Positions 1 through 47,702 of a stretch of DNA of 47,702 nt are shown here, in pieces. A program made the position numbers and the translations under genes. The DNA lies in assembly GCA_903945495.1 (NCBI GenBank), contig CAJAVU010000030.1, positions 1-47,702 on the forward strand. The letters run 5' to 3'. The stretch's first letter is position 1. Each line of letters opens with the position of its first letter. This DNA is from an uncultured Flavobacteriales bacterium (GTDB lineage Bacteria > Bacteroidota > Bacteroidia > Flavobacteriales_D > Crocinitomicaceae). Under the pieces are notes generated by a model. It did not search any database. It was not told the DNA's origin and saw only the letters and a program-made list of their open reading frames with translations.

Positions 1-274
1 AATGTAATTTTTCAAAGAAAACATCAATTATCCCTTCCGATAATTCGTAATCCGTTGACTCAAGAATAAACTTTCGCAAATCGGCATAAAATGTTGCATG
101 CTTCCGATCTGATCGCGTAACAGCATAAATGCTAAAATCAACATTCAACTGCTTGTCAACAAAGCGATGAAACAAAGCAGGATAAATTTTTCGGATTGCT
201 AAATCACCATCCCCTCCAAAAATAACAGCATTGAATGGTTTGATTATTTTTATGTTTTTCACTTCTTGACCCAT
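1..274 (-). CDS. zwf: Glucose-6-phosphate 1-dehydrogenase-like protein, N-terminal part (cut by window edge)
   Basis: Only the first 91 codons are visible; the gene continues past the left edge. Residues 17-29 read VIFGGDGDLAIRK, the GxxGDLAxRK dinucleotide-binding turn of glucose-6-phosphate dehydrogenase, followed by PALFHR and then YAVTRSD near residue 50, as expected for the next strand of the Rossmann fold. The family oxidises glucose 6-phosphate with NADP+ as the entry step of the pentose phosphate pathway. The ATG at 274 is the first start after a TATATTTG promoter element. The NrtR-type regulator lies directly upstream on the same strand, and a putative operator sits between them. The family call is fairly firm. 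Whether the enzyme is complete and which cofactor it uses cannot be judged here. Confidence 0.8.
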   Translation of the reverse strand, partial: MGQEVKNIKIIKPFNAVIFGGDGDLAIRKIYPALFHRFVDKQLNVDFSIYAVTRSDRKHATFYADLRKFILESTDYELSEGIIDVFFEKLH

Positions 275-306
275 ATATTTTATATGATGTTTGAACTTTT
301 CAAACT

Positions 307-314
307 CAAATATA
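307..314 (-). promoter_or_regulatory. -7 promoter element (TATATTTG) of the zwf-like gene
   Basis: On the minus strand this reads TATATTTG, an exact match to the Bacteroidota -7 consensus TAnnTTTG, 32 bases before the ATG at 274. No good TTTG lies at the usual -33 distance. The putative operator at 322-338 occupies part of that place. Confidence 0.5.
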
Positions 315-321
315 CAGTCTT

Positions 322-338
322 TACGTCAAAAATACACT
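322..338 (-). promoter_or_regulatory. Putative NrtR-type operator, site A
   Basis: The minus strand reads AGTGTATTTTTGACGTA. It matches two other sites at 1153-1169 and 2098-2114 in the AGTGTA half, in two T's of the spacer and in the AC of the second half. It lies just upstream of the -7 element of the zwf-like gene. The 13 bases at 331-343 are also identical to the reverse complement of 2093-2105 before GAPDH. Binding by the neighbouring regulator is inferred. Confidence 0.5.
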
Positions 339-372
339 AAGTATGTATTTTTTTTGATTTTAAACCAAAAAA

Positions 373-1116
373 CTAAAAACCGAAATTATCAAATCCATTT
401 TCGATTAAACTATTATAGTTTAATTCATTAAACTTAAAGAATTGCGACGGTTTGTGAGGAACACCTTCTTGCTTCTCATCTAAACTTTCAACAATCTTTA
501 ATTTCAACATTTTTCTTCTAAAATTTCGCTTATCTAAGGTTCTCCCTAGGATGACTTCGTATAATCTATGAAGTTGGGATAAGGTGAATTTTTCTGGAAG
601 CAGATTGAAACCAATCGGTTGGGTTTTAATTTTATTTTTCAATTTTTTCAGTGCCGCTTGATAAATTTCAAAATGATCAAAGGCCAATTCATTAATTTCA
701 TGAACTGATACCCAACAAGCCGTTTTTGCAAATGAAGACGCTTGAGGTTGATAATCGTTCATGTTTACTAAAGAATAATAAGCTATCGTAACAACACGTT
801 CATTTGGTTTTTGCCGTACGGCCTTTAACCAAGCTTGATCGGACGCTTTGCTTAATCTATGGGGATTACCAAATGCTCCTACTTGTTCAAGGAAAATATT
901 ATATAAACCCGTTAATTCATTTAAAATTCGGTTGGCAGCCATATCCAAATCTTCATCCTCAAAAATAAGATCACCAGGCAGCGACAACGAAACATCAAAA
1001 CCTTCAACAGGCTCTCGTTCAATTAAAAGAACTTTTAATTGATTAAAATCAAAACCGAAAATCACACAGTCCGCAGAAATTCGTGGATTTAACTGATGTT
1101 TATTTTTGGATTCCAT
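373..1116 (-). CDS. NrtR-family transcriptional regulator (Nudix-like sensor plus winged helix)
   Basis: The protein has 247 residues. It starts with a Nudix-like fold (about 10-145, beginning ISADCVIFGFD and containing LPGDLIFEDEDL) and ends with a C-terminal winged helix (about 165-247) carrying FTLSQLHRLYEVILGR and LDKRNFRRKML, the hallmark of NrtR-type regulators. The Nudix box should read REUxEExGU but here is RILNELTGL: two acidic catalytic positions are replaced by I and L. This suits a domain that binds a ligand without hydrolysing it. Relatives in this phylum include the arabinose regulator AraR of Bacteroides. The ATG at 1116 is the first ATG; the longer frame would begin with TTG inside the putative operator. 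It lies between the zwf-like gene and the kinase/GAPDH genes, so a sugar-phosphate-responsive role is likely. The effector is unknown. Confidence 0.85.
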   Translation of the reverse strand: MESKNKHQLNPRISADCVIFGFDFNQLKVLLIEREPVEGFDVSLSLPGDLIFEDEDLDMAANRILNELTGLYNIFLEQVGAFGNPHRLSKASDQAWLKAVRQKPNERVVTIAYYSLVNMNDYQPQASSFAKTACWVSVHEINELAFDHFEIYQAALKKLKNKIKTQPIGFNLLPEKFTLSQLHRLYEVILGRTLDKRNFRRKMLKLKIVESLDEKQEGVPHKPSQFFKFNELNYNSLIENGFDNFGF

Positions 1117-1152
1117 AAACAAAGTTAAAAAAGAATTTTTATATATTCGCAA

Positions 1153-1169
1153 AGTGTACAATTGACACA
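1153..1169 (+). promoter_or_regulatory. Putative NrtR-type operator, site B
   Basis: It reads AGTGTACAATTGACACA, an imperfect palindrome related to sites A (322-338) and C (2098-2114). It lies in the 80-bp divergent region between the regulator (start 1116, minus) and the kinase (start 1197, plus), so it could serve autoregulation and kinase control together. Confidence 0.5.
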
Positions 1170-1196
1170 AAGAAAACTTTAATTCTTCTTAAGCAT

Positions 1197-2048
1197 ATGA
1201 TTTTAATCGTTGATAGCGGTTCAACTAAGAGTGATTGGATCCTTCTAAATAATTCTGAAAAAACACATTTTTATACAATTGGACTTAATCCATATTTCCA
1301 TGATGAGTCAACTGTATATTCGGCTATTTTCGAAAATAATGAGCTGTTTGCAATTCGAAAAGACATCAATCAAGTATACTTTTATGGTGCTGGATGCTCA
1401 TCACCTGAACTGAATCAAATAATTTCCAATGGACTTCAAAGCGTTTTTATTAACGCAGAAATACAGGTAGATCATGACTTATGTGCTTGCGCATATGCAA
1501 CGTATGAGGGTGAACCATCTATCTCTTGTATTATAGGAACAGGCTCAAATTCATGTTATTATGATGGTATAACTGTAAGCGAAGAAGTTCCTGCGCTAGG
1601 TTATGTACTTGGTGATGAGGGAAGCGGTACATATTTTGGAAAACAATTGGTTTCTAATTATTTATACCACAAGCTTCCGAAAAACATTGAAAAAGCACTT
1701 TCTTCACAACCTGAATGCTCAAAAGCAGAAATCATTGATCGTGTATACAAGCAAGAAAATGCAAATGTCTATTTAGCATCGTTTATGCACTTTATTATTG
1801 ATTTTAAAGACGAAGCCTATATTCAAGAGATGATTTACAATGGATTTAAACATTTCCTGCAAATTCACGTGTGTTGTTATCCGAATTATTTGAATGTAAA
1901 AGTTCATTTTGTTGGTTCAATCGCTCAATTATTTCAGTCCGAGCTTGAAAAAGCTTGTGGTGATTTGAATATCAAAATTGGAAGAATTATTCAAAAACCA
2001 ATTGACGGACTTGTAGATTATCATCAAAATTTATCTGCGATCGTTTAA
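1197..2048 (+). CDS. BadF/BadG-family sugar kinase (N-acetylglucosamine kinase-like)
   Basis: This 283-residue protein has the ASKHA ATPase fold of the BadF/BadG/BcrA/BcrD family. The phosphate-1 motif DSGSTKSDW is at residues 6-14, GTGSNSCYYDG is near 118, and GYVLGDEGSGTYFGK is near 138. Family members in this phylum are annotated as N-acetylglucosamine or glucosamine kinases acting in the cytoplasm. The exact sugar cannot be read from the sequence. It runs divergently from the NrtR-type regulator and is followed 116 bp later by GAPDH on the same strand. The location between a sugar-responsive regulator and glycolytic genes supports a role feeding phosphorylated sugars into central metabolism. 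Confidence 0.75.
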   Translation: MILIVDSGSTKSDWILLNNSEKTHFYTIGLNPYFHDESTVYSAIFENNELFAIRKDINQVYFYGAGCSSPELNQIISNGLQSVFINAEIQVDHDLCACAYATYEGEPSISCIIGTGSNSCYYDGITVSEEVPALGYVLGDEGSGTYFGKQLVSNYLYHKLPKNIEKALSSQPECSKAEIIDRVYKQENANVYLASFMHFIIDFKDEAYIQEMIYNGFKHFLQIHVCCYPNYLNVKVHFVGSIAQLFQSELEKACGDLNIKIGRIIQKPIDGLVDYHQNLSAIV

Positions 2049-2097
2049 TTTTTTCCAGCCTATTTTTCGTTCGAATTTATTTGGCACAAATTTACTT

Positions 2098-2114
2098 AGT
2101 GTATTATTTACACT
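2098..2114 (+). promoter_or_regulatory. Putative NrtR-type operator, site C (perfect palindrome)
   Basis: It reads AGTGTA-TTATT-TACACT, a perfect 6-5-6 inverted repeat, 51 bp before the GAPDH start and 14 bp upstream of its -7 element. It is the most symmetric of the three related sites in the first 2.2 kb. Its position over the -33 region suggests repression, which is inference. Confidence 0.55.
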
Positions 2115-2128
2115 GTGGTATTTTTTTG

Positions 2129-2136
2129 TACATTTG
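2129..2136 (+). promoter_or_regulatory. -7 promoter element (TACATTTG) of gapA
   Basis: TACATTTG fits TAnnTTTG exactly and lies 28 bases before the GAPDH ATG. The upstream -33 region lacks a clear TTTG and is covered by the palindromic site C. Confidence 0.5.
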
Positions 2137-2149
2137 AAAGAAGTCATAA

Positions 2150-3166
<1,017 letters not shown>

Positions 3167-3189
3167 GCTATTACCAGTCGCCTAGGAAG

Positions 3190-4293
3190 TCATTTCTTCA
3201 ACTTCAATAGTTTTTCGACCTCAGTGCAAACGCCTTCGTGAGTGTATTTTTTAGCCTCTTGTTGCAATGCGTGAGGAGAAAAGGCGTTTGGCTCCTCGCA
3301 AAACATGTCGATTTTTCGTGCTAAGCTTTCTGGATTCAGTGGTTCGAAGAGCATTCCATACTTACCAAAATCTAAAATTTCAGGACTTCCACCAGCATTG
3401 CTTGCAATAACAGGAACGCCGCACGCCATTGCCTCAATTGTTACCATTCCAAATGTTTCAGCTTTTGAAGCCATCACAAATGCATCAATTGCTTTGAAAA
3501 ACGTTGCAATATCTTTTCTAAATGGACGTATGAAAACACGTTCACTTAGTTGATTCTCTTCAATCGTCTTGTGCATTAAATCAACGTATTCTGAACCAGC
3601 CTCTTTTGTAGGCTCTCCCAAAAAACAACATACGAACTGTTTGGCTTCCGCCAATTTCATTGCTTCTAACAATAAAACTTGACCTTTGTGCGGGTCAAAT
3701 CGTCCAATTAAGCCGATAATGATGACATCTTCTTGTAAATTCAATTCTTTACGTGCCTCTGACTTCGTCACTTCAAGCTCAAATTGTTTCAAATCCAAAC
3801 CAGAGGGAATCACATGAACTTTTGAAGGCTTCATTTTAGTCATTGTCAACACTTGTTGTTGCAACCAATTTAGCGGACACGACCAAACATCGAAATAAGA
3901 AAAGCGAATCGTATGCAAGAGATTGGTTTTCTTAACACCTAATTGCATTTCCATAAAATAGGATAAATGAAGTGTTGATTTCGCTTTTCGTTTTGCAATA
4001 ACGGCAACACTCATATCGCGCGTATCACGCACAATCAGATGTGAAATTTGATTAGAATCAATAATTGATGCTAACTTCTTTCCTGCTGAAAAATCATAAT
4101 ATTTCTTGTGTATTTCAATTGTAAGAATTGGAATAGATGCTTCTTTTGCAGCTTTTTCGATTGGTGAATCTTTCTTGCACAACAAAAACACCTTATGTCC
4201 TCGTTCTAACATCCAGCCAGCATTTTTAAGTTGATTCATTTCTAAACCTCCCCAACTGGTTGAACTGCATAAATAACCCAATATATGTCCCAT
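3190..4293 (-). CDS. GT4-type glycosyltransferase
   Basis: The 367-residue protein has a GT-B fold. The C-terminal half carries IGLIGRFDPHKGQ near residue 190 and the EX7E nucleotide-sugar motif in AETFGMVTIEAMACGVPVI near 277-297, followed by SNAGGSPEIL. No signal peptide or strong membrane helix is seen, so it probably acts at the cytoplasmic face on a polysaccharide or lipid acceptor. It lies 27 bp downstream of the MFS transporter on the same strand and is probably the last gene of that unit. Donor and acceptor are not predictable. Confidence 0.88.
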   Translation of the reverse strand: MGHILGYLCSSTSWGGLEMNQLKNAGWMLERGHKVFLLCKKDSPIEKAAKEASIPILTIEIHKKYYDFSAGKKLASIIDSNQISHLIVRDTRDMSVAVIAKRKAKSTLHLSYFMEMQLGVKKTNLLHTIRFSYFDVWSCPLNWLQQQVLTMTKMKPSKVHVIPSGLDLKQFELEVTKSEARKELNLQEDVIIIGLIGRFDPHKGQVLLLEAMKLAEAKQFVCCFLGEPTKEAGSEYVDLMHKTIEENQLSERVFIRPFRKDIATFFKAIDAFVMASKAETFGMVTIEAMACGVPVIASNAGGSPEILDFGKYGMLFEPLNPESLARKIDMFCEEPNAFSPHALQQEAKKYTHEGVCTEVEKLLKLKK

Positions 4294-4320
4294 GGAATGA
4301 AAGTACTAAAAATGCAGCGA

Positions 4321-5553
4321 TTAGGCTTCTTTTTTGAAATCCTTTAATACCCAACGAACAAGAATAAATGCTAAAAAGGCCAGTATTGAAGCCGCAAGAA
4401 AAGGTGAACCATAACTCCAATCTTCGGAAGGATATTCCTTTCTTGCTGTATAAAAAATCCACATGAACAATTGAGGACCAATGATTTCACCCAAACTCAT
4501 CATACTGGTGAAAACACCTTGCAATTCTCCTTGTTCATTGTTCGCCGTTCCCTTTGAAACAATTGTACGAATGGCTGGATCAACAATACCAGAAAGTGCG
4601 TATGGCGCGACAATTAAATACATCATCCAGCCCATTTCACCGGGAATGAATGAAATCCCAACTAAGGTAAAGAATAAGATGCCTAGCCCCAAGCTTGCTG
4701 CACCTTTCTCTCCCAATCGCTTAATAATTGTACCAGCAGCGGCTCCTTGAACAATTCCAAAGCAAACACCAACAACTGCTAGTGACATTCCAACCTCTTT
4801 TGTTGTCCAACCAAATTTAGAAATCGTGAAATAGTTCCAAGCTGAATGAACCGACATATTGGTTAGAATCAGTAAAAAGCTTACGACGAATAAATACTTT
4901 AATTTTTTAAATCGACCCATTTGTAACAATGCACCAAGAGGATTCGCACGTTTTAATTCAAACTTACGACGATCAGTTACAGGGAGAGATTCCTTTAAAA
5001 CAAGTAGTCCGTAAATAAAATTAATTAAGGAAAAAATTGCTGCAGCCATAAATGGAGCGCGTGGTCCAAAATCCGTTAATAAACCACCAATCGCGGGTCC
5101 AACAACAAATCCAATTCCAAAAGCAGCACCGATCATTCCAAAGTTTTGCGCGCGGTTCTCAGGTAAAGAAATATCAGCAATATATGCCGCCGCTGTCGTA
5201 TAACTTGCTCCGAAAATTCCAGAAACAGCTCGTCCTAGCACCAACCAAAACAAATCAGGAGCAAAAAACATAACAATGTAATCCAGTCCCATTCCTAAAA
5301 CAGAAAGCAACAAAACAGGTCGGCGGCCAAAGCGATCACTTAAATTTCCAACAAGTGGAGAAAAAAGAAATTGCATGAAGGCGTATGAACCGAGCACTAA
5401 ACCGTAATATTTTGATGACTCATCAATTGAAACATGTGCCGTTTCTGAGACCAATGTAGGGAATGATGGAATAATAATTCCTAAACCAATCGAATCAAGA
5501 CAAATGGTTATTAAGATAAAAATTAAAGCTGTTTTTGAAGATTGTAAACTCAT
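4321..5553 (-). CDS. MFS transporter, TCR/Tet-like (DHA1) drug efflux type
   Basis: The protein has 410 residues and about 12 membrane helices. The N-terminus reads FILITICLDSIGLGIIIPSF, the class-typical helix-1 pattern of TetA-like pumps, and loop 2-3 carries motif A as GNLSDRFGRRPVLL near residue 69. GRAVSGIFGASYTTAAAYIAD near 108 is also typical of the Tet branch. A proton-coupled export role is known for the family, but the substrate is unknown and resistance should not be assumed. It starts 4 bp after the upstream lipoprotein gene ends and is followed by a glycosyltransferase, giving a three-gene unit. Confidence 0.85.
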   Translation of the reverse strand: MSLQSSKTALIFILITICLDSIGLGIIIPSFPTLVSETAHVSIDESSKYYGLVLGSYAFMQFLFSPLVGNLSDRFGRRPVLLLSVLGMGLDYIVMFFAPDLFWLVLGRAVSGIFGASYTTAAAYIADISLPENRAQNFGMIGAAFGIGFVVGPAIGGLLTDFGPRAPFMAAAIFSLINFIYGLLVLKESLPVTDRRKFELKRANPLGALLQMGRFKKLKYLFVVSFLLILTNMSVHSAWNYFTISKFGWTTKEVGMSLAVVGVCFGIVQGAAAGTIIKRLGEKGAASLGLGILFFTLVGISFIPGEMGWMMYLIVAPYALSGIVDPAIRTIVSKGTANNEQGELQGVFTSMMSLGEIIGPQLFMWIFYTARKEYPSEDWSYGSPFLAASILAFLAFILVRWVLKDFKKEA

Positions 5554-5557
5554 ATCA

Positions 5558-6409
5558 TTATTCTGAAATCATTGGTGCTTGTAGTTTGCCCAATTTAATA
5601 TCGTTGTAAATACTTAAAGCAATTTTGTAATCATCTTTCACCCAACTTCCAGAACTTGCTCCGCGGTAATCACTGGTTTTAAGATAATTTGCATACAACT
5701 CATAAATTTCTAACACATCTTTTTCGTCGTAATAGGTGTTTTTCCATTCTTGTGGGAGAATTTCGTATTCATGAATTCCAATTCCTCCATTGTATATTTT
5801 TATTATTCCCATTGAAAATTCAAAAGAAATAACATCTAAATGGCGCTGATCTGCCGCTTTCAAAAGATAGACCATGTGTTGAAAATAGTTTGCTAGGCGA
5901 TTTTCAAGTTCAGCAGTTGATTCTGGCTTTGTTGGTTTAATACGCCAAACATTGTTCGCCGCATAAAATGGTTCTTCTTTGTCTTTTCCAAGTAATTCAG
6001 CTTCACGGATAAATGTCAATTCCTTTCGCGGATTTTTTAATTGTAAAACCACCGCATTCGTATCTGTAAAATTGGTTTCTACATCATACACAATTTTTCG
6101 GTCTGAGTACTTTAGTTGAATTTTTTGATCTTTTTCAAGCCAACTCCAATTGCCGTAAAAATATTCGCCATTACCTTTTAATTCAGTAAAGCTTTTGTCG
6201 GAAAACAAAGACAAAACATGTCCATCCTTACCTTCTTCCAATTTTTGAGCTTCCTCCAATAAAGGATCTTTGTTTGCAGAAGACAGGGAATGATCAACTG
6301 ATTCTGACAATCTCCAAATTCCCAAAATGCTTTTTTCATCTTGAATTTTGTTCGATTGACAAGAAACTAAAATCTGAAAAACAAGGAAAGAATAGGATAA
6401 GAACTTCAA
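5558..6409 (-). CDS. Putative lipoprotein with lipocalin-like N-terminal region
   Basis: I chose the TTG at 6409. It gives MKFLSYSFLVFQILVSC, a compact signal peptide with lipobox LVSC, and the frame has no ATG near the 5' end. A longer form could begin at another TTG at 6484. After the lipidated cysteine comes SILGIWRLSE and a stretch with alternating strands ending LTFIREAELL, resembling lipocalin-like domains of Bacteroidota lipoproteins. The second half, about 120 residues, is helical and unrecognised. The predicted location is an outer or inner membrane lipoprotein. It is the first gene of a unit with the MFS pump (4 bp away) and the glycosyltransferase. Function is unknown. Confidence 0.7.
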   Translation of the reverse strand: MKFLSYSFLVFQILVSCQSNKIQDEKSILGIWRLSESVDHSLSSANKDPLLEEAQKLEEGKDGHVLSLFSDKSFTELKGNGEYFYGNWSWLEKDQKIQLKYSDRKIVYDVETNFTDTNAVVLQLKNPRKELTFIREAELLGKDKEEPFYAANNVWRIKPTKPESTAELENRLANYFQHMVYLLKAADQRHLDVISFEFSMGIIKIYNGGIGIHEYEILPQEWKNTYYDEKDVLEIYELYANYLKTSDYRGASSGSWVKDDYKIALSIYNDIKLGKLQAPMISE

Positions 6410-6553
6410 GTACTTTTTAATTAGGTTATAAAAATAGAAATAATTTGGCGTTATTGTTTTTGTTAGAAAAGGTCGATTTCGCAAGGAAATTGTTCGACTT
6501 CAATTCTAATTGTAAGGACAGGGCGTGACCCATCCCTACAAAAGTATCAAAAC

Positions 6554-6587
6554 AAAAAAAGGCCTTGCTAATGCAAGACCTTTTTTT
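6554..6587 (-). terminator. Rho-independent terminator of tRNA-Ser
   Basis: On the minus strand an 8-bp stem (GGTCTTGC / GCAAGGCC, one wobble pair) with loop ATTA is followed by seven T's and preceded by seven A's. It lies 3 bp after the tRNA 3' end, separating the tRNA from the lipoprotein gene. The flanking A and T runs make it potentially bidirectional. Confidence 0.9.
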
Positions 6588-6590
6588 CAG

Positions 6591-6675
6591 CGGAGAGTGA
6601 GGGATTCGAACCCCCGGTACCTCTCGGTACAACAGTTTTCAAGACTGCCGCAATCGACCACTCTGCCAACTCTCC
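6591..6675 (-). tRNA. tRNA-Ser(UGA)
   Basis: The 85-nt gene folds as a class II tRNA. The acceptor stem is GGAGAGT/ACTCTCC with discriminator G at 6591. The anticodon loop CTTGAAA gives anticodon TGA. A long variable arm is built from GTACCGAGAGGTAC, and the T-loop contains GGTTCGAATCC. CCA is not encoded; the bases after the discriminator are CTG. It is transcribed alone between its own promoter and terminator. Confidence 0.97.
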
Positions 6676-6679
6676 GCGA

Positions 6680-6709
6680 CAAAAGTAGTAATACTCTGAA
6701 TACTGACAA
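6680..6709 (-). promoter_or_regulatory. Promoter of tRNA-Ser (TTG-N19-TACTTTTG)
   Basis: On the minus strand TTG at 6709-6707 and TACTTTTG at 6687-6680 are 19 bases apart, a near-ideal Bacteroidota -33/-7 promoter. The -7 element ends only 4 bases before the first base of the mature tRNA. Confidence 0.75.
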
Positions 6710-6878
6710 GGGAAATTTGAAAAAAAAATAACTTTTTACTAAAAATAATTTTCATTCATCTTGTTAACAGTGATTTATGGTACGATAAAATTGAAATAAA
6801 TACACTTTAAACAATAATTAACCATTTCGACGCTACACATAATTCAATTTCTTATCTTTACTTTTAAATACTTTATCT

Positions 6879-8330
6879 ATGAATTTAGCGCGTACATTAC
6901 TTTTTATCGTTGGATTGACTTGTGTAAATTTTTCCATTGCTCAAACAAATAATTTGCGTGCATACATGGATAACAAACAGTTTTACGCACCAGAGGCTGG
7001 AAATTACATTGAACTACACTTCCAATTTGTAGGCTATTCAGTGAATTATTTGCCTGTTCCAGAAGGTTTACAAGGAGAAGTAGCTGTATCCATTCAAATT
7101 TTAGAGGATACAAAAATTGTTGGACAAGATGCGTACCGTTTGCAAACACCGATTATGAAAGATAGCTTGGTGGATGATTTTTATGATGTTCGTCGTTTTG
7201 CACTCAACCCTGGTAAATACACTTTATCCATTGAATTAATTGACTTAAACTCAAAAAATCCTGCAGTCAAAGCATCCCAAACAATCGTTATTGAAGACTT
7301 AGGTGATGCCATAACCGCTTCTGATATTGAAGTAATAGAATACGCGACTAAAGGAGATGAAACTTCAAGTTTTTATAAATCAGGGTATGAAATGATTCCG
7401 CGTTTATCCACTTTCTTCCCAAGTCAATTAAGCTCATTACCTGTATATTTTGAATTATACAATACAAATACACTTGAAGACACTGTTTGTGGGTTAAAAC
7501 AATCGATTATCAATACTGATTCTGGAATTGAGCTAAGTGAATTTACAAGTTATTCCAAACTTACAACGGCTGAGGTATTACCGATTTTAAGAAATGTGGA
7601 TATTACTAAAATTCCAACTGGAAAATATGCTTTGAATTACACGTTACTATCACGAAACATGACAGAATTGACTACGCAAAGTTATCTTTTCGAGAGAAGT
7701 AATGATGTAGAAATTGTCGTTGATTTTGACAACATGGTTTTAGACCCATCTTTTCAAGCATCAATTACCAATGATAGTGTTACATATTATTTAGAAAGTT
7801 TAATTCCAATTGCAAAACCTGCTGAGATTCGAAACATTATCGACGTTTTAAAGATGAAAGACTTGGAAAAGGAACGTAAGCATATCCAAGCTTTTTGGTT
7901 AAAGACGAGCCCTGGAACAAGTTATGAATCATGGTTAAAATACAAAGCTCAAGTACAACTTGTTGAGCGCTTATATTCGAACAATTTCCAAGAAGGATTT
8001 GAAACTGACAGAGGTCGTGTTTATTTACAATATGGATCTCCAACAAATGTGGTTATCAGAGAAGTTTCATCGACAGAATATCCTTATGAAATTTGGCAAT
8101 ACAACAAAATAGGTGTTTTCAGTAATAAACGTTTTATTTTCTACAATCCAGATTTAGTGAACAATGCTTATCGATTATTGCACTCAGATATGATTGGTGA
8201 ATTAAAAAATCCATCATGGCCACAAATCCTTTCTAAACGAAGCACAGTAGATGGAAATATTGATGATCCAAATTCAAATGTCCAAGATCACTTTGGAGGA
8301 TCATCAAATGATTTGTTTCGTCAGTATTAA
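6879..8330 (+). CDS. GWxTD domain-containing secreted protein
   Basis: The 483-residue protein starts with a clean signal peptide (MNLARTLLFIVGLTCVNFSIAQ). The C-terminal third, from about residue 330, is the GWxTD region: SYESWLKYKAQVQLVERLYS, then GFETDRGRVYLQYGSP and YPYEIWQYN. In the naming motif GWxTD the tryptophan is replaced (GFETD). GWxTD proteins are widespread in Bacteroidota and related phyla and are mostly uncharacterised; an envelope location is expected. The middle region looks like beta-rich, Ig-like strands. It is followed 29 bp later by a GT2 glycosyltransferase on the same strand, so the two may be cotranscribed. Confidence 0.85.
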   Translation: MNLARTLLFIVGLTCVNFSIAQTNNLRAYMDNKQFYAPEAGNYIELHFQFVGYSVNYLPVPEGLQGEVAVSIQILEDTKIVGQDAYRLQTPIMKDSLVDDFYDVRRFALNPGKYTLSIELIDLNSKNPAVKASQTIVIEDLGDAITASDIEVIEYATKGDETSSFYKSGYEMIPRLSTFFPSQLSSLPVYFELYNTNTLEDTVCGLKQSIINTDSGIELSEFTSYSKLTTAEVLPILRNVDITKIPTGKYALNYTLLSRNMTELTTQSYLFERSNDVEIVVDFDNMVLDPSFQASITNDSVTYYLESLIPIAKPAEIRNIIDVLKMKDLEKERKHIQAFWLKTSPGTSYESWLKYKAQVQLVERLYSNNFQEGFETDRGRVYLQYGSPTNVVIREVSSTEYPYEIWQYNKIGVFSNKRFIFYNPDLVNNAYRLLHSDMIGELKNPSWPQILSKRSTVDGNIDDPNSNVQDHFGGSSNDLFRQY

Positions 8331-8359
8331 TTCTTAATATTGCGCTTTAAACAAAACGT

Positions 8360-9388
8360 GTGGATTCATTAGCAATTGTAATTTTAAACTGGAACGGAAG
8401 AGGCTTTTTGGAGCAATTCTTACCTTCTGTTTGCAATTATTCGCATGGAGCCAAAATAATCTTAGCTGATAATGCTTCCACAGACGACTCTGTAGCTTTT
8501 GTAAAAACAAATCACCCATCAATTCAAATCATTATAAATGAGTCAAATGGTGGGTTCGCAAAGGGATACAATGATGCGTTAAAACAAATTGATTCCGAAT
8601 TTTACCTTTTGCTAAATAGCGATATTGAAGTGACAGAAAATTGGCTGGAACCACTTATGGAAGCCATGAAGGATCCTCAAGTTGCTGGATGTCAACCAAA
8701 AGTACTTTCGTTCCAGGAAAGAACCTTGTTTGAGCACGCTGGTGCTTCTGGTGGTTTTTTAGACCATAACTATTTTCCATTTTGTCGCGGAAGAATCTTT
8801 GACAAATTTGAACATGATGAAGGTCAATACGATACCCCAATGGAGGTTTTTTGGGCCACAGGAGCTGCATTGTTAATTCGTTCTGAATTGTATCACAAAG
8901 TCGGAGGTTTGGATGAAGCATTTTTCGCTCACATGGAAGAAATTGATTTATGTTGGCGATTGAAAAAACAAGGATACAAATTTATGGTTGTACCGCAATC
9001 CCATATTTTCCATGTTGGTGGAGGTACTCTGCCCTATTTGTCTCCGAGAAAATCATATTTAAACTTCAGAAATTCACTCTACATGATTATTAAAAACCAT
9101 GAAGGAAATTTGTTTTTCAAGTTGTTCAATCGAATGATTCTGGATGGAATTGCTGGTGTTCGTTTCCTCCTGCGTGGAGAATGGAAACATTTGGCTAGTG
9201 TATTCAATGCTCACATAGCCATGTATAAGCGTTTACCTCATCTATTGAAACAACGAAAAGAAATTAAGCGAACATCTAATTCGTTTAACTCACAGGGTTT
9301 ATATAAAGGAAGTATTTTGTGGGCACGTTATTTTAAGGGTGTTGCCAAATTCAAGGATTTAAATCAGCGCTTGTTCGTCTCGAAATAA
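8360..9388 (+). CDS. Family 2 glycosyltransferase
   Basis: This 342-residue GT-A protein starts at a GTG and reads MDSLAIVILNWNGRG. It carries DNASTDDS near residue 36, LLLNSDIEV (the DXD-equivalent metal site) near 82, and FFAHMEEIDLCWRLKKQGY near 191, the acceptor-side motif of rhamnosyltransferase-like GT2 enzymes. It probably acts on cell-surface polysaccharide at the cytoplasmic face. No ATG is available close to the start, so GTG is the best choice. Its last 25 bases overlap the 3' end of aroQ on the opposite strand. Confidence 0.9.
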   Translation: MDSLAIVILNWNGRGFLEQFLPSVCNYSHGAKIILADNASTDDSVAFVKTNHPSIQIIINESNGGFAKGYNDALKQIDSEFYLLLNSDIEVTENWLEPLMEAMKDPQVAGCQPKVLSFQERTLFEHAGASGGFLDHNYFPFCRGRIFDKFEHDEGQYDTPMEVFWATGAALLIRSELYHKVGGLDEAFFAHMEEIDLCWRLKKQGYKFMVVPQSHIFHVGGGTLPYLSPRKSYLNFRNSLYMIIKNHEGNLFFKLFNRMILDGIAGVRFLLRGEWKHLASVFNAHIAMYKRLPHLLKQRKEIKRTSNSFNSQGLYKGSILWARYFKGVAKFKDLNQRLFVSK

Positions 9389-9780
9389 TTCAACGCTAAG
9401 CGATAGCTTTCCATACCAAAACCAAAAATACAACCAACAGCAACAGGTGAAATTAAAGACGTATGTCTGAATTCTTCCCTACTCGCAACATTCGAAATAT
9501 GGACTTCTACAACTGGAACTTGAATTGCTGAGATACAATCGCGCAACGCAACACTAGTATGTGTGTACCCACCAGCATTTAATACAATTCCATCATGCTG
9601 CGATTCTTGCATTTTATTGATTAACTCGCCTTCTACGTTGGATTGAAAATAATCCAATTCACATGCTGTTTTCAATTTCAACTCTTCAAAATAGGCTTCG
9701 AATGTTTGAATCCCATATATTTGTGGCTCACGTGTGCCAAGTAAGTTTAAATTCGGACCGTTAACAATTAAAATTTTCAT
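9364..9780 (-). CDS. aroQ: Type II 3-dehydroquinate dehydratase
   Basis: The 138-residue length fits this small dodecameric enzyme. MKILIVNGPNLNLLGTREP contains the arginine-bearing lid segment before the catalytic tyrosine in QIYG. NAGGYTHTSVALRD and VVEVHISN carry the substrate-binding Asn/His residues. It dehydrates 3-dehydroquinate to 3-dehydroshikimate in the shikimate pathway. Its ATG is only 4 bp from the xerD start on the other strand, and its 3' end overlaps the GT2 gene tail to tail by 25 bp. Confidence 0.97.
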   Translation of the reverse strand: MKILIVNGPNLNLLGTREPQIYGIQTFEAYFEELKLKTACELDYFQSNVEGELINKMQESQHDGIVLNAGGYTHTSVALRDCISAIQVPVVEVHISNVASREEFRHTSLISPVAVGCIFGFGMESYRLALNYFETNKR

Positions 9781-9784
9781 AAGT

Positions 9785-10687
9785 ATGTCAAATTGGGAAC
9801 GCTATATTAAGGATTTTGTTTCGTTCTTAAAAATCGAAAAGGGTTTAGCGGAGAATTCAATCTTTGCCTACCAAAATGATGTAGCCAAATTATATGACTT
9901 TGCCTTGGCAAGAAAAATTGCTGTTACTGAACTTACCTACAATGATTTAAAGGAATTTATTGCAGAATTATATGATCTTGGATTAAGCGCTCGCACACAA
10001 GCTCGGATTATCAGTGGTGTAAAACAATTCTTTGGTTTTCTTTTGATTGAAGATGTTTTGATTGATGATCCAAGTGAATTACTTGAAATGCCACGTTTAG
10101 GGAGAAAATTACCAGAAGTACTTTCCATTGAAGAAATCGATCAATTGATAGCAGCTATTGACTTAAGTAAAACAGAAGGTCATCGGAATCGCGCAATCAT
10201 TGAAACGCTATATAGTTGTGGTTTACGTGTGAGTGAATTGGTTTCATTAAAATTTGGCGATTTGTATTTTGATGAAGGATTCATTCGCGTGATTGGTAAA
10301 GGAAACAAAGAACGTCTTGTGCCAGTGAGTCCAAGCGTTGAAAAGGAAATCGGCATTTACAATGACCATGTTCGTCGACATCAAGTGATTAAACCAGGAA
10401 ATGAACAAATTGTCTTTTTAAATCGTCGTGGGGCACAATTAACACGCGTGATGATATTTACGATTATCAAAGATTTAGCAAATTCGATTGGATTAACAAA
10501 ATCAATTTCTCCGCATACATTTCGTCATTCTTTTGCTACACATATGATTGAGGGCGGGGCAAATCTGCGCGCTGTTCAAGAAATGTTGGGCCATGAATCG
10601 ATTACCACAACTGAAATTTACACACATTTAGATCAACGTTTTTTGCGCGATGCGATTATTACGTTTCATCCAAGAAATGCACATTGA
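9785..10687 (+). CDS. xerD: Tyrosine recombinase XerD
   Basis: The protein has 300 residues. The N-terminal SAM-like core-binding domain begins MSNWERYIKDFVSFLKIEKG. The catalytic domain contains YSCGLRVSELVSL (Arg I), the beta-hairpin Lys region GKGNKERLVP, HTFRHSFATHMIEGG (His-x-x-Arg), GHESITTTEIYTHLD with the His/Trp-position His, and the nucleophile Tyr. With XerC it resolves chromosome dimers at dif. A longer form from a GTG at 9734 is possible but would run into aroQ; the ATG at 9785 matches the usual family length. No integrase-like mobile context is present, so this is the housekeeping recombinase. Confidence 0.92.
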   Translation: MSNWERYIKDFVSFLKIEKGLAENSIFAYQNDVAKLYDFALARKIAVTELTYNDLKEFIAELYDLGLSARTQARIISGVKQFFGFLLIEDVLIDDPSELLEMPRLGRKLPEVLSIEEIDQLIAAIDLSKTEGHRNRAIIETLYSCGLRVSELVSLKFGDLYFDEGFIRVIGKGNKERLVPVSPSVEKEIGIYNDHVRRHQVIKPGNEQIVFLNRRGAQLTRVMIFTIIKDLANSIGLTKSISPHTFRHSFATHMIEGGANLRAVQEMLGHESITTTEIYTHLDQRFLRDAIITFHPRNAH

Positions 10688-10700
10688 TTTTAAGGAACAA

Positions 10701-10732
10701 TGTTGTAATGTTGTAATGTTGTAATGTTGCAA
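10701..10732 (+). repeat. Four tandem copies of an 8-bp repeat (TGTTGTAA)
   Basis: Three perfect copies of TGTTGTAA are followed by TGTTGCAA. The array begins 14 bp after the xerD stop and lies before the 3' end of the convergent anti-sigma-like gene. No gene function is implied. Confidence 0.95.
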
Positions 10733-10800
10733 ATTAACAATCTTACTAATAACTCCCGTTTTTATTGACTTACAGAACAATCCTCAACAAGCTCGTCACA

Positions 10801-12327
10801 TCAAAAACGATACTTCAACACAACTCCACCTCCAAGATCAAATCGCTTTTTATCAAATTCTGACCAACGTGTGAATGGGATCAAATCGAACGACGTGTTT
10901 AAATAAACGCCAATCCCGAACTTACCAAACGAATACGTTATTTCTGGTCGAAGTGCCAAACTTAATCCGAATTGCTTAGAAACAGGTGTAGAAATCAACG
11001 CTTCTGGAATTCCTTCATAAAAATTCGTCACAGTAGTTTTATAATAGTTCAATCGTACTCCAGCTAGTATCGATGAATTCCAATTTCCTTTATTTAAAAG
11101 TGAAAATGAACCATAAATCGGCAATGAAAATACATTGTAATTTATTTTCTGCGCAGCATCTGACGTGGCAATTTCAGTAATGTAATTCACTGTGACAATG
11201 GAATCGATAATTGAATCTTGAAGCGCAGGATTCAAGTAAATATATTCGACAGTCATACCATTCGGAATAAGCGTTGTATCGTAGATTACAGCCGAAATTC
11301 GTTCATTAAACGTTGAATAACCCAATCCTGTTGCAATAGACCATTTGCTATTTAGTCCATAATTTACTTCAATACTTGAACTGAAGCCAGCTGGAGAATT
11401 GATTTCATAGTTATTGTTTGAGTTTGTTTTCAATGAATTCACTCCCAATAACGTTCCCGCATAAAATCCTACCGACCATTTAGATGGCGCAGCCAACGGT
11501 GCAAGTTGTGTTTGTTGAATACTTGATTTAGCAGAATCCATGGATGTGATTACCTCTTTCTGTTTTTCATTAGTTGACGCTACATCTTTGTTCTTTACCT
11601 TTTCTTCTCCCTTCGATTTTACTTCATTTTCAGAATTAACAGAAGACGTTGTTTCAGTTGCAGAATCCTCAGTTGATTTACCCGCCGAAGCAAAATTATC
11701 GTTTAATTTATCCTTCGTAGCATCATCTTTTACAGTACTTCTTTCGTAAGAATTATGCGCTGTTTCTGCTTGTTTAGATTTATTTCTTTTAGCTAGTTGA
11801 GTTTTTGATTTTTTAACGGATTGATTTGATGCATCTTTCAACCCACCTTTTTTAGATGATTTACTCGAATTGGAAGTGTAGTTCACATCCAAAAATTTAC
11901 CTTCATCTTTATTTTTCTGAGTGTTGTTGATACCAGAGAATTGATGCTGTTCTTTGGCCATTTCACATTTATTACTATTAGTCTTAGTATGTTGTTTTTT
12001 CGTATCGATTAACTGATTTTCAGTATTATTTAAAGTGTTACTTTCTTGCACAGAAGTATGTGTTGTTTGATTTGCTAATTGAGTCGAAGCAGCATTACTG
12101 ATTTTTGTTGAATGATTTCGTGTATTGAACGAAAGGGTAATAAAACTAACAATGAAGAAAAATCCAATTAATGGAAATAGCCAAATAAATCCGCGTTTCG
12201 AGTGAACCGGAGTTTTACTTGCAAATAAACTTTCATCTATTGCCGCTTTCACATGGGAAGGCGGTGTTACTTCAAAACCATCAAAGGCCGAAGAAAACAA
12301 TTGTTCTAGTTCGTTTTGTTCTTTCAT
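10801..12327 (-). CDS. Putative anti-sigma factor with inner-membrane helix and C-terminal outer-membrane beta-barrel
   Basis: The 508-residue protein has four parts. Residues 1-45 are a soluble cytoplasmic segment containing FEVTPPSHVKAAIDE. A single hydrophobic helix lies at about 46-67 (FIWLFPLIGFFFIVSFITLS). Residues about 68-283 are low-complexity, rich in S, T, N and K. From about 284 (WSVGFYAGTLLG) to the end are amphipathic strands of an outer-membrane barrel, ending LKYRF with the C-terminal aromatic typical of Bam substrates. There is no cleavable signal peptide. The start overlaps the stop of the ECF sigma gene as ATGA, so translation is coupled, the usual arrangement for a cognate anti-sigma. 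The anti-sigma role and the double-membrane topology are inferred. Confidence 0.7.
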   Translation of the reverse strand: MKEQNELEQLFSSAFDGFEVTPPSHVKAAIDESLFASKTPVHSKRGFIWLFPLIGFFFIVSFITLSFNTRNHSTKISNAASTQLANQTTHTSVQESNTLNNTENQLIDTKKQHTKTNSNKCEMAKEQHQFSGINNTQKNKDEGKFLDVNYTSNSSKSSKKGGLKDASNQSVKKSKTQLAKRNKSKQAETAHNSYERSTVKDDATKDKLNDNFASAGKSTEDSATETTSSVNSENEVKSKGEEKVKNKDVASTNEKQKEVITSMDSAKSSIQQTQLAPLAAPSKWSVGFYAGTLLGVNSLKTNSNNNYEINSPAGFSSSIEVNYGLNSKWSIATGLGYSTFNERISAVIYDTTLIPNGMTVEYIYLNPALQDSIIDSIVTVNYITEIATSDAAQKINYNVFSLPIYGSFSLLNKGNWNSSILAGVRLNYYKTTVTNFYEGIPEALISTPVSKQFGLSLALRPEITYSFGKFGIGVYLNTSFDLIPFTRWSEFDKKRFDLGGGVVLKYRF

Positions 12328-12863
12328 CTTTCTACTTTTTCTGATTCAAGTAAGACTTGTATCATTTTTTTAGCTTTGAAATACTGAGATTTTGAGGTTC
12401 CTTCCGAAATATTCAAATGCTCTGCTATTTCTTTATGTGTCAAATTGTCAATTGTGTACAAATTGAACACTGTTCGATAACCGTCAGGAAGTTGTTGAAG
12501 CAATTGTAGTAGTCTCTCTTTCAACTCACGATTATCTATTTCTGATTCTTCTTCAATTACAAGCTGATCAAATTTTAAATCATTATCCGTTAATACCAAA
12601 CGATAGTGATCTTTAATATAATTTAATGCTGTTCGAATTGTTATTGTTTTGATCCATGCCCCAATGGATAATTCTGGATTAAAGCGTTCACGCGTTTGAT
12701 ATAATTTGATAAAACTATCTTGCAGAACGTCTTGGGCGTCATCGCGACAACGTGTGTAGCGGAGGCAAATACCAAACATGCCAGAGGAGTAGGCAGCATA
12801 GATTTTATCAAATGCAACCTTATCTCCTTCAACAAACTTGATAAGAACCTCCTTCGCTATCAC
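12324..12863 (-). CDS. ECF-type RNA polymerase sigma factor
   Basis: The 179-residue protein has the two-domain layout of extracytoplasmic-function sigma factors. Region 2 contains CRYTRCRDDAQDVLQDSFIK and IGAWIKTITIRTALNYIK. Region 4 contains LPDGYRTVFNLYTIDNLTH and KEIAEHLNISEGTSKSQYFK, the helix-turn-helix that reads the -35 element. The frame begins with GTG at 12863. It lies 19 bp after the broken lipoprotein gene, and its stop overlaps the start of the putative anti-sigma barrel protein, so the three probably share a transcript. Target promoters are not predictable. Confidence 0.93.
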   Translation of the reverse strand: MIAKEVLIKFVEGDKVAFDKIYAAYSSGMFGICLRYTRCRDDAQDVLQDSFIKLYQTRERFNPELSIGAWIKTITIRTALNYIKDHYRLVLTDNDLKFDQLVIEEESEIDNRELKERLLQLLQQLPDGYRTVFNLYTIDNLTHKEIAEHLNISEGTSKSQYFKAKKMIQVLLESEKVER

Positions 12864-12882
12864 TCTCTTTATTTTTAGACTA

Positions 12883-13146
12883 TTAGTTTCCTCCTAAAGT
12901 ATCCATTGGATTTCCACCACCGTTCCATGTTGAATCAATTGGTGTTCCTCCTCCATTTCCTCCTCCATTCCATGTTGAATCGATTGGTGTACCACCGCCG
13001 TTTCCTCCACTTGTTGTATCATTTACCCATGTAGTGTCAATTCCATTTCCATTACCGTTTGGTGTAATGGGATCATCTTGACAAGATTGCATTCATAATG
13101 AAATAACTAGTGCAAATCCGTAACCTACTATCAATCCTTTTCTCAT
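12883..13146 (-). pseudogene. Gly/Asn-rich repeat lipoprotein interrupted by an in-frame TGA
   Basis: The minus-strand frame from the ATG at 13146 encodes MRKGLIVGYGFALVISL, then TGA at 13095-13093, then directly MQSCQDDPITPN and 57 more residues in the same frame. Joined, the two pieces make an ordinary lipoprotein signal peptide with lipobox MQSC. The stop falls three codons before the cysteine. The downstream piece has a 15-residue repeat (GGGTPIDSTWNGGGN) twice over. Without readthrough, the ATG at 13092 would make a 69-residue cytoplasmic peptide with no signal. It sits just ahead of the ECF sigma gene in the same direction. A real nonsense mutation, a base error or recoding are all possible. 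Confidence 0.65.
12923..13012 (-). repeat. 45-bp in-frame tandem repeat (2 copies)
   Basis: The segment beginning TTCCATGTTGAATC recurs 45 bp apart, at 12923 and 12968, with a few silent changes, and encodes the 15-residue period of the broken lipoprotein. Being a multiple of three, copy-number change would keep the frame. Confidence 0.8.
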
Positions 13147-13213
13147 AGCCTTTCGTATTTAAATTCAACCTAAATACAAAGTCAAAAATGAAAGGGTTGC
13201 CTGAGATTTAATT

Positions 13214-14236
13214 TTACTCTATTTTTTTATTCATTACCCTGAAAAACAATGGTGGCAGCAAAGCTAACAACATCATTCCTGGATAACCCGTTGGCATTAT
13301 TGGCGACTCTTCGTGTGTTTCTAACAATTGGTAAGGACGGTCTGGCTTGTAATGATGATCGGAATGTCGACTCAATTCAAACAAAACCACTCTTCCAAAA
13401 ACATGGTTCGAATTCCAACTATGTATTCTTCGAACACGATCAAAGGAACCATTCTCGCGTTTTTCACGCAGTAAACCATAATGTTCAATGTAATTCACTG
13501 TTTCAAGCAACAAAATTCCTCCGGCTGCAACGATCACAAAAAACAACAGAGCAATTTGACCTATAGTGATTAGAATCAATAGACACAAGAGCAATTGAAC
13601 AAGTGTGTAAATCAGCATTTTGTTTTGAATTGATAATTTTGATTTACCAATAATGTGCATCCGTTCAAATTCAATTTGCCAAGCCTGGATATAACTTCCA
13701 ATGTGAGAACGGAACCAAAAAATGTACAACCACTCGTTTTTTCTAGCTGTAGCGGGATCATCTGGTGTCGCCACATTGTTGTGATGTCCACGATTGTGAT
13801 ACGGTAAAAAATGATTTTCAAGCGAAGTCAATAAAAGAAGTTCACCTAAAAAATGTTCGAAACGGTTTGTTCGATGTCCTAATTCATGTCCAATATTTAT
13901 TCCGATTACACCACACATTATGGCCATGGAAATCGATCTCCCAACTAAAGAAAGTGTCGAATTCGCATCTTGAAATGTCATTAAAAACCATACAAGAAAA
14001 GCAATTTGAATTGGAATCATACTATATAACAACCAATCATAAAAAGGATCTTTGGCCACTAGTTCACGCTCCTTTTCGTCCAAATTTCGAGCATCTTGTT
14101 TAAGCAGTAATTCAGCAAGAGGAATTAAAACGAAGAAAACAACCAATGGTAAAAAAGTTAGCACACCTTGAGATGTAAAGGAAACTGCTACTGTTATAGG
14201 TAATAAATAAATTGTCAGATACTTCAGTTTTTTCAT
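13214..14236 (-). CDS. AlkB-type alkane 1-monooxygenase family protein
   Basis: The integral membrane non-haem di-iron oxygenase has 340 residues and about six hydrophobic helices. The histidine boxes are NIGHELGHR (near 119), HNRGHHNNV (near 147) and LSRHSDHH (near 303). The AlkB signature NYIEHYGLL and HSWNSNH are also present, separating it from fatty-acid desaturases. The family inserts oxygen at terminal carbons of alkanes or similar chains using rubredoxin electrons. No rubredoxin gene is visible nearby. It is shorter than the Pseudomonas enzyme (about 400). It lies 53 bp downstream of rimO on the same strand. The substrate is unproven and could be another hydrophobic chain. Confidence 0.85.
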   Translation of the reverse strand: MKKLKYLTIYLLPITVAVSFTSQGVLTFLPLVVFFVLIPLAELLLKQDARNLDEKERELVAKDPFYDWLLYSMIPIQIAFLVWFLMTFQDANSTLSLVGRSISMAIMCGVIGINIGHELGHRTNRFEHFLGELLLLTSLENHFLPYHNRGHHNNVATPDDPATARKNEWLYIFWFRSHIGSYIQAWQIEFERMHIIGKSKLSIQNKMLIYTLVQLLLCLLILITIGQIALLFFVIVAAGGILLLETVNYIEHYGLLREKRENGSFDRVRRIHSWNSNHVFGRVVLFELSRHSDHHYKPDRPYQLLETHEESPIMPTGYPGMMLLALLPPLFFRVMNKKIE

Positions 14237-14289
14237 ACCGATGAAATTACTGAACTAAGCTACAAAATTTTAAAGAAGAATTAGTGGTA

Positions 14290-15600
14290 TTATATCAATT
14301 TACCGTATAAATCGTAATGATCTGCATGCGTAATGTTCACATTAGCAAAATCACCTAAACGTATGAAACCATCCGCTTTCTTGATCAACACTTCATTGTC
14401 AACTTCTGGCGAATCAAATTCTGTTCTACCAATGAAGTAATCTCCTTCTACTCTGTCGAACAAAACCTTGTAATTGTTTCCAACTTTCAATTGGTTCAAA
14501 TCATATGAAATTCCAGATTGCAATTCCATAATCAAATCAGCGCGTTCTTTTTTGATTTTTGCTGAAACTGTATCTTCAAAGCTATAGGCATGCGTATTTT
14601 CCTCATGCGAATAGGTGAAAATTCCCAATCGATCGAAACGACTTCTTTCAACCCAATCATACATTTCTTGGAAATCTGCTTCTGTTTCACCTGGATAACC
14701 AGCAATTAGGGTTGTTCTCAATGCAATTCCCGGAACTTTTTCACGAATAGTGGCAATTAATTCTTCCGTTTTTTCACGTGTAATGCCGCGTCGCATTGCT
14801 TGTAAAATCTTTGTCGACCCATGTTGCAAGGGCATATCAAGGTAATTACATACATTTTCACGTTCACGCATTACATCTAACACATCCATTGGAAAACCTG
14901 ATGGATACGCATAATGTAAACGAATCCAATCGATTCCTTCGATATCTGCTAAACGATTAATTAAATCAGAAAGCGCTCTTTTTTTGTATAAATCAATTCC
15001 GTAGTAGGTCAAATCTTGAGCGATTAACATCAATTCTTTGACTCCTTTCGCTGCTAATCCTTTCGCTTGATGCACTAAATCTTCAATTGGCGTTGAAATA
15101 TTTTTTCCACGCATTAATGGAATTGCACAAAACGAACATGGACGATCACACCCTTCAGCAATCTTGAAATAGGCATAATGATTAGGTGTTGTCAACAAAC
15201 GTTCACCAACCAATTCGTGTTTATAATCCGCTTTCAAGGTTTTCAATAATCGAGGCAAATCTCTTGTACCAAAAAACGCATCTACTTCTGGGATTTCTTT
15301 TTCCAAATCATCTTTGTAACGTTCAGAAAGACAACCAGTAACATACACTTTATCCACCAAACCGTCAGCTTTTGCTTCGGCATAGCGTAAAATGGTGTCA
15401 ATTGATTCTTGTTTAGCATTATCGATGAAACCGCATGTGTTTATGATTACAATTTCCGCATCATCATCCATCGATTCATGTTCTACCTCAAATTGATTCG
15501 CCTTTAATTGTGCCATCATGACTTCCGAATCAAAAATATTTTTCGAACAACCTAAGGTTACGACATTCACTTTGTTTTTCTTGAGCGTTTTTGTTTTCAT
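14290..15600 (-). CDS. rimO: Ribosomal protein S12 methylthiotransferase RimO
   Basis: The 436-residue protein is a typical length. It has an N-terminal UPF0004 domain with VVTLGCSKNIFDSE, a radical-SAM domain with the CxxxCxxC cluster in EGCDRPCSFCAIP near residue 146, and a C-terminal TRAM domain. The LGCSKN form with SE downstream and the FDSPEVDNEV segment of the TRAM region favour RimO over MiaB. It attaches a methylthio group to an aspartate of ribosomal protein S12. It is probably transcribed with the alkane hydroxylase gene that follows. Confidence 0.94.
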   Translation of the reverse strand: MKTKTLKKNKVNVVTLGCSKNIFDSEVMMAQLKANQFEVEHESMDDDAEIVIINTCGFIDNAKQESIDTILRYAEAKADGLVDKVYVTGCLSERYKDDLEKEIPEVDAFFGTRDLPRLLKTLKADYKHELVGERLLTTPNHYAYFKIAEGCDRPCSFCAIPLMRGKNISTPIEDLVHQAKGLAAKGVKELMLIAQDLTYYGIDLYKKRALSDLINRLADIEGIDWIRLHYAYPSGFPMDVLDVMRERENVCNYLDMPLQHGSTKILQAMRRGITREKTEELIATIREKVPGIALRTTLIAGYPGETEADFQEMYDWVERSRFDRLGIFTYSHEENTHAYSFEDTVSAKIKKERADLIMELQSGISYDLNQLKVGNNYKVLFDRVEGDYFIGRTEFDSPEVDNEVLIKKADGFIRLGDFANVNITHADHYDLYGKLI

Positions 15601-15718
15601 GCTGCAAAATTAAGGAAAGAAAGAGGCTTTTCAAACTTTATCTGATAATTCATTGCAAATGGAATACAAAAACGAATCATTGGTATTATCTTTGAGAAAC
15701 AAAGGAAATTTCCGAATT

Positions 15719-16186
15719 ATGAAAACCATCTTATTCGTAGCACTATCAATGTTAGTATTCGGTTGCAATTCAGCAAAGAATGCAGTAGAATCTGACCAAT
15801 CTTCAATAGGAACAATTCAGAACGATGAAAATGTCATGGTAACGGCATCAATAGGCAGAGTTGACCAAGCGTCTGATCCACTTTCAATTTCAGATGTGCG
15901 AGTGAAAGGGAATAAATTATTGATTGATGTATCGTATGGTGGTGGATGTCAAGAACATCAATTTCAAGTAATAGGATCAGCTATGATTTCAAAGAGTCTT
16001 CCTCCAGTGCGCTCAATTCAATTAGTTCATACTGCGAATGGAGATAAATGTAAAATGAACGTTAGTAAAACCCTAGAAGTGGATTTGAAAGAACTTGCCT
16101 ATAAGCAAGACGCGGGAAGTAAAATTTATTTAACACTTGGTGGATGGAGCCAACAAATTGAATATGTATATGTATATGAAGATTAA
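15719..16186 (+). CDS. Small lipoprotein, paralogue of the next gene
   Basis: The ATG at 15719 gives a 155-residue lipoprotein with signal MKTILFVALSMLVFGC. The rest is beta-rich, with LLIDVSYGGGCQEHQFQV and TLEVDLKELAY. These line up with FLDVTVSPEISCEAYNYKV and LRIDLANIL of the following gene, so the two are diverged duplicates. Upstream in-frame codons begin with TTG and spoil the signal peptide, so they are not used. Function is unknown. It is the first gene of a unit with its paralogue and elbB. Confidence 0.75.
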   Translation: MKTILFVALSMLVFGCNSAKNAVESDQSSIGTIQNDENVMVTASIGRVDQASDPLSISDVRVKGNKLLIDVSYGGGCQEHQFQVIGSAMISKSLPPVRSIQLVHTANGDKCKMNVSKTLEVDLKELAYKQDAGSKIYLTLGGWSQQIEYVYVYED

Positions 16187-16643
16187 ATTATTTTTTGTTT
16201 TTCTTTTTTTGGCAATCGGGATTAATTCATGTAAAACCCAAGAAGAGGTAACGCGCAATGAAAAAAGCAACTCAAAAACTGCTACTCCCTTTGATTTTTT
16301 GCTTCGACCAATTATCAGTCAAGAAAAGGTCGAAACGACGAACTATTCAATTCTCAGTGTAGAACAAAACGAAGCTTTTTTGGATGTTACAGTAAGTCCA
16401 GAAATATCGTGTGAAGCATACAATTACAAGGTTCTTTCTTTGCCAACATCTGAACAGAGCACGAGAATAGTATTCAATTTTTTAATCATTCAAGATTGTT
16501 TTGGCACCTCAAAAGCAATTATTAAAAACAATGTTTTACGTATTGATTTAGCAAACATTTTACCGAAAAGTAGTTCAGATGGTACAGTTTTGATAACCTT
16601 CCCTAATTCATCACAAGTATTTAAATATCAATTACCTAAATGA
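16176..16643 (+). CDS. Small lipoprotein, paralogue of the preceding gene
   Basis: The ATG at 16176 overlaps the end of the preceding lipoprotein gene by 11 bp and gives MKIKLFFVFLFLAIGINSC, a lipoprotein signal with lipobox INSC. The mature protein of about 136 residues shares its strand pattern and a paired cysteine region with the upstream gene. Its stop overlaps the elbB start as ATGA, so the three genes are translationally coupled. Function is unknown; a periplasm- or surface-facing location is expected. Confidence 0.75.
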   Translation: MKIKLFFVFLFLAIGINSCKTQEEVTRNEKSNSKTATPFDFLLRPIISQEKVETTNYSILSVEQNEAFLDVTVSPEISCEAYNYKVLSLPTSEQSTRIVFNFLIIQDCFGTSKAIIKNNVLRIDLANILPKSSSDGTVLITFPNSSQVFKYQLPK

Positions 16644-17332
16644 AATTCATGAAAATTGGAGTATTACTTTCAGGCTGCGGCGTTTATGATGGTGTCGAAA
16701 TTCAAGAAGCAGTGCTGACCTTGTTGGCCATCGAAGAAATTGGAGCCAAAGCAGTGTGTATTGGTTTAAATCAAGACCAATATCATGTTGTCAATCATTT
16801 AACGGGAGAAGAAATGCCCGAAAAACGAAACATGCTGATTGAAGCAGCTCGTATTGCTCGTGGAGAAATAAAAGACATTACGACAGTTGCACCAGCAGAT
16901 CTTGATGCACTTGTAATTCCTGGTGGATTCGGTAGCGCTAAGAATTTTACCCGTTGGGCATTTAATGGACCAGAAGGCGAAATTGATCCAAAAGTTAAAT
17001 TATTAATCGTCAACATGGTGAATGTTGGAAAACCTATAGCCGCGCTGTGTGTGAGTCCAATCGTTGTAGCAAAAGCGCTGGAAGGCTCAACCGTTCACGC
17101 TCAATTAACCATCGGAACAGATGCCGCTCCATCACCATATGACATCCAAGGATTCTCAAATGGTTTGGAATCACTTGGTGCAACAACTTCAATGAAAATG
17201 ATTGACGAAATCGAAATTGATAAAGAAAATAAAATTATTACTGCACCTTGTTACATGATGGAGGCTTCAATTGTTGAAGTTCGCAAGAATATTCGCAAAG
17301 CCATTGAAGCGATTCGCGACATGGTAGAATGA
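16640..17332 (+). CDS. elbB: Isoprenoid biosynthesis glyoxalase ElbB (DJ-1/PfpI-like)
   Basis: This 230-residue protein belongs to the class I glutamine amidotransferase-like superfamily. MKIGVLLSGCGVYDGVEIQE, VIPGGFGSAKN and AALCVSPIVVAK, with the nucleophile-elbow Cys near residue 139, are typical of ElbB. ElbB proteins have weak glyoxalase activity and are linked to isoprenoid metabolism in E. coli; the physiological role is not settled. The ATG at 16640 overlaps the preceding stop, but the second ATG at 16649 would also fit the family start. It is the last gene of the lipoprotein-lipoprotein-elbB unit. Confidence 0.9.
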   Translation: MKFMKIGVLLSGCGVYDGVEIQEAVLTLLAIEEIGAKAVCIGLNQDQYHVVNHLTGEEMPEKRNMLIEAARIARGEIKDITTVAPADLDALVIPGGFGSAKNFTRWAFNGPEGEIDPKVKLLIVNMVNVGKPIAALCVSPIVVAKALEGSTVHAQLTIGTDAAPSPYDIQGFSNGLESLGATTSMKMIDEIEIDKENKIITAPCYMMEASIVEVRKNIRKAIEAIRDMVE

Positions 17333-17612
17333 CCAATCCTAATTTCAAACAAATTCAAAGCTATTAGACTAAGTTTTGAATTGAAATTTAGGCTGTAAAC
17401 ATGACGTTAACTTGAACTAAAACTCAACAAGAGCAAACTAAATGTCATTTTGACACTTTGAAGATTAACGTTTCCCTAATTCCGACGCGGTTGAAGGTTA
17501 TTAACAAAGCTTCGTCTTTTGTTGGAAATTTTAGACCTAAAAACCACCTCAGTCCAAATTCTTCCTTTAATTTTGCAGTTCAAAACATAGCGTTAGCTGT
17601 AAAAATGAACGT
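17333..17612. other. 280-bp intergenic region before pckA
   Basis: No gene is seen. TAATTTTG at 17568-17575 fits the -7 consensus and could drive pckA, but no TTG lies at the expected -33 distance. No terminator hairpin for elbB is recognisable. Confidence 0.5.
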
Positions 17613-19226
17613 ATGAACGTATTTGGCAAACACGGTAACAATGCCGATTTAAAAGCCTCTTTAGGATTGTATAACCTAGGGACGCAATTTTGGAATTTGA
17701 GTCCAGCAGAATTAGTTGAAGATACTATCTTGAACGGTGATGGAACATTAACAGACACTGGTGCTTTAGCAATCGAAACTGGTGAATTCACAGGACGTTC
17801 TCCAAAAGACCGTTTCGTTGTGTGTGACGAGAAAACAGAAAATTCTGTTTGGTGGGGTGATATTAATATCAAATTTACACCGGAGCAATTCGATGCGTTG
17901 TACAACCGCGTTAGTGCATATTTGAACGGTCGTGATGTGTATGTTCGTGATGCTTATGCATGTGCAGATCCAGAACACAGAATGAATATTCGTGTTGTAA
18001 ATGAAGTTTCTTGGGGAAATATGTTTGCTTACAACATGTTCTTGCGTCCAACCGATGCTGAGTTAGAAAACTTTTTACCTGAATGGCATATTGTATGTGC
18101 TCCAGGATTCAAAGCAGATCCAGAAATTGATGGAACACGTCAACACAACTTTGCAATATTAAACTTCACAAAGAAAATTATCTTAATTGGTGGAACTGGT
18201 TATACTGGTGAGATTAAAAAAGGAATTTTCTCTGTTTTGAACTATGTTTTACCCCACGAAAGAAACGTACTTTCAATGCACTGTTCAGCAAACATCGGTA
18301 ACGAAGATCACGATACAGCTATTTTCTTCGGATTATCAGGAACTGGAAAAACAACTTTATCATCTGACGAAAATCGCCGTTTGATTGGTGACGATGAGCA
18401 CGGTTGGGCTGACAAAACTGTCTTCAATTTCGAAGGTGGATGTTATGCAAAAACAATCGATTTATCTCGTGAGAAAGAGCCTCAAATCTATGATGCAATT
18501 CGTTTCGGTTCAATTTTAGAAAACATTGGCTTTGAAGAAGGAACATCAACTCCTGATTATACAGATAACACAATTACTGAAAACACACGTGTTTCTTATC
18601 CAATTCATTTCATTGACAACATTGCAACACCTTCAATCGGTAATGCTCCAAAAAATATTTTCTTCTTAACAGCTGATGCATTTGGTGTTATTCCTCCAAT
18701 TTCTCGTTTGACAAAAGAACAAGCGATGTATCACTTCATGTCTGGTTATACTGCAAAAGTTGCTGGAACTGAAGTTGGAATTACTGAACCAACAACAACA
18801 TTCTCAGCTTGTTTCGGAGCAGCTTTCTTACCACTTCACCCTGCGAAATACGCGAAATTATTAGGGGAGAAATTAGAAGGAACAGATATTAAAGTTTGGT
18901 TGATCAATACAGGTTGGACAGGTGGTTCTTATGGCGTTGGAAGTCGCATGAAATTATCGTACACACGTGCAATGATTACTGCTGCATTGACTGGAAAATT
19001 AGACAATGTTGCATACGAAAACTTGCCAATTTTTGATTTAGCGGTTCCAACAGAATGTGAAAACGTTCCAACTGAAATTTTGAACCCACGAGGAACTTGG
19101 GCTGACAAAACTGCTTACGATGAAACAGCAAACAGTTTAGCAAGTAAATTCGTTAAAAACTTCGAGAAATTCGCGGCTGAAACAAGCCCTGAGATTTTAG
19201 CTGCTGCACCGAAAGTGATGGCGTAA
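17613..19226 (+). CDS. pckA: Phosphoenolpyruvate carboxykinase (ATP)
   Basis: The 537-residue protein matches the ATP-dependent enzyme. It has FTGRSPKDRFVV near residue 58, the kinase-1a P-loop GLSGTGKTTLS near 243, the metal/kinase-2 segment LIGDDEHGW, and the substrate-binding NTGWTGG near 430. It converts oxaloacetate plus ATP to PEP, the committed step of gluconeogenesis, in the cytoplasm. It is a single-gene unit followed by a strong terminator. Codon use looks more biased than its neighbours (repeated GGAACA/ACAGGA-type choices), consistent with high expression; this is an impression, not a calculation. Confidence 0.97.
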   Translation: MNVFGKHGNNADLKASLGLYNLGTQFWNLSPAELVEDTILNGDGTLTDTGALAIETGEFTGRSPKDRFVVCDEKTENSVWWGDINIKFTPEQFDALYNRVSAYLNGRDVYVRDAYACADPEHRMNIRVVNEVSWGNMFAYNMFLRPTDAELENFLPEWHIVCAPGFKADPEIDGTRQHNFAILNFTKKIILIGGTGYTGEIKKGIFSVLNYVLPHERNVLSMHCSANIGNEDHDTAIFFGLSGTGKTTLSSDENRRLIGDDEHGWADKTVFNFEGGCYAKTIDLSREKEPQIYDAIRFGSILENIGFEEGTSTPDYTDNTITENTRVSYPIHFIDNIATPSIGNAPKNIFFLTADAFGVIPPISRLTKEQAMYHFMSGYTAKVAGTEVGITEPTTTFSACFGAAFLPLHPAKYAKLLGEKLEGTDIKVWLINTGWTGGSYGVGSRMKLSYTRAMITAALTGKLDNVAYENLPIFDLAVPTECENVPTEILNPRGTWADKTAYDETANSLASKFVKNFEKFAAETSPEILAAAPKVMA

Positions 19227-19243
19227 GCTAAATGTAAAATCAT

Positions 19244-19284
19244 AAAAAAAGCGTCAGCCCTTGGTTGACGCTTTTTTGTTTTTT
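19244..19284 (+). terminator. Bidirectional rho-independent terminator between pckA and the convergent lipoprotein gene
   Basis: A GCGTCA/TGACGC stem (19251-19256 with 19266-19271), extended by A-T pairs, is followed by a T run on the plus strand and by seven T's on the minus strand. It can therefore end both convergent transcripts. Confidence 0.9.
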
Positions 19285-19325
19285 GGATGTACACCCAATT
19301 ATTCGAACCAAACAATTGTGTAAGG

Positions 19326-19835
19326 TTAATAAGTTTTGCGTATTTTAAATTTTTGAGGAGTTGAATTAATATAAGAAGCTGTTGTTAGATCGAAAGTTGG
19401 CATAGAATCCGCTATTTCACAAAATGAAATCAATAATTCTTGATCTGTCTTATTCACATAAACTTCAGGATATTCACTATTTGCCGGTCGAATGTGAAAT
19501 GACCCATATTTCCATTTGAAATACATCTGATTAGGTTTTAATAAATTCGTTGTGTCTATTATTGTAACAAGATGGTACTTCCCTGATTTTGGAATTTGAT
19601 TAAACCCAAACTCGTAATAACCAATATTACTTGTTGTATTCACCGTATCATAAAATCTTACACGATATGATGCTTGAGGATCATATTCATCACCCTCGTA
19701 AAATACTGAATCAAGCTGATATGATTTTTCATTGATTACACAAGGAGCAGAGAATACTGAATCTTGGCTCTGTACTTTTTCTTTTTCACAAGCAAGTAAA
19801 CTTATTATTATTGGAATGAGCAAAAGGTGTTTCAT
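19326..19835 (-). CDS. Putative lipoprotein of unknown function
   Basis: The 169-residue protein has signal MKHLLLIPIIISLLAC and lipobox LLAC, then an acidic/basic tether (EKEKVQSQD). The mature part is beta-rich with many aromatic residues. I recognise no family. It is the last gene of a minus-strand run yigZ-peptidase-corA-lipoprotein with gaps of 30, 22 and 29 bp, and it ends at the shared terminator with pckA. Confidence 0.75.
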   Translation of the reverse strand: MKHLLLIPIIISLLACEKEKVQSQDSVFSAPCVINEKSYQLDSVFYEGDEYDPQASYRVRFYDTVNTTSNIGYYEFGFNQIPKSGKYHLVTIIDTTNLLKPNQMYFKWKYGSFHIRPANSEYPEVYVNKTDQELLISFCEIADSMPTFDLTTASYINSTPQKFKIRKTY

Positions 19836-19864
19836 GAAATAGGTTTAATTATAGGTTTATCTTG

Positions 19865-20878
19865 TTATTTTTTCTTCAACCACCCTCTTTTTACAAAAAC
19901 AAGCACGAGAGTAATTGCAATTGCAAACATCGCGGCGACAACTGTGTAATAACCGTATTTGTATTTCAGTTCTGGCATGTTTTCGAAGTTCATCCCATAA
20001 ACTCCAACGATAAACGTTAAAGGAATGAAAATGGCGCTAACAACAGTCAATACTTTCATGATTTCATTCATGCGTTGACCTTGAACAGCATAATACAAAT
20101 TGGCCATGCCTTCTAAGATCTGTTTGTTTGCATCAATCTCTTCCAAAACAGACATGCAATTTTCTTTTAAGTCAGCAAAATAATGGGCATTGTCTTTTGA
20201 AATGAAGGGACTTTCTAATTTATCGAGTTGAAACGTTACATCTTTTAGCGGCAAGACAATTTTACGTAACTCAATTAATTTTCGTTTTTGGAATTCAATC
20301 AATTGTAAGGTTTCGCTGGAAGCAGTTCTCAACAGTTTTAATTCCAATTTTTGGATTGAATCCGTGATATCTTCTAATACTTCGAAATAATTATCGACGA
20401 TAGCATCCAACATTCTGAAAAGCAAGAAATCAGGACCTTTCAATCTAATTTTCCCCCTTTTCTTTTCGATACGATCACGAACATCAGTAAAATGGTCTGA
20501 ACTCTTTTCTTGAAATGAAATCAAATAGTGTTTACCCAATAAAAAACTGATTTGTTCTTGCTGCAAAATGAACGTGTTGTTTTCATCTGGCAAAGCAGAA
20601 CGCACTGAAAAGAACATATAATTGGCATATTCCTCTAATTTTGGTCGTCTTTTTTCTTGATAAATATCTTCAACGGTCAATTTATCAATCGAAAGGTGTT
20701 CACACAAACGATCGATGTGTTGTTTTTCATTGATCCCATGAAAATTCAGCCAAGACACATAATCTGTATCAATCGCATTCTCAACAAATTCACTCGCAAA
20801 ATATTCAGGAGAATTTTTAGTTACCAAAAAAAACTCGTGATCGTATTTAAAAAGCTGACATGCTTGGCTGTTATCCAT
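19865..20878 (-). CDS. corA: CorA-type divalent cation (Mg2+/Co2+) transporter
   Basis: The 337-residue protein has a long cytoplasmic N-terminal funnel domain, a coiled-coil stalk helix, and two C-terminal membrane helices. The selectivity motif GMN is present in VYGMNFENMPEL after the first helix (FIPLTFIVGVYG), and the C-terminus is a basic tail (VKRGWLKKK). It forms pentameric Mg2+ channels in the inner membrane. It lies between the M42 peptidase and a lipoprotein in a likely operon. Co2+ or Ni2+ transport cannot be excluded. Confidence 0.95.
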   Translation of the reverse strand: MDNSQACQLFKYDHEFFLVTKNSPEYFASEFVENAIDTDYVSWLNFHGINEKQHIDRLCEHLSIDKLTVEDIYQEKRRPKLEEYANYMFFSVRSALPDENNTFILQQEQISFLLGKHYLISFQEKSSDHFTDVRDRIEKKRGKIRLKGPDFLLFRMLDAIVDNYFEVLEDITDSIQKLELKLLRTASSETLQLIEFQKRKLIELRKIVLPLKDVTFQLDKLESPFISKDNAHYFADLKENCMSVLEEIDANKQILEGMANLYYAVQGQRMNEIMKVLTVVSAIFIPLTFIVGVYGMNFENMPELKYKYGYYTVVAAMFAIAITLVLVFVKRGWLKKK

Positions 20879-20900
20879 TTCGTTTGAATTAGGTGGTAAT

Positions 20901-21824
20901 TTACAAATGTTTCATCAAATAACGGTACAATTCAACCATGCACATTATATCGTATTTGAAAACCTTTTCGTCAGGTGTATGCACATTATCTTCGGGTGCA
21001 CCAATAAAACACCAATCAATGGCCAAATCTGATTTTTGCAAAGATGTTCCATCGCTTCCGCCGGCAGATTCTACTTCCAATTGAAATTGAATCCCTGATT
21101 TTTTTGATAATTCAATGATTCGATTTAAATAGGTTCTTCTTGGAATCCAACTGTCACGCATTGAAATTGCAACACCACCAGCATGCACTACTCCATGCGT
21201 AACCCAAGTAATGTCTGAAATCAATGCTTGTCGTACACCATAATTTTCTAACAAATACTTCGCACAAAAACCAACAGAGTTTCCTCCATGTTCTTCGTAT
21301 GTTGAAAACACAATCGCACCATTTTCAAGTGTTGATGCCACCTTTAAAGCCGACCAAACACCGAGACGATTGTCCATGTAAGGCGATTGAACAAACTCTT
21401 CTGTTTCACGGAAATCTGGTTTAAAACTCAATAAAGTCCCACGATCAATAATTCTATCAAAAACATATTTCAATTGGCGCGAACCATCCTCTTCTTCAAT
21501 CACCATCAATTCGGTAACAATTTCGCCTTGCGAATCACTTCCAACCAATTGCATCCCGTCGATGGTGCGAGGACCTCCAACTTTAATCAATTCTTTGTCA
21601 TAACCAACAGTAAATCCGATGGTATCCGTATGCGCATAAATTGCTGTCGTTGGTTTACCAAAAACTAAAATGACACAATCTTGAAATCCATCCCCAGATA
21701 TTACTTTAGGTTGAACTTTCCAAGCTGCCGCATTGTTCGAAACATATTCAATAATAAAATCCTTGATTAGACTTTCATCACCTGAAACACCTCTGATTTC
21801 AGTCAATTGCTTTAATAATTCCAT
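20901..21824 (-). CDS. M42-family metallopeptidase (glutamyl aminopeptidase-like)
   Basis: The 307-residue protein is somewhat short for M42 aminopeptidases, which are usually about 340-360. Di-zinc ligand motifs are visible in order: YAHTDTIGF (His, Asp), YMDNRLGVW (bridging Asp), TYEEHGGNS (catalytic Glu pair), SDITW (Asp) and the late NVHTPDE (His). The PDZ-like insertion between the first two motifs is reduced, which explains the length. Such enzymes trim N-terminal residues from peptides in the cytoplasm. It lies 30 bp after yigZ and 22 bp before corA on the same strand. Confidence 0.88.
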   Translation of the reverse strand: MELLKQLTEIRGVSGDESLIKDFIIEYVSNNAAAWKVQPKVISGDGFQDCVILVFGKPTTAIYAHTDTIGFTVGYDKELIKVGGPRTIDGMQLVGSDSQGEIVTELMVIEEEDGSRQLKYVFDRIIDRGTLLSFKPDFRETEEFVQSPYMDNRLGVWSALKVASTLENGAIVFSTYEEHGGNSVGFCAKYLLENYGVRQALISDITWVTHGVVHAGGVAISMRDSWIPRRTYLNRIIELSKKSGIQFQLEVESAGGSDGTSLQKSDLAIDWCFIGAPEDNVHTPDEKVFKYDIMCMVELYRYLMKHL

Positions 21825-21854
21825 TTTGCTAAGATAAATAAGTTCGTTTAGGAT

Positions 21855-22469
21855 TCAATAAATTCCAAGGGATTCAATTTCCACATTCGTTATTTCTTGT
21901 AATTCTTCTTGAATAAATGTGGACTTATTCAAGGGTAAATTCACGACTAGCGTACATGATTCTTCAAACACTTGATCTTTCATTACCAAATTATGTTGTT
22001 TCAATAGATTCATCACGTTTGGCATTGCACCGTAATCAAAATGGATGCGAATCCAATCAAACACTTCCAACTCGCAAATTTCTCCATTCTCAATTGCCTC
22101 TTTCGCAGCGATTTTATAAGCATGAATCAATCCTCCAACTCCCAATTTCGTCCCACCAAAATAACGCACCACCCCAATTAAAATATTCGATAAATCAAAC
22201 GATTGAATTTGTCCTAGAATCGGTGCACCAGCTGAATTATTTGGTTCACCATCATCATTCGCACGAAATACTTTTTGATCGACTCCAAAGCGATACGCAT
22301 AACAAACATGACGCGATTGATAATGTTCTTTCCGCCAATTATCTAAATATTCTTTGGCTTCTTTTTCAGTATAACATGGAACTGCAAAAGCAATAAACTT
22401 GGAACCTTTCTCTTTGTAGATTCCTTCAGATAATTCTTTTAAAGTTCGATATGTACTTTTTTGTTCCAA
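21855..22469 (-). CDS. yigZ: YigZ/IMPACT family protein
   Basis: The 204-residue protein has an N-terminal UPF0029/IMPACT domain with GSKFIAFAVPCYTEKEAKE, SRHVCYAYRFG, NDDGEPNNSAGAPILGQI and VVRYFGGTKLGVGGL, and a C-terminal ferredoxin-like domain. The family is conserved from bacteria to mammals; eukaryotic IMPACT regulates GCN2, and the bacterial role is poorly defined. It is the first gene of the yigZ-peptidase-corA-lipoprotein run. Confidence 0.93.
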   Translation of the reverse strand: MEQKSTYRTLKELSEGIYKEKGSKFIAFAVPCYTEKEAKEYLDNWRKEHYQSRHVCYAYRFGVDQKVFRANDDGEPNNSAGAPILGQIQSFDLSNILIGVVRYFGGTKLGVGGLIHAYKIAAKEAIENGEICELEVFDWIRIHFDYGAMPNVMNLLKQHNLVMKDQVFEESCTLVVNLPLNKSTFIQEELQEITNVEIESLGIY

Positions 22470-22592
22470 GTGGAAAATTTAGCAATTAATTTACGTAAAT
22501 TTGATAAGAAGAGAATTTGATAAATCCCTGCAATGTTAGCAATTTTCTGCCTAATAGAGATTTCTAATTCTGATTAACTATTCGTAGACACT

Positions 22593-23321
22593 ATGAAAAT
22601 TTTTCTAATAAGTAAGAAAGTATTAATACTTGTTTTAGGAACACTTTTATTACTTGAAACAGCTTGTGCTCCTTCGCGCTATGTAAAACCTTTAGAACAT
22701 AAGCAACATGCTGTTAGTGGTTCTTTTGGAGGCCCAATGGCAACGATTCCTGGGGTTGCAACGATTCCTATTCCATTCAGTTCTTTAGGATACGGTTATG
22801 GTTTAAAACCAAAAACCACGTTATATGCAAATTGGTATACAACAGCTGCTGTTTTCGGTGTAATTCAATTCGACGCTGGAGTAACACAAGAATTATGGAA
22901 AAATGAAACAGCAACAATGGGTGTTTCGATCAGTCCATCAGTTAACTTTTACACCGATATTTTTGAACATAACACACGATTGTATCCGCAACTTGACGCC
23001 AATTACTATTATGACTATTGGCATAAAACCAAAGAATCATCGAAAGGAAAACAGAAAGTAAAAACAAATAATTTTTACATAGGATGTTCGAATTGGTTTG
23101 AATTACAAGGAACTAAAGCACATGAACAAAAACAAAAAAGTCGTGTTATTTTTAGCCCTCAATTTGGACACACCTTTGAACGAAACAAATGGAATTACAC
23201 ACTGGAAGTTAAACTATTGGCTCCATACAAATCCAATCAAGACATTGTTATGGATTATGTGAGCCCTTTCGGTAAAAAAGGCGCAATGGGACTTTATTTT
23301 GGAATTACCTATAAACTGTAA
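22593..23321 (+). CDS. Putative lipoprotein with barrel-like strands
   Basis: The 242-residue protein starts with a basic signal peptide and hydrophobic core (ILVLGTLLLLETAC) with lipobox ETAC. The mature part has alternating aromatic and small residues (TTLYANWYTTAAVFGVIQFD, a C-terminal ending GLYFGITYKL), like short transmembrane or lipid-facing beta strands. No family is recognised. Only 2 bp separate it from the next lipoprotein gene, so the two are cotranscribed and possibly coupled. Confidence 0.75.
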   Translation: MKIFLISKKVLILVLGTLLLLETACAPSRYVKPLEHKQHAVSGSFGGPMATIPGVATIPIPFSSLGYGYGLKPKTTLYANWYTTAAVFGVIQFDAGVTQELWKNETATMGVSISPSVNFYTDIFEHNTRLYPQLDANYYYDYWHKTKESSKGKQKVKTNNFYIGCSNWFELQGTKAHEQKQKSRVIFSPQFGHTFERNKWNYTLEVKLLAPYKSNQDIVMDYVSPFGKKGAMGLYFGITYKL

Positions 23322-23323
23322 GT

Positions 23324-24220
23324 ATGAAAGCTCTATATATTATCGCATTAGCAACTGTTTTATTAGGTTCGTGTCGCAAACGCCTTGACGATTTTCTATT
23401 CAACAACGATAACTCAATTTCTGAATACAAGTTGGACAACTATGAAGGTAAAACTACTTTAGAAGTTGGATCAGAATACGCAATCGCTGATTCTATGATT
23501 CACTTCATAACTTACCCAATCGTTTCTGAGGGTGAAACATTAACAATCTCGGCCATCTATGTTGGTGATTTATCTCAAATTGCATCAGATACAGTTATCT
23601 TGTATTGTCATGGAACAGCAGATCACAATGATTTTTACTGGCCTCGTCAAAAATTGTATGCGAATCTTGGTGGAAAACATCGTTTTGGTGTTTTAATGGT
23701 TGATTATGCGGGTTACGGCTTATCAGAAGGAAAACCTACCGAAGCAAACATGTATGAATCAGTGAATGGTGGTTTGAAATGGTTAAAAGACAATGGTTTA
23801 ACAAATGATCGATTAATTCAATTCGGATTTTCACTTGGAACAGCATCAACATGCGAAGTTGCAGGTAATCCAGCGTCGTTTTACATGACACCATCCAAAA
23901 TTATTTTAGAAGCACCGTTTGCATCCTCAGAAGTTATGATACAGGACGCTGGATTACTTGCATTGCCAGGAAGTTATTTTGTCAACGTGAAAATCGACAA
24001 TGCTGAAGAAATTAAAAAGGTAACCGTTCCTTTACTTTGGATTCATGGTGAAGCTGATTCTTTTTTAAGTATTCATACGCATGGAGAAATTGTGTACAAT
24101 AATTACAATGGTCCTTCAAAAACTGCTGTTCGTGTTCCCGGTGGAGATCATGAAGACACACCGTATATTATGGGATATTCAAATTATCTTAACGCACTTT
24201 TGAATTTTATTGAAAATTAA
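23324..24220 (+). CDS. Alpha/beta-hydrolase lipoprotein
   Basis: The 298-residue protein has signal MKALYIIALATVLLGSC. The alpha/beta-hydrolase core shows the oxyanion strand VILYCHGTADHND, the nucleophile elbow FGFSLGTAS (Ser near 167), the acid in HGEADSFLS and the base in PGGDHEDTPY. It resembles BAAT/FrsA-like serine hydrolases of broad specificity. The lipobox implies membrane anchoring outside the cytoplasm. The substrate is unknown; ester or peptide hydrolysis is the family expectation. It pairs with the preceding lipoprotein gene. Confidence 0.85.
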   Translation: MKALYIIALATVLLGSCRKRLDDFLFNNDNSISEYKLDNYEGKTTLEVGSEYAIADSMIHFITYPIVSEGETLTISAIYVGDLSQIASDTVILYCHGTADHNDFYWPRQKLYANLGGKHRFGVLMVDYAGYGLSEGKPTEANMYESVNGGLKWLKDNGLTNDRLIQFGFSLGTASTCEVAGNPASFYMTPSKIILEAPFASSEVMIQDAGLLALPGSYFVNVKIDNAEEIKKVTVPLLWIHGEADSFLSIHTHGEIVYNNYNGPSKTAVRVPGGDHEDTPYIMGYSNYLNALLNFIEN

Positions 24221-24350
24221 GACCTTATAAAAACCTCCCAATAAATAGTTTTAGCGCTTTAAACGCCTTACTAATTGTTTAGTTTGAACGTTTTTTCCGC
24301 AACTTTTGTTCAATATTTAACATCTAAATTATTGACTACAAAAAGATTTT

Positions 24351-24382
24351 TTTGTTAAATCCATATTAAGTCTTTAAATTTG
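24351..24382 (+). promoter_or_regulatory. Promoter TTTG-N20-TAAATTTG before the secreted-protein pair
   Basis: TTTG at 24351-24354 and TAAATTTG at 24375-24382 match the Bacteroidota -33/-7 consensus with 20-bp spacing. The ATG at 24422 is about 35 bases after the predicted start site. This is one of the best promoter matches in the window. Confidence 0.75.
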
Positions 24383-24421
24383 TGGTGATTACACTAGAAA
24401 TTAACAATTATTGAAACCACT

Positions 24422-24748
24422 ATGCAGTACTCTCACCTTATTTTGCCTGCACTACTATGGAGTTCATTGTCTTTTGGACAAACAGAACGAAAAATGACAC
24501 CAGTGCACTCTCCTTCAAACATCGAACGTTATCAAGACGATTATGAGTTGAAAAATTACACTTTCGTTGATGGCGATAGTTCTATTCTAAATTCTATTCA
24601 ATTAGATGAATATGAATCATTGAGACAAATGGATCAAAACATTGAAATTGATTTAACAGATCTTAATCAAACACTAATTTTATACAGTGTGAATTCTGTA
24701 GGTAGAAAAGAGAAGCAAACGAACTTGAACACTATCACTAATTTTTAA
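24422..24748 (+). CDS. Small secreted protein of unknown function
   Basis: The 108-residue protein has a signal peptide ending SLSFGQ. The mature part is acidic (YQDDYELKN, LDEYESLRQMDQNIEIDLTDL) with no recognised domain. It has its own promoter and is followed after 3 bp by the T9SS cargo gene, so it is translated from the same message. It could be a small partner of that cargo; this is inferred from position only. Confidence 0.7.
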   Translation: MQYSHLILPALLWSSLSFGQTERKMTPVHSPSNIERYQDDYELKNYTFVDGDSSILNSIQLDEYESLRQMDQNIEIDLTDLNQTLILYSVNSVGRKEKQTNLNTITNF

Positions 24749-24751
24749 ATC

Positions 24752-26296
24752 ATGAAAAGTTTTACACTAATTTTATTTGTGATCATTTCATCGATCCAAT
24801 TACATTCGCAAACCTATACTCATCCAACCACTGGTATTGCATCAGAATATGTTGGCGCATGTGAAACAGCTACTTGTACTGGAACTTACACTGACGATGG
24901 CGGAGCTGCTGGGGATTATTCAAATGATATCACTTCGATTTATCGCGTTTTTTGTCCAAACACAGCCGGCAATTGCGTCCGATTAACATTTAATTCTTTT
25001 GACGTACAACCACTTAGTGGTGGTGGCGCTTACCGTGATTATTTAACCATTGGCAATGGCCCAACTCAAAACAGCACCTTCTTCACTACATCTCCTGCTG
25101 ACATTAACGGAAGAATCTATGGCACTCCAGCAGTACCATTCTCATACACTTCCTCTCACTCAAGTGGATGTTTAACATCTCGTTTTACTTCAAACGGAAG
25201 TACAACACGTCCAGGATGGTCAGCGACACTTTCATGTGTTCCTTGTGCTGGTGGTCCAAACGGAACAGACAATAATGACTGTATTCGTGCAACAGGCCTG
25301 TGCTCAAATGCCGCAATACCGGGTAATTCAACAGGACCAGGAATTGTTGCAGAAGGATGTTCAGGATCCGCTTGTCCAGCAGGTGGAGAGAACCATACGA
25401 ATTGGTATGCTTTTCAAGCAGCAACTACAGGAATTCTTGACATTACAGTTACCCCAACAGTTGGAACGGATGATTATGACTTCGCTTTATTTGGACCTAA
25501 TCCAACGTGCGGTTCATTAGGTGCTCCTTTGAGATGTACCGACTCTGGAACAACAGGAACAACAGGAACAAGCGGAGCATCTTTAGACTTTACAGAAAGT
25601 GTTACAGGAGATAAATACGTTGCTTCTTTAAATGTTGTAGCTGGACAATCATTTGTGATGATGGTTGACGAATGGACGCCAACAGGAGCAGGATACATAT
25701 TAAGTTTTGGGGGAACAGCAAGTTTGGACTGTACAGTTTTACCAATTGAATTAACGAATTTTTATGCGAACTATGTACCGGAGGAAGAAGTTGTAGATGT
25801 ATATTGGAATACTGCTTCTGAAAGAAACAATGATTTTTACACACTTGAAAAATCATATGACGGGGTAAATTTCGTTGAGTTTGGAGTTATTGACGGAGCA
25901 GGAACAACAAATTATGAAACGCAATACTATGTAAATGATCCGGAAAACAGAACAGGTGTAATTTATTACCGTTTAAAACAAACAGATTTTGATGGAGCAT
26001 TTAAATATTCTAAAGTTGTTTCAGTGAATATTTTCCCTGAATTGAAAAATGAAATGGTTTTATTCCCAAATCCTACTAAAAATACAACCGAAGCAATTTT
26101 CACTAGTTCAAGTGATCAAACAGCTTATTTAACCGTTACTGATTCGAAAGGATTCTTGGTTGAAAATAGATATGTTAACTGTATCAAAGGAAGCAATTCG
26201 TTGGATATTGATTTAACTGGAAAATATCAAGGAATATATTTCATTACCATTACGACAAATGAATACACGCTTTCTAACAAGTTAGTTAAAGAGTAA
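24752..26296 (+). CDS. T9SS type A sorting-domain protein with CUB-like N-terminal domain
   Basis: The 514-residue protein has four visible parts. A signal peptide ends LHSQ. A cysteine-containing CUB-like domain covers about 25-160 (DYLTIGNGP near 95, LTSRFTSNGS near 145). A second, PPC-like domain covers about 165-330 (DDYDFALFGP). Last comes a fibronectin-like repeat, then the type A C-terminal sorting domain VLFPNPTKN...GIYFITITTN ending SNKLVKE. It should be exported by the type IX system and held at or released from the cell surface. A 9-bp repeat at 25547-25573 encodes TTGTTGTSG, probably a linker. It has a terminator downstream and is cotranscribed with the small protein ahead. Confidence 0.88.
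   Translation: MKSFTLILFVIISSIQLHSQTYTHPTTGIASEYVGACETATCTGTYTDDGGAAGDYSNDITSIYRVFCPNTAGNCVRLTFNSFDVQPLSGGGAYRDYLTIGNGPTQNSTFFTTSPADINGRIYGTPAVPFSYTSSHSSGCLTSRFTSNGSTTRPGWSATLSCVPCAGGPNGTDNNDCIRATGLCSNAAIPGNSTGPGIVAEGCSGSACPAGGENHTNWYAFQAATTGILDITVTPTVGTDDYDFALFGPNPTCGSLGAPLRCTDSGTTGTTGTSGASLDFTESVTGDKYVASLNVVAGQSFVMMVDEWTPTGAGYILSFGGTASLDCTVLPIELTNFYANYVPEEEVVDVYWNTASERNNDFYTLEKSYDGVNFVEFGVIDGAGTTNYETQYYVNDPENRTGVIYYRLKQTDFDGAFKYSKVVSVNIFPELKNEMVLFPNPTKNTTEAIFTSSSDQTAYLTVTDSKGFLVENRYVNCIKGSNSLDIDLTGKYQGIYFITITTNEYTLSNKLVKE
25547..25573 (+). repeat. Three 9-bp in-frame repeats (GGAACAACA) in the T9SS cargo gene
   Basis: Two perfect units and one diverged unit (GGAACAAGC) encode a Gly/Thr-rich loop. 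Copy change would keep the frame. Confidence 0.8.
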
Positions 26297-26315
26297 TATT
26301 TCCTAAACAAACTTT

Positions 26316-26343
26316 AAACCTCGATTGATTCGAGGTTTTTTTT
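26316..26343 (+). terminator. Rho-independent terminator of the T9SS cargo gene
   Basis: The stem ACCTCGA/TCGAGGT (26318-26324 with 26330-26336) with a 5-nt loop is followed by a T run through 26343. It lies 20 bp after the stop. Confidence 0.88.
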
Positions 26344-26486
26344 GTGCCCTAACCTTTCAATCTGTGATGGTTTAATCCAATAGGGAATTCTTTAATGCAA
26401 AAGATTATTCAAGTATCGCATTCTTTCGTAACCAACGAATACTATTCAAACAAGCTATTCGCATTAAAACATTTTTTACCAAACAA

Positions 26487-26514
26487 AAAAGGCTGTCTTT
26501 TCAGACAGCCTTTT
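26487..26514 (-). terminator. Rho-independent terminator of dnaA
   Basis: The stem GGCTGTCT/AGACAGCC (26491-26498 with 26503-26510) has a 4-nt loop. On the minus strand it is followed by six T's. It lies 18 bp after the dnaA stop. Confidence 0.85.
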
Positions 26515-26532
26515 CAATTATTTGTAATTCGT

Positions 26533-27963
26533 TTATTGAATAGTCAGTTTCTTTTCTAAATCCTCTAAATAAACTCTAAACTGTTTATCCGTTTCAGAAA
26601 GATTGATAACCGTTCTACAAGCATGTAATACAGTTGCATGATCTTTACCCCCACAATGTGCTCCAATGTTTGCCAAAGAAGATTTAGTCATCTTTTTAGA
26701 GAAATACATTGAAATTTGTCTAGCTTGAACAACTTCTCGTTTACGTGTTTTTGATTTTAACATTTCAATTGGTAAATCGAAATAATCACACACTACTTTT
26801 TGAATGTATTCGATTGAAACTTCGCGCGCTGTATTTTTCACGAATTTGTCAACCATTTGCTTCGCTAACTCTAACGTAATTGCTTTTTTGTTCAATGAAG
26901 CTTGTGCTAACAAAGTATTCAAAGCACCTTCCATTTCACGCACATTCGTGTTAATTGAATAGGCCAAATATTCTACAACATCACGTGGTAACTCAATACC
27001 ATTTCCGTACATTTTCTTTTCTAAAATCGCGATACGTGTTTCCAAATCTGGCGTACCTAAATCTGCAGACAAGCCCCATTTGAAACGAGAAAGAAGACGT
27101 TGCTCCATTCCTTGCATTTCTACAGGTGGTTTATCCGATGTCAAAATGATTTGTTTACCATTTTGGTGCAAGTGATTGAAAATATGGAAGAATACATCTT
27201 GTGTTTTCTCTTTTCCTGAGAAGAATTGAACATCATCAATGATCAACACATCAATCATTTGATAGAAGTGAATAAAATCATTCGTTGTTTGATTCTTGAT
27301 TGCATCAATAAACTGATGAGCAAATTTCTCAGAACCTACATATAAAACTGTCTTGTTTGGAAATTGATTTTTAATTGCAATTCCGATAGCATGAGCCAAA
27401 TGCGTTTTACCTAAGCCTACTCCACCATAAATTAACAATGGATTAAATGCAGTACCACCCGGCTTGTTTGCTACAGCATAACCAGATGCACGTGCTAAAC
27501 GGTTGCAATCACCTTCCATAAAGTTCTCGAAAGAATATGAAGGATTCAAATTAGAATCAACATTTACTTTCTTTAAACCAGGAATAATAAATGGATTGCG
27601 AATTTGATTTTCACTTAAGTTCAACGGCATTGTAACAGGTGCATTTTTCAATGAACGCTTATTCAATGCTGGCAACTTTACAGTATAAGGAGTTGAATTC
27701 GTCGTGTTATTCTCCATAACAATACTATACTCTAACGTTCCTTCAGCGCCAAGCTCTTTTTTAACAACCTTTTTCAACAAAGTAATATAATTCTCTTCCA
27801 ACCATTCATAGAAAAAATGGGACGGAACTTGAATTGTCAACACATTGTCCTCTAATTTAACAGGGATAATCGGTTCAAACCATGTTTTAAACGCTTGCAA
27901 AGAAATATTGTCTTTGATCACTTTTAAACACGCATTCCAAACGATTTCGTGACTATTACTCAT
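26533..27963 (-). CDS. dnaA: Chromosomal replication initiator DnaA
   Basis: The 476-residue protein has all four domains. Domain I (1-85) contains WFEPIIPV. Domain II is a short variable linker. The AAA+ domain III carries Walker A GGVGLGKTHLAHA near residue 180, Walker B VLIIDDVQFF near 240 and sensor LLSRFKWGL. Domain IV carries the DNA-binding signature GGKDHATVLHACRTV near 435. It binds DnaA boxes at oriC and melts the origin. It is a single-gene unit with its own terminator, divergent from a thioesterase gene across a 342-bp AT-rich region. Confidence 0.98.
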   Translation of the reverse strand: MSNSHEIVWNACLKVIKDNISLQAFKTWFEPIIPVKLEDNVLTIQVPSHFFYEWLEENYITLLKKVVKKELGAEGTLEYSIVMENNTTNSTPYTVKLPALNKRSLKNAPVTMPLNLSENQIRNPFIIPGLKKVNVDSNLNPSYSFENFMEGDCNRLARASGYAVANKPGGTAFNPLLIYGGVGLGKTHLAHAIGIAIKNQFPNKTVLYVGSEKFAHQFIDAIKNQTTNDFIHFYQMIDVLIIDDVQFFSGKEKTQDVFFHIFNHLHQNGKQIILTSDKPPVEMQGMEQRLLSRFKWGLSADLGTPDLETRIAILEKKMYGNGIELPRDVVEYLAYSINTNVREMEGALNTLLAQASLNKKAITLELAKQMVDKFVKNTAREVSIEYIQKVVCDYFDLPIEMLKSKTRKREVVQARQISMYFSKKMTKSSLANIGAHCGGKDHATVLHACRTVINLSETDKQFRVYLEDLEKKLTIQ

Positions 27964-28305
27964 TGATAATCTTTTTTAGTTAATGGTTATTTTGTTTATA
28001 TCGTAGACTGAATTTTCAGTTTTTTTCGGGTCATTTTCTCAGATGACAAATATTTACATAAAAAAGTTAAAAAAAAAATTGTAAAGGGGTTGATTTTTAA
28101 AAAAGTTTTACATGTACATTAACAATTTCGTTGAAATAAATTGTTAACTCTCTCACAGCAAACATTCTAGTACTTTTTACTTAAATCTCTACTATTTTGT
28201 TGAAATTTTAACCTTATCAACACTTAACGAAAATAAGGTTTTTAAAGCAGAAATAAACAAACCCTTGGGGATAATTTTTACATTTGAGTAAAATTCAAAC
28301 ACTTT
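27964..28305. other. 342-bp AT-rich region upstream of dnaA (possible control or origin region)
   Basis: No gene is seen. A perfect 10-bp inverted repeat is present (TTAACAATTT at 28119-28128 and its complement at 28138-28147). Near-uninterrupted A/T runs lie at 28061-28080 and 28093-28110. One DnaA-box-like TTATCAACA is at 28214-28222. TACATTTG at 28279-28286 could be the -7 element for the thioesterase gene. A single degenerate DnaA box is too little to call oriC. Confidence 0.4.
28119..28147. repeat. Perfect 10-bp inverted repeat upstream of dnaA
   Basis: The arms 28119-28128 (TTAACAATTT) and 28138-28147 (AAATTGTTAA) are exact complements around a 9-bp centre. There is no T run, so it is not a terminator. 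It could be a protein-binding dyad. Confidence 0.8.
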
Positions 28306-28716
28306 ATGAAAGATCCATTTACAAATACAACACAAATAAGAGTTCGCTATGGCGAAACTGACCAAATGGGATATTGTTATTATGGAAATTACGCACAATA
28401 TTTTGAAGTAGGCCGAGTGGAAGCCTTACGTTCTTTAGGAATGAGTTATAAAGCGCTCGAAGAACAAGGCGTCATGCTGCCCGTGTCTGAGTTTACGGTA
28501 AAATATCTCGCACCAGCATTTTATGATGATTTACTAACAGTTAAAACAACTATTACAGAAATCAAAGCCGCACGCATCTATTTCAACTATGAACTTATCA
28601 ATGAAAAGGGAAATGTCATTAGTAAAGCAGAAACAACACTTGTTTTTGTAGATAAAGCGACAATGCGACCAAGACATGCCCCTGAAAATTTTATCGCTTT
28701 ATTTGAACAACTTTAA
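28306..28716 (+). CDS. Acyl-CoA thioesterase, YbgC/4-hydroxybenzoyl-CoA type hotdog protein
   Basis: The 136-residue protein has a single hotdog fold. IRVRYGETDQMGYCYYGNY with the active-site Asp (near residue 19), followed by FEVGRVEALRSLGMSY, is the YbgC/FadM pattern. The usual His after the tyrosine (VYHxNY) is replaced by Gly (CYYGNY). It cleaves acyl-CoA thioesters in the cytoplasm; chain length is unknown. The arginase-family gene starts 9 bp after its stop, so they probably share a transcript. Confidence 0.88.
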   Translation: MKDPFTNTTQIRVRYGETDQMGYCYYGNYAQYFEVGRVEALRSLGMSYKALEEQGVMLPVSEFTVKYLAPAFYDDLLTVKTTITEIKAARIYFNYELINEKGNVISKAETTLVFVDKATMRPRHAPENFIALFEQL

Positions 28717-28725
28717 ATTAATACA

Positions 28726-29682
28726 ATGCACTTTCAGTTTATTCCATCAAACCAGGATCAAGTTTTAAATTGGACATCCGTTCGTCAAGGCGAAACAAAA
28801 TTAGGCCAAACAATCAAAACTGAAGTTTCGCAAAACACACGATTTGTGATTCTTGGAATTGAAGAAAGCATGGGACCACAATCCAACCTCGGTCTACCAG
28901 GCTCCGAAAATGCGTTTTCAAGTTTCATAAAACGATTTGTAAATATCCAATCAAACCAATTTCTATCGGGTGATGAAATTTGTTACATCGGATCAATTCA
29001 ACAAAAAACTGAATTTTCCACAGTTGAAAATGGCAAAATAATCATCGAAGAATTAGACTCTTTAGTAAGTTCCATTTTAAAAAAGAACCTCCATTCTTCT
29101 ATCATTCCAATTATAATTGGAGGCGGACATAACAATGCATTTCCGATTATTGAAGCACTCAACTCAATAAAAGAATCAAAAATTGATGTAATCAACCTGG
29201 ATCCGCATGCAGATTGCCGAGCACTTGAAGGAAGACATAGCGGAAATCCTTTCTCCTATGCAATTAACAATGATTTAATTGAAACGTATTCCGTTTTAGG
29301 GTTGCACAAAGGCTACAATAGCTCATTCATTCTTGAATTTTTAGAGAAAAACAAGTGCACTACAACCTTTTACGATGACTATTTAACGAATCGTCAACAA
29401 CTTCTTGCCGATATTCAAAAAGTAATCTCAGAAAAAGTCAAACCAATTGGGCTCGAACTCGACTTAGACGCTATTGCCTTCATGCCAAGCTCTGCGTTTT
29501 CCCCGAGTGGATGGACTGTTGACGAAGCACGCGCTTACATTCAAACATGCGCAAAATCTGAAAAGATTGCTTATTTACATCTTCCTGAAGGCGCTCCTAC
29601 AAGTATTCAAGAGGAAAAAGTTGTTGGAAAAACCCTTTCTTACCTCGTTTACGATTTCATTCGTGTAAAATTATCGCAATAA
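28726..29682 (+). CDS. Arginase-family hydrolase, formimidoylglutamase-like
   Basis: This 318-residue ureohydrolase keeps the manganese ligands: GGGHNNAFP (His near 139), NLDPHADCRALEGRHSGNPF (Asp-His-Asp near 161-165) and GLELDLDAI (Asp-x-Asp near 246). The GGGHNN and GRHSGNPF forms point to formimidoylglutamase (histidine catabolism) more than arginase or agmatinase, but no other hut genes lie here, so the substrate is uncertain. It follows the thioesterase gene closely. Confidence 0.85.
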   Translation: MHFQFIPSNQDQVLNWTSVRQGETKLGQTIKTEVSQNTRFVILGIEESMGPQSNLGLPGSENAFSSFIKRFVNIQSNQFLSGDEICYIGSIQQKTEFSTVENGKIIIEELDSLVSSILKKNLHSSIIPIIIGGGHNNAFPIIEALNSIKESKIDVINLDPHADCRALEGRHSGNPFSYAINNDLIETYSVLGLHKGYNSSFILEFLEKNKCTTTFYDDYLTNRQQLLADIQKVISEKVKPIGLELDLDAIAFMPSSAFSPSGWTVDEARAYIQTCAKSEKIAYLHLPEGAPTSIQEEKVVGKTLSYLVYDFIRVKLSQ

Positions 29683-29718
29683 GATTTCTTTCACTATAAA
29701 ATTGACTATATTAGAAGA

Positions 29719-31947
29719 ATGAGCCGTTTTACTGATATTAAATTTCTGCGAATCATTCGATCCTTTTTTCCCTTTTTAATCATATTGGGACAAATAAAAT
29801 ATAATTTAATATCGCTGTTTTATTGGACTTTATTGTTTGCGATTGTCTCTGACTCATTTGGGAGCGCTTTTGGTGTTCCATATCTATTCTTCTCTCCTGA
29901 ATATTTAGGATCTGTGAATCCATGGTCATTTCTTTTACTTGGTTTTGCCTTTGGAGGATTCACAATGGCATACAACACCTACAGCTACATCAAACTTGGA
30001 CCACGCTATCAATTTCTCTCAACTATTTCAAAACCTTTCTATCGTTTTTGTATTAACAACTCTCTTCTTCCCCTATTTTTCCTAGTTTATTATTTGATAA
30101 AAATGATCCACTTCCAAAAAACAGAGGAATTGGCTTCAAACTCTCTTATTCTTGCATATTCACTTTCCTTCCTTGGTGGATTCGGTAGCTTCATAATGCT
30201 GTCAATTTTTTATTTCTTCCCTACTACCAGAGAAAAAGGAAGCACTTTCGCTCTCGATGAAACTTCTCAAAATCCGATTCAATCAATGACTCAAGTCAAA
30301 GAAAAATGGTACGACTACTTCAGAAAAGAAAAAGAAAGACGCTTTTACTACATTGGTAAAGGTTTTAAGATTTATAAATCACGACCAACGCACCACTTAG
30401 ACAAAGAAATAATCGAACATGTCTATGCTAAAAACAGGATAAACGCTTCGATATTTGAGCTTTTGTCAATTGTATCATTTATTTTACTCGGTTTCTTCGT
30501 TGATTACCCTCTTTTTGAATTCCCTGCAGCGATGAGCATTGTTTTGCTCTTAACAATCGTTCACATGCTGTTCAGCGCATTAATGTCTTGGTTTCACAGA
30601 TGGACCTACCCAATCATTTTTGGGGTGTTAATCGGAATGAACTACCTGAGCACTCACAGCAGTTATTTCAAATACACTAACTATGCTTACGGAATTGATT
30701 ATTCTAAAAATAATCTTCAAAAATATGGTGTGAAAGAGATTGCATTAAATGTGAAAAATGAAGATTTATCTGGTAAATCACTCAAAAACCAACTCATATT
30801 ATTGAACAACTGGAAGAAAAATACACATACTGAAAAACCTAAACTTATCATTCTAAATACATCTGGCGGTGGATCGAGAAGCGCATTATGGACGTTTAGT
30901 GTACTTCAAAAATGTGACAAGGAATTGAATGGTCAACTTTCAAAACATTTAAATCTAATCACTGGTGCCTCTGGAGGAATGGTTGGCGCTGCATATTATC
31001 GAGAAATTTTGTTGCGCTACTCGAAAAAAGAAATTGTTAACCGATACGATGAGCAATTTGCTGAAAATTTAGGAAAGGACCTACTGAATAAATTAGCTTT
31101 TTCTGCTTCTACGACGGATATGTTTTTTCGCTACCGTTCGTTTGAATACAATGGTCGTTCATATAGTAAAGACCGCGGCTATGCCTTCGAAGAACAATTG
31201 CATGAAAACACTGAAAATTACCTACAACACACGCTTGGATATTATTCCTCACCTGAATTAAACGCACAAATACCATTGATGATTTTTAGCCCCACAATTG
31301 TTAATGACGGAAGGCGATTATTGATTTCATCACAACCTTTAAGTTTTTTAACTGAATCAAAAGAAACTTGGAATTCATACGAAAACATAGATTATCAATC
31401 TTTTTTCAAATCAAATGACCCGCAAAACATACGATTTTCAAGTGTAATGCGCTCAAGTGCAACGTTCCCTTTTATCATGCCGATGATCACGATGCCAACC
31501 TCACCTGAAATGCAATTAATGGACGCTGGTATTCGAGATAATTATGGAAGAAAAACTACTGTAGAATATTTGTACGCCTTGAAAGATTGGATCAAAGAAA
31601 ATACTTCTGGAGTAATCATTTTAGAAATACGAGACACAAAACGTATTTTGAACAATGAGGAATTCAAACACATTTCCTTTATCGATAAATTGACATTGCC
31701 ATTTGGAAACATGTACAATAACTTTCCTCGAACGCAAGATTTTGACCAAGAGCAACTTCAAAAAACGGCTTCCTTTGGCTTCCCTTTCCCAGTAGACTTA
31801 GTGACATTTAATTTACGTGAAAATAAAAAAGACAGAATATCTCTGTCTTGGCACTTAACTAAAAATGAAAAACTAAAAATTGCCAATGCTTTTTACAGCA
31901 TTAGCAATTCAAAATCCTTTAATCGTTTGAAGCAATTGATTGATTGA
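29719..31947 (+). CDS. Membrane-bound patatin-like phospholipase
   Basis: The 742-residue protein has an N-terminal membrane region (about 1-320) of six or so hydrophobic helices in two groups split by a basic cytoplasmic-looking segment (near 195-235). The patatin domain then begins at about 370 with the oxyanion-hole loop NTSGGGSRSALW. It continues with the nucleophile GASGG (Ser in TGASGGMVGAAYY, near 417) and the catalytic Asp in MDAGIRDNYG (near 608). It should hydrolyse membrane lipids as a Ser-Asp dyad enzyme. Bacterial patatins with large membrane anchors are uncommon but known. It is monocistronic and converges on a small lipoprotein 4 bp away. Confidence 0.85.
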   Translation: MSRFTDIKFLRIIRSFFPFLIILGQIKYNLISLFYWTLLFAIVSDSFGSAFGVPYLFFSPEYLGSVNPWSFLLLGFAFGGFTMAYNTYSYIKLGPRYQFLSTISKPFYRFCINNSLLPLFFLVYYLIKMIHFQKTEELASNSLILAYSLSFLGGFGSFIMLSIFYFFPTTREKGSTFALDETSQNPIQSMTQVKEKWYDYFRKEKERRFYYIGKGFKIYKSRPTHHLDKEIIEHVYAKNRINASIFELLSIVSFILLGFFVDYPLFEFPAAMSIVLLLTIVHMLFSALMSWFHRWTYPIIFGVLIGMNYLSTHSSYFKYTNYAYGIDYSKNNLQKYGVKEIALNVKNEDLSGKSLKNQLILLNNWKKNTHTEKPKLIILNTSGGGSRSALWTFSVLQKCDKELNGQLSKHLNLITGASGGMVGAAYYREILLRYSKKEIVNRYDEQFAENLGKDLLNKLAFSASTTDMFFRYRSFEYNGRSYSKDRGYAFEEQLHENTENYLQHTLGYYSSPELNAQIPLMIFSPTIVNDGRRLLISSQPLSFLTESKETWNSYENIDYQSFFKSNDPQNIRFSSVMRSSATFPFIMPMITMPTSPEMQLMDAGIRDNYGRKTTVEYLYALKDWIKENTSGVIILEIRDTKRILNNEEFKHISFIDKLTLPFGNMYNNFPRTQDFDQEQLQKTASFGFPFPVDLVTFNLRENKKDRISLSWHLTKNEKLKIANAFYSISNSKSFNRLKQLID

Positions 31948-31951
31948 TTAA

Positions 31952-32275
31952 TTATTTCAATTTTGACATATTTTCCGCAACAACAACTTTTGTTGCGTTA
32001 CAATTTTCTGGAAGCATAGCTCTACTATCTATAAAATCAAACTGAACTTTCATATTTGCTTTTTTAAATTCATCACTTAAATTAACTGCATAAAGCGAAA
32101 CCACTGCTCCGTCAATCGTAGTTTGAATCACGTAACCGCAACCTTCACTTTCAACTATTTTTCCTTGATATTTTGCCGTCACACCCGCAGCATCAGTTTG
32201 ATTTTGATTTGCCATTTTTCGAGAAGCACATCCAACCATTGCTAAAACGATTGAAAAAATTAAGATTGATTTCAT
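31952..32275 (-). CDS. Small lipoprotein of unknown function
   Basis: The 107-residue protein has signal MKSILIFSIVLAMVGC and lipobox MVGC. The mature part has two cysteines (EGCGYVIQT, PENCNATK) that could pair, and a beta-rich core. I recognise no family. It converges on the patatin gene. Confidence 0.75.
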   Translation of the reverse strand: MKSILIFSIVLAMVGCASRKMANQNQTDAAGVTAKYQGKIVESEGCGYVIQTTIDGAVVSLYAVNLSDEFKKANMKVQFDFIDSRAMLPENCNATKVVVAENMSKLK

Positions 32276-32330
32276 AGTTCTGTTTTTGTATTATCGATAA
32301 AAACCGTACCAAAGTAAATAAACTTTTGAC

Positions 32331-32359
32331 AAAAAAAAAGAGGCTTAAAAATAAGCCTC
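32331..32359 (-). terminator. Rho-independent terminator of a short minus-strand transcript
   Basis: The stem GAGGCTTA/TAAGCCTC (32340-32347 with 32352-32359) with an AAAA loop is followed on the minus strand by nine T's (32339-32331). On the plus strand no T run follows. No annotated minus-strand gene ends here apart from the 21-codon ORF at 32367-32432. Confidence 0.88.
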
Positions 32360-32366
32360 CCTTCTC

Positions 32367-32432
32367 TTAACCTGTAGATGTTAATAATTGATCCGTTGAC
32401 AGTTTAACGCCAGACCCCTCAAAAGGTTTCAT
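32367..32432 (-). CDS. Candidate 21-residue small protein with its own terminator
   Basis: On the minus strand the ATG at 32432, preceded by an A-rich stretch typical of starts in this phylum, opens a 21-codon frame beginning MKPFEGSGVKLS and ending LLTSTG, then TAA at 32369-32367. A strong terminator starts 7 bases later. It has no hydrophobic segment, so it is not a toxin-like membrane peptide. It lies in a 253-bp gap between a lipoprotein and the SirB1-like gene. The alternative is a small RNA whose frame is chance. No exact TAnnTTTG is found upstream. Confidence 0.4.
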   Translation of the reverse strand: MKPFEGSGVKLSTDQLLTSTG

Positions 32433-32528
32433 TTTTTATGTTTTTTTTACTAATTAACATTTTGCCATTGATAAACAGTCACTAAGCCAATTTAAACGTT
32501 GACCAAAGTAGTCTACATTTGTTTCGAA

Positions 32529-33404
32529 ATGGTGGATGAAAAATCTATACGCGCGTTAATCAATTTAATTGATGACCCTGATGAGCAAATTTTTGAGCAT
32601 GTCAGAGATAAATTATTGACGTACGGTCCATACGCGATTCCTTTTCTAGAAAACTCATGGGAAGATGACACCTTTGGCCTCATTTTCCAAAGTCGAATCG
32701 AGCAAATTATCCATGAAATTCAATTTGAGAACACAAAGTTTCAACTGAAATCATGGTATGAATCGTCTGAAAAAGATCTACTTGAAGGAGCTATTATTGT
32801 TGCAAAATATCAATATTCGGGATTAAATGAAGAATTAATTACCCAAACGATTCAACAAATTCGTCGCGATATTTGGCTGGAATTAAACAATAAACAAACA
32901 GCATTTGAACAAGTAAAAATCTTTAACCGTATATTTTTCGGTGAACATCATTTTCACGGCGATTCTAAACATTTTCATTCTCCAATGAACTCGTTTATTA
33001 ATACCGTAATCGAGTCGAGAAAAGGAAATCCACTGAGTTTATCCTTGATTTATAGTATTATCGCACAATCATTAGACCTACCTATTTATGGCGTAAACCT
33101 TCCAAATCATTTCATTTTGGCTTATTTGGACGAAAATGGTGCTAGTTTATTTCTTCAAGAAAAAAATGAATTTGGTGTGTTATTCTATATCAATCCATTC
33201 TCGAAAGGAAGTATTTTAGATGCAAATTCAATCAAAGAATTTTTAGATGGCTTGCACTTACCCCATCATCGAGAATATTTCGAACCATGTTCCAATACAT
33301 CGATTATTCGACGTATGCTAACAAATCTCATTTCTTCCTTCCAAGACGTTGGAAACAGTGAGAAAGTGCACCAATTGACTGAACTACGCGATCTATTGGG
33401 TTAA
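32529..33404 (+). CDS. SirB1/transglutaminase-like family protein
   Basis: The 291-residue protein has a helical, HEAT-like N-terminal segment (INLIDDPDEQIFEHVRDKLL) and a transglutaminase-like C-terminal domain with NTVIESRKGNPLSLSLIYSI and YGVNLPNHFILAY, the SirB1 pattern. The classic Cys-His-Asp triad is not evident: the usual catalytic Cys position reads SLSLIY. It is therefore probably non-catalytic. The ATG at 32529 is preferred over an in-frame TTG at 32499. The stop abuts the dnaE stop with no base between. Confidence 0.82.
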   Translation: MVDEKSIRALINLIDDPDEQIFEHVRDKLLTYGPYAIPFLENSWEDDTFGLIFQSRIEQIIHEIQFENTKFQLKSWYESSEKDLLEGAIIVAKYQYSGLNEELITQTIQQIRRDIWLELNNKQTAFEQVKIFNRIFFGEHHFHGDSKHFHSPMNSFINTVIESRKGNPLSLSLIYSIIAQSLDLPIYGVNLPNHFILAYLDENGASLFLQEKNEFGVLFYINPFSKGSILDANSIKEFLDGLHLPHHREYFEPCSNTSIIRRMLTNLISSFQDVGNSEKVHQLTELRDLLG

Positions 33405-36400
33405 TCAACGAATTTCAAATTCTAAATCAAACTTTTTCAATTCTTTAAACAAGGTATTATTCGGATCGACTTTGATTGTTTTCGATGGCATTCTCACCTC
33501 TACTCCATCCAAAGCGTCAAAAATGGTAAAATGAACGCTACATTTTCCTTCATTTTCAAGGAATAGTTTATTCAAATCCATGATCATCACTTGATCCAAT
33601 GCTTTTGTCGACACTTTAAGATGAATGCTGTTCGCACGTGTTTCTCTCAAATTCTGAAGCATATCAACCGAATTCAATACAAATTCCAGTTCACTTCTTC
33701 TCGGTGGAACTTCGATTTTACCTTTCAAAGCAATGAACGCACCTGGTTGAATAAAATGCTTGAATTTCAAGTAGTTCTCACGCCACAAAAACAATTTATA
33801 CGAATCTGTATAATCTTCAATGATTAAGGTACCAAAAGGATCTCCATTCTTCGTGAAACGGTGCTCAGCATCTGTGATCGTAGCAGCAATTAATAAATCT
33901 TTGCCTTTATGAACCTCCATTTCATTCAACATACCTACTCGACCGTTGCAAAAGGATTCTATTTCAATTCTAAAATCATCCAACGGATGTCCAGAAATAA
34001 AAATCCCAACTACTTCCTTTTCACGATTCAATTTGTAGATACTTCCCCATTCTTCCGTTTTTGGAATTTCTGGTTCTGGCATTTTTGTTCCTGTAGATTC
34101 ACCAAACATTGATACTTGCGATGAATTTTCACTTTCTTGGAAACTTGCACCAAACTTCATGGCATTTTCCAAGAATGTTTTTCCAGAACCGTCTTCTTTG
34201 AAATATTGAGCACGATGAACTCCTTTAAACGAATCGAATCCACCAGCATACGCTAAACTTTCAAATGCTTTCTTGTTACACAAACGCAAATTAATGCGTT
34301 TCGCCATGTCAAAAATCGAATCAAAAGGTCCGTTTTCTGTACGTTCTTGAATGATTGCCTCAACCGGGCCACTTCCTAATCCTTTGATGGCACCAAGTCC
34401 AAATCGAACGGCACCTTCTTTGTTTACGGTGAATTGATAATTTGATTCATTCACATCTGGTCCAAGAACAGGAACTCCCATTCGCTTACATTCCTCCATG
34501 AAAAATGACACTTGTTTGATGTCATTCATATTATTGGAAAGCACAGAAGCCATGTATTCAGCCGGGAAATTTGCCTTTAAGTAGGCTGTTTGATAAGCAA
34601 TCCAAGCATAACAAGTTGAGTGCGATTTATTGAAGGCGTATGATGCAAATGCTTCCCAATCCTTCCAAATTTTCTCTAAAGGCTCAATGCTGTGACCTTT
34701 TTCTGCTCCTCGTTCCAAGAACGCAGGCTTCATCTTATCCAAAGTCGGGCGATCTTTCTTACCCATTGCTTTACGCAAGGTATCAGCTTCACCTTTAGTA
34801 AATCCTGCTAACTTTTGAGAAAGCAACATTACTTGCTCTTGGTAAACAGTAATTCCGTAGGTCTCAGCCAAGAATTCTTCACAATCATTAACATCATAAA
34901 CAATGGTTTCTTCACCGTGTTTACGTTTAATGAAAGATGGGATATACTCTAGTGGCCCCGGACGATACAAGGCATTCATGGCAATCAAATCGGCAAAAAC
35001 GGTCGGTTTTAACTCGCGCATGTATTTTTGCATTCCGGGTGACTCGTATTGGAAAATCCCTACCGTTTCACCGCGTTGGAATAACTCGTAAGTTTTCTCG
35101 TCATCAATCGGGAAATTATCCGGATCTAAATCAATTCCTTTATTTTCCTTGACATTTTTAACCGCGTATTTGATCAAGGTCAAGGTCTTCAATCCCAAGA
35201 AGTCCATTTTCAACAAACCAGCTGATTCAGCAACCGAGTTATCGTATTGCGTACAATACATGTCGGAATCTTTCGCTGTTGCAACAGGAACGAAATTGGT
35301 TATATCATCAGGCGTAATAATTACACCACAAGCGTGAATACCTGTATTTCGAACTGAACCTTCTAAAGCTCTTGCTTGATTTACAACACGTGCCGCAAGA
35401 TCATTTCCAAGCGCAATATTTTTCAACTCTTTTGCTCTTGCTATGTCTTCTTGATTATTTTTTAATTTATCCGCCAATTCAGGATCACTCATTTTAAAGA
35501 GTTTACCTAACGAAATATCTGGAATTAATTTGGCAATTCGATCAGCATCTGGCAAGGGTAAATCCAATACACGTGCCGTATCACGAATCGAAGACTTCGC
35601 TGCCATTGTTCCATACGTAATAATCTGAGCAACCTGATTCGCACCATATTTCTCAATTACCCATTCAATTACACGTCCACGACCTTCATCATCAAAATCG
35701 ATATCGATATCGGGCATGGAAACACGGTCTGGATTCAAGAAACGCTCAAAAAGTAGATCATACTTGATTGGATCCACATTCGTAATTCCAATACAATATG
35801 CAACCGCGGAACCAGCAGCAGACCCACGACCTGGACCAACACTTACGCCCATATCTCTCGCCGCTTGACAAAAATCTTGTACAATCAAGAAATAACCTGG
35901 ATAACCCGTTTTCTCAATCGTTGCTAATTCAAAATCTAAACGATCTCTGATCTCTTCCGTGATTTCTTCGTAACGTTTCGCTGCACCAACATAGGTTAGA
36001 TGACGCAAATAGTTGTTTTCTCCTCGTTTCCCTCCATCTTCTAAATCCAATGGATCTTGGTATTCTTCTGGAATATCAAACGCAGGCAATAATACATCAC
36101 GCGCTAAACCGTACGCCTCACATTTATTAATGATTTCTCCAATATTCTCAATTGCTTCTGGTAAATCCAAAAACAATTCTTTCATTTCCTCTGAACTTTT
36201 GAAGTAATATTCTTCATTGTCAAGTCCATAACGGAAACCTCTACCTCTTCCTTTTGGCGTTGAAACCAATTCATTGTCTTTCACACACAACAAAACATCA
36301 TGCGCTTCAGAGTCCGTTTTCTCAATGTAATAGGTATTATTTGTAGCAACTAATTTAACGCCGTGTTTCTCAGAAAACTTAATTAAGGTTGCATTTACGC

Positions 36401-37769
36401 GATCTTCATTTTCTTGTCCATGACGCATAATCTCGATGTACAAATCATCTCCAAAAACACCTTTCCACCATAGTAAAGCTTCCTCAGCTTGATTTTCACC
36501 GACATTCAAAATCATGTTTGGAACTTCACCATATAAATTCCCAGTCAAGCAAATTAAATCTTCTTTGTATTGTTCAATGACCATTTTATCGACACGAGGA
36601 ACATAATACATTCCTTTTGTATAGGCCATTGAAGCCAACTTGATAAGATTTTGATATCCGTTTTTATTTTTGGCCAAAAGAACAACTTGATAACCGTTGT
36701 CCTTTACAGATTTATCTTCTAAATTTTTACATACATTGAACTCACAACCAATAATTGGAAGTAACTCCTTCTTTGTGAACTCCTCACCATTTTCCAAGGC
36801 TTTTTCGCGTTCCGCCTTTACAGATTTATTGTAGGTAGCAACTGCCTTTTCAAAATGAAAGGCTGCCATCATGTTTCCTGTATCTGTCAAAGCCACTGCA
36901 TCATGCCCGTGCGCCACTGCTTTACCAACCAAACCTCCAACGTTGATAGTCGATTGAAGAATGGAAAACTGTGTATGATTGTGCAAATGCGCAAACGGAA
37001 TATCTTTTAAACGCTCACGTGCTTCAGACAAATCCTCCGTTGGAACAGCAGTTTGTGCAGCAGGTTTTTGTAGTAATTTTTGACTTTCTTCTTTAAGATT
37101 TAAATGTTTTAACCCAATCGTACCAATCGGTGCCGGATTAAACGCTTTAAAATCCTCAATGTATTTCTCTTCTTGCTGTAATCGGTCTAACGGGAAATGT
37201 TCTAAACGAATTAATTCAAAGAAACAGCGTGTTGTAGCTTCCACATCGGCGGTTGCATTGTGCGCTTCACCAAAAGGAACATTGAATAAGAATTGATGTA
37301 ATTCTGTTAAGGTTGGTAATTTGAAACGACCACCGCGTCCACCTGGCAGTTTACACAATTCAGCTGTGATTTCCGTACAAGTATCCAAAACGGGCATTGA
37401 AGCCATTGGAGATTGAACATTCTGACGCACAAATTCACATCCTAGTACATTGACATCAAAACCAACATTTTGCCCAACAACGAATTTCGCTTTCCCCAAA
37501 GCTTCATTGAACAAGAGTAAAACATCATCCAAAGATTCACCAAATTTTGTCGCTAATTCAGTCGAAATACCGTGAATTCTTTCAGCATCATAAGGAATAT
37601 CAAAACCATCTGGACGAACAAGAAAATCTTTATGTTCGATCAGGCGGCCCATTTCATCGTGCAACTGCCAAGCGATTTGAATCACGCGTGGCCAGTTCGA
37701 TGTATCTGTAATCGGAGCATTCCAATCACGTGGTAAACCGGTTGTTTCCGTATCGAATATGATATACAT
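33405..37769 (-). CDS. dnaE: DNA polymerase III alpha subunit with fused N-terminal DnaQ-type exonuclease
   Basis: The 1454-residue protein has an N-terminal DEDDh 3'-5' exonuclease (1-190) with D6/E8 in DTETTG, D105 in NVGFD, and H170/D175 in AHNATAD, all catalytic residues present. A linker leads to a PHP domain (about 258-520), then the polymerase core with GPGRGSAAGS (645-654) and the catalytic aspartates PDIDIDF (686-692), a helix-hairpin-helix region and a C-terminal OB fold (near 1290). The PHP metal site is decayed: TDTGN replaces TDHGN (T297), LTGN replaces LTGC (N411) and TNNTYY replaces TND-H (N478, Y480). It is the replicative polymerase, proofreading in cis. It is transcribed away from the DUF1573 genes and has no visible terminator. 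Confidence 0.96.
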   Translation of the reverse strand: MYIIFDTETTGLPRDWNAPITDTSNWPRVIQIAWQLHDEMGRLIEHKDFLVRPDGFDIPYDAERIHGISTELATKFGESLDDVLLLFNEALGKAKFVVGQNVGFDVNVLGCEFVRQNVQSPMASMPVLDTCTEITAELCKLPGGRGGRFKLPTLTELHQFLFNVPFGEAHNATADVEATTRCFFELIRLEHFPLDRLQQEEKYIEDFKAFNPAPIGTIGLKHLNLKEESQKLLQKPAAQTAVPTEDLSEARERLKDIPFAHLHNHTQFSILQSTINVGGLVGKAVAHGHDAVALTDTGNMMAAFHFEKAVATYNKSVKAEREKALENGEEFTKKELLPIIGCEFNVCKNLEDKSVKDNGYQVVLLAKNKNGYQNLIKLASMAYTKGMYYVPRVDKMVIEQYKEDLICLTGNLYGEVPNMILNVGENQAEEALLWWKGVFGDDLYIEIMRHGQENEDRVNATLIKFSEKHGVKLVATNNTYYIEKTDSEAHDVLLCVKDNELVSTPKGRGRGFRYGLDNEEYYFKSSEEMKELFLDLPEAIENIGEIINKCEAYGLARDVLLPAFDIPEEYQDPLDLEDGGKRGENNYLRHLTYVGAAKRYEEITEEIRDRLDFELATIEKTGYPGYFLIVQDFCQAARDMGVSVGPGRGSAAGSAVAYCIGITNVDPIKYDLLFERFLNPDRVSMPDIDIDFDDEGRGRVIEWVIEKYGANQVAQIITYGTMAAKSSIRDTARVLDLPLPDADRIAKLIPDISLGKLFKMSDPELADKLKNNQEDIARAKELKNIALGNDLAARVVNQARALEGSVRNTGIHACGVIITPDDITNFVPVATAKDSDMYCTQYDNSVAESAGLLKMDFLGLKTLTLIKYAVKNVKENKGIDLDPDNFPIDDEKTYELFQRGETVGIFQYESPGMQKYMRELKPTVFADLIAMNALYRPGPLEYIPSFIKRKHGEETIVYDVNDCEEFLAETYGITVYQEQVMLLSQKLAGFTKGEADTLRKAMGKKDRPTLDKMKPAFLERGAEKGHSIEPLEKIWKDWEAFASYAFNKSHSTCYAWIAYQTAYLKANFPAEYMASVLSNNMNDIKQVSFFMEECKRMGVPVLGPDVNESNYQFTVNKEGAVRFGLGAIKGLGSGPVEAIIQERTENGPFDSIFDMAKRINLRLCNKKAFESLAYAGGFDSFKGVHRAQYFKEDGSGKTFLENAMKFGASFQESENSSQVSMFGESTGTKMPEPEIPKTEEWGSIYKLNREKEVVGIFISGHPLDDFRIEIESFCNGRVGMLNEMEVHKGKDLLIAATITDAEHRFTKNGDPFGTLIIEDYTDSYKLFLWRENYLKFKHFIQPGAFIALKGKIEVPPRRSELEFVLNSVDMLQNLRETRANSIHLKVSTKALDQVMIMDLNKLFLENEGKCSVHFTIFDALDGVEVRMPSKTIKVDPNNTLFKELKKFDLEFEIR

Positions 37770-37843
37770 AATTTGTGAAAATTGGGGAGACTAAAATTAC
37801 AAAAAATGCAGCTTCATTTTCGCGATATTTATCAACAAAACGC

Positions 37844-37876
37844 AAAAAAGCCACTCATCAATTGATGAATGGCTTT
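37844..37876 (-). terminator. Rho-independent terminator of the DUF1573 genes
   Basis: On the minus strand the stem AAAGCCA...TGGCTTT encloses an ATCAATTGAT palindrome and is followed by six T's. It lies between the last DUF1573 gene and dnaE. Confidence 0.85.
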
Positions 37877-37900
37877 CAGACTATTTAGTATTTTAAAATC

Positions 37901-38347
37901 TTAGTGATTTGAAGGAGCTCCAGATTCGTTTACAGGCGGAGTTACTGTTTCAGGTGCCAAAACAGATCCTTTGATGTAGATAACTTTTTCTGGCTCATTC
38001 ACAGCGTTTGATGAAATAGTAACGCTTTTGTTAATCGCTCCTGTTCTCATTGTGTCATATTTCACTTTGATAGTTCCAGTTGCTCCTGGTGCGATTGGCT
38101 CTTTCGGCCATTCTGGAACTGTACAACCACATGAACCTCTTGAATTTGAAATCAACAATGGAGCATCTCCTGTATTTTTAAATTCGAATACACATTCTCC
38201 GTTAGCGCCATTTTTAATTGTACCGTAATCGTGTGTTTCTTTGCTAAATTCGATTTTAGCTCCTGATTCAACAACTTGTGCTGCTGCTTTGTTCATTCCT
38301 ACCATTGCAACGAATGCTAAGACAAGTGATAAAATTATTTTTTTCAT
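37901..38347 (-). CDS. DUF1573 secreted protein, copy 1
   Basis: The 148-residue protein has a signal peptide (MKKIILSLVLAFVAMVGM...AAAQ) and one Ig-like DUF1573 domain with ETHDYGTIKNG, FEFKNTGDAPLLI and the cysteine-bearing RGSCGCTVPEWPKEPIAPG. Its tail is PVNESGAPSNH. The family is abundant in Bacteroidota and is related to ASH/MSP-like beta-sandwiches; its role is unknown. It is most similar to the copy at 38824-39267, including a 41-bp identical DNA stretch. A terminator follows. Confidence 0.9.
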   Translation of the reverse strand: MKKIILSLVLAFVAMVGMNKAAAQVVESGAKIEFSKETHDYGTIKNGANGECVFEFKNTGDAPLLISNSRGSCGCTVPEWPKEPIAPGATGTIKVKYDTMRTGAINKSVTISSNAVNEPEKVIYIKGSVLAPETVTPPVNESGAPSNH

Positions 38348-38447
38348 AGTTTATATTATTATTTGGTTATTGTGTTTATTCAAATTTACTAGAAGATTTA
38401 AATAAGTGAAATGCTTTAACAGATAATTAACCATTTTAACAATTAAT

Positions 38448-38822
38448 TTAATCATGTGGAATTACATTCACTTTGATTCCAATTTTCTCAATCTTCTTTT
38501 TTGTATTTGTTGTTATTCTTATTTCTCGATCTTGAAAATAAGCTTTCCCTTCTGTATCAAATGTCACCTTCACTTCTACCGATTCTCCTGGTTCAATATC
38601 ACCTTCCGGAAAAAAAGCTTTTGTGCAATCACATTCCACATCGTACGAAATCAATTTCAAAGGTGCGTCCCCAGTATTTTTAATGGTGAAAACATGCTCC
38701 AAGACAATACCCTCTTTTGTTTTTGGGAATTTAAACGTCGATTTTTTACAAAAAAATTCCGCCTCTTGACTCATGCCAAGGACGGAATTTAAGCTTAATA
38801 TCAAAAAGAGAATAAATCTCAT
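38448..38822 (-). CDS. DUF1573 secreted protein, diverged copy 2
   Basis: The 124-residue protein has a signal peptide ending LGMSQ and a DUF1573-type sandwich with VFTIKNTGDAPLKLISYDVECDCTKAFFP. The cysteine pair is CDC in place of CGC. The start is 1 bp after the stop of copy 3, so it is cotranscribed with it. It is clearly more diverged than copies 1 and 3. Function is unknown. Confidence 0.82.
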   Translation of the reverse strand: MRFILFLILSLNSVLGMSQEAEFFCKKSTFKFPKTKEGIVLEHVFTIKNTGDAPLKLISYDVECDCTKAFFPEGDIEPGESVEVKVTFDTEGKAYFQDREIRITTNTKKKIEKIGIKVNVIPHD

Positions 38823-38823
38823 T

Positions 38824-39267
38824 TTAGTTTCCTGTTGGAGCTCCTGAATTATTTACCGGCGCACCTCCTTCTGGAGCAGCTAATACATTTCCTTTGATAC
38901 GAATCACTTTCGTTGGTTCGTTTACAGCGTTTGAATTAATCGTTACGCTTTTGTTGATTGGACCAGGACGTTTTGTGTCGTATTTAACTTTGATTGTTCC
39001 TTTAGCTCCTGGAGCAATTGGCTCTTTCGGCCATTCTGGAACTGTACAACCACATGATCCTTTTGCGTTTGCAATAATTAATGGTTCTGTTCCTGTATTT
39101 TTAAATTCGAACGTACATGTTCCGTCTGCACCGTATTTCACAGTACCGTAATCATGCGTTTCTTTTGTGAATTCAATTTTAGCACCTGTTTCAACTTGCG
39201 CTACAGCTTTGTTCATTGCAACTGCTGCAACGAATGTTAATAATAAAGAGAAAAATACTTTTTTCAT
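38824..39267 (-). CDS. DUF1573 secreted protein, copy 3
   Basis: The 147-residue protein starts at the ATG at 39267, giving signal MKKVFFSLLLTFVAAVAM...AVAQ. The domain carries ETHDYGTVKYG, FEFKNTGTEPLIIANAKGSC and GCTVPEWPKEPIAPG, with tail GAPVNNSGAPTGN. Both domain and tail mirror copy 1. It leads directly into copy 2. Confidence 0.9.
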   Translation of the reverse strand: MKKVFFSLLLTFVAAVAMNKAVAQVETGAKIEFTKETHDYGTVKYGADGTCTFEFKNTGTEPLIIANAKGSCGCTVPEWPKEPIAPGAKGTIKVKYDTKRPGPINKSVTINSNAVNEPTKVIRIKGNVLAAPEGGAPVNNSGAPTGN

Positions 39268-39353
39268 GGTGTAATTTTTTTTTAATTCCTTTTTCCAAAT
39301 GTAAAGCAAGAACGATACCAAAAATGATATTTAACACATCATTAACAGCAGAT

Positions 39354-39917
39354 TTAATTTGCTACAATAGCTTCCATCTTATAATTAATAAACTGATCGA
39401 AATCCATATCAATGTGCTTCAAACGATCTTTCAAACCTGCCAACTTTTCTTTATCCATGTTCGGATTTTCCTTAATCAACATTTCATAGTAGTATTTTAC
39501 TTTCGCCTTATTTCGTGGCAAAATAAAGATATCGTAGTTGCTACCTTGGCTTTCCAAGACCATCGCACGATTCTTATATTCTGGATATTGCTCCAAAAGT
39601 GTGTCGGCATATTGAACCGCTCTTAAATGAATTCCCATTCCCGAGTATTTCATGTGTACTTTATCTAAACATTCTGCAGCATATTCATCCTCTGGATAAG
39701 CGTGATAATACTCCAACAAACGATTGATTAATTCAAAATGAGTCAAGTTTGGAATTTGTTTTGTTTGCGCCAAATTCGCTTGCAAACCTTTCAACGAATC
39801 TTCCATTTCTGTGATTCGTTCAATCAATGTTTCTTTTGATGGCTTATCGCCATCCCCACTACACGAATAAATTAAACCAACGAAAACAACTGCACTAAAA
39901 ATCAACTTCAATTTCAT
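39354..39917 (-). CDS. Putative lipoprotein with helical repeats (TPR-like)
   Basis: The 187-residue protein has signal MKLKLIFSAVVFVGLIYSC. A coiled-coil-like helix (ITEMEDSLKGLQANLAQTK) is followed by helical hairpins such as LLEYYHAYPEDEYAAECLDK and AVQYADTLLEQYPEYKNRAM, resembling tetratricopeptide repeats of YbgF/BamD-type lipoproteins. It starts 16 bp after the def stop and is probably cotranscribed with def. Function is unknown. Confidence 0.75.
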   Translation of the reverse strand: MKLKLIFSAVVFVGLIYSCSGDGDKPSKETLIERITEMEDSLKGLQANLAQTKQIPNLTHFELINRLLEYYHAYPEDEYAAECLDKVHMKYSGMGIHLRAVQYADTLLEQYPEYKNRAMVLESQGSNYDIFILPRNKAKVKYYYEMLIKENPNMDKEKLAGLKDRLKHIDMDFDQFINYKMEAIVAN

Positions 39918-39933
39918 AATTTTCAAAATTTAA

Positions 39934-40536
39934 TTATCTACCTTTTTTAACTGCTGGAAACTTCATTTTATAATCTACATTGATATCTCCTTTCGAGATA
40001 TTTTGTAGGCGCTTTGTCAATAATCTTCTTTTCAAAGGAGAAAGGTGGTCTGTAAAAAGTATTCCATCGATATGATCGTACTCATGTTGAATTATACGAG
40101 CTGCATAACCATCATAATGCTCTTCATGGAATTCCCAATTTTCGTCATAATACGAAATCAAAATACGTTCCTTTCTAAAAACTTCCTCTCGGATCTTAGG
40201 GATAGACAAACATCCTTCATGAAAGCCCCATTCTTCACCCTCTTCTTCCTCGATGATTGGATTGATGAATACTTTCTTAAAGTTTTCAATGCCAACTGCT
40301 CGTGGATCTGGTTCAAAATCTTCCTCCTCTTCATCATCTGCAAATGGACTTCCATCCACAATAAACAAACGGATTGATTTACCAATTTGAGGTGCTGCCA
40401 AACCAACCCCTTGCGCATGATACATTGTTTCGTACATATCCGCGATTAATTTTTTTAAATCGGGAAAATCTTGCTCAATTTCAACCGCTTCTTTCTTCAA
40501 AACGGCATCGCCGTAAGCCACAATTGGTAATATCAT
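39934..40536 (-). CDS. def: Peptide deformylase
   Basis: The 200-residue protein has the three deformylase motifs: GVGLAAPQIG (43-52), EGCLS in HEGCLSIP with the metal-binding cysteine, and QHEYDHIDG with the two histidines and catalytic glutamate. It removes the formyl group from new proteins. An acidic insertion, ADDEEEEDFEPD (about 66-77), lies between motifs 1 and 2; similar insertions occur in other Bacteroidota enzymes as far as I recall. It is the first gene of a unit with the TPR-like lipoprotein. Confidence 0.96.
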   Translation of the reverse strand: MILPIVAYGDAVLKKEAVEIEQDFPDLKKLIADMYETMYHAQGVGLAAPQIGKSIRLFIVDGSPFADDEEEEDFEPDPRAVGIENFKKVFINPIIEEEEGEEWGFHEGCLSIPKIREEVFRKERILISYYDENWEFHEEHYDGYAARIIQHEYDHIDGILFTDHLSPLKRRLLTKRLQNISKGDINVDYKMKFPAVKKGR

Positions 40537-40705
40537 TCTTAATTATTTTTATGCAAAATTAAAGTAATCATTTGAAGAAATTACGATGTTTCAATAATTT
40601 GTATATCGCAATATCATAATCAATGTTAATTTTGTTAAAAAAACAGATCAAAAAACCCCTTCTACATTAGATTAACACGATTGAATTACCTAAAGCTTTT
40701 ACTCC

Positions 40706-42310
40706 ATGAAAAAACTTATCCATTCCCTATTGTTGTCAATCCTAACGATTCATTATACCCCTTTGCTTTCGCAAGAATTGAAATTAGAAGGCCCTGGTGC
40801 TTTGGATGAGTATATTGGTCAAATTAAGGATGAGCATTTCTTTGTAGGTAAGGCCAAAGGAGATTATTACAACGCTCGTGTGTTCAGTGTAAAAAATGAT
40901 GTTAAGTCAAAGGACACTGTTTTTCCAGGACATTTTCCAGGGAATATAACAAGTACTCAAAAAGAAAAAAACGATCTTGCCAAACACCATTTTAAGTGGT
41001 TTATTATTGATTCAAATATTTATTCGATTTATAAGCACACAAATGTCGGTTTTGCTCAATTGACTATTTACAAATTCGACTCTAATCTTAACTCAATTGA
41101 TTCATTCTTGCTATTATCCGACGACAGTAAGAGTAATTTTGATTTTGAACCAATAATTAGGATTTACGATCATACAGTTGGAGTAGTTTCACCGCTGGAC
41201 AGGGAAAATTCAACATTTGTTTTTGCAAGTTTTAACATGGATAACAATGAAAGTTTCGCCACTTATTTTCAACTAAATAAAACTTCAAAATACAGCTGTA
41301 GTGACTTTACCTTTAATTCAAAAAATAACTTTTTTCTACTTTTGGAAGGGACTGAAAACTTTGTAAATGAAACTTTAACACTAAAAGTTAAACCAGATTT
41401 GGTAGATTGTCAATTAGTCAGTTGTATTGAAGAAGATGTGCTTATGACGAAAATTTCATCCCATCGTACAAACGAATTTTATCGAAGTTTTAAATTTCAT
41501 AAAACTTCAGATGATTCCCTTTTACTTTGTGGTTTAGTATTTGAATCAAATAAAGGCTTATATTTCAACGGTTACAGGATTTCACAATTAAATTTCAATA
41601 CTGGCCTAGAATCAAATGAACAAATTGTTCTTTTGCAGAAAGTTAAAAACAATGATCTTTTATCAAAAAAAGATATCAAAAGTACGGCAACTGAAAATCA
41701 TTACGACGCCCCTTATCAGCATCTTAAAGAAATAATACCAACGAATAATGGATCATACATTTTTATTTCTGAGGGCCATAATCTATTGAGCACTTCATCA
41801 TTAAGCATTACAAATACAGCAACCACCTACTATCCAACTTTATCATTCTTTGAAACAAAACGAAATTTTTTCTATTGTAGTAATGATGATATTTTTGTTT
41901 CATGTTTTGAAAATTCGACTGGTATCGTGTGGACAACCAAAACAATTTTAAGGTTTGAAGATTTAACAATGAAATATGGTGCAGCCAACAAAGAAAAGAC
42001 ATACTTCACTGATATAATTAAAGAAAACAACCAATTAAATCTATATTTCCCTCAATATCCAGGCTTATTAAAATCTCCACCAGACTATCGAACCAATTAT
42101 CAGCATCCAACTATTGCGAAATTTTCAATTGACCTTATCAATGGCACAGCAACATTAAAAGAAATTGACAAAACAGTCTCTCAAAATGGTGCTGAATGCT
42201 TTGTAGTAAGTGCTACATGTTTTAAAAACGCCGAGGAATTGTTTTTATGGATTCAAAGTAAAAACGCCGTATCTAACTGCAATTATAGATTATATAGCCT
42301 AAAACGATAA
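40706..42310 (+). CDS. Secreted protein of unknown function
   Basis: The 534-residue protein has a signal peptide ending LLSQ. The mature part contains repeated strand-turn segments with phenylalanine and tyrosine (FVGKAKGDYYNARVFSV, SIYKHTNVGFAQLTIYKFD, FYRSFKFHKTSDDSLLLCG), suggesting a propeller-like or beta-sheet fold. I recognise no domain, and there is no T9SS sorting tail, so it is probably periplasmic or outer-membrane associated. Codon use is more A/T-rich than in its neighbours by eye. It converges on ruvX with a 2-bp gap. Confidence 0.7.
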   Translation: MKKLIHSLLLSILTIHYTPLLSQELKLEGPGALDEYIGQIKDEHFFVGKAKGDYYNARVFSVKNDVKSKDTVFPGHFPGNITSTQKEKNDLAKHHFKWFIIDSNIYSIYKHTNVGFAQLTIYKFDSNLNSIDSFLLLSDDSKSNFDFEPIIRIYDHTVGVVSPLDRENSTFVFASFNMDNNESFATYFQLNKTSKYSCSDFTFNSKNNFFLLLEGTENFVNETLTLKVKPDLVDCQLVSCIEEDVLMTKISSHRTNEFYRSFKFHKTSDDSLLLCGLVFESNKGLYFNGYRISQLNFNTGLESNEQIVLLQKVKNNDLLSKKDIKSTATENHYDAPYQHLKEIIPTNNGSYIFISEGHNLLSTSSLSITNTATTYYPTLSFFETKRNFFYCSNDDIFVSCFENSTGIVWTTKTILRFEDLTMKYGAANKEKTYFTDIIKENNQLNLYFPQYPGLLKSPPDYRTNYQHPTIAKFSIDLINGTATLKEIDKTVSQNGAECFVVSATCFKNAEELFLWIQSKNAVSNCNYRLYSLKR

Positions 42311-42312
42311 TA

Positions 42313-42717
42313 TTACCCCAAATAACTTTGCAATATTATCGCCGCACTAATCATATCCACCGTTCCTTTTTCCTGACGTTGTTTTTTCTTCATTCCTGAA
42401 TCAATCATGGATTGAAAGGCCATTTTTGAAGTAAATCGTTCATCCATCAGTACAATTTTTTGAGCAGGAAATTCCTTTTCTAAAACCGTTTTTAACATGC
42501 GAACATTTTCTGTAATGTGCGAATCTTCGTTGTTCAAGCGTTTTGGTTCACCTAGTACAATTGTTCCAACCTTCGATTTCACAACCGTTTCTTTGAGAAA
42601 TGTCATTAAATCTTTGGAATCAACAGTCGTTAAAGGGGAGGCAATAATATTCGCTTCATCTGTAATGGCAATACCTGTGCGTTTTAAACCAAAATCTATC
42701 GCAAGAATTCTATTCAT
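42313..42717 (-). CDS. ruvX: Putative pre-16S rRNA nuclease / Holliday junction resolvase-like YqgF
   Basis: The 134-residue RNase H-like protein has RILAIDFGLKRTGIAITD (first Asp), TIVLGEPKRLN (Glu) and LMDERFTSKMA (Asp). In E. coli YqgF matures the 5' end of 16S rRNA; the family was first named a Holliday junction resolvase. It is a single gene between two unrelated plus-strand genes. Confidence 0.94.
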   Translation of the reverse strand: MNRILAIDFGLKRTGIAITDEANIIASPLTTVDSKDLMTFLKETVVKSKVGTIVLGEPKRLNNEDSHITENVRMLKTVLEKEFPAQKIVLMDERFTSKMAFQSMIDSGMKKKQRQEKGTVDMISAAIILQSYLG

Positions 42718-42786
42718 GATTCAAAGATAGGATAAAACAGGGATTTGGACATTTAACGATTTGATGATTCGAATATTCAAATTTTC

Positions 42787-42807
42787 GAATCTTTGAATCT
42801 TTGAATT
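42787..42807 (+). repeat. 8-bp tandem repeat (GAATCTTT, about 2.6 copies) in the dapD promoter
   Basis: Two perfect GAATCTTT units and a partial third place TTTG at 42792-42795 and 42800-42803, upstream of the dapD -7 element at 42821-42828. Confidence 0.85.
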
Positions 42808-42828
42808 CCCTTTTAAGATTTATCTTTG
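42800..42828 (+). promoter_or_regulatory. Promoter of dapD (TTTG-N17-TATCTTTG)
   Basis: TTTG at 42800-42803 and TATCTTTG at 42821-42828 fit the phylum consensus with 17-bp spacing. The ATG at 42846 is 17 bases downstream of the -7 element. Confidence 0.6.
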
Positions 42829-42845
42829 ATGAAAATTTGAAAATT

Positions 42846-43655
42846 ATGAGATCAATCATCGAAGCAGCTTGGGAAAACAGAGATTTATTAAATCAAGCAG
42901 AAACTATTCAAGCAATCGAACATGTCATTGAAGAAATTGACAAGGGTTTATTGCGTGTAGCTGAACCAACTGACAGCGGTGATTGGATTGTAAACGAATG
43001 GGTTAAAAAGGCTGTTGTCATGTATTTCCCAATTCGTAAAATGGAAACAATTGAAGTGGGTCCATTCGAATTTCACGATAAAATGGCACTGAAACGCAAC
43101 TATAAAGAATTAGGAGTTCGCGTGGTTCCTCATGCTGTTGCGCGTTATGGTGCGTATATTGCTCCAGGAGTAATTTTAATGCCATCATACGTAAACATTG
43201 GCGCTTACGTTGATTCAGGAACAATGGTCGACACATGGGCGACTGTTGGATCTTGCGCGCAAATCGGTAAAAATGTTCACTTGAGTGGTGGTGTTGGAAT
43301 TGGTGGCGTACTAGAACCGTTACAAGCGGCTCCTGTGATCATTGAAGATGACGCATTTATTGGATCTCGTTGTATTGTTGTTGAAGGTGTTCGCGTTGGA
43401 AAGCAAGCTGTTCTTGGTGCAAATGTTGTTTTAACAAAATCTACAAAAATCATTGACGTTTCAGGTCCAGAACCAATCGAACATCGCGGATACGTGCCAG
43501 AACGTTCAGTTGTTATTCCAGGTTCATATACAAAACAATTTCCTGCTGGTGATTTCCAAGTTCCATGCGCATTGATTATTGGAAAACGAAAAGAATCAAC
43601 GGATTTAAAAACATCCTTAAACGATGCATTAAGAGAACACAATGTTGCTGTTTAA
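42846..43655 (+). CDS. dapD: 2,3,4,5-tetrahydropyridine-2,6-dicarboxylate N-succinyltransferase
   Basis: The 269-residue length is typical of DapD. The N-terminal domain contains AAWENRDLLN. A left-handed beta-helix of hexapeptide repeats runs over GAYIAPGVILMPSYVNIGA, and GTMVDTWATVGSCAQIG and GGVGIGGVLEPLQA are the DapD signature. It transfers succinyl from succinyl-CoA in the lysine/diaminopimelate pathway and shows that this organism uses the succinylase branch. The ATG at 42846 follows the promoter; the longer frame starts with TTG inside the repeat and is discarded. Confidence 0.96.
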   Translation: MRSIIEAAWENRDLLNQAETIQAIEHVIEEIDKGLLRVAEPTDSGDWIVNEWVKKAVVMYFPIRKMETIEVGPFEFHDKMALKRNYKELGVRVVPHAVARYGAYIAPGVILMPSYVNIGAYVDSGTMVDTWATVGSCAQIGKNVHLSGGVGIGGVLEPLQAAPVIIEDDAFIGSRCIVVEGVRVGKQAVLGANVVLTKSTKIIDVSGPEPIEHRGYVPERSVVIPGSYTKQFPAGDFQVPCALIIGKRKESTDLKTSLNDALREHNVAV

Positions 43656-43682
43656 AATACCCTGTTAAAGGAAATAAAACAT

Positions 43683-43702
43683 CTTGTTAAAAATAAAACA
43701 AG
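43683..43702. repeat. Inverted repeat CTTGTT-N8-AACAAG between dapD and tetR
   Basis: The 6-bp arms at 43683-43688 and 43697-43702 are exact complements. There is no T run after it. It shares the CTTGTT half with the elements at 43786-43815, so it may be an additional regulator site. Confidence 0.5.
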
Positions 43703-43728
43703 CCGTTTAAAATCGAAAACAAATCTGA

Positions 43729-43758
43729 AGTCTCACAAGCATGTGGGACTTTTTTTTT
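43729..43758 (+). terminator. Rho-independent terminator of dapD
   Basis: A 9-bp stem AGTCTCACA/TGTGGGACT (one wobble) with loop AGCA is followed by eight T's. Confidence 0.9.
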
Positions 43759-43785
43759 GATATTTTAACAAATTAATACATTGTT

Positions 43786-43801
43786 TTAAACACTTGTTTA
43801 A
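43786..43801. promoter_or_regulatory. Putative TetR operator (perfect palindrome)
   Basis: TTAAACA-CT-TGTTTAA is an exact 7-2-7 inverted repeat. It is followed by a repeated CTTGTTTAAT at 43806-43815 and by TAATTTTG at 43812-43819, a likely -7 element. It lies 38 bp before the tetR ATG, the usual place for an autoregulatory operator. Confidence 0.6.
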
Positions 43802-43839
43802 TATTCTTGTTTAATTTTGTGCCATAAGTTTATTTATAA

Positions 43840-44454
43840 ATGAAAAAAGACACAACTACAGAAGAGAAAATTAAAGAAGCTGCGCGAACAGTATTTCTCA
43901 CAAAAGGTTTTGAGGGTTGTTCTTCGAGGGAGATTGCTAAAGCGGCAGGAATGAACGTTGCTTTGGTAAATTACTATTTCCGTTCAAAAAGTCAATTGTT
44001 CCAGCTTATTTTTAAGGCGGCCATGGAAGATTTCATGGAATCAATGATTTATGTTTTCAGCACAGATCAGCCTTTAGAAGATAAAATGCGCATTTTCATT
44101 GAACGCGAATATGATTTTTTAGCTAAACATCCAGAATTACCAAACTTCATCATCAATGAAATGAATCGTGAAGAGGCTTGTTCCTCAAATGAGCATTCAG
44201 AAATTCTAGAAAAAATCGCAGAAACAGGAATTTTCAATGATTGCCAAAAAGCGCAAGCTGAAGGCAAAATGCGAAAAATGAATTTAATAAGTTTAACCTT
44301 ATTGGTCATGTCCAATTGTCAATATCCTGTGATGGCAAAAAACCTTATGCAATCCATTCATCAATTAACAAAAGAAGAATACGACGAACAAATAGTACTT
44401 CACAAGGGTTATGTTACTGAAATGCTCGTTCAATACTTATTTCCAAAACAATAA
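43840..44454 (+). CDS. TetR/AcrR-family transcriptional regulator
   Basis: The 204-residue protein has an N-terminal helix-turn-helix with FLTKGFEGCSSREIAKAAGM and NVALVNYYFRSKSQLFQLIF, and a helical C-terminal ligand domain. It probably represses itself and the efflux genes that begin 18 bp downstream, through the palindrome at 43786-43801. The ligand is unknown. Confidence 0.93.
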   Translation: MKKDTTTEEKIKEAARTVFLTKGFEGCSSREIAKAAGMNVALVNYYFRSKSQLFQLIFKAAMEDFMESMIYVFSTDQPLEDKMRIFIEREYDFLAKHPELPNFIINEMNREEACSSNEHSEILEKIAETGIFNDCQKAQAEGKMRKMNLISLTLLVMSNCQYPVMAKNLMQSIHQLTKEEYDEQIVLHKGYVTEMLVQYLFPKQ

Positions 44455-44472
44455 TTAATAACAATTCAACGC

Positions 44473-45771
44473 ATGAAAAATCAACTATTAGCAATTCTGG
44501 TTTTGGCAGGAGGATTTTCTCTGAAAGCTCAAACACTGGATTTGGAAACATGTTTAAAAATGGCAGACACAGCAAATCTGTCAATTCAGAACTCACGATT
44601 AGACATTGACATCAACGAGCGTCAACGTAAAGCATATATGTCTGCTCGCTTGCCGCATTTAGCATTCTCTGGCGACTATAAATACAATGCCATTATCCCT
44701 GGACAAGTTATTCCAGCGGAAATGTTTGGTGGGCCAGCGGGAACGTTTTCGACAGTTCAATTCGGTGTTCCGTACAATTTAAGTAACACGCTACAATTGA
44801 CTCAAATTTTGTATAATCCACAAGTGAATTACGGTTTGTCAGCCTTGAAAATTAATGCTGAAATTGTAAACATTCAACAACGCATGGTGGATCAAGATAT
44901 TAAGCAGCAAGTTGCAAGTACCTTTTTCAATTTACAAGCAATTAACAAACAATTAGGGTTTGTAAACGGAAACATTGAAAACATGGACAAGTTGATTAAA
45001 AACATGGATGCCATGGTGAAACAAGAATTGGTTGTTCAAACTGAATCTGACAAGTTGCAAATCAATCGATTGACATTGGTAAATACAAAAGCATCACTTG
45101 AAGCATCTAAATATCAATTGGAGACTTTTTTGAAAATTTTAATTGGAAAAGACCCAAGTGAAACCATCACACTTGCTTCAGATAATTTGGTAGAGAAGTC
45201 TATTTTGGTTGACAATACTGCAATTAGTTATCCTGAATTGGAATTAATTGGAGCACAACAAAAAATGAATCAAGAAGAGCGTAAAGGAACGAATATGGCT
45301 TACTTACCAAATCTTTCGTTTTACGCTGCTTACAATTACAATTACAACCTTAAACCAGAAAATGATTTTCGAACAGGAATTGAAGGTGCGTTTTTAGGTT
45401 TAAAACTAGACTGGACACTTTTCGATGGTTTAGAAAAATACCACAATCAAAAAGTAAATGCATTGAATCGTGAAAAATTGGAGAATCAAAAAAATCTTGC
45501 TCAACTGCAATTGGACATGAAAGCTGAGAATACAAAACGACAAATTCAAGTGCAATCAAATGCTTTAGAAGTATCGAAAGAACAATTGAAATTGGCTGAA
45601 CGTGTATATCAACAAACAGAGTTGAAATTCCAACAAGGAACAATTGGATCGAATGATTTAATTACTGCAGATAATAGTTTACAACAAGCACAAACAAATG
45701 TTGTTGCAGCCTATATTCAACTGCGCCAAGCTGAATTGGACTATTTAAAAACAATCGGAAATATTAAATAA
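44473..45771 (+). CDS. TolC-family outer-membrane efflux protein
   Basis: The 432-residue protein has a signal peptide ending LKAQ, then two repeats of long helices with coiled-coil character (LKIDLDINERQ-like region near 40; KAENTKRQIQVQSNALEVSKEQL near 350). The TolC-type start LDLETCLKMADTAN is present, as is the strand region near 60-90. It forms the trimeric outer-membrane duct of the RND pump encoded after it. Confidence 0.93.
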   Translation: MKNQLLAILVLAGGFSLKAQTLDLETCLKMADTANLSIQNSRLDIDINERQRKAYMSARLPHLAFSGDYKYNAIIPGQVIPAEMFGGPAGTFSTVQFGVPYNLSNTLQLTQILYNPQVNYGLSALKINAEIVNIQQRMVDQDIKQQVASTFFNLQAINKQLGFVNGNIENMDKLIKNMDAMVKQELVVQTESDKLQINRLTLVNTKASLEASKYQLETFLKILIGKDPSETITLASDNLVEKSILVDNTAISYPELELIGAQQKMNQEERKGTNMAYLPNLSFYAAYNYNYNLKPENDFRTGIEGAFLGLKLDWTLFDGLEKYHNQKVNALNREKLENQKNLAQLQLDMKAENTKRQIQVQSNALEVSKEQLKLAERVYQQTELKFQQGTIGSNDLITADNSLQQAQTNVVAAYIQLRQAELDYLKTIGNIK

Positions 45772-45812
45772 TCGTCGAAGGACATTTTACATAACACACA
45801 AAAACACACACA

Positions 45813-46865
45813 ATGAATAAGCGTTTAATAATTATCATAGTAGTTGCAGTTGGTCTTGTTGGATTAACAGCAATGAAACTTATGTCAAACCAAGAAGCCG
45901 TAAAAAAGAAAATTTACATTCACGATAGCGAAGCGGCAGTTTTAGTTGAAGAAACAGCACCATCAATCCACACTTTTGAAAGTGCTTTCAGTTACTTGGG
46001 GACGTTCGAACCGATTCGTCAAAATACAATTGGATCTGACGCAAGTGGAAAAATAATCCGTTTAAATATTGAAGAAGGAGATCGCGTTTCGCAAGGTCAA
46101 GTGATTGCAAAAATCGACGACGAAATGCTACAATTGCAATTGGAAAATGCGGAAGTAAACATTGAAGGTCAAAAAAATGACGATATCCGTTACACAAATC
46201 TTGCAAAAGAAAATGCAGTACCAGGAGTACAAGTTGAGAAAACAAAATTAGGCTTGAAATCAGCTGAAATTCAAAAGAAACAATTGCAAAAACAATTGAG
46301 AAGCACGAACATCACAGCGCCTTTCTCTGGTGTAATTACAAAGAAATTAGTAGATCTAGGTTCAGTAATTGGTGGTGGATCTCAAATCGTAGAAATCACT
46401 GATATTTCTTCTTTGAAATTAACTGTAAGTGTTCCTGAGCGCGATATTTTGAAATTTAAATTAAATCAAGACGTTTCGATTAAAGCTGATATTTATGGCG
46501 ATCGTTCGTTCAACGGTAAAGTAACAAACGTTAGTGTTCAAGCTGATAAATCACACAATTTCAAAGTTCAAATTACCGTAAAAAATGTACAACAAGAATT
46601 GATGGCGGGAATGTACGGTTCAGTTTCTTTAGTGAATTCAAAAAGTATTACTGCACTTGCAATTCCTAGAAAAGCGTTAGTTGGTTCATCGAAAAACCCG
46701 CAAGTGTACGTGATTCGTAACGGAAAAGCGGTATTAACTTCTTTCAACGCTGGAACATCCGACGGAGAATACATTGAAGTAATCAGTGGACTTTCAAAAA
46801 CAGACAAAATCGTTATCAAAGGACAAGTCAATTTACAAAACAACTCAAACGTTAAAACGAAATAA
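45813..46865 (+). CDS. RND efflux periplasmic adaptor (membrane fusion protein)
   Basis: The 350-residue protein has an N-terminal membrane helix (LIIIIVVAVGLVGLTAM), a lipoyl domain with GKIIRLNIEEGDRVSQGQVIAKID, a short helical hairpin (about 105-150), the second lipoyl half ITAPFSGVITKKLVDLGS, a beta-barrel domain and a membrane-proximal domain. It links the inner-membrane pump to the TolC protein. It lies between the TolC gene (41 bp) and the RND gene (8 bp). Confidence 0.93.
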   Translation: MNKRLIIIIVVAVGLVGLTAMKLMSNQEAVKKKIYIHDSEAAVLVEETAPSIHTFESAFSYLGTFEPIRQNTIGSDASGKIIRLNIEEGDRVSQGQVIAKIDDEMLQLQLENAEVNIEGQKNDDIRYTNLAKENAVPGVQVEKTKLGLKSAEIQKKQLQKQLRSTNITAPFSGVITKKLVDLGSVIGGGSQIVEITDISSLKLTVSVPERDILKFKLNQDVSIKADIYGDRSFNGKVTNVSVQADKSHNFKVQITVKNVQQELMAGMYGSVSLVNSKSITALAIPRKALVGSSKNPQVYVIRNGKAVLTSFNAGTSDGEYIEVISGLSKTDKIVIKGQVNLQNNSNVKTK

Positions 46866-46873
46866 GCAACGTC

Positions 46874-47702
46874 ATGACTTTAACAGAATTATCAATTAAG
46901 CGACCATCGTTTATTATCGTAATCTTTACGATATTAATTGGTGGAGGATTGCTCAGCTACAATCAGTTGAGTTACGAATTACTTCCAGACTTCTCCCCTC
47001 CCATTTTAACGGTAACAACAACTTATCCTGGTGCATCACCGGCAACTGTTGAAAGTCAAGTTTCAAAACCAATGGAAGACGCCTTGAGTGGCTTGGAAAA
47101 CATAAGTGAAGTAACAGCGTTTTCGTTGGACAATGCTTCTGTTCTTATGTTAGAATTTAAAGCTTCGGCAGACATCGATAAATCGTTGGAAGATGCACAG
47201 CGAAAAATCAACAATGTTCTAAACAATCTTCCAGAAGGTGCGCAAACACCAGTGATTGCGAAAATTGAGCCGAATGCATCGCCTGTACTTCAAGTGAGTG
47301 CTGTTGCTGAAAACATGGATGAACGTGATTTCATGGAACTAATGGATGACCAGCTTTTACCTCAAATTAAACAAACCAAAGGTGTTGCTGAGGTTCAAGT
47401 AATTGGTGGTGAAAAACGCGAATTCCGTGTGAATGTCGACAAAGACAAGATGAAATTGTACGGATTATCTTTGGCTGGAATCAATCAAGCGATCAGTGCT
47501 TCAAATGTTGAATTTCCTACAGGTAAATTAAAAAACAATGACGAGCAAATGACGGTTCGTTTAGCTGGAAAATTCAAAACGGTTGAGGATTTAAGAAACC
47601 TAATTGTTTCAGCAAATGGCACATCAACTGTGCGCTTAGCAGATGTTGCGGATGTTGAAGATGGTTCTGAGGATCAAGTAACCGTTTCTCGTTTCAATGG
47701 CG
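46874..47702 (+). CDS. RND-type efflux transporter, N-terminal part (cut by window edge)
   Basis: The first 276 codons are visible and the gene runs off the right edge. It begins MTLTELSIKRPSFIIVIF, a typical AcrB-like first helix, then YELLPDFSPPILTVTTTYPG and SPATVESQVSKPMEDAL of the porter domain, with GVAEVQVIGGEKREFRVNVD and GLSLAGINQAIS further on. It is a proton-driven HAE-1/CusA-like pump subunit of the inner membrane. Drug or metal specificity is undecidable from this part. Confidence 0.93.
   Translation, partial: MTLTELSIKRPSFIIVIFTILIGGGLLSYNQLSYELLPDFSPPILTVTTTYPGASPATVESQVSKPMEDALSGLENISEVTAFSLDNASVLMLEFKASADIDKSLEDAQRKINNVLNNLPEGAQTPVIAKIEPNASPVLQVSAVAENMDERDFMELMDDQLLPQIKQTKGVAEVQVIGGEKREFRVNVDKDKMKLYGLSLAGINQAISASNVEFPTGKLKNNDEQMTVRLAGKFKTVEDLRNLIVSANGTSTVRLADVADVEDGSEDQVTVSRFNG

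Follow-up and report, generated by a model that had tools for sequence, protein, structure and literature searches.

In an uncultured Flavobacteriales bacterium (Crocinitomicaceae), a single AraR-like regulator of the NrtR family very probably governs a central-carbon regulon with four operators. The predicted targets in this genome are: the gene of the regulator itself; the adjacent sugar kinase; zwf, heading the zwf-pgl-edd-eda genes; gap, coding for GAPDH; and pckA, coding for PEP carboxykinase (PEPCK). Sequence comparison establishes where the operators lie, that they are conserved and that they depend on the presence of the regulator gene. The window is the whole stretch analysed, 47,702 nucleotides of contig CAJAVU010000030.1 (assembly GCA_903945495.1), and its features are collected in Table 1.

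A 23-bp palindrome and its four copies

An earlier note on this DNA had described three related 17-bp sites, at 322-338 (minus strand), 1153-1169 and 2098-2114, and a check of the sequence finds all of them at these coordinates. The third is indeed a perfect AGTGTA-N5-TACACT; 1153-1169 fits this pattern with two mismatches, whereas 322-338 has a good left arm only and four differences. The claimed 13-bp identity is also present (aatacactaagta), with 331-343 matching 2093-2105 read as the reverse complement. It is the length that has to be revised: in full, the operator measures about 23 bp and is the palindrome CTTAGTGTCAATTTGACACTAAG with the core GTGT-N7-ACAC, of which the three sites are copies. 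A fourth copy, absent from that note, lies upstream of pckA and has the top score among the R1 sites in a scan of the genome.

Counts of the plain 17-bp pattern are weak in the window, with 28 matches at up to three mismatches against 17.1 +/- 3.9 expected (1 of 100 shuffles reached 28), and genome-wide the pattern is not enriched, with 143 matches per strand at up to two mismatches vs 223 for the reversed control. Hence, an extended operator profile of 25 columns was used, and for held-out scoring it omitted the window and L005, the nearest relative of the window. By this profile the sites at 318, 1149, 2094 and 17437 score 19.8-27.7, and no other place in the window exceeds 5.6; across 40 Markov-resampled windows the fourth-best score was never above 7.4, and the best single score was 17.4. 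The held-out scores and the resampled windows together rule out a chance origin of the sites. In the 3.64-Mb host genome the R1 scan (150 of 3039 candidates scored) yielded only four places at E<=10, the best with an E of 0.009, and these are exactly the regulator/kinase, zwf, gap and pckA genes. A purely local regulon, as earlier envisaged for GAPDH and zwf, is likewise ruled out: the strongest R1 site stands 15 kb off, at pckA, and relatives add PDH E1 as well as genes for starch uptake and alpha-glucan phosphorolysis.

Table 1. Genes, promoter elements and predicted operators of the regulon in the window
Feature	Position	Strand	Evidence
zwf (glucose-6-phosphate dehydrogenase), first 91 codons, cut by contig end	2..274	-	PF00479 2.3e-13
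zwf promoter -7 element TATATTTG	307..314	-	sequence
Operator O1 (zwf): left half strong, right half GACGTAAAG weak	319..342	-	R1 E 0.09; held-out score 22.6
Regulator REG, 247 aa, NrtR/AraR type, ATG at 1116	373..1116	-	PF21906, PF19368, PF00293
Regulator -7 element TAACTTTG, 3 bp from ATG	1120..1127	-	
Operator O2, common to divergent regulator and kinase genes	1150..1172	.	R1 E 0.012
KIN, BadF-type sugar kinase, 283 aa	1197..2048	+	PF01869 1e-6, under gathering score
Operator O3 (gap)	2094..2114	+	R1 E 0.035; held-out score 19.8
gap promoter -7 element TACATTTG	2129..2136	+	sequence
gap, type I GAPDH, 333 aa	2165..3166	+	TIGR01534 1.7e-135, above cut-off
Operator O4 (pckA)	17438..17460	+	R1 E 0.0087; held-out score 26.4
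pckA promoter -7 element TAATTTTG	17568..17575	+	
pckA, ATP-type PEP carboxykinase, 537 aa	17613..19226	+	TIGR00224 9.6e-219, above cut-off

The zwf fragment scores 4e-10 against TIGR00871, under the cut-off as a fragment; the contig end of G000:C33 carries a zwf piece matching from query residue 102, together with pgl-edd-eda. As zwf stands first in this Entner-Doudoroff set, the theme of the regulon would be glucose/alpha-glucan catabolism and gluconeogenic PEPCK, and not the balance of glycolysis against the pentose phosphate pathway that had been proposed. The -7 consensus of Bacteroidota is TANNTTTG, and from the location of its own -7 element the regulator mRNA is possibly leaderless.

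An AraR-like regulator with a degenerate Nudix domain

The regulator is built of a degenerate N-terminal Nudix domain followed by a C-terminal NrtR winged helix, as seen with Pfam, AF2 and Foldseek. The three Pfam matches, PF21906 (1.8e-26), PF19368 (1.9e-12) and PF00293 (2e-7), are all above gathering scores; the AF2 model has a mean pLDDT of 87.5 and AraR as its best Foldseek match (7e-23), and the two proteins are 38-39% identical across the aligned region. Judged by its sequence, the regulator is an AraR-like member of the NrtR family, with the operator core and spacing of AraR. HexR and RccR are defined by an RpiR-family HTH coupled to a SIS domain; these domains were not found in the regulator, for which Pfam gives NUDIX, NrtR_WHD and AraR_C only.

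In the AraR structure paper (PMC4666351), Lys179, Arg180, Asn181 and Lys184 of the recognition helix read GTGT in the AraR-DNA crystal, GTGT and ACAC are spaced 7 bases in the crystal DNA, and the regulon of this AraR, Bacteroides thetaiotaomicron BT0354, serves the utilisation of arabinose and arabinose-containing polymers. The likeness extends to the fold, the helix DKRNFR, the GTGT-N7-ACAC core, the inactive Nudix box and equivalents of Arg34 and His131. The recognition helix DKRNFRRK, with Arg in the place of AraR's Lys184, is invariant in all 33 aligned regulators. The Nudix box is impaired: in 32 of the 33 its Glu residues, at positions 64 and 68, are replaced by V/I and L, the one exception having E at both. 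Arg34 and His131, which contact the sugar in AraR, correspond in the alignment to the invariant Arg34 and His148 of the regulator. AraR's Arg86 and Tyr5, however, align with Gln and His, and the regulator has a conserved insert (Arg87, Asp93, Trp96, Arg101). With these two pocket residues changed, it is therefore not an arabinose AraR, a candidate identity that the targets also rule out: central carbon genes here as opposed to the arabinose utilisation described there.

An NrtR of the NAD type, responding to ADP-ribose or NAD and tuning the zwf, gap and PDH dehydrogenases to the cofactor state, would come from the same family, and several of the predicted targets are NAD(P)-dependent dehydrogenases. 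The NrtR of NAD metabolism from Shewanella (PDB 3gz5/3gz6) shares the domain architecture of the regulator but has other targets, and the regulator sequence is nearer to AraR. The NAD-type NtrR model, NCBIfam NF050029, does match, but at 136.9 it is far under the cut-off of 400, and among solved structures phmmer places the arabinose-responsive AraR (5bs6, 2.8e-47) nearest, not the ADP-ribose NrtR (2.7e-15). Given in addition the matching sugar contacts, and a target set that includes a kinase, PEPCK, starch receptors and glycosidases, we consider such a cofactor sensor improbable.

Conservation of the predicted regulon in relatives

The regulator group belongs mostly to uncultured Bacteroidota. 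Conservation of the motif in orthologous upstream regions, the lack of which the earlier note had named as grounds for refutation, was looked for and found, and its picture of an NrtR-type regulator with a shared palindromic operator, and with zwf, kinase and GAPDH as predicted targets, holds. The exact core is present in 53 of 56 regulator/kinase intergenic regions (chance about 0.0013 per region up to 300 bp). All 24 REG-zwf intergenic regions, many of them in the training set, have a match within two mismatches of the 8-base core, and 23 of these 24 score at least 12.6 with the profile; the right half of the zwf operator is consistently imperfect, the exact core being found in 3 of 24. G080 represents a natural deletion: the kinase and zwf-pgl-edd-eda are kept, but the intervening regulator and the operator are missing.

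Genome-wide, sites were found in 10 of 10 regulator carriers and 0 of 10 non-carriers, a contrast that is uncorrected for phylogeny; four of the carriers are assemblies that were apparently represented in the fetched loci as well, and sites were counted by genome. The palindrome could in principle be read by another, unseen transcription factor with the same targets, the identity of the binding protein being beyond the reach of sequence analysis. This contrast, the frequency of the core between regulator and kinase, a core and spacing equal to those of AraR, and the invariant recognition helix make that highly improbable.

For pckA, which was left out of motif building, a site was called where the profile exceeded the 99th percentile of the null. 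Among the 20 genomes with a 55-76% orthologue, 15 carry such a site (the test failed in G137, G077, G110, G051 and G039); it was found in 8 of 11 with a 52-55% orthologue (it failed in three of the 11 f9 carriers: G055, G087 and G090), in 1 of 9 with a distant paralogue alone, and in none of 20 without a pckA match. G024 has a pckA site with no close orthologue detected. Targets outside the training set recur across eight relatives (G002:C11:22361 and G008:C6:136054 were left out of this survey): among the matches listed, pckA in 6/8, a starch-type TonB receptor in 5/8, and PDH E1 alpha and PDH E1 beta/etfB in 4/8 each. A further scan listed 30 sites, of which 17 were annotated. The extra targets predicted in relatives comprise PDH, starch uptake, alpha-glucan phosphorolysis genes, glycosidases and others.

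The kinase profile matches PDB 1zxo, 8oqw, 1zbs, 8ow9 and 8oqk/8ow7 at 1.8e-80 to 3e-71, and hexokinases weakly. By name 8ow9 is a putative MurNAc kinase and 8oqk/8ow7 a GlcNAc kinase; in many relatives, however, the kinase adjoins a HAD-family protein and GH65, and this context argues for glucose as its substrate. The adjacency of gap was rejected as a conserved feature: only 5 of 80 fetched loci (L005, L019, L022, L026 and L072) have gap no more than about 1.2 kb from the kinase, some of the 80 ending too early to show it, and other loci have GH13-MFS-HAD-GH65 in its place.

An ordinary repressor of local alpha-glucan/glucose uptake and phosphorylation genes, with minor or purely repressing sites at gap, zwf and pckA and with no global role, would suit the most widespread context, namely regulator, kinase, HAD-family protein and GH65; starch genes bear sites in relatives, and repression is possible at all sites. 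We regard this as rather unlikely: the sites retained by the window's genome and by G001 are precisely those of central metabolism, a GH65 search in both genomes, run without a positive-control genome, being empty, and the pckA sites of two divergent groups keep a near-fixed distance far upstream of the -7 element.

Operator position, control logic and biological meaning

The centre of the zwf operator is 15-16 bp from the -7 element in 20 of 24 loci, the other four being without TANNTTTG. At pckA the corresponding distance is 117-123 bp in 19 of 25 cases, 119 bp here, and 109-111 bp in 5 of 25. The layout at gap is not uniform, with the G008 site lying 177 bp before the gene. An operator over the promoter at zwf and far upstream at pckA suggests repression of the former and activation of the latter. 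The AraR-like regulator would bind the palindrome as a dimer and, through the four operators, control its own gene, the kinase, zwf-pgl-edd-eda, GAPDH and PEPCK; at zwf, its own gene, the kinase and gap it would repress by an operator covering the -33 region. Activation of pckA from the distal site is proposed from the position of the operator, and we put it a little short of an even chance; helical phasing there is suggestive at most, because the main spacing cluster spans 7 bp. A glucose-derived effector would release the regulator from DNA, as arabinose releases AraR; the chances seem evenly balanced that it is such a sugar or sugar phosphate, for instance glucose, G6P or beta-G1P.

A single sensor might thereby balance glucose/alpha-glucan catabolism against gluconeogenesis in the manner of HexR and RccR. 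Cra/FruR and CggR also provide glycolysis/gluconeogenesis control logic, and belong to the LacI and SorC families. In gamma-proteobacterial HexR control (PMC5507952), glycolysis, Entner-Doudoroff genes and pckA come under one regulator; HexR, however, is an unrelated protein of the RpiR family with KDPG as its effector. Pseudomonas RccR (PMC5489143) shares the target classes aceEF, pckA and gap and controls two gene sets oppositely, but it is HexR-like and has two operator types distinguished by linker, in contrast to one type at varied positions here. The resemblance to both would be one of function only, between separate families. In open-licence papers, as represented by titles and the starts of abstracts, the published NrtR-family regulons concern NAD synthesis and the use of L-arabinose and D-xylose, besides effects on secretion systems in Pseudomonas, and we found no central-carbon regulon among them.

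The most far-reaching picture, of a Nudix-derived master regulator that in part of the Bacteroidota senses a glucose-derived phosphorylated metabolite, represses Entner-Doudoroff, lower glycolysis, kinase and starch uptake genes from operators over the -33 region, and activates PEPCK from a distal site kept close to one helix face, is offered tentatively, as a possibility we doubt somewhat more than we believe. The regulon offers defined operators, AraR as a structural template, genomes with a natural deletion and, at pckA, a position rule open to direct test. If true, the regulator would be a candidate for the master switch by which Flavobacteriales-type bacteria change from sugar use to gluconeogenesis and back, and would represent another independent origin of the Cra/HexR logic, out of a regulator of alpha-glucan phosphorolysis.

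Conservation of a longer palindrome upstream of the target genes

The earlier note had tied an NrtR-type regulator to the zwf-like, kinase and GAPDH genes through three AGTGTA-N5 sites. These lie at the coordinates it claimed and are real, but the common 17-bp pattern AGTGTA-N5-TACACT fits them incompletely, as the site at 322-338 departs from it at 4 positions. The pattern is weakly enriched in the window (28 matches with up to 3 mismatches versus 17.1 expected; 1 of 100 shuffles equally high) and shows no enrichment across the host genome. The real signal sits in a longer motif. We fetched 80 loci with relatives of the regulator, and these together with the window yielded 56 regulator/kinase regions containing both gene starts (53 below 300 bp and three of 1.1-1.8 kb), along with 24 regulator-to-zwf regions. 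One palindrome, CTTAGTGTCAATTTGACACTAAG, is common to both kinds of region. Its GTGT-N7-ACAC core is exact in 53 of the 56 regulator/kinase regions, with one mismatch in 2 more and two in the last; in a region no longer than 300 bp, an exact core has a chance of 0.0013. The zwf regions have an exact core in 3 of 24 and all 24 are within two mismatches, the right half being mostly GACRTAAAG. The motif is hence conserved upstream of orthologues, which the earlier note had proposed to check by a scan of relatives.

A profile derived from sequence only, R1 (34 sites, each in both orientations, giving 68 rows), was built from regulator/kinase, zwf and gap regions, with no pckA site among them. On the host genome it recovers four places at E<=10, all within the window (150 of 3039 first-look candidates scored). 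With a matrix lacking the sites of the window and of locus L005, scores of 19.8-27.7 remain for the four, and the runner-up in the window has 5.6; the fourth-best score in 40 Markov-resampled windows is 7.4 at most. The additional site stands upstream of pckA (TIGR00224 above cut-off): the regulon proposed earlier has its sites at zwf, kinase and GAPDH but was incomplete in extent.

Candidate operators and associated features in the window
Feature	Position	Strand	R1 match in host genome
zwf operator	319-342		E<=10
Regulator, AraR-like NrtR family, 247 aa	373-1116	-	
Regulator -7 element	1120-1127		
Regulator/kinase operator	1150-1172		E<=10
Kinase, BadF-type	1197-2048	+	
gap operator	2094-2114		E<=10
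pckA operator	17438-17460		E<=10

In eight related genomes R1 finds at least 76 distinct places, and 74 of those listed were inspected: 53 in one batch and 21 lower-scoring ones in another. Ten of the 53 were flagged inside a frame; from coordinates read by eye, nine of these frames belong to the target gene itself, lengthened in frame to a start codon further upstream, and one site (G001:C20:33290) is truly internal. Of the lower-scoring batch, 5 of 21 fall within a frame. All eight genomes have sites ahead of zwf and regulator/kinase, matches that arise by construction because most of them, or near-identical ones, were training sites; the gap sites of L005 and L019 were likewise in the training set. 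The other targets are independent of it. Sites are found at pckA in 6/8 (G001, G004, G005, G006, G007, G008); at a GAPDH gene in 6/8 (the long type only in G004, both types in G003); at a TonB receptor in 5/8, in G003 adjoining SusD and GH31; at PDH E1 beta, divergent from etfB, in 4/8; at PDH E1 alpha in 4/8; 5' of CotH-family genes in 5/8 (G002-G006; two at low scores); and upstream of a gene whose secreted product matches pullulanase-X25 below threshold. In G003 the operator stands at type I GAPDH and the longer PRK08289 type alike (G003:C1:106205 and C20:29127). Of the CotH-family loci (L121, L111, L131, L155, L157), those in G002 and G005 share a gene row with starch-type genes.

Eight genomes form a second group at greater distance (regulator identity 50-56%), where the R1 matches listed amount to 30 places. 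The 17 annotated ones include regulator/kinase in 5 genomes, pckA in 3 (G010, G011, G016) and, once or twice, GH13, TonB receptors, and glutamine-synthetase-like and amino-acid-dehydrogenase-like genes identified by reading the sequence; two, both at pckA (G010, G016), were flagged inside a divergent frame.

Dependence of the operators on the presence of the regulator

As a held-out class, pckA was examined by scoring its 500 upstream bp against the 99th percentile of resampled sequences. This threshold is exceeded in 15 of the 20 genomes whose regulator orthologue reaches 55-76% identity (not in G137, G077, G110, G051 and G039), in 8 of the 11 of the f9 family with an orthologue at 52-55% (not in G055, G087 and G090), in 1 of 9 with a distant paralogue only (G024), and in 0 of 20 without any match. 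The carriers were hand-picked among genomes with orthologues; the 20 non-matching genomes are all those listed by name, with 23 more falling outside. The 55-76% and no-match groups differ at 5.8e-5 (Mann-Whitney, kinship of genomes ignored). Whole-genome R1 scans at E<=0.2 give sites in 10/10 carriers (one in G051, several elsewhere) and in 0/10 non-carriers, including the same-genus G149. Carriers G137, G077, G110 and G092 are, judged from contig coordinates, apparently assemblies of L078, L012, L008 and L006; the carrier side of the scan partly overlaps the training of R1, since L008 and L006 supplied sites, while the non-carrier side does not. G080 retains the kinase (52%) and zwf-pgl-edd-eda, and both regulator and operator are missing from the 211 bp separating them, apparently a natural loss of the regulator with its operators (L274, G080:C8:107757-112766).

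The regulator and its relation to AraR

The regulator has NUDIX, NrtR_WHD and AraR_C domains above Pfam gathering scores, and the solved structure closest to it, by sequence (2.8e-47) and by fold alike (7e-23; predicted model, mean pLDDT 87.5), is that of B. thetaiotaomicron AraR. In the AraR study, Lys179, Arg180, Asn181 and Lys184 touch the GTGT motif, and its text and contact table place seven bases between GTGT and ACAC (PMC4666351), the spacing of the window palindrome core. The equivalent recognition segment, DKRNFRRK, is present in 33/33 relatives, with Arg in place of AraR Lys184. The two Nudix-box Glu positions are V/I and L in 32/33. AraR sugar contacts Arg34 and His131 match invariant Arg34 and His148, whereas Gln stands opposite AraR Arg86 and His opposite Tyr5. 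Near-invariant Arg87, Asp93, Trp96 and Arg101 (31-32 of 33) lie in a 15-residue insert that AraR lacks, and its extra basic residues may hint at a phosphorylated ligand.

The host genome also encodes a 233-aa paralogue, 43% identical (L277, G000:C26:16500-23500, and L276), amid genes that read as GH16/GH3 glucanases. An ATTGTA-N5-TACAAT palindrome lies beside it (C26:19642) and another between divergent transporter-like and glycosidase-like genes (C26:9236); the paralogue may regulate beta-glucan genes through a related half-site. In G005, a 227-aa NrtR-like protein with an apparently intact Nudix box (L148, G005:C139) has GCGTAATTTTTACAC sites adjoining an apparent phosphoribosyl/NAD gene, and is probably a classical NAD-type NrtR alongside the carbon regulator.

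Promoter geometry and proposed control of central carbon metabolism

Operators were located relative to TANNTTTG, the Bacteroidota consensus for the -7 promoter element. At zwf, 15-16 bp separate it from the operator centre in 20/24 regions, 4 lacking the element. On the regulator side of the 53 regions below 300 bp, the distance is 33-35 bp in 21, with TTG 9 bp off the operator centre; 18 lack the element and 14 have it at other distances. The kinase side has no such element in any of the 53. For gap in the window and L005, operator and -33 position overlap (read by eye), and in G008 the operator lies 177 bp ahead of the gene. Of the 25 pckA regions with a site, 19 have a distance of 117-123 bp, 5 of 109-111 bp and one of 177 bp; the two clusters differ by roughly one turn of the helix, a phasing no more than suggestive given the 7-bp spread of the first cluster and the relatedness of the genomes. 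These positions fit a scheme in which an operator near or over the promoter would repress zwf, regulator, kinase and the window's gap, and one far upstream would activate pckA. Between the end of the regulator's -7 element and its ATG lie 3 bp, both in the window and for most of the 21 regions at 33-35 bp, which suggests a leaderless mRNA.

Among the 23 fetched zwf loci, 19 have zwf followed by pgl and edd, and four stop short; Pfam and NCBIfam cover the row in G003, and the host has a zwf piece and pgl-edd-eda at the end of contig C33. Behind the kinase, 11 loci have genes for GH13, an MFS transporter, a HAD-family protein and GH65, in that order; in a twelfth (L015) the sequence stops ahead of GH65, and kinase, HAD protein and GH65 occur together in 24 loci of the distant group. 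We call the HAD-family protein a beta-phosphoglucomutase from this context. Phosphorolysis by GH65 enzymes would yield beta-glucose-1-phosphate and glucose, and the kinase is therefore probably a glucokinase. Its closest solved relatives in a profile search nonetheless bear GlcNAc/MurNAc kinase names (PMC10465942). A GH65 search of G000 (the host) and G001, run without a positive control genome, gave no match; the regulon recovered in these two comprises regulator/kinase, gap, zwf and pckA.

On this comparative evidence we regard the regulon as real. Our boldest reading, to which we give rather less than even weight, is that a Nudix-derived sensor of a glucose-derived phosphometabolite acts as a master carbon regulator, repressing catabolic genes and activating PEP carboxykinase. 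Among the regulator papers found, screened by titles and abstract starts with incomplete coverage, none describes a central-carbon NrtR regulon. HexR likewise places Entner-Doudoroff/glycolysis genes and pckA under one regulator (PMC5507952), and RccR has aceEF, pckA and gap as targets (PMC5489143). Unlike these two, the present regulator is an NrtR-family protein; sugar-responsive members of that family in Bacteroidetes include AraR and XylR (PMC3878776). It would do a HexR/RccR-like job from within a family known there for the AraR/XylR sugar response.
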